From positions 1 through 35,955 of the forward strand of contig JAISHJ010000049.1 of the NCBI GenBank assembly GCA_031262625.1: DNA of 35,955 nt, written 5' to 3'. Positions 1-35,955 of this stretch are shown piece after piece. This DNA is from Ruminococcus sp. GTDB lineage: Bacteria; Bacillota; Clostridia; Oscillospirales; Ruminococcaceae. The position numbers and the translations under genes are program-made. Under the pieces are notes generated by a model. That model saw only the letters and a list, made by a program, of their open reading frames with translations. It did not search any database and was not told where the DNA came from. The number at the start of each line of letters is the position of its first letter. Within the stretch, counting starts at the first letter, position 1.

Positions 1-555
1 CGCACCGACGTTATCGAAAAGGTTATCAATGTTGTTGTTCCTAAAGAAATGATGATTGATACAAAGATTTTCGTTAACCCGACAGGACGTTTCGTTATCG
101 GCGGACCTCAGGGCGACAGCGGTCTCACCGGGCGTAAAATTATCGTAGATACATACGGCGGTTACGCTCGTCACGGCGGCGGCGCTTTCTCCGGGAAAGA
201 TCCGACGAAGGTTGACAGGAGCGCGGCTTATGCTGCAAGATATGTTGCTAAGAATATCGTTGCAGCAGGCGTTGCAAGCAAGTGTGAAGTTCAGATAGCT
301 TACGCTATCGGCGTAGCGCACCCGGTTTCCGTAATGGTTGATACCTTCGGAACGGGAAAATATGCGGATGAGAAGATTGCGGAAGCTGTTACGAAGATAT
401 TTGATCTTCGTCCGGCGGCAATTATCGAAACACTTGAACTTCGCAAGCCCCAATATCGTCAGCTTGCGGCATACGGGCACATGGGGCGTGAAGACCTCGG
501 TGTTAAGTGGGAGAAAACCGACCGCATTGACGAGATTAAGGCTGCTCTGTCGTGA
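1..555 (+). CDS. metK: S-adenosylmethionine synthetase, C-terminal part (5' end outside window)
   Basis: The enzyme makes S-adenosylmethionine from methionine and ATP in the cytoplasm. The reading frame is open from base 1, so this is the C-terminal 184 residues of a protein usually near 390-400 residues. Visible family signatures are [12 protein letters not shown], the glycine-rich [19 protein letters not shown] loop, and the closing motif around HMGR. The missing N-terminal part holds the first ATP- and metal-binding segments. The stop is TGA at 553-555. No clear terminator lies directly after it, so it may be co-transcribed with the small downstream gene at 628. Identification is secure from these motifs; truncation is due only to the window edge. 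Confidence 0.97.
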
Positions 556-627
556 ATATCGGCAGACTGACATTTTGTAGTTTACGCCGTCGTTTTACAT
601 AAATTGGTATGCAAGGAAGTTTACCCG

Positions 628-915
628 ATGGATTATAACATTCTATACGAAGTGCCGGATGTAATAGATTTTTATGTTCTGGCAATCGGACAAAATTGTT
701 ATGTCTACAAAAACCACTCAATCGTTCATGATATAAATATCGCACGAAAATTCGTTACCATAAGTGCCTCCCACCGTTATGCACGTTCAATCGGTATTAA
801 AGACTACCGTCTTATCGGTGTGAAAAATTACGATGAAGACGGGCGCCGTATACAAAAGCTTGTTTTCATAAAGCCGCGCAGTAAGAAAACGGAGGAAAAT
901 GACACCGTTACATAG
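628..915 (+). CDS. Small hypothetical protein, 95 aa
   Basis: I do not recognise this protein. The frame is open from a TTG at 604, but AAGGAAG at 613-619 lies 8 nt before the ATG at 628, so 628 is the chosen start. The product has a hydrophobic, aromatic-rich N-terminal half containing several Tyr, Phe and Val residues, then a basic and polar tail rich in Lys, Arg and Glu. There is no signal peptide or clear membrane helix. It sits 72 bp after metK and directly before a terminator, so it is probably the last gene of the metK transcript. Sensible spacing, a ribosome binding site and the terminator support a real gene; the function is unknown. Confidence 0.65.
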   Translation: MDYNILYEVPDVIDFYVLAIGQNCYVYKNHSIVHDINIARKFVTISASHRYARSIGIKDYRLIGVKNYDEDGRRIQKLVFIKPRSKKTEENDTVT

Positions 916-941
916 TTAATGCATATAAATTTTGCAGTGAA

Positions 942-979
942 AAGCCTCCTTGGGTAAAAATTCCTAAGGAGGTTTGTTT
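942..979 (+). terminator. Rho-independent terminator after the small gene at 628
   Basis: A 13-bp stem (AAGCCTCCTTGGG with CCTAAGGAGGTTT, including two G-T pairs) encloses an 8-nt loop. It is followed by the T-rich stretch GTTTGTTTATTT. It lies 27 bp beyond the stop at 915 and would end the metK transcript. The T run is interrupted, so efficiency is uncertain. Confidence 0.7.
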
Positions 980-1170
980 ATTTGGAGGTAATAAATGAAA
1001 ATAGTACACAAAAAATAGACTTTTATTGGCTCGATTTTTTCACTATATTACAAAATATTTTAGTTAATATTTAATAAGATATTTGTTAATATATATATAT
1101 TATAATAAAAAAGTACGTTTTCTATATACCTATTTAAATAGATTATATTCATTACAGAACGGAGCTTAAT
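980..1170 (+). promoter_or_regulatory. AT-rich intergenic region with candidate promoter and a 7-codon mini-ORF
   Basis: This is the most AT-rich stretch in the window and lies just upstream of a roughly 13-kb same-strand gene run, so it probably holds that run's promoter. A TATAAT is present at 1101-1106, but no convincing -35 box sits at the right distance, so no single promoter is named. At 995-1018 a start codon with a strong Shine-Dalgarno (GGAGG at 984-988) opens a seven-residue frame, MKIVHKK. It could be a leader peptide, a decayed gene or chance. Confidence 0.4.
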
Positions 1171-1440
1171 ATGAGGGCGGTTATAACCGTAATCGGCAAG
1201 GATAATGTCGGAATTTTAGCGAAGGTAAGCGGTGTTTGCGCAAACCTTAACGCGAACGTTACCGATGTAACCCAGAGCGTGCTTGACGATATGTTCGCAA
1301 TGATTATGCTCGCGGATATTACTAATATGAACACGGATTTTTCCGTGCTTGCAGACACCATGACCGAACTCGGAAAGACTCTCGGGCTCGCTATCCACAC
1401 CATGCATGAAGATATCTTCACTGCCATGCACGGAATATAA
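1171..1440 (+). CDS. ACT domain-containing protein (UPF0237 family)
   Basis: This 89-residue protein is a single ACT domain, a small ligand-binding regulatory fold that usually binds amino acids. It opens with MRAVITVIGKDNVGILAKVS, the typical first strand and ligand loop. A second beta-alpha unit contains FAMIMLADI. Length matches stand-alone UPF0237 proteins (about 90 residues). It is followed after 15 bp by a PFL-family gene, the usual partner of this ACT family, so the two products probably act together. ACGGAG at 1157-1162 precedes the ATG by 8 nt. The ligand and physiological role are not known to me. Confidence 0.93.
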   Translation: MRAVITVIGKDNVGILAKVSGVCANLNANVTDVTQSVLDDMFAMIMLADITNMNTDFSVLADTMTELGKTLGLAIHTMHEDIFTAMHGI

Positions 1441-1455
1441 GGCGGAGGTTTTGTT

Positions 1456-2814
1456 TTGGTAAATACTTCCGATATTTTAGAGACCATCCGTATGATACAG
1501 GACGAAAACCTTGACATACGAACGATTACTATGGGGATTAGTCTCACCGACTGTATCGACTCCGACATAACTAAAGCTAATACGAAAATTTACGATAAAA
1601 TATGCAAAAAAGCGGAGAATCTTGTTTTTGTTGGTAATACTATAGAGAAAGAATACGGAATTCCCATAATTAACAAGCGGCTTTCGATTACGCCTATCTC
1701 GATTATTTCAGCCGCTACTCAAAGCGAATCGCCTGTAGCTTTCGCGAAAACGATGGATAAAGCAGCCGAAACTGTCGGAGTTAACCTTATCGGCGGTTAT
1801 ACGGCGCTGGTACAAAAAGGCTTTTCTGCCGGTGACCGTGAACTTATCGAGTCTATTCCCGAAGCTTTATCCGAAACCTCCCGCGTATGCTCCTCCGTAA
1901 ATATCGGAAGTACAAAAACCGGGATTAACCTTGATGCCTGCGCTTTGATGGGTAGGATTGTTAAGGAAACAGCAGAGCGGACGGTGAATAATAAGTGTTT
2001 CGGTGCGGCAAAGCTTGTGGTATTTTGTAACGCCGTTGACGACAACCCCTTTATGGCAGGAGCATTCCACGGTGTGGGAGAGCCTGACTGTATTATAAAT
2101 GTCGGTGTTTCGGGACCGGGTGTCGTACGCTCCGCGCTGTCAAAATATAAAGGCGCGGATATTACAGAAATAGCCGATGTAATAAAGAAAACTTCTTATA
2201 AAATTACCCGCGTGGGACAGCTTGTGGGTACAGTCGCGGCAGAGCGGTTAGGCGTACCCTTCGGTATAGTTGACCTATCTCTTGCTCCGACTCCTGCAAT
2301 TGGCGACTCTGTCGCTCATATACTCGAAGAAATCGGGCTTGAAAAATGCGGCTGCCCGGGAACTACGGCGGCACTTGCGCTCCTTAACGATGCTGTTAAA
2401 AAGGGCGGAGTAATGGCTTGCTCGAAAATCGGCGGACTTTCCGGAGCATTTATACCTGTTTCGGAGGATGCCGGAATGATAGACGCCGCAGTCTGCGGTT
2501 CATTAACACTTGAAAAGCTTGAAGCTATGACGGCGGTATGTTCCGTCGGCATAGATATGGTAATAATCCCCGGAGATACTTCTCACGAGACGATTGCTGC
2601 CATAATTGCCGACGAAGCGGCAATAGGTATGGTTAACAACAAGACAACTGCTGTGAGAATTATTCCTGCAATCGGCATGAAGCCCGGCGAGGAGCTTGAC
2701 TGGGGAGGACTTTTCGGAAAAGGTCCGGTAATGCCGGTAAATACCTATTCTCCCGCAAAATTTATAAGCCGCGGCGGACTTATTCCGGCACCGCTTCACA
2801 GCTTGAAGAATTAA
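1456..2814 (+). CDS. PFL family protein (UPF0210 / DUF711)
   Basis: A 452-residue cytoplasmic protein of the PFL family, named for distant structural resemblance to pyruvate formate-lyase; no enzymatic activity is established as far as I know. The start is TTG at 1456, chosen because GGAGG at 1444-1448 sits 7 nt upstream and the N-terminal [20 protein letters not shown] is typical. Family features include TMGISLTDC near residue 30, the glycine-rich [10 protein letters not shown] near residue 210, and the C-terminal [15 protein letters not shown]. It is paired with the ACT protein just upstream and lies 28 bp before the first ATPase subunit gene, so it may share that transcript. Confidence 0.95.
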
Positions 2815-2842
2815 AAATATAATAGTTAGGGGTGATAATCGG

Positions 2843-3157
2843 ATGGAAGAAAACATAATCTCGGATATCATTGAAATAGACGAGCAGGCAAAAGACAAGA
2901 TGGCGGATGCCGATAAAAAGCGTATTCAGATTATCGCAAGCGCGAAATCCGAACGCGATGAAATAATATCCGACAAACTCAAAAAAACACATGAAAAGCT
3001 TGCTGCAATCGAAAAATCCGAAAACGATAAGGCTGCCGATAAAAATACAGTAATCGAAGAGAATAAACAAACGGAAATCAGCCGTATAGACAACATATTT
3101 GCTGAAAAAAGCAACGGTTGGGTTGAAGAAATAGTTAAGGCGATAATAAACAGCTAA
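2843..3157 (+). CDS. V-type ATPase peripheral-stalk subunit (H/G-like)
   Basis: This 104-residue, highly charged protein is rich in Lys, Glu, Asp and Ala with heptad-like spacing and almost no Gly or Pro until the C-terminus. It is predicted to be one long coiled coil (about residues 5-85). Such short coiled-coil proteins at the head of V/A-ATPase operons pair with subunit E to form the peripheral stalk (NtpF in Enterococcus hirae, AhaH in archaea). GGGGTG at 2829-2834 serves as ribosome binding site for the ATG at 2843. Sequence conservation in this family is low, so the call rests on length, composition and first position in the operon. Confidence 0.8.
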   Translation: MEENIISDIIEIDEQAKDKMADADKKRIQIIASAKSERDEIISDKLKKTHEKLAAIEKSENDKAADKNTVIEENKQTEISRIDNIFAEKSNGWVEEIVKAIINS

Positions 3158-3191
3158 GCAACGAAAATTATCGGAAGAGGGAGGGTATGTT

Positions 3192-4229
3192 TTGAGGATA
3201 GATGACCATAACGCGACGGTTGCCAAGCTTCGTGCTATGTACGGAAAACGCCTGAAAATTGCGGATTATAACGAACTTGCCGCCCAGCGCCGTATTTCTG
3301 ACATTGCCGAGATGCTCCGCAATAAGCAAAATTACTCCGACACCCTCTCCGGCATCAACTCAAACACTATTCACCGCGGGATGCTTGAAGATCTGCTCCG
3401 CAGAAGCGTTTACGACAACTACAGCAAGATAACCGGTTTTGAACATATAGCAGGCGAAATGTTCTTCGATTATCGTCAGGTTCAGGCGGAAGTGCGCGAG
3501 ATATTAAACGCTATTCATTATATTAACGCGAAATCGGAACAGCATATCGAAAAGATGCCGATGTATCTTGATAAGCTGACACGGTTTTCGCAGATTGAAA
3601 TGGCGAAAGCCCGCACAAAGGATGACCTTTTGAAGGTTATTGCGAAGACGCCTTACCACGAAATAATCGAAAAAATTCCGCTGCGGAAAAGCGGAAAAAT
3701 GGATTATAATCCTATAGAAAAGGCTCTCCGAAGCTATCAATACGAACATATTTTAAGTAACGATTATTTTCAGACGGAGGAGTCCCGTCCGCTTTATAAT
3801 CTTATTACGATAGATATTGAGCTTATCAATATAATTAATGCATATCGCATGACTGAATATTTTGAGTACACTCCCGAAAAGATACGCGATAATATGCTTC
3901 CTTTCCCCGGGAAACTCAACTATGCTATACGCAACGACCTCTTGAATGCTCCCGACGGAAAAGAATTTATCGCGCGTTTTTCCCACAGCTATTATGGGCG
4001 GGTCATGACTGCAAGAGGAATTGAAATTAACGGCGACCTTGAAATTGAAGCGCAGAAACTCCGTTACCAATACGCCAGACACGCTCTCCACACTTCAACT
4101 TCACCGATGCTTTCGGTATACGCTTATATGTTTCTTTTTGAAACGGAAGTTAATAATATCACGACAATTATTGAGGGCATAAGGTATGGTTTAGCGGAAA
4201 AAGAACTCTTTGAAATGATAGTAATTTAA
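3192..4229 (+). CDS. ntpC: V-type ATPase subunit C (AC39 / subunit d type)
   Basis: Subunit C forms the socket joining the central stalk to the membrane K ring. The product is 345 residues, normal for bacterial subunit C, mostly alpha-helical with no membrane segment. Family marks include an N-terminal RAMYGKRL segment, repeated three-domain helical architecture, and the C-terminal EVNNITTIIEGIRYGL, which matches the usual E-x-x-N-x-x-x-I-x-x-G-x-R/K-x-G ending. The start is TTG at 3192 after a strong GAAGAGGGAGGG stretch (3174-3185); an ATG at 3187 would stop at once. The gene lies before ntpI here, whereas the common order places it between E and F. Confidence 0.93.
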   Translation: MRIDDHNATVAKLRAMYGKRLKIADYNELAAQRRISDIAEMLRNKQNYSDTLSGINSNTIHRGMLEDLLRRSVYDNYSKITGFEHIAGEMFFDYRQVQAEVREILNAIHYINAKSEQHIEKMPMYLDKLTRFSQIEMAKARTKDDLLKVIAKTPYHEIIEKIPLRKSGKMDYNPIEKALRSYQYEHILSNDYFQTEESRPLYNLITIDIELINIINAYRMTEYFEYTPEKIRDNMLPFPGKLNYAIRNDLLNAPDGKEFIARFSHSYYGRVMTARGIEINGDLEIEAQKLRYQYARHALHTSTSPMLSVYAYMFLFETEVNNITTIIEGIRYGLAEKELFEMIVI

Positions 4230-4247
4230 TAAAAAAGGGGGGACATC

Positions 4248-6200
4248 ATGGCATCAATAGAAAGAATGACTCTTGTTAATATCGCCGGAATGACGAAAGA
4301 CCTTGACATGACACTTATGAAGCTTTCGGAATGCGGCTGCTTTCATATTGAATCGGCAACAGGGCTTGCGGATAAAAAGCGCGGCTTTAATGTTGATAAG
4401 GAGATAAACCCCTATATCGCGCCGCTTAAGACGCTTCAGGAAATCTCCGCAAGGTATGGCGTTAACTACGAGTTTGTTGATTATTCCGATGTTGACGGAA
4501 AAAGCGTTGACGCGATAAATCACTACCTTAAAGACACTCTTGAAAAGCTTGAAAAATTCGCGGAGAAGAAAAAAGATCTTAACGAATCTCTTTCCGTACA
4601 TGAACAGGCGCTTTTCCAGATAGAGCATCTTTCGGGCATGAGCGTTGATTTCCAGAGACTTTTCCACTGTGAACACATAAAGGTTCGTTTCGGGCGAATT
4701 CCTGTTGACAGCTACGCGAAACTGCCGTACTATAACGAGAAGGTTTTCTATTTCACCTACTTCTCGAAGGAAAAAGAGTTCTATTGGGGTGTATATTTTG
4801 TCCCGGTAAACTATTCGGCGGAAGTTGATGAAATTTTCGACAGTTTATATTTCGAGCGTATGCATATCCCTGATTTTGTCGAGGGGAAGGGCGTTGATGC
4901 ACTCGATGCGATGAACAAAGCAATTTCGGACGACAAAGCCGGGATTGAAGACTGCGAAGATAATATTGCGGAGATTTTAGCGACAGAAAGGAACAGTCTT
5001 AACAAAATTTATTCGCGTATACTCACTCAGCATGACCAGTTTGAATTGCGGAGCAAAGCCGCAATTGTTAACGCAAAATTCTACATTGTCGGATTCATTC
5101 CTTCCTCCTTTAACGATGAATTCCAGCGAATCTTTGAGCCGATAACAAGCGTTTCGATAGTCATGCAGCCTGCGGAGGAAAACGGAAAACTAAAGCCGCC
5201 GATTAAGCTTAATAACAACAAATTCTCCGAACCGTTCGGTATGTTTGTCGAGATGTACGGACTGCCGTCGTATAACGGCTTCAACCCGACTAATCTTGTC
5301 GCGATTACCTACACGCTTCTTTTCGGAATGATGTTCGGTGATATGGGGCACGGCTTCTGTGTGGCACTCCTCGGGTTCATTCTCTGGCACAGAAAAAAGA
5401 TGGCGCTCGGCAGGATTATGGAGCGTATCGGCTGTTCAAGTATGATTTTCGGATTTTTATTCGGAAGCATATTCGGATTTGAAGACCTTCCCGTATTTAA
5501 CCACATATTTACTGCGATCGGTCTCGGCGGTATACTGCCGTTCCACACCGCAAATACCGCAAATGCACTGCCGATAATCATCGGCGCGATCGCCCTCGGT
5601 ATTATAATAATGATTATATCAATCGTTATCAATATCGTCACCGGCGTTAGGGCGAAGGAATACGAAGAAGCACTCTTTGCAAACAACGGCATCGCGGGAC
5701 TCATATTCTTTGTAGGAATACTCGTTATGATGCTTTCGATGGTGTTAAAATGGGGTATCGTTACGCCGCTTTATGTTGTTCTTGTGGTAGTGCTGCCGCT
5801 ACTTGTTATGTTCATGCGCGACCCGCTGAGTAAGTGGGTAAGGCGTGAACCATATAAATTCGGAAGTATGGGTGAATTTATTGCGACAAACTTCTTTGAA
5901 CTGTTTGAATTCTTGCTCGGATACGCTTCAAATGCACTTTCCTTTGTAAGAATCGGCGGATTCGTCCTCTCCCACGCGATAATGATGTCTGTTGTAATGC
6001 TCCTTGCCGGAGTAGAAAGCGGACACCCTAACATCTTCATAATTATCTTCGGTAACCTCTTTGTTATGGGGCTTGAAGGATTTATAGTAGCAATTCAGGT
6101 TTTAAGACTTGAGTTTTACGAAATCTTCTCACGCTTTTATAAAGGAAACGGTAAGGCATTTACCCCGGTTAAACTCCAAACCCACGTTATTGAAAAGTAA
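4248..6200 (+). CDS. ntpI: V-type ATPase subunit I (membrane a subunit)
   Basis: Subunit I is the static membrane subunit with the ion half-channels. The 650-residue protein has a soluble N-terminal half (about 1-345) with coiled-coil segments that bind the peripheral stalks, then a membrane half with about seven or eight helices. The essential arginine of the ion path is visible at residue 568 in SNALSFVRIGGF. FGMMFGDMGHG near residue 363 is another conserved family motif. The ATG at 4248 follows AAAAAGGGGGG (4231-4241) at 6 nt. The next gene encodes the rotor ring subunit, which faces this protein in the membrane. Confidence 0.96.
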   Translation: MASIERMTLVNIAGMTKDLDMTLMKLSECGCFHIESATGLADKKRGFNVDKEINPYIAPLKTLQEISARYGVNYEFVDYSDVDGKSVDAINHYLKDTLEKLEKFAEKKKDLNESLSVHEQALFQIEHLSGMSVDFQRLFHCEHIKVRFGRIPVDSYAKLPYYNEKVFYFTYFSKEKEFYWGVYFVPVNYSAEVDEIFDSLYFERMHIPDFVEGKGVDALDAMNKAISDDKAGIEDCEDNIAEILATERNSLNKIYSRILTQHDQFELRSKAAIVNAKFYIVGFIPSSFNDEFQRIFEPITSVSIVMQPAEENGKLKPPIKLNNNKFSEPFGMFVEMYGLPSYNGFNPTNLVAITYTLLFGMMFGDMGHGFCVALLGFILWHRKKMALGRIMERIGCSSMIFGFLFGSIFGFEDLPVFNHIFTAIGLGGILPFHTANTANALPIIIGAIALGIIIMIISIVINIVTGVRAKEYEEALFANNGIAGLIFFVGILVMMLSMVLKWGIVTPLYVVLVVVLPLLVMFMRDPLSKWVRREPYKFGSMGEFIATNFFELFEFLLGYASNALSFVRIGGFVLSHAIMMSVVMLLAGVESGHPNIFIIIFGNLFVMGLEGFIVAIQVLRLEFYEIFSRFYKGNGKAFTPVKLQTHVIEK

Positions 6201-6233
6201 AATTCCATCATATTTAAGTGAGGTAATAAAAAC

Positions 6234-6680
6234 ATGAGCATAGCATTAATTTTCATACTCCCGTTAATAGTTACGGCACTCCTTTTCGTTCCCTTTATGG
6301 TAAAATCAAAGAAAGGTCTTAACGTTAAGAAGGCTATCGTCGCTAACCTCTGCGCATTCTTTGCGGTGCTTTCCCTCTGTATAGCTGTTCCTATGGGCGT
6401 TTCGGCGGCAGATGAAGAAACAGCTTCTGCGACAAGCACTTCGGAAGCGGCTGACTCCGGGCTTTCAGATAAGGCGTTTGCTTATATCGGCGCGGCACTT
6501 GCGGTAGGACTTGGTTCTCTCGGATGCGGTATCGCGGTTGGTAAGGCTGCTCCTGCGGCAATCGGCGCGGTTTCGGAAGATCCTTCTTCCTTCTCAAAAT
6601 CTCTCATATTCGTAGCTCTCGGCGAAGGTGTTGCTATCTATGGTCTCCTTATCGCCTTCCTTCTCATATTCCAATCATAA
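6234..6680 (+). CDS. ntpK: V-type ATPase rotor ring subunit K with N-terminal two-helix extension
   Basis: Subunit K forms the rotating membrane ring. The 148-residue product has one canonical helical hairpin (about 82-146): the first helix carries GAALAVGLGSLGCG and the second carries the ion-binding Glu131 in ALGEGVAIYG. Before it lie two other hydrophobic helices (2-22 and 34-55) and a Ser/Thr/Ala/Glu-rich linker (58-76). These extra helices lack acidic ion-binding residues. The glutamine that helps bind sodium in Na-type rings is not seen in the first core helix, which suggests proton coupling; that is inference. The extension could be removed, or could remain as extra ring helices. AGTGAGG at 6219-6225 precedes the ATG. 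Confidence 0.94.
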   Translation: MSIALIFILPLIVTALLFVPFMVKSKKGLNVKKAIVANLCAFFAVLSLCIAVPMGVSAADEETASATSTSEAADSGLSDKAFAYIGAALAVGLGSLGCGIAVGKAAPAAIGAVSEDPSSFSKSLIFVALGEGVAIYGLLIAFLLIFQS

Positions 6681-6692
6681 CGGAAGATAACT

Positions 6693-7001
6693 ATGTATTT
6701 TTTTCTGATTTCCGATAATGTAGATACACAAGTCGGTATGAGACTTGCAGGGGTTGACGGAATAGTAGTCCACGAAAAGAAGGAATTCAAGGAAGCCTTA
6801 CTTAACGCAATGGAAGTTAAGGAAACGGCAGTAATACTCATAACAAGCAGACTTTTTAACCTTGCCCCCGATTTCGTGTTTGACTTAAAACTAAACCGCC
6901 GCAGTCCTTTAATCGTGGAGATTCCCGACCGTCACGCGTCGGTTAATGTCACCGATAATATCGCGAAATATATCGAGTCGGCAATCGGCTTGAAGCTTTA
7001 A
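6693..7001 (+). CDS. ntpG: V-type ATPase subunit F (central stalk)
   Basis: Subunit F binds subunit D in the central rotor stalk and modulates ATP hydrolysis. The 102-residue protein shows the CheY-like alternating strand and helix pattern of the family. It opens with MYFFLISDNVDTQVGMRLAG, has a middle hydrophobic strand AVILITSRL, and has the short conserved PLIVEIPD near residues 71-78. The ATG at 6693 follows CGGAAG (6681-6686), 12 bp after the subunit K stop. The gene symbol follows Enterococcus hirae usage, where NtpG is subunit F; other schemes call it atpF or ntpF. Confidence 0.92.
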   Translation: MYFFLISDNVDTQVGMRLAGVDGIVVHEKKEFKEALLNAMEVKETAVILITSRLFNLAPDFVFDLKLNRRSPLIVEIPDRHASVNVTDNIAKYIESAIGLKL

Positions 7002-7027
7002 GTTTTATACATTGAGGTGTTTTATTC

Positions 7028-7609
7028 ATGGCAGATGATGCTAAGTTATCGCGGTTTATAGATGCGGTAAACGAAGACATAGATTCAAAAGTCGCGGTAA
7101 TAATAAGCGGCGCGGAGAATGAGCGGGACGGTATACTGTCCGATGCTAAATCTCAAGCCGATGAACAGGCGGCAAAGCTTTATGACACAAATATGAAACG
7201 CATTACACAGAAGATTACAAGGCAGGTATCGCAGAACGAATTTACTGCGAAAAAAGAGATTCTAAAGCACCGCGAGGAACTTACAGAAAAGCTTTTTAAT
7301 GAAGTTACCGATAAGCTTTTAGAACTTCATAACTCCGCCGGCTATGTGGATATACTTTCAAAACGGCTTGCGATGCTTAACGTTGACAGCGGTTCTGAAA
7401 TTTCTGTTTCGCCGGATGATATGAAGTATGCAGATACGCTTAAAAAGTCACTCAAAACAGACAACGTAACCTTTACACCCGACAGCGCAATTCGTTACGG
7501 CGGATTTTCGATTTACAATAAACATAACGGAACAATAATAGATAAAACCTTTGACGGCGCGATTGACGAACAGCGCGTCCTGTTTACCAACCGTAACATC
7601 TTCGCATAA
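7028..7609 (+). CDS. ntpE: V-type ATPase subunit E (peripheral stalk)
   Basis: Subunit E forms the peripheral stalk with the H/G-like subunit and anchors it to the A3B3 head. The 193-residue product has a charged coiled-coil N-terminal half (about 10-105, ending at KKEILKHREELTEKLFNEV) and a compact C-terminal domain. The latter contains RYGGFSIYNKHNGTIIDKTF, close to the usual G-G-x-x-x-x-x-x-G-x-x-x-x-x-N/K-S/T-F pattern. GAGGTG at 7013-7018 precedes the ATG by 9 nt. It lies after subunit F here, while many clostridial operons have E directly after K. Confidence 0.92.
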   Translation: MADDAKLSRFIDAVNEDIDSKVAVIISGAENERDGILSDAKSQADEQAAKLYDTNMKRITQKITRQVSQNEFTAKKEILKHREELTEKLFNEVTDKLLELHNSAGYVDILSKRLAMLNVDSGSEISVSPDDMKYADTLKKSLKTDNVTFTPDSAIRYGGFSIYNKHNGTIIDKTFDGAIDEQRVLFTNRNIFA

Positions 7610-7637
7610 AAATAGGTAAAACAGAGGGAGAAATACA

Positions 7638-9389
7638 TTGAATACAGTATTTGGTATTAACGGACCGGTTGTAAAGGTTCGTGATACGAAGTCGTTCTCT
7701 ATGATGGAGATGGTTTTCGTCGGAAAAAAGCGGCTTATCGGCGAGATAATCGGGATTAATTCCGATGAGACGACTATTCAGGTTTACGAATCGACTACCG
7801 GGCTTATGCCGGGCGAACCTGTTGTAGGTTCGGGTGCGCCTATGTCCGCGACACTCGGTCCCGGTATCCTTGCTAATATTTTCGACGGAATCGAGCGCCC
7901 CTTAAAATCGCTCGAAGCCGTTACCGGTGCGTTTATTGCCGAGGGCGCGGCGGTTACTACCCTTGATGAAGATAAAAAATGGGAAGTAACGCTTAACGTC
8001 AAGCCCGGCGACACAGTTTCCGGCGGGCAGATTTTCGCAACCTGTCCCGAAACTCCTGTTATAATGCACAAATGCTTAGTTCCTCCCGATATATCAGGTG
8101 AGGTTACTTGGGTTGCTTCCGACGGCGAATACACGATAGTTGACAAAATCGCTGTTGTTAAGGCTTCCGACGGCACTGAGCATGAACTTAAGCTTGCGCA
8201 AAAATGGCCTATTAAAATTCCCCGCCCGATTACTAAACGTGTAGCGGTTTCACGCCCGCTTATTACAGGGCAGAGGATCATTGATACAATTATTCCCATT
8301 TCAAAGGGCGGCACGGCGGCAATTCCGGGCGGCTTCGGTACAGGGAAAACTATGACCCAGCATCAGCTTGCGAAATGGTGCGATGCGGATATTATCGTCT
8401 ATATCGGCTGCGGCGAGCGCGGAAATGAGATGACACAGGTTCTCGAAGAATTCACGGGGCTTGTTGACCCGAAGACGGGCAATGCTCTCACCGACAGAAC
8501 CGTGCTTATCGCTAACACTTCTAATATGCCGGTTGCAGCGAGAGAAGCTTCCATTTACACCGGAATTACTCTTGCTGAATACTATCGCGACATGGGTTAC
8601 CATATCGCTATTATGGCGGATTCAACCTCACGCTGGGCGGAAGCGCTCCGCGAAATAAGCGGCAGACTTGAAGAAATGCCGGCAGAGGAAGGTTTCCCGG
8701 CGTATCTTCCGTCAAGGCTTTCGGAATTTTACGAGCGTGCAGGCTATGTTGAAACGCTTTCCGACAGCGAAGGTTCCGTTACAATTATCGGTGCAGTTTC
8801 ACCGCAGGGCGCAGACTTCTCCGAGCCTGTTACGCAGAATACAAAACGTTTTGTGCGTTGCTTTTGGGCGCTTGACAAAAACTTAGCGTATGCGCGCCAT
8901 TACCCCGCGATTAACTGGAACGACAGTTACTCCGAATATGCGGACGAACTTGCGGAGTATTACCACGATAATGTTAACATAGATTTCATGAGTTATCGCC
9001 AGCAGATTGCCAATATCCTCCATGAGGAGAGCAAACTCATGGAGATTGTAAAGCTTATCGGGTCGGATGTTTTACCGGAAGACCAAAAGCTTGTTATCGA
9101 AATTGCTTCGGTTGTCAGAATAGGATTTTTACAGCAAAACGCCTACCATAAAGATGACACCTATGTTCCGCTTGATAAGCAGTTTAAGATGATGAACAGC
9201 ATACTTCACCTTTACGACAAGTGTAAAGCAGCAGTGGCGAGCGGAATTCCCGTTTCTGAAATTTCAAAAACAGGTGTTTTCGACAAGGTTACTAAGATGA
9301 AATATGACATACCGAACGACAAACCGCAGTTCTTCAACGTGCTTGATACTGAAGTTGAAGAAACGCTTAAAAACATTAAAAAGGAGTAG
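7638..9389 (+). CDS. ntpA: V-type ATPase catalytic subunit A
   Basis: Catalytic nucleotide-binding subunit of the head; three copies alternate with subunit B. The 583-residue length is normal. Features in order are an N-terminal beta barrel, the A-specific non-homologous insert (about 110-195), the P-loop GGFGTGKT at 231-238, the catalytic Glu260 in CGERGNE, and a helical C-terminal domain. The P-loop starts with Gly-Gly where many family members have Gly-Pro. The start is TTG at 7638, with AGAGGGAG at 7623-7630 about 7 nt upstream, and the protein opens with NTVFGINGPVVKV as expected. Subunit B follows after 9 bp. Confidence 0.98.
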   Translation: MNTVFGINGPVVKVRDTKSFSMMEMVFVGKKRLIGEIIGINSDETTIQVYESTTGLMPGEPVVGSGAPMSATLGPGILANIFDGIERPLKSLEAVTGAFIAEGAAVTTLDEDKKWEVTLNVKPGDTVSGGQIFATCPETPVIMHKCLVPPDISGEVTWVASDGEYTIVDKIAVVKASDGTEHELKLAQKWPIKIPRPITKRVAVSRPLITGQRIIDTIIPISKGGTAAIPGGFGTGKTMTQHQLAKWCDADIIVYIGCGERGNEMTQVLEEFTGLVDPKTGNALTDRTVLIANTSNMPVAAREASIYTGITLAEYYRDMGYHIAIMADSTSRWAEALREISGRLEEMPAEEGFPAYLPSRLSEFYERAGYVETLSDSEGSVTIIGAVSPQGADFSEPVTQNTKRFVRCFWALDKNLAYARHYPAINWNDSYSEYADELAEYYHDNVNIDFMSYRQQIANILHEESKLMEIVKLIGSDVLPEDQKLVIEIASVVRIGFLQQNAYHKDDTYVPLDKQFKMMNSILHLYDKCKAAVASGIPVSEISKTGVFDKVTKMKYDIPNDKPQFFNVLDTEVEETLKNIKKE

Positions 9390-9398
9390 GCGGATATT

Positions 9399-10805
9399 AT
9401 GGCACTTCAATATGTCGGCTTAAAAGAGATTAACGGTCCGCTTATCGTCCTTGATAACGTAAGCAATGCGTTTTATGACGAGATGGTGGAAATAAAGCTT
9501 GAAAACGGCACTTCCCGTATGGGACGTGTGGTTGAGATACAGGGGCGGCGCGTAGTTCTCCAAGTATTTGAGGGAACGAAAGGCTTGTCACTCGAAAATA
9601 CACGTACAAGATTTATCGGTAAACCGATGGAGATGCCGCTGTCTACAGACCTTTTGGGGCGTGTATTCTCCGGCGCAGGAAGACCGATTGACGGACTGGG
9701 CGACATCTTCGCGGAAAGTGCAGCAGACGTTAACGGAAAGCCTCTAAACCCTGTTTCCCGCGAATACCCCCGAAACTATATACGTACCGGAATTTCCGCG
9801 ATAGATGCGCTTATGACTTTAATCCGCGGGCAGAAACTCCCGATATTTTCGGGCTCGGGTCTGTCGCACAATAAGCTTGCGGTACAGATTGTACGTCAGG
9901 CGCAGATTACAGACGACAGCGGCGTTACAAGCGACGACTTCGCGATAGTTTTCGCTGCAATGGGCGTAAAAAATGACGTTGCGGAATATTTCCGCAAATC
10001 CTTCGAGGAAACAGGCGTACTCTCAAGAGTAGTTATGTTTTTAAACCTCTCTAACGACCCGATTATCGAACGTATTTTAACTCCGCGCTGTGCTTTGGCA
10101 GTTGCGGAATATCTTGCATTTGAAAAGGATATGCATATCCTTGTTATCCTCACAGATATGACTTCTTACGCCGAAGCAGTCCGCGAATTTTCAAGTTCTA
10201 AGGGCGAAATTCCCGGGCGTAAAGGCTTCCCGGGTTACCTTTATTCCGACCTTGCTTCGATTTACGAAAGAGCCGGTATTATAAATACCGCGAAAGGTTC
10301 TGTTACACAAATTCCGATACTGACAATGCCTAACGACGATATTACTCACCCTGTTCCTGACTTAACCGGATATATCACAGAGGGGCAGATTGTTCTTGAC
10401 AGAACCCTCGACCAGACGGGAGTTTATCCTTCAATCAGTGTCCTGCCGTCACTTTCAAGGCTTATGAAGGACGGTATCGGCGAAGGTTATACCAGAGATG
10501 ACCACGCCGACGTTTCTAACCAGCTTTTCGCTGCATACGCGAAGGTACAGGATGCGAGAGCGCTTGCTCAGGTTATCGGCGAAGATGAACTCTCCGACAC
10601 AGATAAAGCTTATATGAAGTTCGGTAAGCTTTTTGAAAAATATTTCGTTGCCCAACGCCCGGACGAAAACCGCACTATTGAAGAAACTCTCGACCTTGGT
10701 TGGGCTCTCCTCTCAACCATGCCGCGCAGTCTCCTTGATCGAGTAAGCGATGATGTTCTTGACAAACATTATGACCCCGAAAAAGCGGAGAATTACAAGG
10801 TTTAG
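9399..10805 (+). CDS. ntpB: V-type ATPase regulatory subunit B
   Basis: Non-catalytic subunit of the A3B3 head that completes the nucleotide sites at the interface. The 468-residue product has no P-loop; in its place is [20 protein letters not shown], typical of B subunits. Further marks are [20 protein letters not shown] and the catalytic-site-facing [14 protein letters not shown]. The ATG at 9399 is preceded by AAGGAG overlapping the end of ntpA and a closer GGCGG. A 114-bp spacer with a direct repeat separates it from subunit D, the longest gap inside the ATPase gene set. Confidence 0.98.
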
Positions 10806-10806
10806 C

Positions 10807-10884
10807 GTGGGTAGACGACGACTGTACAAAGATAAGAAACGGTTACGGAGACTGTACAGAGAAGGCACAGGGATGTCGGATTAA
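10807..10884 (+). other. Possible 25-codon basic mini-ORF with an internal 30-bp-spaced direct repeat
   Basis: Two base pairs after the ntpB stop, a GTG opens a 25-residue frame rich in Arg and Lys with RRLY-like units repeated. The DNA shows GACTGTACAAAGA (10820-10832) and GACTGTACAGAGA (10850-10862), one mismatch in 13, exactly 30 bp apart. The only ribosome binding site candidate is a weak ACAAGG ending at 10800. It could be a coupled mini-protein, a protein-binding repeat, or a remnant of an inserted sequence. I do not claim it is translated. Confidence 0.25.
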
Positions 10885-10919
10885 CGCTAATTATTGCAAA
10901 TTTGAAAGGGTGAGGATTT

Positions 10920-11573
10920 ATGGCTGATCAAGTTTTCCCGACCAAAGGCAACCTCTTAAATACACAGAAATCGCTGAGCCTTGCAACGCTCGGTTATGAA
11001 CTGCTTGATAAAAAGCGCAATATCCTCATCCGCGAATTAATGTCGATGGTTGACAAGGCAAAACAGCTTCGCGGAACTATCGACAGCACCTATATTCAAG
11101 CTTATCAAGCACTCCAGATGGCGAATATTTCACGCGGTATTATCGGAAATATCGCCGACAGTATGCCGATTGAAGACAGTCTCACTGTGACATACAGAAG
11201 CGTTATGGGATGTGAACTTCCGCAGGTTTCTATAAACGAAAAAAAGCCGCAGATTTTATACGGCTTCTTAAACACCGATGTCCATATTGACAAAGCTTAT
11301 ATCTGCTTTGAAAAAGTTAAGGTTATGACTGCCGCGCTTGCGGAAGTTGATAACGGTATCTACCGCCTTACAAACTCAATCAGAAAGACACAAACTCGCG
11401 CAAACGCACTCCAAAACATCGTTATTCCGCGTTATAAAAAGACTGTGAAATTTATATCCGAATCTCTTGAAGAAAAAGAGCGTGAGGATTTTTCACGTAT
11501 GAAGGTTATTAAAACGCAGAAGGAACGGCGTAAAAAACGCTATAAAATTAAATCAACCGAAAATGCGGCGTAA
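10920..11573 (+). CDS. ntpD: V-type ATPase subunit D (central rotor shaft)
   Basis: Subunit D is the long rotor shaft inside the A3B3 head, coupling ATP turnover to ring rotation. The 217-residue product is almost entirely helical, with N- and C-terminal coiled-coil arms. The N-terminal arm contains FPTKGNLLNTQKSLSLA and LLDKKRNILIREL, both typical of the family. The C-terminal arm contains RTRANALQNIVIPRYKKTV-like residues. The C-terminus is strongly basic. GTGAGG at 10910-10915 precedes the ATG by 4 nt. It is the last ATPase gene; an acetyltransferase gene follows after 15 bp. Confidence 0.96.
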   Translation: MADQVFPTKGNLLNTQKSLSLATLGYELLDKKRNILIRELMSMVDKAKQLRGTIDSTYIQAYQALQMANISRGIIGNIADSMPIEDSLTVTYRSVMGCELPQVSINEKKPQILYGFLNTDVHIDKAYICFEKVKVMTAALAEVDNGIYRLTNSIRKTQTRANALQNIVIPRYKKTVKFISESLEEKEREDFSRMKVIKTQKERRKKRYKIKSTENAA

Positions 11574-11588
11574 GAATTTTGAGGGAAT

Positions 11589-12155
11589 ATGACAGTCACT
11601 GCGGTTATGAAAAACCTTCCGGAAATCGAAACGCCGCGCCTAATTTTAAGAGCGGCTAAGACTTCTGATGCGCCCGATATAGCAGAGTGGATGTCCGACC
11701 CGGAACTTTATGAACTGTGGGCGGCAAATCCGCTTCCGCTTGAACTTAATCCGCTTGAATACTATTCAGACGAAAAAAATCTTCTTGAGCCGGAATTTGA
11801 ATCCCTTGACTGGTTTATCTATCATAAAGCGGACGGAAAAGTTATAGGCGAAGTAGAATTTTACGACATAAAAAATGACTATCAGACTGAAATGAGTTAC
11901 AGAATTTCAAAGCATTACCGTAACTGCGGATATGCATCAGAAGCGGCAGAAGCGGCGGTAAAAGCAGTCTTTCGCTATACTGATATTAACCGCATTTCTG
12001 TGCACATAGATACGAAAAATACTGCATCGGAAAAGCTTATTAAAAAAATCGGCTTTTCATATGAAGGTACATTACGAAGCGAAATGTTCTTTGACACAGT
12101 GTCTGACTATAAAATATTCTCAGCTTTACGTTCAGATAATAATTTTAGGAAGTGA
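11589..12155 (+). CDS. GNAT N-acetyltransferase (RimJ/RimL type)
   Basis: An acetyl-CoA-dependent transferase of the RimJ/RimL branch, which acetylates ribosomal protein N-termini or small amines; the substrate here is unknown. The 188-residue protein opens with LPEIETPRLILRAAKTSDAPD, the branch signature. It continues to MSYRISKHYRNCGYASEAAEA, where the R/N-x-x-G-x-A acetyl-CoA loop sits, then NTASEKLIKKIGFSYEGTLR. GAGGG at 11581-11585 is only 3 nt from the ATG at 11589, so Met7 at 11607 may be the real start. It sits between ntpD and nfnA; the nfnA ribosome binding site overlaps its end, suggesting co-transcription. Confidence 0.9.
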   Translation: MTVTAVMKNLPEIETPRLILRAAKTSDAPDIAEWMSDPELYELWAANPLPLELNPLEYYSDEKNLLEPEFESLDWFIYHKADGKVIGEVEFYDIKNDYQTEMSYRISKHYRNCGYASEAAEAAVKAVFRYTDINRISVHIDTKNTASEKLIKKIGFSYEGTLRSEMFFDTVSDYKIFSALRSDNNFRK

Positions 12156-12159
12156 AAAA

Positions 12160-13008
12160 GTGTATAAAATAGCATACAAAAAAATGCTTAACCCGACTGT
12201 AGGATTAATGAAAATTGAAGCGCCGCTAATTGCAAAAAAAGCTTTGCCGGGGCAGTTTATAATCCTTCGTACAGATGAAAACGGTGAGAGGATTCCCTTA
12301 ACCGTTGCGGAGACGGACAAGAAGTCTCTCGTAACGATTATTTTTCAGCTTGTGGGCGCGACAACTATAAAATTAGGCGCAATGAACGAAGGCGATTACT
12401 TATCTGATTTTGCAGGACCTCTCGGTCGCCCTTCAAAGCTTGAAGGGCTTAAAAACGTTGCTGTAATCGGCGGAGGTGTCGGCTCTGCAATTGCTTATCC
12501 TGTTGCGAAAGGTTTACACGAAAACGGCGCGAAAGTTCATATTATAGCAGGGTTCAGAAGCCGCGACCTCGTAATTTTAGAAGAAGAATTCGCCGCAATT
12601 TCCGACGAATTTTTAATAATGACCGACGATGGTTCATACGGGCAAAAAGGACTTGTTACGGATGCACTTAAGGCTATAATTGAGCGGGGTGAAAACCTCG
12701 ACGAAGTTATCGCGATAGGACCTCTTGTTATGATGAAATTTGTCGCAAAACTTGCGAAAGAATATAACATAAAAACCACCGTTTCGATGAATCCGATAAT
12801 GGTTGACGGCACGGGAATGTGCGGATGCTGTAGGATTACTGTCGGCGGAAAAACTAAATTCGCTTGCGTTGACGGTCCTGATTTTGACGGATTTGAAGTA
12901 GATTTTGATGAAGCTATGAGCAGACTTTCGGAATACAAAGTTTTCGAGGGAAATGCTAAAGACCACGTTTGCAATCTATTAAATATGAAGAACGGGACGG
13001 TGAATTAA
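12160..13008 (+). CDS. nfnA: NADH-dependent ferredoxin:NADP+ oxidoreductase, small (alpha) subunit
   Basis: Likely the small subunit of NfnAB, which couples reduced ferredoxin and NADH oxidation to NADPH formation by flavin bifurcation. The start is GTG at 12160 (AGGAAG at 12147-12152), not an upstream ATG inside the preceding gene; this gives 282 residues. A ferredoxin-reductase-type FAD domain has RIPLTVA (44-50), then a nucleotide-binding GGGVGSA (104-110). The C-terminal iron-sulfur motif has Cys221, 223, 224 and 236, with Asp216 just before. Known NfnA binds [2Fe-2S] with one Asp and three Cys, which fits. The partner nfnB follows after 2 bp. A generic sulfide dehydrogenase-type name is possible. 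Confidence 0.93.
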   Translation: MYKIAYKKMLNPTVGLMKIEAPLIAKKALPGQFIILRTDENGERIPLTVAETDKKSLVTIIFQLVGATTIKLGAMNEGDYLSDFAGPLGRPSKLEGLKNVAVIGGGVGSAIAYPVAKGLHENGAKVHIIAGFRSRDLVILEEEFAAISDEFLIMTDDGSYGQKGLVTDALKAIIERGENLDEVIAIGPLVMMKFVAKLAKEYNIKTTVSMNPIMVDGTGMCGCCRITVGGKTKFACVDGPDFDGFEVDFDEAMSRLSEYKVFEGNAKDHVCNLLNMKNGTVN

Positions 13009-13010
13009 TC

Positions 13011-14396
13011 ATGCCTAACATGAGCTTAAAGAAAAATGATATGCCGTCCCAAAAGCCTGATGTACGTAACAAAAATTTCTCGGAAGTAGCCCTCGGTTAC
13101 AGCGAGGAACAAGCTTTAGATGAAGCTTCGCGCTGCCTTAACTGCAAGAATAAACCCTGTGTTTCGGGTTGCCCTGTGGGGATTGATATTCCTTCGTTTA
13201 TTGAACTTATGAAGGCGAAAGACTATATCGGAGCGCATAAAAAAATCACCGAAGCCTCCTCTCTTCCGGCTGTTTGCGGCAGAGTTTGCCCTCAAGAATC
13301 GCAGTGCGAAGGAAAATGTGTTCGCGGGATTAAGGGCGAAAGTGTAGCAATCGGACGGCTTGAACGCTTTGCGGCGGATTTTTACAGCGCTAACTGCGAA
13401 GAAAAAACGACCGGTAAAATTACTCCCTGCGGTATAAAAGCGGCGGTTGTAGGTTCAGGTCCGGCAGGGTTAACCTGTGCGGGTGAACTTGCGAAAAACG
13501 GCTGTGAAGTTACCGTTTTCGAGGCTCTCCATAAGCCCGGCGGAGTACTTGTTTACGGAATTCCCGAATTTAGGCTTCCGAAAGCAGTTGTTGCGCGTGA
13601 AGTTGAAGGCTTAAAATCAATGGGAGTTGAAATTGTCACAAACGCTGTAATTGGGCGGACAATTACTGTTGATGAACTTTTTGAGCAAGGCTACAACGCG
13701 ATATTTATCGGTTCCGGCGCGGGTCTGCCGAACTTTATGAAAATTCCCGGGGAGAGCCTTAAGGGCGTGTATTCCGCCAACGAATACCTGACTCGGATTA
13801 ACCTTATGAAGGCGTATGAAAACGAATCCGATACACCTGCAAAACGCGCAAAAAATGTTGCTGTTGTCGGCGGCGGAAATGTCGCTATGGATGCGGCAAG
13901 ATGTGCTAAACGTCTTGGTGCAGAAAATGTTTATATAGTTTATCGCCGCTCCGAAACGGAGATGCCGGCGCGTACGGAGGAAGTTCACCACGCAAAAGAA
14001 GAGGGAATTATCTTCAAAACTCTCTGTAATCCTACCGAAATTATAGGCGATGAAAGCAAAACAGTTACACAGTTAAAATGTTTTGAAATGACTCTCGGTG
14101 AGCCGGACGATTCCGGGCGCAGACGTCCTGTAGTAAAGCCCGAGTCGGAATTTATTCTTGACTGTGATGCGGTAATTATGGCAATCGGAACGTCTCCGAA
14201 CCCGCTTATAAAAGACACTACGGAAGGGCTTGACACTAACCGCTGGGGCTGTATAGTAGCGGATGATAACGGTAAAACTACACGCGAAAATGTATATGCC
14301 GGCGGAGATGCAGTAACCGGCGCAGCTACGGTAATTTTAGCGATGGGTGCCGGAAAAACTGCCGCACAAGCTATACTGAAAAAATTTGAAAAGTAA
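13011..14396 (+). CDS. nfnB: NfnAB large (beta) subunit, glutamate synthase small-chain-like flavoprotein
   Basis: Large subunit partner of NfnA; in the known enzyme it carries the bifurcating FAD, two [4Fe-4S] clusters and the NADPH site. The frame is open from 12969, but ATG at 13011 lies 2 bp after the nfnA stop with GGGACGG at 12995-13001, giving 461 residues. Cys42, 45, 50, 54 and Cys89, 93, 99, 103 form the N-terminal cluster ligands (one ligand may be non-Cys in NfnB). FAD binding is at GSGPAG (148-153) and NADP(H) binding at VVGGGNVAMDAAR (285-297). Without NfnA it would look like GltD; the pairing decides the call. A large palindrome begins 4 bp after the stop. Confidence 0.93.
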   Translation: MPNMSLKKNDMPSQKPDVRNKNFSEVALGYSEEQALDEASRCLNCKNKPCVSGCPVGIDIPSFIELMKAKDYIGAHKKITEASSLPAVCGRVCPQESQCEGKCVRGIKGESVAIGRLERFAADFYSANCEEKTTGKITPCGIKAAVVGSGPAGLTCAGELAKNGCEVTVFEALHKPGGVLVYGIPEFRLPKAVVAREVEGLKSMGVEIVTNAVIGRTITVDELFEQGYNAIFIGSGAGLPNFMKIPGESLKGVYSANEYLTRINLMKAYENESDTPAKRAKNVAVVGGGNVAMDAARCAKRLGAENVYIVYRRSETEMPARTEEVHHAKEEGIIFKTLCNPTEIIGDESKTVTQLKCFEMTLGEPDDSGRRRPVVKPESEFILDCDAVIMAIGTSPNPLIKDTTEGLDTNRWGCIVADDNGKTTRENVYAGGDAVTGAATVILAMGAGKTAAQAILKKFEK

Positions 14397-14400
14397 CAAG

Positions 14401-14559
14401 AACTTGTATTCATAGCGTGAAGTCGTTCGAGAGCGGCGCGATTTTTTCGCTATGCAAGGAAGTTTTGCGCCGCTTTGCTGACGCAAGGCAAGCAAAACTG
14501 ACGTAGCAGAGCGGAAAAAGCGCGCTGCTATCGGGCGGCTGAACCTATGAATACAAGTT
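14401..14559. repeat. 159-bp imperfect palindromic element (MITE-like or structured RNA)
   Basis: Perfect 15-bp terminal inverted repeats (AACTTGTATTCATAG at 14401-14415 and its complement at 14545-14559) bound a segment whose inner arms also pair. An inner pair AGTTTTGC (14461-14468) and GCAAAACT (14492-14499) has the same centre, 14480, as the ends. Between them, roughly three quarters of positions of the arm 14424-14468 match the reverse complement of the right arm. Several exceptions are G-U pairs in plus-strand RNA. There is no ORF of note and no clear target-site duplication. It may be a non-autonomous transposon or a structured 3' UTR of nfnB. Confidence 0.8.
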
Positions 14560-14564
14560 ATAAA

Positions 14565-14589
14565 ATCCCCGCAAAAATTTTGCGGGGAT
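14565..14589 (+). terminator. Perfect 12-bp hairpin, probable terminator for the nfnAB transcript
   Basis: ATCCCCGCAAAA and TTTTGCGGGGAT form a perfect inverted repeat with a single-base centre. There is no T run after it on the plus strand, so intrinsic termination relies on the stem's own T-rich inner part. It could also stabilise the RNA 3' end or act on the minus strand. It ends 25 bp before the lipoprotein gene. Confidence 0.5.
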
Positions 14590-14614
14590 ACGTACATAAT
14601 TATAAGGAGTAATT

Positions 14615-15241
14615 ATGATAAAAAAATCAATAATTATTGTAATTAGTATGTTTATGTTTGGTTTGACTGCCTGCGGTTTAAGTGAGACAGAAATGAACAA
14701 TGCGGCGACCGGAATTCTCTCTGCAATTCAATCGGAAACGAGTGAAACTACAGTCAAAACTACAGAGAAAAAAGCGGGAATTACAGAGACTGCGGAAGAT
14801 GATATTATGACGGCGGAAACTACTGCCGCAGAGACTGCAACAGTTACGACTACAACCGCGCCTGCTACTACTACCGTTACGACAACTACTGTTGCGCCTG
14901 TTGATAACGAAGCGGAGTACATAAAATCGCTTTTTGATTCACAGAGCAGCGACGTTTGGGTAACCGGCAGCGGTGTCGTTACGCGTGTCCTAAAGGACGA
15001 CAATGAGGGCGACCGCCACCAGCGTTTTATTCTCGAATTATCTACCGGGCAGACCCTGCTTTTTGCGCATAATATCGACATTGCGCCGCGAATTGATGAC
15101 ATCGCGAAGGGCGATATAATCAGCTTTTACGGCGAATATATCTTTTCCGATGAGGGCGGCACTGTCCATTGGACGCACCATGACCCGGACGGCAGTTCCG
15201 ACGGCGGTTGGCTTAAAAAAGGCGATACGGTTTACAAATAA
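14615..15241 (+). CDS. DUF3465 domain lipoprotein with Thr-rich linker
   Basis: A secreted, membrane-anchored protein of 208 residues. The N-terminus has Lys3-Lys4, a hydrophobic stretch and the lipobox GLTAC with Cys20, so it should be lipidated. Residues about 45-105 are a low-complexity Thr/Glu/Ala segment resembling a cell-wall spacer. The C-terminal domain (about 107-208) contains VWVTGSGVVTRVL, RHQRFILELSTGQTLLFAHN and GTVHWTHHDPDG, which I recognise as DUF3465, a small uncharacterised beta-rich domain. The biochemical role is unknown. AAGGAG at 14603-14608 precedes the ATG by 6 nt. It runs convergently into the acetyltransferase gene on the other strand, with 9 bp between the stops. 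Confidence 0.88.
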   Translation: MIKKSIIIVISMFMFGLTACGLSETEMNNAATGILSAIQSETSETTVKTTEKKAGITETAEDDIMTAETTAAETATVTTTTAPATTTVTTTTVAPVDNEAEYIKSLFDSQSSDVWVTGSGVVTRVLKDDNEGDRHQRFILELSTGQTLLFAHNIDIAPRIDDIAKGDIISFYGEYIFSDEGGTVHWTHHDPDGSSDGGWLKKGDTVYK

Positions 15242-15250
15242 TCATCGAAT

Positions 15251-16081
15251 TTATATTCGAGATTTTTCACCCATCGCGTATTTTGCGCAAGGCTTTGCAC
15301 CTAATTTACCGTACCAAGAAACTAAACCGGTGTATCCTATAAAGCAACGTTTTATCTTTAATTCCGTCAAAATTTTTAGTGCTTCTTTGCATAGTTTCAT
15401 ACCGAGTCCGAATTTCCGATAACGCTCTCGAACGCCCACACAGCCGAATCCACCGGTATTCGGAAAGCTTAGAGAATATGGATTATCTTCATCAATAACT
15501 ATGCCGCCGGCGATTTCGCCGGTGCTTTTTTCGATTGCGAGAAGGCACCTGTCAGAAGATGCGTAAGCATCACCCCAGCCGCTTATTTCATCGCCCGCTA
15601 TTTTAGCGGCGGCAATTTCATCATCTTTTCGATACCGAAAATCGAAATCATCACCATCATAAGCACTGACATTTTCCCAAATGTTATTATCAGTTTCAAG
15701 CATCATATCAAAGCTGTCCCAAGTGAAATTATAGCCGCATTTTGTGAAAAATTCTTTCGCAGAATTACACGGAATTTCCGGCACACCCGGATATAAATAA
15801 TGCGTTGTGGAGTGTCCTAAAATGAGTTTATCATATTCTGAAAAAATCTCTTTTTCTACATCTTCAAGAAGCTTTTTACCGATACCTTGACGTCTGTAAT
15901 CCTGTCTCACACACAAGAGAAGCAGAGCGTTTTTTTGGTATATCGCATAGCCTTTATCTTCGTAAAAAAGTATTTTTGAAGGATTATTATCAAGTCCAAG
16001 TTGCTCAAAAAACGTCTCAAAATTTGCAAGAAGTTTTGGAAAACACTCAGTGTAGATTTTATAAATTTCATTCTTATTCAT
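15251..16081 (-). CDS. Tandem GNAT-domain acetyltransferase
   Basis: A 276-residue protein with two GNAT folds. The first (about 1-125) has VRQDYRRQGIGKKLLEDVE, the acetyl-CoA pyrophosphate loop. The second (about 130-276) has VRERYRKFGLGMKLCKEAL and ends with a WYGKLGAKPCAKYAMG segment. Substrate is unknown. The frame is open back to 16210 inside the M42 gene, but ATG at 16081 with CGGAG about 8 nt upstream, 5 bp after the preceding stop, is the clear start. It is the last gene of the leftward murD-M42-M42 unit and may share its transcript. Short tandem GNAT proteins of this kind often modify small molecules, but nothing here fixes the substrate. Confidence 0.88.
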   Translation of the reverse strand: MNKNEIYKIYTECFPKLLANFETFFEQLGLDNNPSKILFYEDKGYAIYQKNALLLLCVRQDYRRQGIGKKLLEDVEKEIFSEYDKLILGHSTTHYLYPGVPEIPCNSAKEFFTKCGYNFTWDSFDMMLETDNNIWENVSAYDGDDFDFRYRKDDEIAAAKIAGDEISGWGDAYASSDRCLLAIEKSTGEIAGGIVIDEDNPYSLSFPNTGGFGCVGVRERYRKFGLGMKLCKEALKILTELKIKRCFIGYTGLVSWYGKLGAKPCAKYAMGEKSRI

Positions 16082-16086
16082 GTTTT

Positions 16087-17103
16087 TTACTCCGAATACG
16101 CGATAGTTTCTATCATTTTTTCCGTTAATTTTTCGACTGCTTCCATGTCTGAAATTGCCGCCGCACAGTTTGCGGTGTGAAGATAGCGACATGGGATTGA
16201 AATAGCACAAGTCCTTATCCCACCGGACTTTAAGCTAATCGCAGAAGCATCATTTCCGCCTGCAATAAGAGTTTTTGTCTGCCACTTTATTTTGTTTTCA
16301 TCAGCGGTTTTTTTGCACATTTCAAAGAGATTTTTGTCGTATATAGTGCCGCGATCCATGTAACTTATAACTGCTCCGCCGTCAATTTTTGTGCATTTTT
16401 TATCGTCTTCTACACCGTCAAAATCAGCGGCAGTAGTAGTCTCAATTACAATCGCAAAATCTGCGTTAAGATCAGCCGCTTTTGCACCGCGGCAACCGAT
16501 TTCTTCCTGAACTAAAAATGCGAAAACAACATCAAACGGTAAATCTTTCGTAATTAACGACATCAAAACTGCACAGCCGAAACGGTCGTCAATTGCTTTT
16601 GATGCAATCATTCCGTTGCCGAATTCGATGAAATTTTTCTCAAAATATATACGATCACCGAGTGAAATAATTTCTTTAGTTTCTGCTTTTGATAATGGGC
16701 CTATATCAATCGAAAAGTCATCAAATTTCGCCGGTGCTTTCTGCTCCTCAGCACTCATATTATGGATAGCATTCGCGCCGATTACGCCGTTTCTTCCGTT
16801 AACGACAACACGTCTCCCGAGCACAGAATCAGCGTTCACACCGCCGACAGGTGCGAATTTCAGTGAACCGTCATCGCGTATTGATGTAATGATAAAACTG
16901 ACTTCATCCATGTGTGCAGTTAATGCAATTATTTTGTTGCTTTTCATTTTTGATTTTTTGCGGGCGATTAGATTTCCGAGATTATCTACCGAAATTTCAT
17001 CAGAATGATTTTTGATATTTTCATAGATGAAATCCCGTACTGCGTTTTCATCACCTGAGCCGCCGTAAAGATTACAAAGGCTTTCAAGAAGTTTAATATT
17101 CAT
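16087..17103 (-). CDS. M42 family metallopeptidase (second of a tandem pair)
   Basis: A cytoplasmic di-metal aminopeptidase of the M42 (glutamyl aminopeptidase/tetrahedral aminopeptidase) family, 338 residues. Metal and catalytic motifs are in order: AHMDEV (His and Asp), KAIDDRFGC (bridging Asp), VQEEIGCRGA (catalytic Glu pair), VIETTTAAD (Glu where the family has Asp or Glu), and RYLHTANC (His). A dimerisation/PDZ-like insert lies between the first two. The ATG at 17103 directly abuts the stop of the other M42 gene, so the two are translationally coupled. Both copies keep all ligands, so both are probably active, perhaps with different specificity. Confidence 0.94.
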   Translation of the reverse strand: MNIKLLESLCNLYGGSGDENAVRDFIYENIKNHSDEISVDNLGNLIARKKSKMKSNKIIALTAHMDEVSFIITSIRDDGSLKFAPVGGVNADSVLGRRVVVNGRNGVIGANAIHNMSAEEQKAPAKFDDFSIDIGPLSKAETKEIISLGDRIYFEKNFIEFGNGMIASKAIDDRFGCAVLMSLITKDLPFDVVFAFLVQEEIGCRGAKAADLNADFAIVIETTTAADFDGVEDDKKCTKIDGGAVISYMDRGTIYDKNLFEMCKKTADENKIKWQTKTLIAGGNDASAISLKSGGIRTCAISIPCRYLHTANCAAAISDMEAVEKLTEKMIETIAYSE

Positions 17104-18099
17104 CTACGACCTCACAAATTCGACTATTAAATCGACTGTTTTTTCAATATCAAAAATGCTGACCGTTTCAGATTGTGTATGCATGAATTTTATCGGAATT
17201 GACAGGGTTGAAGCTTTAACTCCGCCGCGTGAAACCGCGATTACATCAGCGTTTGTGCCGGTTCTTGACGACATGACTTCAATCTGATAAGGTATATTTT
17301 TTTTCTTAGCAATAGTAATTAGTTCTTTCGATAAATCTTTGTCGAGAGAAGCAGAAACGCCGATCATAACGCCGCCTTTTGTTTCACCGCAGTTTGAATT
17401 TTCGCCGTGCGTTTTAGCAAAAGTAACGTCAACTACAAGCGCAATATCAGGGTTAATGTTGAATGAGGAAATAATTGCACCGCGTTCGGTTACTTCCTCG
17501 CAGGAAGAAAAGAGCAAAACGACATTGTATTCGTGTGTAGTTTCAAGTATTTTTTTTCCGGCAGCAATTACTGCAGCTGCTCCTGCACGATTATCAAGTG
17601 CAGATGCTGCGACAACATCACCCTCAAGTTTTGAAAACTTTTCATGGAGTAAAATTCGATCACCGGGTGAAATTATTTTTTCTGTATCAGCTTTTTTCAT
17701 ACCGACATCTATCAAAATGTCTGAGACGGAAAACGGCTTAGTGTCTTTGTCAGACAGGTGCGGCGGTTTTGTACAAATGATACCGGGATAGCGATTTTTT
17801 CCGACATAAACTCTGCTTGCAGGAAGAATTCGCATATCGGTTTTACCGATATTTCCGACACGTAAAAATCCGTTTTCGGTAATTTGCGTAACGATAAAAC
17901 CTATACGATCAATATGCGCGTCGATTAAAACTGTCTTTTTTGCAGGGTCGATTTCGCTTAGAAAAACAACTAAATTTCCGTCAGTTATTGTCGTTTTGCA
18001 CTCGGGGAATTCGTCTGTAATAAGGGCGCAAATATCATTTTCATCACCTGAAACGCCGTCAGCATCAGTTAATTTCTCGAGTAAATTATATAAATCCAT
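17104..18099 (-). CDS. M42 family metallopeptidase (first of a tandem pair)
   Basis: A 331-residue M42 aminopeptidase-like protein. It has AHIDRIGF (first metal His and Asp), SALDNRAGAA (bridging Asp), SSCEEVTERGA (catalytic Glu pair), LVVDVTFAK (Asp) and KFMHTQSE (final His). It differs widely from the neighbouring copy, which suggests old duplication or separate specificities. Its stop abuts the start of the second M42 gene and its start abuts the end of murD, with no spacer on either side. These three genes are therefore almost certainly one transcript. Intracellular peptide turnover is the likely role; any tie to wall recycling is only suggested by position. Confidence 0.94.
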   Translation of the reverse strand: MDLYNLLEKLTDADGVSGDENDICALITDEFPECKTTITDGNLVVFLSEIDPAKKTVLIDAHIDRIGFIVTQITENGFLRVGNIGKTDMRILPASRVYVGKNRYPGIICTKPPHLSDKDTKPFSVSDILIDVGMKKADTEKIISPGDRILLHEKFSKLEGDVVAASALDNRAGAAAVIAAGKKILETTHEYNVVLLFSSCEEVTERGAIISSFNINPDIALVVDVTFAKTHGENSNCGETKGGVMIGVSASLDKDLSKELITIAKKKNIPYQIEVMSSRTGTNADVIAVSRGGVKASTLSIPIKFMHTQSETVSIFDIEKTVDLIVEFVRS

Positions 18100-19467
18100 T
18101 TATTTCAGAGCATTTACAATATTCTTAAAATGCTTTCCTCTTTCCTCGAAATTTTTGTAAAGATCAAAGCTTGCAGATGCCGGTGAAAGCGAAATTATAT
18201 CGCCGGAAACTGCGTTTTTTCGAGCTGTTTTTACTGCTTCTTCAAGGTTTTCTGTACGTAAAATTTTAATATTTTCTGCGTTATAATAATCCGAATTTTT
18301 AACGGCATTTTCGATTTTTTCAGCCGTAGCGCCCAATGTCACAAGGCATTTTACGTATTTGTTAACAGGTTCTCCAAGCGGTTCATACGGTATTTTTTTA
18401 TCATATCCGCCGCTGATAATAATTATCTTGCGACCAAATGCTTTCAGACCCGCTATAACTCTTGTCGGAGATGTCGCAATACTGTCGTTATAATATTTTA
18501 CACCATCAATTTCCCGGACAAATTCAATCCGATGTTCAACGCCGTTAAAAGTTTTTGCAACTTCGCAGACCGATTTTGGGGAGACAAAATCAAATGTTGC
18601 TGCAATTGCTGCAAGATAGTTTTCAACGTTGTGAATACCGCGGATTTTAATATCTTCCATATGAAGATATTCCACAATTTCGCCGTTATTATTATAACAC
18701 AAAATCCCGTCTTCACGCAAAAATGCACCGAACGGCATGGGCTTTTCTTTAATCGAAAACTTTATCAATTTGCCGCGAATTTCTTCTGAAAATCTGTTTA
18801 CAATTTCGTTATCTGCGGATAAAATTGTGCGCGAAAATGCATCCTGATGGAGAAAAATCTGCTTTTTGCAGTCGATATATTCGCCCATTTCACCATGAAC
18901 ATCGAGATGATTAGGTGTTATATTTGTGATTACTGTAGTGTCAAATGGTGTGCGCATTGACATTAATTGAAAGCTTGAAAGTTCCGCAACGACATTATCT
19001 GTATCGCGAATGTCATCGATTATCGGCAGAAGTGCTCTCCCTAAATTTCCGCCGAGATGAACTTTTTTGTTTTCAGTTTCGAGTATTTTTGCGATTATAT
19101 TTGTAGTAGTTGTTTTGCCGTCAGAACCTGTCACAGCAAAGGTTTGCGCTCTGTTAAGCTTAAAGAAAACTTCAAGTTCTGACGTTACTGTCTTTCCATT
19201 ATCGCGTGCTTTTTTGAGCGCAGGATGATTAAAATACATCCCGGGAGTTCTGAAAATAATATCGTAATTTTCAAGAGAATCAAGATAATTTTCGCCGATG
19301 GAAAGTTTCGCACCAAGTTTTATATATTCTGAAAAATCGTCAGGATTTGATCTTTTATCAAAAATAGTAATGTCGTAACCGATAGATAAAAATTTTTTTA
19401 TCAAATCATGATGACTCACGCCTGTACCGATAATTGCGATTTTTTTGTCTGTTAAAAACTCGAACAT
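18100..19467 (-). CDS. murD: UDP-N-acetylmuramoyl-L-alanine:D-glutamate ligase
   Basis: Adds D-glutamate to UDP-MurNAc-L-Ala using ATP in cytoplasmic peptidoglycan precursor synthesis. The 455-residue product has an N-terminal Rossmann-like UDP-binding domain (IAIIGTGVSHHDL), a central ATPase domain with TGSDGKTTTT (113-122), and a C-terminal domain with YYNDSIATSPTRVIAGL and ISGGYDKKIPYEPL. The motif NHLDVHGEMGEYIDCK (carbamylated Lys region) marks MurD rather than MurC/E/F. AAAGG lies about 9-12 nt before the ATG. It heads a leftward unit with two M42 peptidases, outside the usual mraY-murD-ftsW cluster, and is divergent from a flippase gene 81 bp away. Confidence 0.96.
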   Translation of the reverse strand: MFEFLTDKKIAIIGTGVSHHDLIKKFLSIGYDITIFDKRSNPDDFSEYIKLGAKLSIGENYLDSLENYDIIFRTPGMYFNHPALKKARDNGKTVTSELEVFFKLNRAQTFAVTGSDGKTTTTNIIAKILETENKKVHLGGNLGRALLPIIDDIRDTDNVVAELSSFQLMSMRTPFDTTVITNITPNHLDVHGEMGEYIDCKKQIFLHQDAFSRTILSADNEIVNRFSEEIRGKLIKFSIKEKPMPFGAFLREDGILCYNNNGEIVEYLHMEDIKIRGIHNVENYLAAIAATFDFVSPKSVCEVAKTFNGVEHRIEFVREIDGVKYYNDSIATSPTRVIAGLKAFGRKIIIISGGYDKKIPYEPLGEPVNKYVKCLVTLGATAEKIENAVKNSDYYNAENIKILRTENLEEAVKTARKNAVSGDIISLSPASASFDLYKNFEERGKHFKNIVNALK

Positions 19468-19548
19468 ATTTATGTTGCCTTTCGTTATTTTTATGTTTAA
19501 TAGAATATTTTATGAATTTATTGAGTAAAATTATGCGGAGGAAAATTT
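19468..19548. promoter_or_regulatory. Divergent promoter region between murD and the flippase gene
   Basis: The 81-bp AT-rich gap must hold the start signals for both directions unless transcripts come from further away. TATTTT and TTTAATA stretches are present, but I cannot name a -35/-10 pair with confidence for either strand. The flippase ribosome binding site GGAGG is at 19536-19540. Confidence 0.4.
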
Positions 19549-21102
19549 ATGTTCGGAATCAAGAAAACAGGAATTGCAATCGACACTGTAAAACTTTCGA
19601 CAATTTCATTTGTACTAAACGGGCTCGGACTGCTATTAAATATATTGCTGACAAACACGCTGGGGACGGCTGCTGTAGGCGTAATGACGCTTATAACTAC
19701 CGTTTTCGGATTTATAATTGTGCTCGCAAACGGAAATATTTTTGTATCAACCGAACGTTTTGTATCAGAAGAAATCGGAGCAGGAAATCGAAATTTTAAG
19801 TCAATAATGCGATTTTCGCTGACATTTTCGCTTGTTTTATCAGGAACTTTCACACTCTTTTCGCTGTTTTTTGCAGAAAAACTTGCGGTAATATCAGGAG
19901 ATGCGAATATCGAAACTGCAATCCGAATAATGGCTTTGTCGCTTCCTCCGGCAGGTGTCGGCTCGTGTATAAAAGGATTTTTTCATGCAAAAAGGCAGGT
20001 GAAATTTCCTCTAATCGGTGACGTTTTTGAGTTTTCATGCCGTTACGTAATATTGATGTTCGGCATAATTGTGTTCATTCCAAACGGCGTGAGTATTTAC
20101 CTTTTAATTTCAATTGCGATGCTTATAGCAGAAGTTTCAAGCTGTGTTTTTTATATTTTTAATTACGTAAGTGAATATAAAATTTTCTCAAAACTCCCGG
20201 AAAACAATAAGCGTATAATTACCGTCAAAACCTATATGAAACTGAATTTACCGATAATTCTTTCCGGCTATGTGACTATGACAATGTCAGCGCTTAATGA
20301 CGTTTTAGTTCCGGTTGCGCTTCTTGATTATCATGAAAATGCCGAAAAAGCAATGTCGGAATACGGTCTTTTTGAGTCGATAATTATCCCTGTAATTTTT
20401 TATCCGAGTTTCATTTTAACGAGTCTCCAAACGCTTATTATCCCCGAAATTGCACGAGCAAATTCCGCCGAAAATCATTTTCGTGTCAACTATTTAATTG
20501 ATAAACTTTTTCGCAAAACTCTTACGTTTGCTTTATTCGTTTCCGCAGTACTATTAACAGAAGGAGCAGAACTCGGCGAACTGCTATGCCCATCAGATAA
20601 TCTTGCAGCAAAAACGCTGCGGTTGATGTTCTTTGCGATACCGTTTATCTACATGGAAATCATACTCGAAGGGATTTTACGGGGTCTCGGAAAGCAGGGA
20701 TTTTCCACCGTAAATTCGCTTTTTGAGTATGTAATCCGCATCGGAACGGTCATAATTGCAACGCGATTTTTAGGATTTTACGGCGTTTTACTGTCATATT
20801 ATTTGAGCAATATATTATCAAATATCGTACGTGTGATTAAGGTTTGCAGTACTGTTAAACTGAAATTCAACACGCTTGAATACATAATTAAACCTATTTT
20901 AGCGAGTTCATTTTGCGTACTGACTGCAAAGGCTTTATCGTCGATAATATTTAGCGGAAAGATTTTTTCTGTTGCAGGATTTCTTCTTACAGCGAGTATT
21001 TTATACCTAATTATAATTGAAATTTCGGACAGATATTTCTATACAGAATTTAAATTTTCAGAACGTAATCAGGAAATTTTACTTAAGAGTACAACTGCAT
21101 GA
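19549..21102 (+). CDS. Oligosaccharide flippase family protein (SpoVB/MurJ-like)
   Basis: A polytopic membrane protein of the MVF/polysaccharide-export part of the MOP flippase superfamily, 517 residues with about 14 predicted membrane helices and no signal peptide. The arrangement and the N-terminal KLSTISFVLNGLGLLLN with ERFVSEEIGAGN resemble stage V sporulation protein B and its relatives. Such proteins move lipid-linked sugar precursors across the membrane. Its divergent position next to murD agrees with a wall-precursor role, but SpoVB-type, MurJ-type and exopolysaccharide roles cannot be separated here. GGAGG lies 8 nt before the ATG. The last 34 bp overlap the 3' end of ispF on the other strand. 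Confidence 0.85.
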   Translation: MFGIKKTGIAIDTVKLSTISFVLNGLGLLLNILLTNTLGTAAVGVMTLITTVFGFIIVLANGNIFVSTERFVSEEIGAGNRNFKSIMRFSLTFSLVLSGTFTLFSLFFAEKLAVISGDANIETAIRIMALSLPPAGVGSCIKGFFHAKRQVKFPLIGDVFEFSCRYVILMFGIIVFIPNGVSIYLLISIAMLIAEVSSCVFYIFNYVSEYKIFSKLPENNKRIITVKTYMKLNLPIILSGYVTMTMSALNDVLVPVALLDYHENAEKAMSEYGLFESIIIPVIFYPSFILTSLQTLIIPEIARANSAENHFRVNYLIDKLFRKTLTFALFVSAVLLTEGAELGELLCPSDNLAAKTLRLMFFAIPFIYMEIILEGILRGLGKQGFSTVNSLFEYVIRIGTVIIATRFLGFYGVLLSYYLSNILSNIVRVIKVCSTVKLKFNTLEYIIKPILASSFCVLTAKALSSIIFSGKIFSVAGFLLTASILYLIIIEISDRYFYTEFKFSERNQEILLKSTTA

Positions 21103-21560
21103 GAAGCTATACCTTTATCTTTATTGTCACCGAATCCTGATACGCCTAAACCCTCTTCAGTAGTGGCTTTAACACTAATTTGCGATACGTCGCATTTGAG
21201 TGAATGCGCTAAATTTTTTCGTATTTCATCAATAAATTTTGCGAGTTTAGGTTGCTCTGCAATGACAGTGCTGTCGATATTTCCAATTCTATAACCCTTT
21301 TCGTGCATTATATCTGCTGTCTGTTTGAGGAGAAATAAGCTTGAAATATCTTTATATTTTTCGTCGTTGTCGGGGAAATGCTTTCCTATATCACCGAGAG
21401 CAAGTGCGCCTAAAATTGCATCAATAATAGCGTGTGTAAGAACGTCCGCATCGGAATGACCGAGCAAACCTTTTTCAAAAGGGATTTCTACTCCGCCTAA
21501 AATGAGTTTCCTGCCGTCACAAAGCCTGTGTACATCGTAACCATGCCCGATTCTAAACAT
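21069..21560 (-). CDS. ispF: 2-C-methyl-D-erythritol 2,4-cyclodiphosphate synthase
   Basis: Forms the cyclic diphosphate and releases CMP in the MEP isoprenoid pathway. The frame extends to 21581, but GGAGG lies 6 nt before the ATG at 21560, giving MFRIGHGYDVH and 163 residues. Zinc ligands are Asp9, His11 and His43, in GYDVH and ADVLTH. ALGDIGKHFPD and KATTEEGLG are also family hallmarks. Its start overlaps the last 8 bp of ispD, so the two are translationally coupled, matching consecutive steps around the IspE kinase. The 3' end overlaps the convergent flippase gene by 34 bp. Confidence 0.97.
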   Translation of the reverse strand: MFRIGHGYDVHRLCDGRKLILGGVEIPFEKGLLGHSDADVLTHAIIDAILGALALGDIGKHFPDNDEKYKDISSLFLLKQTADIMHEKGYRIGNIDSTVIAEQPKLAKFIDEIRKNLAHSLKCDVSQISVKATTEEGLGVSGFGDNKDKGIASHAVVLLSKIS

Positions 21561-22233
21561 CATTTTCCTCCGCAAAAACATTCGCTATTAAAATGTCTTC
21601 CGGTGTAGTGATTTTTATATTTTTGTAGTCGGAAGGCGTAATATGCACCTTTATTCCGACTGCTTCAACCATTGAAGCATCATCCGTAAATTCAAGATTG
21701 TGGTCTACCGCGAATTGTACGCCGCGTACGAAATATTCGCGATTAAATATTTGCGGCGTTTGAACTGCGAAAAGTTTACGCCTGTCGGGAGTATCAAGTA
21801 TCATTCCGTCATCTGCGATTTTTATCGTATCCTTAACATTTACGCCCAAAACGCTAGCGCCGAAAATATTAGTATCTTTTATACAAGCCCTGATAAATTC
21901 AGGGTTTGTAAATGGCCGTGCACCATCGGAAACGGCAATTTGCCGCGAACTTTTATTGCAGTAATTATACGCTTTGCATACAGATTCTGTACGATTTTCA
22001 CCGCCGGGAATAACTTTTACCGGCTTTTTTATTTCGTATTTTTCTAAGATTTTTTCATATTCGTCAATAGAATTTTTCGGAGCGGCGATAATTATTTCGT
22101 CAACTTCTTTAATGCAATCGAGATTTTTTATAGCACGAATAAATATCGGAATTCCTTTAATCATATACATCTGCTTGTCAAAACCAAGTCTTGATGAACT
22201 GCCGCCGCAAGCTAAAATAACCGATACGCTCAT
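21553..22233 (-). CDS. ispD: 2-C-methyl-D-erythritol 4-phosphate cytidylyltransferase
   Basis: Transfers CMP from CTP to methylerythritol phosphate in the MEP pathway. The 226-residue product opens with the CTP-binding glycine-rich loop VILACGGSSSRLGFDKQ, with Arg and Lys in expected places. Later motifs are VSDGARPF (Mg-binding Asp), TPQIF and the substrate-contacting TDDASM, then NIKITTPEDI near the C-terminus. GGGAG, inside the end of pheA, provides the ribosome binding site, and the gap to pheA is 2 bp. The neighbouring ispF completes a two-gene isoprenoid block at the end of a ribosomal protein unit. Confidence 0.97.
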   Translation of the reverse strand: MSVSVILACGGSSSRLGFDKQMYMIKGIPIFIRAIKNLDCIKEVDEIIIAAPKNSIDEYEKILEKYEIKKPVKVIPGGENRTESVCKAYNYCNKSSRQIAVSDGARPFTNPEFIRACIKDTNIFGASVLGVNVKDTIKIADDGMILDTPDRRKLFAVQTPQIFNREYFVRGVQFAVDHNLEFTDDASMVEAVGIKVHITPSDYKNIKITTPEDILIANVFAEENDV

Positions 22234-22235
22234 AC

Positions 22236-23348
22236 TTAAAGTATCTCCCTAAAACTGCCTAAGAACCTGAAATATTCGAGGTTTTCGCGGAGGTCGTCAA
22301 GAAGCGCAAGCACATTTGGATCGGAATATGATCCGGCGAAATCGAGGTAAAAAATCACTTGAAAATCGCTTCCGGCAACCGCTTTATTTTCAATTTTCAC
22401 AAGGTTTAAACCCGATACCGCGAACTTTGTAAGCAATCTATAAAGCGAGGCTTTCGTATGCGGAATCGAAAGCAAAACTGAAATTGTGTCGGCATCGGCT
22501 ATCTCCGTAAATGTTTTTGAAAAGCAGATAAAACGTGTGTAATTCGGGCTTGCGTTGGCTGCGTCATGCTTAACTATTTCAAGTCCATACAGTTTTGCAC
22601 AGCTTTCAGAGCAGATGCAGGCGATATTGTTATCGTCGGAAGAAGCTACGTATTTTGCGGCAAGCGCAGTGTTCGCGAAAGCTAATGCTTCAAGCGAATT
22701 TTCGGCGATATAGTCGGAACATTGCGAAAGAGCTTCCTGCTTTGAATATACGCGGGTGATTTTTGTAAATCCCGGCTTTGCGGCTATGCAGTGAGAAGCG
22801 TTAACACGGATAATTGCGTTAATGTAAAGCTTGCTTTTCGCCAAAATATCGTAAGTTTCGCTGATAACGCCGCAGGTCGAATTTTGGAGCGGTAATAGTC
22901 CGCAGTCAACCTTCCCATCTGTTACCGCATCAATTACTTCTGAAAATTGCTCAAAATATACCGTCTGCGAACTTGGAAAAAGTTTTCTCGCTGCGTCGGT
23001 AGAATATGCGCCTTCAACACCCTGACAAGCGATTATTTTTTTATCTTTCGGGATGAATTTCAAAACCGGAGTAATATTTTTTTCGTTGAATAAACGCCTA
23101 TTTTGTATCGCTTTACTTACATCCATGAGGTCTAAAAAGAGTGTCTCAGAAGCATTTTCAAGTCCTTTTGGAGAATTGTCGCGAACACGGTTCACGATTT
23201 TTTCTTCTCGGTCAGATTGAAAGACCGGAAGAGAATTTGCGCGCTTATATTCAGCAATATCAGCCACAAGCGCCATTCGCTCCGTAAACAAATCCAATAT
23301 CTTTCCGTCGATACTATCAATTTTTTCGCGTAAATTTTGTAAATCCAT
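22236..23348 (-). CDS. pheA: Bifunctional chorismate mutase/prephenate dehydratase (P-protein)
   Basis: Converts chorismate to prephenate and then phenylpyruvate, for phenylalanine synthesis. The chosen start is ATG at 23348 (AGGTG 4-5 nt upstream), giving MDLQNLREKIDSIDGKI and 370 residues. The domains are AroQ-type chorismate mutase (1-88), prephenate dehydratase (about 104-278) with GVEGAYS and the TRF motif at 271-273, and a C-terminal ACT domain (289-366). Two departures stand out. The usual Glu-Asn of PIEN(S/T) is Gln155-Asn156, and the ESRP phenylalanine-binding motif is ENKA (320-323). Activity or feedback control may differ. It lies 70 bp after tsf and just before ispD. Confidence 0.93.
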   Translation of the reverse strand: MDLQNLREKIDSIDGKILDLFTERMALVADIAEYKRANSLPVFQSDREEKIVNRVRDNSPKGLENASETLFLDLMDVSKAIQNRRLFNEKNITPVLKFIPKDKKIIACQGVEGAYSTDAARKLFPSSQTVYFEQFSEVIDAVTDGKVDCGLLPLQNSTCGVISETYDILAKSKLYINAIIRVNASHCIAAKPGFTKITRVYSKQEALSQCSDYIAENSLEALAFANTALAAKYVASSDDNNIACICSESCAKLYGLEIVKHDAANASPNYTRFICFSKTFTEIADADTISVLLSIPHTKASLYRLLTKFAVSGLNLVKIENKAVAGSDFQVIFYLDFAGSYSDPNVLALLDDLRENLEYFRFLGSFREIL

Positions 23349-23366
23349 AAAGCACCTATTTGCAAA

Positions 23367-23398
23367 CAAGGGCAATCCCCCGGGAGGAATTACCCTTG
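23367..23398 (-). terminator. Hairpin between tsf and pheA (partial terminator or pheA leader structure)
   Basis: On the minus strand, CAAGGGTAAT at one end pairs with ATTGCCCTTG at the other, with a C/G-rich interior that can extend the stem. The run after it is TTTGCAAATAG, so the T tract is short. It sits 20 bp downstream of the tsf stop and 18 bp upstream of the pheA start, so it could reduce read-through into pheA or attenuate it. Confidence 0.55.
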
Positions 23399-23418
23399 CT
23401 ATAAAATCTTAGTTTTTC

Positions 23419-24339
23419 TTAGTTGCCTTTAGCAAGCTGTGCAACTTCTTCGGCGAAATTGTCGGATTTTTTCTCTAAGCCTTCGCCTTTTTGGTAACGT
23501 ACATACTCGGAAACTTCAATCGAACCGCCGCATTCCTTCGCAACACCCGCGATATATTGCGCAACAGTGAGTTTGTCTTCCTTAACGTACGCTTGGTTAA
23601 GAAGGCAGTTTTCGGTGTAAAATTTCTTGATTTTACCCTCTGCAATCTTAGCTTTAACCTGCTCGGGTTTATTCTTATTTTTCTCGTCTTCTTCAAGCTG
23701 TTTGAGAGCAATTTCCTTCTCGGTTTCGATAACATCAGCGGGAACGGATGCGTTGTCAAGATATTTCGCATTCATTGCGGCAATCTGCATTGCAACATTC
23801 TTCGCACATTCGTTAAGAGTAGGATTTGCAGGGTCAATGTCGGTTTTCAGATTAACCATAACTGCGATTTCGCCGCCGTTGTGTATATACGAACCAAGCA
23901 CGCCCTTCATGATTTGGAAGCGTCTAACCTTGAGATTCTCGCGGATTTTAAGGAAAAGTTCATCAAGAGCTTCCTTAACGGTTCCGCTTGTTCCGAGCAT
24001 AGGAGCAGCAAGAAGCGCATCCATGTCAGCCGGCTCTGCTTCATATGCAGACTTAGCAGCATTCTGAACGAATTCAATAAAGCTTTCGTTTTTCGCAACA
24101 AAATCTGTCTCGGAATTTACTTCGATAACGACACCTTTACCGTTAGCGATATAGCAGGCTACAAGCCCCTCTGCAGCGGCTCTGCCGGATTTCTTTTCTT
24201 GATTTGCCTTACCCTTTTCGCGGAGTATTTTCTGCGCTTCGCCAATGTCGCCGTTCGCTTCGTCAAGTGCTTTTTTGCAGTCCATCATACCTGCGCTGGT
24301 AAGGTTCATCAGTTCTTTTATATCTTTTGTGTTAGCCAT
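23419..24339 (-). CDS. tsf: Translation elongation factor Ts
   Basis: The nucleotide exchange factor that regenerates EF-Tu-GTP. The 306-residue product starts with the UBA-like N-terminal domain, including NLTSAGMMDCKKALDEANGD. It then has the core motif VIEVNSETDFVAKNESF with the conserved Thr-Asp-Phe-Val-Ala-(K/R)-N. A coiled-coil protrusion and a C-terminal segment complete the usual plan. It follows rpsB, its standard partner. The ATG at 24339 has no Shine-Dalgarno nearby, while a consensus AAGGAGG lies about 72 nt upstream, right after the rpsB stop (see the leader feature). The frame is closed by a stop six codons upstream, so no longer start is available. Confidence 0.97.
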   Translation of the reverse strand: MANTKDIKELMNLTSAGMMDCKKALDEANGDIGEAQKILREKGKANQEKKSGRAAAEGLVACYIANGKGVVIEVNSETDFVAKNESFIEFVQNAAKSAYEAEPADMDALLAAPMLGTSGTVKEALDELFLKIRENLKVRRFQIMKGVLGSYIHNGGEIAVMVNLKTDIDPANPTLNECAKNVAMQIAAMNAKYLDNASVPADVIETEKEIALKQLEEDEKNKNKPEQVKAKIAEGKIKKFYTENCLLNQAYVKEDKLTVAQYIAGVAKECGGSIEVSEYVRYQKGEGLEKKSDNFAEEVAQLAKGN

Positions 24340-24425
24340 ATCAGAATACTGAATTCAGAGTAAAGATTACAGAGAACAACCGTCCCCCTATCTGTAACTC
24401 CGATTCGTATACCTCCTTGAAATTT
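24340..24425 (-). promoter_or_regulatory. rpsB-tsf intercistronic leader with a stranded Shine-Dalgarno
   Basis: Minus-strand AAGGAGG (complement of 24412-24418) lies 7 nt after the rpsB stop, but no start codon follows at a usable distance. Between it and the tsf ATG are a 7-bp inverted repeat, TTACAGA/TCTGTAA (24367-24373 and 24391-24397), and a 10-bp palindrome, CTGAATTCAG (24349-24358). Folding of both could bring the Shine-Dalgarno closer to the start. Alternatively, a short insertion separated them. Confidence 0.5.
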
Positions 24426-25181
24426 TTATTCAGCTGCTTCTGTTTCTTCTTCTGCGATTTCTGCTTGGTCCGCCGAAGCCGCTTCTGCCGCATCCTGTCT
24501 GCCCTGTCTGCCTTCGATAATAGCGTCAGCCATTGCACCGGAGATGAGTTTAACCGCTCTGATAGCATCGTCGTTTCCGGGGATAACGTAGTCGATTTCA
24601 TCAGGATCGCAGTTTGTATCAACGATTGCAACTATAGGAATACCGAGTTTTTTTGCTTCGGCAACTGCAATGCGTTCTTTGCGCGGGTCAACTATGAAGA
24701 GAGCGCCGGGGAGACGTCTCATAGTCTTGATTCCGCCCAGATATTTATCAAGTTTTTCGATTTCAAGCTGTAATTTCGCAACTTCCTTTTTAGGAAGAAG
24801 AGCAAATGTGCCGTCAGCTGCCATAGCATTAAGCTGTTCAAGACGGGTAATTCTGCGCTGAATGGTCTTGAAATTTGTCATCATACCGCCGAGCCAACGT
24901 GCGTTAACGTAGTGTGCACCGCCGCGAACGGCTTCTTCTTTAATTGAATCGCCTGCTTGCTTTTTTGTACCGACAAAGAGAACATCTTCGCCGTCAGCCG
25001 CTACTTCACGAACGAATTTGTACGCTTCGTCAAGTTTTTTTACGGTTTTTTGCAGGTCAATGATATAGATCCCGTTTCTTTCTGTAAAGATATAGGGAGC
25101 CATTTTAGGATTCCAGCGTCTTGTTTGGTGACCGAAATGAACACCTGCTTCAAGGAGCTGTTTCATGGATACTACTGCCAC
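24426..25181 (-). CDS. rpsB: 30S ribosomal protein S2
   Basis: Small-subunit ribosomal protein. The frame is open to an ATG at 25220, but GGAGG lies 7 nt before the GTG at 25181, and [20 protein letters not shown] is the standard S2 N-terminus, so GTG is chosen and gives 251 residues. Family motifs include [24 protein letters not shown], and [20 protein letters not shown]. The C-terminal tail beyond about residue 225 is acidic and Ala/Glu-rich. A near-consensus promoter and a structured leader precede it. S2 is known to regulate its own synthesis in some bacteria, so the leader may be an autoregulatory site. Confidence 0.98.
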
Positions 25182-25207
25182 TTTATTTCCTCCATCAGTT
25201 TCATACG

Positions 25208-25259
25208 CGCACGGATTCACACCGAAAAGTAAGTTTTCCGGAACTGATATTGCCGTGCG
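25208..25259 (-). promoter_or_regulatory. Structured rpsB 5' leader, candidate S2 autoregulatory RNA
   Basis: The minus-strand transcript can pair CGCACGG with CCGTGCG (ends of this span) as a 7-bp outer helix. Inside, CCGGAAAA and TTTTCGG (complement of 25222-25241) form a second hairpin with one bulge and a 5-nt loop. The fold lies between the promoter and the rpsB ribosome binding site. I do not recognise it as a named riboswitch class. Confidence 0.5.
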
Positions 25260-25299
25260 GATTAAATTAGTACAGTTAAGTATACAACCATACCATAGT

Positions 25300-25328
25300 A
25301 TTATATCATACTATAAAACTAAAGTCAA
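25300..25328 (-). promoter_or_regulatory. Sigma-A promoter for rpsB-tsf
   Basis: On the minus strand, TTGACT (complement of 25323-25328) and TATAAT (complement of 25300-25305) are separated by exactly 17 bp. Transcription should start near 25293, leaving a leader of about 110 nt before the GTG of rpsB. This is one of the two best promoter matches in the window. Confidence 0.88.
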
Positions 25329-25388
25329 GCGTAAAATACTATAATTATTCATAAAAAATTACGCACATTTTGTATAAACTGTACAAAT

Positions 25389-26645
25389 TTAGCCGACATT
25401 TAGAGAAAACGCCTTGAAACCGCTGTCACATTCGCACAGCGCATTGTTTAATTCACGCTTGCATTCGTCATTGCTGTTACAGAAATCTTCTGACGAGTGT
25501 TTCTTAAACATCTTCTTTATGAGCGCTAAAAATTCCGATTCGCCCCAATCTGTTATGTCGCCGAAAAGCATAATTGCAGTGGATAATATTACTCGTTTTT
25601 CGTACTTAATTATATTTTTTATCATAAGCACAAAATCATGATTAGCGGAAGCAATTTCGACAGCAGCAGCAAGAATAATCGCTATTGCTTCCGCTTGTTT
25701 TGTGCGGTTTTTTCTCGTTTCATCCATCATCAGCGTAACAATAGTATCACACAAAAATTTCTTTTTATCCGCATATTCCGGTGCAGTTAAAAGGTAGGTT
25801 ACGAGTGCGTTTATTGTTTCCGAAATGTATGAAAATTCTGCTTGTGTCATTATTTCATTATCGGAATTTCGCAGACTGTCGGGGAGGTGAAACCACGGCA
25901 GCGGAGAGCCGAAAAGGTAGTCGGGGAGTATCGTTTCGCCCCTTGCTCCCGAAAAATAAAGAGGAGGTCTGAGAGCATAAAATCCGAGGCAATTTACAAA
26001 ATCGCGGCGTTCCGCAAAACCAATAATTTTCTCCGCACGTTCCTTAATATTTTCCGAATATTTATCTGTGAATTCCGCCGAAAAACCCTGTCCGTCAAGT
26101 GAAAAACATTCATTAACGGTATAATTTCCGTAAAGTTTGCAAGTTAAAAAGCAATACATAGACTTATTTCCGCCGCCGGAATGACCTGCTGTGACGAGAT
26201 AATCAGGTGCGAATTTTATAAAAGTCCTGTTTACAAAAGCGGCACAATCAAGGAGTTCTTTGGTCTCTGTTTGATACATCCTCGCCCCATTATCAGCCCA
26301 TTCTGCATCACCGTGAGTACCGCGAAAAACTACTGCGATTTTTTTCCCGTTTCCGAAAACTAATATGCGGTTTCCGGGCGTTTTATCGTCTTTTTGATAG
26401 TTGAGCGGCACGTCATAAAAATCAAGAAGCTTTAGCGAGGATAAATTTTTATTCGTTATTATATCGCGATAAACTATAGAAAAATCAATGTTTGATACAT
26501 ATTCATCGGGAGTTTCCTTAGTCGTTTGCCGGAGCATATCACCGGCAATATCGCCAAGCGAAAGCTCTGCACTGTAATTTAAAAGATCGTCGGAATAGAC
26601 AAGGCAGCAAAGCCTTTCAAGCTCAGGCGGTGATAAAAAATCCAT
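25389..26645 (-). CDS. Mbeg1-like (DUF2974) alpha/beta hydrolase
   Basis: A probable serine hydrolase of 418 residues. The N-terminal half has the strand-loop KKIAVVFRGTHGDAEWADN, where FRGT would supply the oxyanion region. The nucleophile elbow is AGHSGGGNKS with Ser156. LDGQGFSAEF, with Asp184, resembles the conserved (D/N)GPGF segment of DUF2974 proteins. The C-terminal third is helical and unlike known catalytic domains. There is no signal peptide, so it should be cytoplasmic; the substrate is unknown. GGAGG lies 6 nt before the ATG. It follows dnaE by 69 bp and may read through from that unit or use its own promoter; a palindrome sits beside its ribosome binding site. Confidence 0.82.
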   Translation of the reverse strand: MDFLSPPELERLCCLVYSDDLLNYSAELSLGDIAGDMLRQTTKETPDEYVSNIDFSIVYRDIITNKNLSSLKLLDFYDVPLNYQKDDKTPGNRILVFGNGKKIAVVFRGTHGDAEWADNGARMYQTETKELLDCAAFVNRTFIKFAPDYLVTAGHSGGGNKSMYCFLTCKLYGNYTVNECFSLDGQGFSAEFTDKYSENIKERAEKIIGFAERRDFVNCLGFYALRPPLYFSGARGETILPDYLFGSPLPWFHLPDSLRNSDNEIMTQAEFSYISETINALVTYLLTAPEYADKKKFLCDTIVTLMMDETRKNRTKQAEAIAIILAAAVEIASANHDFVLMIKNIIKYEKRVILSTAIMLFGDITDWGESEFLALIKKMFKKHSSEDFCNSNDECKRELNNALCECDSGFKAFSLNVG

Positions 26646-26654
26646 AATTACCTC

Positions 26655-26685
26655 CGTATATCAAGTATTGTTTACATGATATACG
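26655..26685. promoter_or_regulatory. Inverted repeat abutting the hydrolase ribosome binding site
   Basis: CGTATATCA (26655-26663) and TGATATACG (26677-26685) are a perfect 9-bp inverted repeat around a 13-nt spacer. On the minus strand the right end of the stem touches the GGAGG of the hydrolase gene. It could be a repressor operator or an RNA stem that limits ribosome access. Confidence 0.55.
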
Positions 26686-26714
26686 GAATGGGAAATATGG
26701 TTACTTAAACGACA

Positions 26715-29420
26715 TTAACTGAACGCTATTTTGCATACTTCAATTTCGTGTGCGCGGAGTTCATGCAAATCAAATTCGGGCAAATCACGCTCATTTTGAA
26801 TCGCCTTTTTATCATTTCCGAAAAAGTCAAGCTGACCTGATGATATGTTATCTCGTTCTTTACCGGCACGTTCCATGGTAATCGGAAGATTGCGAAGCAT
26901 TGTTCGGCGAGTTTGTCCGCAAAAATCAAAAGCCCCCGAATAAATCAAATTTTCAATAGCATTTCGCGGAACTGTGTAGTAGTCAAACCGCGAACAAAAA
27001 TCTTCAAGTGAGTAAAACCGTTCGCGCTCACGTTCTTCAAGCACTGCTTCAATCGGGTGAGTACCCATTCCCTTTATCAGTGACAGCCCGAAGCGAATTT
27101 TATTATTACTTTCTGCCGTGAATTTTCTGCCGGAATTATTTATGTCCGGAGGGAGAAATTTCATCCCCATTTTATATGCTTCATTGATGTATTTTTGGTC
27201 GAAAGAATTCGATAAAAGCGCCGATAAATATTCAGCAGGGAAGTGACATTTAAGGTAAGCGGTTCGATACGCAATATATGCGTAGGCGACAGCGTGAGAT
27301 TTGTTAAAAGCGTAGGATGAAAACTTTTCTATTTCGTCGTAAATGCTTTCTGAGACGTTTCGCGGTACGTTATTTTTGTCTGCACCGTTTAAGAATTCGA
27401 TCCGCTCACTTTCGATAATACCGGACTTTTTTTTCGCCATTGCGCGCCGTAAAATATCTGCTCTTCCGAGAGAAAATCCCGCTAATTTTTGAACGATCTG
27501 CATAACCTGTTCTTGATAAACTATTATGCCGTATGTTTCATCTAAAATGCCGTCGATAAGCGGGTGTAAAAACCGTCTTCTTATTTTTCCGTGACGTGCA
27601 TCAATGAAATTCTTGATACTGTCCATCGGTCCCGGTCGAAAAAGAGCGTTAACAGCAATAAGGTCGCCGATGTTTTCGGGAGCAAGCCGCATGAGAACGC
27701 TCATAAATCCTTCAGATTCAAACTGGAACACACCCAGAGTCTGCCCGGAAGCAATCATCTGATATGTTTTTTTATCATCAAGCGGTATAGAATTTTCGTT
27801 GAAATTCTTTATTTGTTTTAAGCAGTCGTCAATTATCGTGAGATGCTTAAGCCCCAAAACGTCCATCTTTACAAGACCTACGTCTTCAAGATAGCCCATA
27901 GTAAACTGGGTCATTTTTATTCCGCTCGTATTGATTACCGGTGCGTAATCGGTTATCGGCGCATCTGCGAGTACTATTCCCGAAGCGTGAGTAGAGATAT
28001 TTTTCGGAAATCCTTCGATTAATTGCGCAGCATCAAGAAATTTTTTTATCTGATTATCCTGTTCAATCCATTCGCCGTTTTCATTTTTTAAGGCTTTAAG
28101 AGTTTCGTTAATCGGAATTTGTTTTGCAATATAATCAGCTGTTTTTGCGGAGATATGAAGTACTCGTGATGCTTCTCTGACAGCGGATTTGCCCTTAATT
28201 GTCATGAATGTAACTATCCCGGCAACCCGTGTTTCGCCGTATTTTTTTACAGCATATTCGATAATTTCATGACGGCGATCATGCCCGAAATCAACGTCAA
28301 TATCAGGCAGAGTAACCCGTTCCGGATTGAGGAAACGCTCAAACAAAAGCTGATGTTTTATCGGATCAATTCCTGTGATACCGATACAGTAAGCGGTAAA
28401 TGAACCTACTCCCGAACCTCTGCCCAAACCAACGGGAATTCCCATACTGCGAGCGAATTTTACGAAGTCCCAAACTATCAGAAAATAGTCCGCAAAACCC
28501 ATACGTATAATTACTTCAAGTTCATATGAAAGTCGGTCTGTCTGTACCTTTGAAAGGTTTTCGCCGAAGCGTTTTTCCATACCTTTTTTCGCGAGAGCAC
28601 TTAAAAAACCTGCACTTTTCCCTATACTGTCCGGGAAGAAAACCGGCATATGAAATTCACCGAAAGGGATAACATTTTCGTCAATCATTTCTGAAATTTT
28701 CAACGTATTTATAATTGCTTCAGGTACATTTGCGAATAGTTTCGACATTTCATCCGAAGATTTTATATAGTACTCAGAATTTTGAGGAGGAGTGATTTTT
28801 TCGCTTAATGAAGACAGTAAATTTGCGGCTTCATAATCTCCGCAGCGCGCCATCCTAACGTCATTTGAAGCAACAAGAGGAAATTCAGTTTCTTCCGAAA
28901 GCTTCAGATAAAGCGGTAAAATTTCTGTTTCAAACGGAAGATTATGATTCCAAATCTCAATATAAATGTCCTTAAAACATGAGTGTAACCGATAAAGAAA
29001 ACGCTTTGTATCTTTATAAAAACCGTTTGACAAAAGTTCAAATATTTTACCGTTTTGTCCGCCTGTTAAGAGGATTAAACCTTCTGAACTTTGAAATAAT
29101 AAATCTTCGGTAAGAACGTTTGCAGATGCAATTTTCAGCAAATTTTTGTAGCCTTTTTGATTTTTGGCAAGTAAAACAATACCGGCATAATCCGTCAAAA
29201 TACGGTCGCTGTCAGACTTAATTTCAAGCCCTATAATAGGCTTAATTCCCGATGATAAAGCTTCTTTTGCAAACTTAATCGTACCGAACATATAGCCTTT
29301 GTCGGTTAAAGAAACTGCATTCTGACCGAGATTTTTCGCACACGAAATAATGTCCTCCGTGTGTGCGGAGGACTCTAAAAGACTGTAGTCAGATTTAACG
29401 TGAAGATGAACGAAATTCAT
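26715..29420 (-). CDS. dnaE: DNA polymerase III subunit alpha (DnaE type), C-terminally short
   Basis: C-family DNA polymerase. The 901 residues are well below the usual 1,050-1,200. The PHP domain (1-200) starts with VHLHVKSDYS, but the usual LTDHG is LTDKG (Lys41) and NDVH is NDVR (Arg189), so its metal site is degenerate. Polymerase carboxylates are Asp375 and Asp377 (PDIDVDFG) and Asp520 (KMDVLGL). The family's fingers region and helix-hairpin-helix follow. QLDFF (863-867) looks like a beta-clamp-binding motif. The protein stops 34 residues later, with no room for the OB-fold and tau-binding regions. The start overlaps whiA by 26 bp. No continuation exists in other frames before the next gene. 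Confidence 0.93.
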   Translation of the reverse strand: MNFVHLHVKSDYSLLESSAHTEDIISCAKNLGQNAVSLTDKGYMFGTIKFAKEALSSGIKPIIGLEIKSDSDRILTDYAGIVLLAKNQKGYKNLLKIASANVLTEDLLFQSSEGLILLTGGQNGKIFELLSNGFYKDTKRFLYRLHSCFKDIYIEIWNHNLPFETEILPLYLKLSEETEFPLVASNDVRMARCGDYEAANLLSSLSEKITPPQNSEYYIKSSDEMSKLFANVPEAIINTLKISEMIDENVIPFGEFHMPVFFPDSIGKSAGFLSALAKKGMEKRFGENLSKVQTDRLSYELEVIIRMGFADYFLIVWDFVKFARSMGIPVGLGRGSGVGSFTAYCIGITGIDPIKHQLLFERFLNPERVTLPDIDVDFGHDRRHEIIEYAVKKYGETRVAGIVTFMTIKGKSAVREASRVLHISAKTADYIAKQIPINETLKALKNENGEWIEQDNQIKKFLDAAQLIEGFPKNISTHASGIVLADAPITDYAPVINTSGIKMTQFTMGYLEDVGLVKMDVLGLKHLTIIDDCLKQIKNFNENSIPLDDKKTYQMIASGQTLGVFQFESEGFMSVLMRLAPENIGDLIAVNALFRPGPMDSIKNFIDARHGKIRRRFLHPLIDGILDETYGIIVYQEQVMQIVQKLAGFSLGRADILRRAMAKKKSGIIESERIEFLNGADKNNVPRNVSESIYDEIEKFSSYAFNKSHAVAYAYIAYRTAYLKCHFPAEYLSALLSNSFDQKYINEAYKMGMKFLPPDINNSGRKFTAESNNKIRFGLSLIKGMGTHPIEAVLEERERERFYSLEDFCSRFDYYTVPRNAIENLIYSGAFDFCGQTRRTMLRNLPITMERAGKERDNISSGQLDFFGNDKKAIQNERDLPEFDLHELRAHEIEVCKIAFS

Positions 29421-30351
29421 TATTTTCTCGCAGATTTTCCGCCATAAGCGAAAGCTTTTTAAGCCTGTGATTTATGCACGAACGTGTTACGGGTTCGCCT
29501 GAAATTTCCGCTAAACTTTCTGATAATTCCTTTAGTGTCATCTGTGGATTTTCGAGCCTTAAATCGGCGGTTTCACGAAGTTTTTGCGGTAATTTTCCGC
29601 GTTTTCCTGCTGCATAAATAAGTTCTATATCGTAAAACTGCTTAAGCCCTGCATCCACGGCACGCTCTATGTTTGCGGCATCGCAGTTTGCAATCCGGTT
29701 CGCCTTATTTCGGACGTTTTTATAAATTTCAGTATTATAATAATCTATTGCGGCATCAGAGAGTCCGATGTAGGTTAAAAAGTCTGAAATTCGCTCTGAA
29801 CCTTTCATATATAAGACGTATTTTCCGCGTCTTGTTATAAGTTTTACACCTTCCTGCCAGAAGCTTTCTTCAAGCAGAATTTTTATGTCCAGTGCAGTTT
29901 TTTCAAACGGCAAAACCATCTCAAGATGATAACTTTTTTCCGGTTCGGTAAGGTTTCCGCATGATAAAAATACTCCTGCGAAAAAGTCTGCTGCTAAAAC
30001 ATTGTCGATAAAATTACGGTCGATATCAAGAGTTTCTCTATCGGTATTATTAAGGTGAAAAGCAGACAAAATGGTACTTCGCGCCGTCTCCGATATTATT
30101 GAAATTTTATAAAGAATAAGGCTGCCTTTTTTTTGTCCGACTGTTTCGGTACATCCTTTTTCATGAGCAAAACTAATGCAAAAATTCTCAAAAAGTTTTG
30201 CAGTATCGGCGTTTGCGGTAGTGAAAACTATCTCTTTTTCACTGCATTTTTTAAGCGTAATGAGTATGCCGTAAAAACATAAAAACTGCGATTCTTTACT
30301 GTATACTTTTCGCTTGCATAAATCAGATTTAATACTCTGTGAAGTTGACAT
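29395..30351 (-). CDS. whiA: DNA-binding protein WhiA
   Basis: A LAGLIDADG-fold plus helix-turn-helix protein that affects sporulation in actinobacteria and cell division in Firmicutes. The 318-residue product has the degenerate homing-endonuclease-like N-terminal part, with AADFFAGVFLSCGNL (about 130-145), where the catalytic residues are absent as expected. The C-terminal HTH contains LKELSESLAEISGEPVTRSC and INHRLKKL. KNVRNKANRIANCDAANIER before it is a family hallmark. It starts 2 bp after rapZ and overlaps dnaE. This rapZ-whiA pairing is conserved across Gram-positive bacteria. Confidence 0.96.
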   Translation of the reverse strand: MSTSQSIKSDLCKRKVYSKESQFLCFYGILITLKKCSEKEIVFTTANADTAKLFENFCISFAHEKGCTETVGQKKGSLILYKISIISETARSTILSAFHLNNTDRETLDIDRNFIDNVLAADFFAGVFLSCGNLTEPEKSYHLEMVLPFEKTALDIKILLEESFWQEGVKLITRRGKYVLYMKGSERISDFLTYIGLSDAAIDYYNTEIYKNVRNKANRIANCDAANIERAVDAGLKQFYDIELIYAAGKRGKLPQKLRETADLRLENPQMTLKELSESLAEISGEPVTRSCINHRLKKLSLMAENLRENNEFRSSSR

Positions 30352-30353
30352 AA

Positions 30354-31238
30354 TCAGTGCCTGTTAATATCCCTGTGGCTGATTCGAGAGTTATAACCGC
30401 AGTCGGAAATGTATTTTCCGATAAGTTCAGCAAAGGTTATACTGCGGTGCTTCCCGCCGGTACAACCGAAGGCGATTATAAGCTGGCTCTTTCCTTCTTT
30501 TTTATACCGCGGTATTAAAAAATCGAGCATATCGGTAAGTTTTTTCATGAAATCCGTACTGTCAGAGCTGCTCATAACGTAGTTTCGCACTTCTTCCGAA
30601 AGCCCGGTTTTATGCTTTAATTCCGGAATATAAAACGGATTAGGTAAAAATCTTACGTCGAAAACTAAGTCAGCTTCAAGAGAAATTCCGTATTTGAAGC
30701 CGAAAGAAGTAACCTTTATGCTGATTCCGTCAAGAGGATTATTAAGGAGCAAAGCATTGACGGATTCTTTAAGTTCGGCAATTGTAAGCTCGGAAGTATC
30801 AATGTAATAGTCGGCGAGTTCACGAACATCCGAGAGTATAGACCGCTCTTTTTCGACGGCATTTTTAATGCTTTCGTTTGAGTTTGTGTCGAGCGGATGC
30901 CGCCGGCGGGTTTCTTTATAACGCCTGATTAAAACTTCGTTTGAAGCATCAAGAAACATTATTTTTGCGTTAATATTTTGTCCCTTTAGATAGGATAAAC
31001 CTTCACCGAATTCGCGGAAAAGTTCACCGCCGCGTATGTCGGTAACGAGAGCGATTTTTTCCATCGAAGAGCTGCCGCTTTTACCGACATTAACAGCAAT
31101 TTCGGCAAATTTCGGGATAAGCTGCGGAGGAATATTGTCGATGCAGTAATAGCCGTTGTCCTCCAAAACGTTGACAACGCCGGATTTGCCCGAGCCGGAC
31201 ATTCCGGTGATGATGAGAAATTTCGGCATTTGTGACAT
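30354..31238 (-). CDS. rapZ: RapZ/YvcJ-family P-loop nucleotide-binding protein
   Basis: In Escherichia coli RapZ directs RNase E to glmZ; in Firmicutes the homologue YvcJ binds nucleotides and its RNA role is less clear. The 294-residue protein has the P-loop GMSGSGKS (12-19), a DIRGGELF segment, and the C-terminal signature GCTGGKHRSITFAE. The ATG at 31238 follows GGAGG at 7 nt, so it is preferred over Met4. It lies between murB and whiA, a widely conserved position. Cytoplasmic. Confidence 0.96.
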   Translation of the reverse strand: MSQMPKFLIITGMSGSGKSGVVNVLEDNGYYCIDNIPPQLIPKFAEIAVNVGKSGSSSMEKIALVTDIRGGELFREFGEGLSYLKGQNINAKIMFLDASNEVLIRRYKETRRRHPLDTNSNESIKNAVEKERSILSDVRELADYYIDTSELTIAELKESVNALLLNNPLDGISIKVTSFGFKYGISLEADLVFDVRFLPNPFYIPELKHKTGLSEEVRNYVMSSSDSTDFMKKLTDMLDFLIPRYKKEGKSQLIIAFGCTGGKHRSITFAELIGKYISDCGYNSRISHRDINRH

Positions 31239-31276
31239 TTATTATCCTCCGTTCGTGCGATTTTATCTGCTTCACT

Positions 31277-32209
31277 CTAAAATTCTATTATACCGTTTGA
31301 TATAATTATAGGCTCAGGCTCAAGGGTAAATCCAGTTTGAAGTTCTACAATTCCGACGACTTTCTTCATAAGCCCGATAACATCTGAAAATTTTGCGTCA
31401 CCGGTATTTATGATAAATCCGGCGTGCTTTTCGCTGATTTGCGCACCGCCGACACTTAAGCCCTTAAGTCCGCAATCATCAATTAAAGCAGATGCGTACG
31501 CGCCTTTCGGGCGTTTAAAAGCACTTCCTGCACTGGGAAATTCAAGAGGCTGTTTTTCTTTTCTTCGGGCAGTATAGCTTTCCATCTGCGACTTTATAAT
31601 GTCGGCTTTTCCCTGTGTGAGTTTAAGTCTGACGTTTGTGATAATTGCTCTGTTATGTATGAAAATGCTCTCGCGGTACGAAAATAAACATTCTGCGGCA
31701 GAATAAGTTTTTGAAGTTCCGTCGGGGTCTATTGCAGTAACCGACTCAATTAAATCTGAAATTTCGCGCCCGTAAGCGCCTGCATTCATAAATACTGCTC
31801 CGCCGATTGAGCCCGGAATTCCGAAAAGCGGCTCTATACCTGAAAGCGAATGTGTTGCGGCAACTCTGCAAACGCTCGAAAGCAACGCTCCTGCTTCACA
31901 ATCGAGATACTCTCCGTTATTTTTTACTACAGTAAAATCTCCTGTCATACGAAGAATTACGAGATTGTGGTCATTGTCATCGGCAAGCAGATTTGAGCCA
32001 TTGCCGATAACCATGTACGGTACGTTGTAAATCGAAATTAATTTTAGTATACAGATTAAAGAGTCAACATTGTTTATGTTAATAAGCAGCGGTATTTTTC
32101 CGCCTATTTTAAATGTAGTTAAACTCGAAAATTTTGCGTTAAACTCTGCTTTGCAGCTGAGTCTCACGGCGGCGTCAGCTATAATTCCGATAGCTTCCGT
32201 CAAATTCAT
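31277..32209 (-). CDS. murB: UDP-N-acetylenolpyruvoylglucosamine reductase
   Basis: NADPH- and FAD-dependent enzyme making UDP-MurNAc, the second committed step of peptidoglycan synthesis. The 310-residue product has the FAD-binding YMVIGNGSNLLADD (65-78) and GIPGSIGGAVFMNAGAYG (130-147). The catalytic Arg is in SYRES (Arg179), the proton-donor Ser229 is in PSAGSAFKRP, and the C-terminal Glu lies in LEPEP (297-299). The size and lack of the extra loop suggest the short, Gram-positive type. Its ATG overlaps the stop of the PHP phosphatase gene by 4 bp. Confidence 0.97.
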   Translation of the reverse strand: MNLTEAIGIIADAAVRLSCKAEFNAKFSSLTTFKIGGKIPLLININNVDSLICILKLISIYNVPYMVIGNGSNLLADDNDHNLVILRMTGDFTVVKNNGEYLDCEAGALLSSVCRVAATHSLSGIEPLFGIPGSIGGAVFMNAGAYGREISDLIESVTAIDPDGTSKTYSAAECLFSYRESIFIHNRAIITNVRLKLTQGKADIIKSQMESYTARRKEKQPLEFPSAGSAFKRPKGAYASALIDDCGLKGLSVGGAQISEKHAGFIINTGDAKFSDVIGLMKKVVGIVELQTGFTLEPEPIIISNGIIEF

Positions 32210-32919
32210 AAATATTCTTTCCCCCTGACTTTCAAGTATCTTAAAAAATTATCATCGGAAGAGTTTACGATAAGTTCCTCCGGGAAGTTTATTTCGGTTA
32301 ATATCTTTACCGTACCGTTAAATTCACCTATGCGATTACAAAAATGCGCATCTGAATTGACGATAACAGGCACTTCATATTGTAAACATTTTTTTGCAAG
32401 TTCGAGATAGTTTTGTGCTCTGCGCTTATGTGAAATCTGCGTTTCGTTTATTTCAACAAGCTTATTTTTATCACGGAAGACAGGCAGTATTTTATCGTAG
32501 TCATAAGTATAGTAAGGATGTGCGGAGTGTCCGATAACATCAACCCAAGGATTATTCGCAACCGCTTCATAAATCTCGGTGTAGTCTTTAGGATTCCCTT
32601 CTACCGGGAAATGTACCGAAGCGATAACCCAGTCGAGCGCTGCTAATTCCGATAAATTGATATTAAGCGATCCGTCTGCGCCTGTTATCGAAGCTTCTGC
32701 ACCGAAAAGCATTTTTACACCGAGAAGAATCCGATCAATAGAACGTTCCATATTGTGAAAATGCCAGATATGCGGCGCATCTTCGTCATTCGGAACATGG
32801 TCGGTTATCGCAAGGTAATGAAAGCCTCTGTCAGCTGCAACTCTTGCGTTTTCCAATACCGTTGAGTATGCATGAGTAGAAGCGACGGTGTGCGTGTGAG
32901 TGTCCGCGATAAAATTCAT
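32206..32919 (-). CDS. PHP domain phosphatase/hydrolase (YcdX-like)
   Basis: A 237-residue metal-dependent phosphoesterase of the PHP family. Metal-binding segments are DTHTHTVAS (about 6-14), AITDHVPN (His41 region), FGAEASI, IASVHFP, IGHSAHP, and the C-terminal VNSDAHFC. These match the three-metal YcdX-type site and all appear intact, unlike the PHP domain of the DnaE in this same cluster. The natural substrate is unknown. AAAAGG lies about 10 nt before the ATG. It overlaps murB by 4 bp, so coupled translation is likely. Confidence 0.93.
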   Translation of the reverse strand: MNFIADTHTHTVASTHAYSTVLENARVAADRGFHYLAITDHVPNDEDAPHIWHFHNMERSIDRILLGVKMLFGAEASITGADGSLNINLSELAALDWVIASVHFPVEGNPKDYTEIYEAVANNPWVDVIGHSAHPYYTYDYDKILPVFRDKNKLVEINETQISHKRRAQNYLELAKKCLQYEVPVIVNSDAHFCNRIGEFNGTVKILTEINFPEELIVNSSDDNFLRYLKVRGKEYL

Positions 32920-32944
32920 AGGTTTATGCCTTTTTATATGTTAC

Positions 32945-33484
32945 TTAGATTTCATCGGGGAAACGTATTACCGATTTATGTCGGTTATTAAACCCGATAT
33001 CGAACAGCAATTTTATTGAGCTTTCATAATAGGGGATAAACAAGCCGGAACGGATCATCCCCGTGATATCATCATATGCCGCCCACTTCACCTTTGCAAC
33101 CTCAGTTTCCTGAAGCTTCAGCTTTGTAATATCAGGGGAGAGCCGCAGAATATAGATATCATCGAAAACGTCTTCCGTTGTGATAGTCAGCGCCGGCGTT
33201 AACTTTGAGAAATCTATATCAATACCGATTTCCTCTGAAAGTTCGCGCTGTGCGCCTTGCTGACTGTTTTCACCGGATTGAACCGAACCGCCGACGCTTA
33301 TGTCCCACATCCCCGCCCAATCGTGTTTGGTATCTGTACGGCGTTGGATAAGCATCTGTCCGTTTTCGTTAAAGATAGCAACTCGTATCACTATGCGATA
33401 TTCGCCGGGCAGAAATTTCTCGCCGCGCGGTTTTGTACGCCCTGTAGGCTTCCGGTATCGGTCGTATATATCGAACATTTCCAT
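32945..33484 (-). CDS. Nudix hydrolase (YfcD / IPP isomerase-like)
   Basis: A diphosphate-hydrolysing Nudix protein of 179 residues. The frame is open far into hprK, but ATG at 33484, one base after the hprK stop, gives the natural N-terminus MEMFDIYDRYRKPTGRTKPR; Met3 at 33478 is an alternative. The Nudix box is complete from Gly66 to Ile88: Gly66, Glu72, Arg80-Glu81-Leu82, Glu84-Glu85 and Gly87. MFDIYD and the early GEYRIVIRV strand recall YfcD and isopentenyl-diphosphate isomerase relatives. Substrate cannot be set from sequence. Confidence 0.92.
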   Translation of the reverse strand: MEMFDIYDRYRKPTGRTKPRGEKFLPGEYRIVIRVAIFNENGQMLIQRRTDTKHDWAGMWDISVGGSVQSGENSQQGAQRELSEEIGIDIDFSKLTPALTITTEDVFDDIYILRLSPDITKLKLQETEVAKVKWAAYDDITGMIRSGLFIPYYESSIKLLFDIGFNNRHKSVIRFPDEI

Positions 33485-33485
33485 A

Positions 33486-34448
33486 TTAATATATGTCCCA
33501 TTTTTTAATAGTATCCTGTTTGTCAACGTCAAGTCCGAGGTTGTCGAGGAGTTCTTGCGCCGCATTATAGCCCATCTTCTTCTGGCGGTTATTCATCGCC
33601 GCAACTTCAAGGATAACGGCAAGATTACGCCCGGGCTTAACAGGAATAGTCGCACAGGGTACTTTTACCCCCATGATTGAAGTAAACTCGTTCGAGAGAC
33701 CCATGCGGTCGTATACTTTTTCGGAGTCCCATGCCTCAAGTTCGACAATTAAATCTATCTTTTCGGTAACCTTAACAGCACCCATACCGAAGAGACGGCG
33801 AGCGTTTACTATACCGATACCGCGAATTTCGAGGAAGTGACGGATATTTTCCGGGCTTGAACCTACAAGACTGATATTTGATACCCGACGGATTTCTACA
33901 GCATCATCAGCAACAAGGCGGTGACCGCGCTTAATAAGTTCAACAGCAACTTCCGATTTACCTACCCCAGACTCGCCGAGGATTAACATTCCTTCGCCGT
34001 AAACTTCTATTAAAACGCCATGGCGAGTGATTCTCTGGGCAAGATGAAGATTCAAGAAGGCTATAAGCGCCGCCATAAAGCCGGATGTACCTTCCTTTGA
34101 ACGTAAGAGCGGTACTCCGTATTTTTGTGCAATCTCCGTCATCTCCGGGAAATTCGGAAGTTCTCTCGAAATAATCAAAGCAGGAATCTTCATGGAGCAT
34201 AGCTTGTCGAGATGTTCTTTCCTCGTAGGTTCGTCAAGTGTCGCAAGGTAAGCAAATTCGGTTTTCCCCAAAACCTGTATACGGTCGGGGGAGAAGTACT
34301 CATAAAAGCCCATAATCTGTAATCCCGGGCGGTTTATGTCGGTTTGGTGAATTAAAAGCTTTGCCGCATCCATCGGAAGATATAAAGCTTCAAGCTCGAA
34401 GTGGTCTATAATCGCTTTCAGCGATACGGAATATTTCTTTTCAGCCAT
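33486..34448 (-). CDS. hprK: HPr kinase/phosphorylase
   Basis: Phosphorylates HPr of the sugar phosphotransferase system at Ser46 and also removes the phosphate, driving carbon catabolite control in Firmicutes. The 320-residue protein has an N-terminal domain (1-130) and a kinase core with the P-loop GESGVGKS (158-165), His143, and VADDAVEI (Asp181-182). The signature EIRGIGIVNARRLFGMGAV follows. The start ATG at 34448 has an AGGAG about 10 nt upstream and a strong promoter further up. It heads the long leftward unit to dnaE. Its presence implies an HPr protein encoded elsewhere. Confidence 0.97.
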   Translation of the reverse strand: MAEKKYSVSLKAIIDHFELEALYLPMDAAKLLIHQTDINRPGLQIMGFYEYFSPDRIQVLGKTEFAYLATLDEPTRKEHLDKLCSMKIPALIISRELPNFPEMTEIAQKYGVPLLRSKEGTSGFMAALIAFLNLHLAQRITRHGVLIEVYGEGMLILGESGVGKSEVAVELIKRGHRLVADDAVEIRRVSNISLVGSSPENIRHFLEIRGIGIVNARRLFGMGAVKVTEKIDLIVELEAWDSEKVYDRMGLSNEFTSIMGVKVPCATIPVKPGRNLAVILEVAAMNNRQKKMGYNAAQELLDNLGLDVDKQDTIKKWDIY

Positions 34449-34520
34449 CTATGTAGAGCTCCTCGGCAAATTTATTCGTTTTTATTATTACTGATACTAC
34501 GACATAATATCAATAATCCC

Positions 34521-34549
34521 ATTATACACTATTTACAATAAAAAATCAA
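34521..34549 (-). promoter_or_regulatory. Sigma-A promoter for the hprK gene run
   Basis: On the minus strand, TTGATT (complement of 34544-34549) and TATAAT (complement of 34521-34526) are separated by 17 bp. Transcription would start near 34514, about 65 nt before the hprK start. It lies directly after the terminator of the upstream gene. Confidence 0.85.
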
Positions 34550-34556
34550 CCATTTT

Positions 34557-34594
34557 AAGAAAAAAAACGGCAACGGTTATAAAAAACCGCTGCC
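34557..34594 (-). terminator. Rho-independent terminator of the 3-phosphoglycerate dehydrogenase gene
   Basis: On the minus strand CGGCAGCGGTT and AACCGTTGCCG form an 11-bp stem with one G-T pair and a 6-nt loop, followed by seven T residues. It lies 23 bp after the stop at 34618, so it cleanly separates this gene from hprK. Confidence 0.9.
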
Positions 34595-34617
34595 GCTGCG
34601 TTCTATATCGCGTTTGC

Positions 34618-35778
34618 TTACTTAATTACTCTTACTTTTATTACAAAATCAAGGGCAGAAAGTTTGTCAGCCGCATCACCTATATCACCGATTGCGTCAA
34701 CCATAGTATAAGCAATGTCCTTTTTCGACTTGTTAACCATGTTTTCAATGTTAACACCGGCAGCTCCGAATACACCTGTAATTTTTGAGATAGTATCGGG
34801 AAGGTTCTTGTGGATAATGCAAACCTTAGTTCCGACAGCATCCATTGAAGCGTTCGGGAGGTTAACGGAGTTAATAATATCGCCTTTTTCAATATAAGCG
34901 ATGAGTTCTTCGGCAGCCATTACAGCGCAGTTGTCCTCAGATTCAGGTGTGGAAGCACCGAGGTGAGGAATCGCGATAACGCCTTCAACGCCCAAAACAT
35001 CGTCGGAGGGGAAGTCAACAACATAGGAAGAAACTTTTCCGTCACTTAGAGCCTTAACCATAGCAGCAGTGTCAACAAGTTCGCCGCGAGCGAAATTGAG
35101 TACGCGAACGCCGTCCTTCATGGAAGCGATTGCCGCTTCGTTAACGGTGTGTTTAGTATCCTTGTTGTACGGGAGGTGAAGGGTAATGTAATCTGCTTCC
35201 GCGTATACTGCGGAGAGGGAGGAAGCGTAGATAGTGCCGGGCTTTAAGCCCCATGCTGATTTTACGGAGATGAATGGGTCGTAACCGATAACCTTCATGC
35301 CGAGAGACATTGCCGCATTCGCAACAAGTACGCCGATTGCGCCGAGACCGATTACGCCGAGGGTTTTACCTGCAATTTCGGGTCCTACATATGCGCCCTT
35401 GCCTTTTTCGACAAGCTTTCCTACTTCGTCGCCCTTGCCTTTGAGGGTCTGCGCCCACTCAAGTCCGGCGGGAATTTTACGGCTTGCTAGGAGCATACCG
35501 CAGATTACAAGCTCTTTTACAGCATTAGCGTTTGCACCGGGAGTGTTGAATACGCAGATACCTTGTTCCGCACATTTGTCAACAGGGATATTATTAGTAC
35601 CTGCTCCGGCACGAGCAATAGCAAGAAGTCCGGGCTCAAATTCCATGTCAAGCATAGAAGCGGAGCGAACCATTATAGCATCAGCGCCCGAAATGTCGTC
35701 TGTAATCGTATATTTAGTTTTATCAAAAATGTCAGTGCCTATAGCGGCAATTTTATTGAGTGTAGATATTTTTATCAT
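34618..35778 (-). CDS. serA: D-3-phosphoglycerate dehydrogenase
   Basis: Oxidises 3-phosphoglycerate with NAD in the first step of serine synthesis. The frame is open to 35868, but ATG at 35778 has GAGGTG 6 nt upstream, giving 386 residues and MIKISTLNKIA. The Rossmann motif GLGAIG is at 144-149, with catalytic Arg231 (NFARGELVD) and His272 (IPHLGAS). The usual Glu of the triad is replaced by Asp in FPSDD (about 255-260). A C-terminal ACT domain (about 317-386) contains IIHKNLPDTISKITGVFG and may bind serine. The substrate is assigned by family and ACT domain; a related 2-hydroxyacid dehydrogenase role cannot be fully excluded. Confidence 0.92.
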   Translation of the reverse strand: MIKISTLNKIAAIGTDIFDKTKYTITDDISGADAIMVRSASMLDMEFEPGLLAIARAGAGTNNIPVDKCAEQGICVFNTPGANANAVKELVICGMLLASRKIPAGLEWAQTLKGKGDEVGKLVEKGKGAYVGPEIAGKTLGVIGLGAIGVLVANAAMSLGMKVIGYDPFISVKSAWGLKPGTIYASSLSAVYAEADYITLHLPYNKDTKHTVNEAAIASMKDGVRVLNFARGELVDTAAMVKALSDGKVSSYVVDFPSDDVLGVEGVIAIPHLGASTPESEDNCAVMAAEELIAYIEKGDIINSVNLPNASMDAVGTKVCIIHKNLPDTISKITGVFGAAGVNIENMVNKSKKDIAYTMVDAIGDIGDAADKLSALDFVIKVRVIK

Positions 35779-35955
35779 TTCAAACACCTCATTGTAGTTT
35801 TTAGGTTTAGCAGTTTTAAGGACTACTATTATAAATAATACTTCACAGAGCGAAACGCCGTACAACAAAGAATTAATAAGAGTTTTTCGTAAAGCGGTAC
35901 GTGTTCAAGCGACAATAAATGAATAATAGTATGAAGTCCGGGGGAGGAGGGGGTT
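35779..35955 (-). promoter_or_regulatory. Upstream region of the serA-like gene
   Basis: AT-rich region with TATAAT on the minus strand in the expected upstream range, but without a clear -35 partner. A short hairpin, AGTAGT with ACTGCT and a 7-nt loop, lies between it and the ribosome binding site. I looked for a T-box signature and saw none. The window ends before any upstream gene can be named. Confidence 0.35.

Follow-up and report, generated by a model that had tools for sequence, protein, structure and literature searches.

A palindromic repeat behind nfnB in a Ruminococcus genome is very probably an IS5-type non-autonomous transposable element with a widely kept hairpin core

Results and discussion

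The palindrome that follows the nfnB-like gene in the analysed window (the whole stretch of 35,955 nucleotides from contig JAISHJ010000049.1 of a Ruminococcus sp.) is very probably, at a probability of roughly 0.9, an IS5-kind MITE, a transposable element that is non-autonomous. By every test made it behaved as a MITE and thus belongs to a known kind of element, and judged from the genome comparisons below it is to be regarded as a MITE and not as a feature of nfnB. Its putative movement by an IS5-type transposase is well supported. The new part is the core of the element, which is deep, polar and structure-conserving and persists while the terminal repeats differ.

The element in the window

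An earlier reading of the sequence alone had described perfect 15-bp ends 4 bp after nfnB and inner arms that continue to pair. This description was verified: the 15-bp ends (AACTTGTATTCATAG/CTATGAATACAAGTT) pair without mismatch over 14401-14415 and 14545-14559, beginning 4 bp past the nfnB stop codon (TAA, 14394-14396). In the alignment of sibling copies the element starts with G and finishes with C (G-AACTTG...CAAGTT-C), so that G14400 has to be counted in, with its partner C mutated to A14560, and the limits in the window become 14400-14560 (161 bp), one base more per end than 14401-14559. The terminal repeats are thus 15-16 bp long, and the element has no coding capacity; the sole listed open reading frame of at least 100 aa that reaches into it is antisense and has its start inside the left end. 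It carries no gene, and matching transposases were found only in other genomes searched. The features are collected in Table 1.

Table 1. Features of the element and its surroundings, in window positions
Feature	Positions	Strand	Remarks
Complete MITE copy	14400-14560	+	Full-length match to covariance model R1; + is the best-folding strand and the model strand
Left terminal inverted repeat GAACTTGTATTCATAG	14400-14415	+	16 bp identical to the left end of L228 (IS5-family transposase gene copy)
Right terminal inverted repeat	14545-14560	-	Outermost base mutated: A14560 for C
Left target flank CAA	14397-14399		Decayed TNA duplication
Right target flank TAA	14561-14563		Sequence at site
Hairpin tip	14477-14484	+	Loop about 14480-14483, from the + strand fold
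Core direct repeat, left copy CAAGGAAGTTTTGCGCCG	14455-14472	+	Family form CAAGG-N8-CGCAG
Core direct repeat, right copy CAAGCAAAACTGACGTAG	14489-14506	+	Opposite the left copy in the hairpin, two internal loops
nfnB-like gene (NADPH-dependent glutamate synthase / NfnB family)	12969-14396	+	Upstream neighbour, outside the element

When both strands were folded, each was far below its shuffled counterparts, with -95.1 kcal/mol on the + strand (shuffles -49.6 +/- 4.2, z -10.9) and -71.1 kcal/mol on the - strand (z -8.0). The strand difference of 24.6 kcal/mol is, taken alone, only modestly unusual, with differences as large arising in 3% of simulated decayed palindromes. A second hairpin (TCCCCGCAAAAATTTTGCGGGGA) lacking a T run lies directly 3' of the MITE at 14566-14588; it was not seen in the nfnB-lipoprotein gaps of congeners.

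Dispersed copies and target duplication

Searches of the genome that holds the window, represented by a fragmented assembly (1.35 Mb, 67% complete), recovered four further copies (at C109, C48, C84 and C100), five in total. Two of these are full length (94% and 89%), and the other two are internally deleted (about 114 and 57 bp). The sibling copies at C109 and C48 are flanked by TAA/TAA and TTA/TTA, respectively. Across many genomes, identical 3-bp flanks were found in 38 of 51 copies, all of the form TNA (19 TTA, 17 TAA and 2 TCA), compared to a mean of 17 and a maximum of 28 when the same 51 flank sets were randomly re-paired. The fourth flank base was also identical in just one of the 51 copies, which sets the target duplication at exactly 3 bp. 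The insertion target is thus TNA, mostly TTA or TAA, and such a 3-bp duplication is the footprint that a DDE transposase leaves. The statement that no clear target duplication is present therefore applies to the window copy, where it is blurred (CAA/TAA), and not to the sibling copies, where it is clear.

An exact 24-mer of the element gave no match in the genome contig collection, and the element was without match in the plasmid and phage collections; the 15-mer end matched viral contigs 78 times, some of which are expected by chance. A decayed end of the same type (ACCTATATTCATAACG, G000:C109:4125-4140, about 1683-1698 of L002) lies about 25 bp past the copy at C109 and is perhaps a remnant of an older insertion.

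Empty sites and gene neighbourhood

Comparison between congeneric species revealed the site without the element. In G001, G002 and G004, the same threonine-rich lipoprotein gene starts no more than about 20 bases past nfnB, with nothing in between; in a fourth congener (G003) a different gene lies 3' of nfnB. The element was consequently either inserted in the lineage of the window or lost elsewhere, and insertion would be the simpler account. The lipoprotein gene itself (window 14615-15241), conserved behind nfnB in these three species, gave no NCBIfam match.

These junctions also bear on the proposal that the palindrome is a structured RNA, a 3' UTR or small RNA that protects or processes the nfnAB transcript. 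The strong fold of the + strand, the G-U bias of that strand and the location a mere 4 bp past nfnB speak for such an RNA, but the element is missing at the same place in the three congeners, and its other copies in the same genome adjoin unrelated genes. Nor was the orientation towards neighbouring genes consistent: among 25 copies, with neighbours judged from the longest open frame only, 13 were co-directional, 8 opposed and 4 mixed, which indicates that the element is no tool of any single operon. Rfam 15 held no match for the window, with only matches below the gathering score over the element. A structured RNA dedicated to the nfn operon is accordingly very improbable. The MITE reading, which had been offered alongside it, accounts for the dispersed copies, the 3-bp TNA duplications, the absence from congeners and the IS5-family relatives with the same ends.

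IS5-family transposases with matching ends

Parents were sought across the bacterial family with PF13340 (DUF4096) and protein queries, after which flanking repeats were scanned for. In sister genera this yielded transposase genes of the IS5 family that have GAACYTGT ends and are flanked by TNA duplications. One of these (L225, 807 bp) has ends GAACTTGTCCACATAG that match at 16/16 positions and TTA/TTA flanks, and another (L230, 837 bp) has ends GAACCTGTTCTCAATAA and TGA/TGA flanks; in both, the transposase is encoded in two overlapping frames. A third (L196, positions 798-1764, 967 bp, TTA/TTA flanks) has its transposase split by a 159-bp palindromic MITE nested at 1129-1287, which shares these ends and has TCA/TCA flanks of its own; this IS5-family element is the likely parent of its nested MITE. 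The left end of L228 (GAACTTGTATTCATAG) equals that of the window element over 16/16 bp and leads into a transposase frame, of which the right part is lost. An intact autonomous copy with the exact terminal repeat of the window was not recovered, L228 being truncated and L260 running off the contig end. When named genomes were scanned for the end sequence, other Clostridia proved to carry MITEs, both short and full-size, and the start of this transposase turned up in two uncultured Ruminococcus records.

The partial query proteins matched NF033580 (IS5 family) at 1.3e-26 and 5.5e-25, below the curated cut-off, whereas the PF13340 match was above its cut-off; matches to PF13586/PF01609 were weak and below cut-off. 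The 3-bp TNA duplication presumably suits the IS1031 subgroup of the IS5 family. Two sets of candidates were rejected: PF01609 transposases from ten genomes, whose ends do not match, and numerous lone GAACCTGTATTCA sites from other genera, considered as autonomous elements, which proved to be decayed or one-ended MITEs.

REP and REPIN elements are short hairpins with a GTAG/CGTC tag, moved by a Y1 (RAYT) transposase and lacking a target duplication. A REP-like identity had been suggested for the palindrome, and dispersed extragenic palindromes with imperfect stems are shared with such elements. The size of 161 bp, the long terminal repeats and the 3-bp target duplication do not fit, however, and the matching ends recovered by the PF13340 and protein searches sit on IS5-family genes of the DDE type. 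We consider this origin to have a negligible chance.

Taken as a MITE, the element would be moved by an IS5-family transposase (DUF4096 and DDE, two overlapping frames) that is supplied in trans and recognises the GAACYTGT... ends. The enzyme would excise or copy the element and insert it at TNA with a 3-bp duplication, and insertions may often settle just past stop codons, where TAA is naturally at hand and the damage least. The window copy is probably immobile now: the right end has mutated, and profile and protein searches of its 67%-complete genome found no transposase of the matching IS5 group. If transcribed together with nfnAB, it would fold as a single long hairpin of about 160 nt, which might act, like the hairpins of ERIC or Correia elements, as an mRNA processing or stability element and be tolerated for its compact fold.

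Reach of the element family

A covariance model was built from 25 full-length copies. At E <= 1e-5 it matched in 156 of 398 genomes (about 40%) and in 56 of 126 genera of the bacterial family, nearly always over the full model, and the length of the elements was almost always 158-163 bp. Copy numbers are lower bounds, as up to seven candidates were scored per genome. In each of G239, G170 and G292, about 55-77 sites resemble the terminal repeat (up to two mismatches, both strands), compared to 3-8 in controls. Among the newly found copies, flanks were readable in 28, most of which showed a perfect TNA duplication, and this argues for real elements and against chance hairpins. Terminal repeats vary among subfamilies, while the pairing of the hairpin core is kept.

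The positions that change least form islands. Among 31 genomes, CAAGG (14455-14459), CG.NG (14468-14472), CAAG (14489-14492) and ACGYAG (14501-14506) are near-invariant, while the stems have many variable positions. Together the islands make up an 18-bp direct repeat, CAAGG-N8-CGCAG, with an offset of about 34 bp between the starts of its two copies in most elements. They would correspond to facing, paired internal loops in the hairpin, or to two equal sites in DNA.

Pairing and strand bias of the core

Compensatory changes, which the sequence-only reading had wished to see examined, were looked for in the 25-copy alignment: 57 pairs are predicted there, and for 44 of them one sequence or more carries changes in both partners. 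RNAalifold gave -59.4 for the model strand and -19.8 for the opposite strand. The G-U pairs on the + strand that become A-C mismatches on the - strand had been pointed out for the window copy; this was correct and recurs through the whole element family. With pairs chosen in an orientation-neutral manner (G-U and A-C scored alike, so that neither strand is favoured), 152 G-U cells stood against 31 A-C cells. Reconstruction on a tree gave 67 one-sided G-U events versus 30 A-C events (p 2e-4), together with 98 double Watson-Crick changes; the related copies behind these pairing statistics are not independent of each other. For 26 of 27 copies, the stronger strand was the one expected from the polarity assigned by homology. 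A wider set of 41 copies, partly oriented by the covariance model itself, which leans to G-U, showed a smaller excess (161 G-U versus 88 A-C cells). The hint at an RNA-level constraint in the window thus gained strength at the level of the family, though as a property of the element and not of nfnB.

Selection acting on one strand seems to preserve the hairpin core, and we give an RNA-level role for it about even odds. A somewhat less probable, more specific proposal is that of a mobile structured RNA, in which an ancient hairpin, about 130 nt long, resides inside IS5-dependent MITEs and has kept its fold and polarity in at least 56 genera. Its finer details, with paired internal loops in which CAAG faces CGYAG, twice, and terminal repeats that differ as transposases change, are put forward just as tentatively. 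Such an RNA would serve the element, for example as the binding partner of a protein from the host or the transposon, or by rendering insertions into transcripts harmless.

Alternatively, the core of the MITE could be maintained by forces at the DNA level, with no role for RNA. A transposase or host protein would then bind both CAAGG-N8-CGCAG sites, and template switching would correct the quasi-palindrome. The 18-bp direct repeat and its 34-bp spacing are as expected for two equal protein sites, template switching can maintain hairpin symmetry and yields double changes without intermediates, of the kind counted above, and neither orientation relative to genes is favoured among the insertions. 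Binding to duplex DNA does not, on the other hand, predict that one and the same strand prefers G-U to A-C (67 versus 30 events), or the agreement of the stronger strand with the homology-set polarity in nearly every copy. Strand-biased mutation could be a source of the G-U/A-C asymmetry. We regard a purely DNA-level explanation as a serious contender that falls a little short of an even chance.

Relation to known elements

The IS5 family (NF033580 / PF13340; IS427 and IS1031 groups) shares with the window element terminal repeats beginning GA... and the TNA duplication. The sister elements of this family carry a transposase in two overlapping frames, whereas the window element has no gene and no visible similarity to autonomous copies beyond the terminal repeat. 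Tourist-like MITEs belong to PIF/Harbinger, the eukaryotic relatives of IS5; they are alike by description in their 3-bp TWA duplication, palindromic body and DDE transposase acting in trans, and differ in being eukaryotic and in their terminal repeats.

MITEs are usually viewed as decaying debris with selection on the ends only. In the present elements the ends vary by subfamily, while the polar hairpin core keeps its pairing, its loop sequence and its length (mostly 158-163 bp) throughout a large family of Clostridia. Should the strand bias reflect selection on RNA, an abundant, uncatalogued RNA structure would be present in many transcripts of these bacteria. For annotation, the element explains a recurrent 161-bp repeat, able to break assemblies, just behind many stop codons. 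A search of the open-access literature found no paper with these end sequences or this element family.

The ERIC, Correia (NEMIS), RUP and QMITE2 MITEs are likewise short, palindromic and extragenic, with a transcript predicted to form one long hairpin (PMC10969869), and internally deleted derivatives occur among them as well as here. Correia and ERIC elements affect mRNA through RNase III cleavage or altered transcript levels (PMC10969869). The window family differs from this kind in its ends and duplication, and also in its core spanning 56 genera, with compensatory changes, fixed polarity, a direct-repeat motif and variable ends.

Further palindromes were observed in the course of the searches. 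In G239, a MITE is nested inside another family copy with a similar end sequence (L043, about 1410-1750). Palindromes with unrelated ends (TTAAGGCAACACCGCACAACC; ATTGATGTMCCAA) occur in G301 (L049, L066), G316 (L048, L065) and G355 (L047), and have the tip CCTTGCTGACGCAAGGCAAG in common with the window element; two of them (L065 and L047) match the full length of the model, which looks as if the core can swap ends. Other long palindromes (L063:1093-1291, L294:326-539 and L156:1339-1499), with GGGYNTGT-type ends and an apparent 2-bp TA duplication, look like a second class of MITE in the same genomes.
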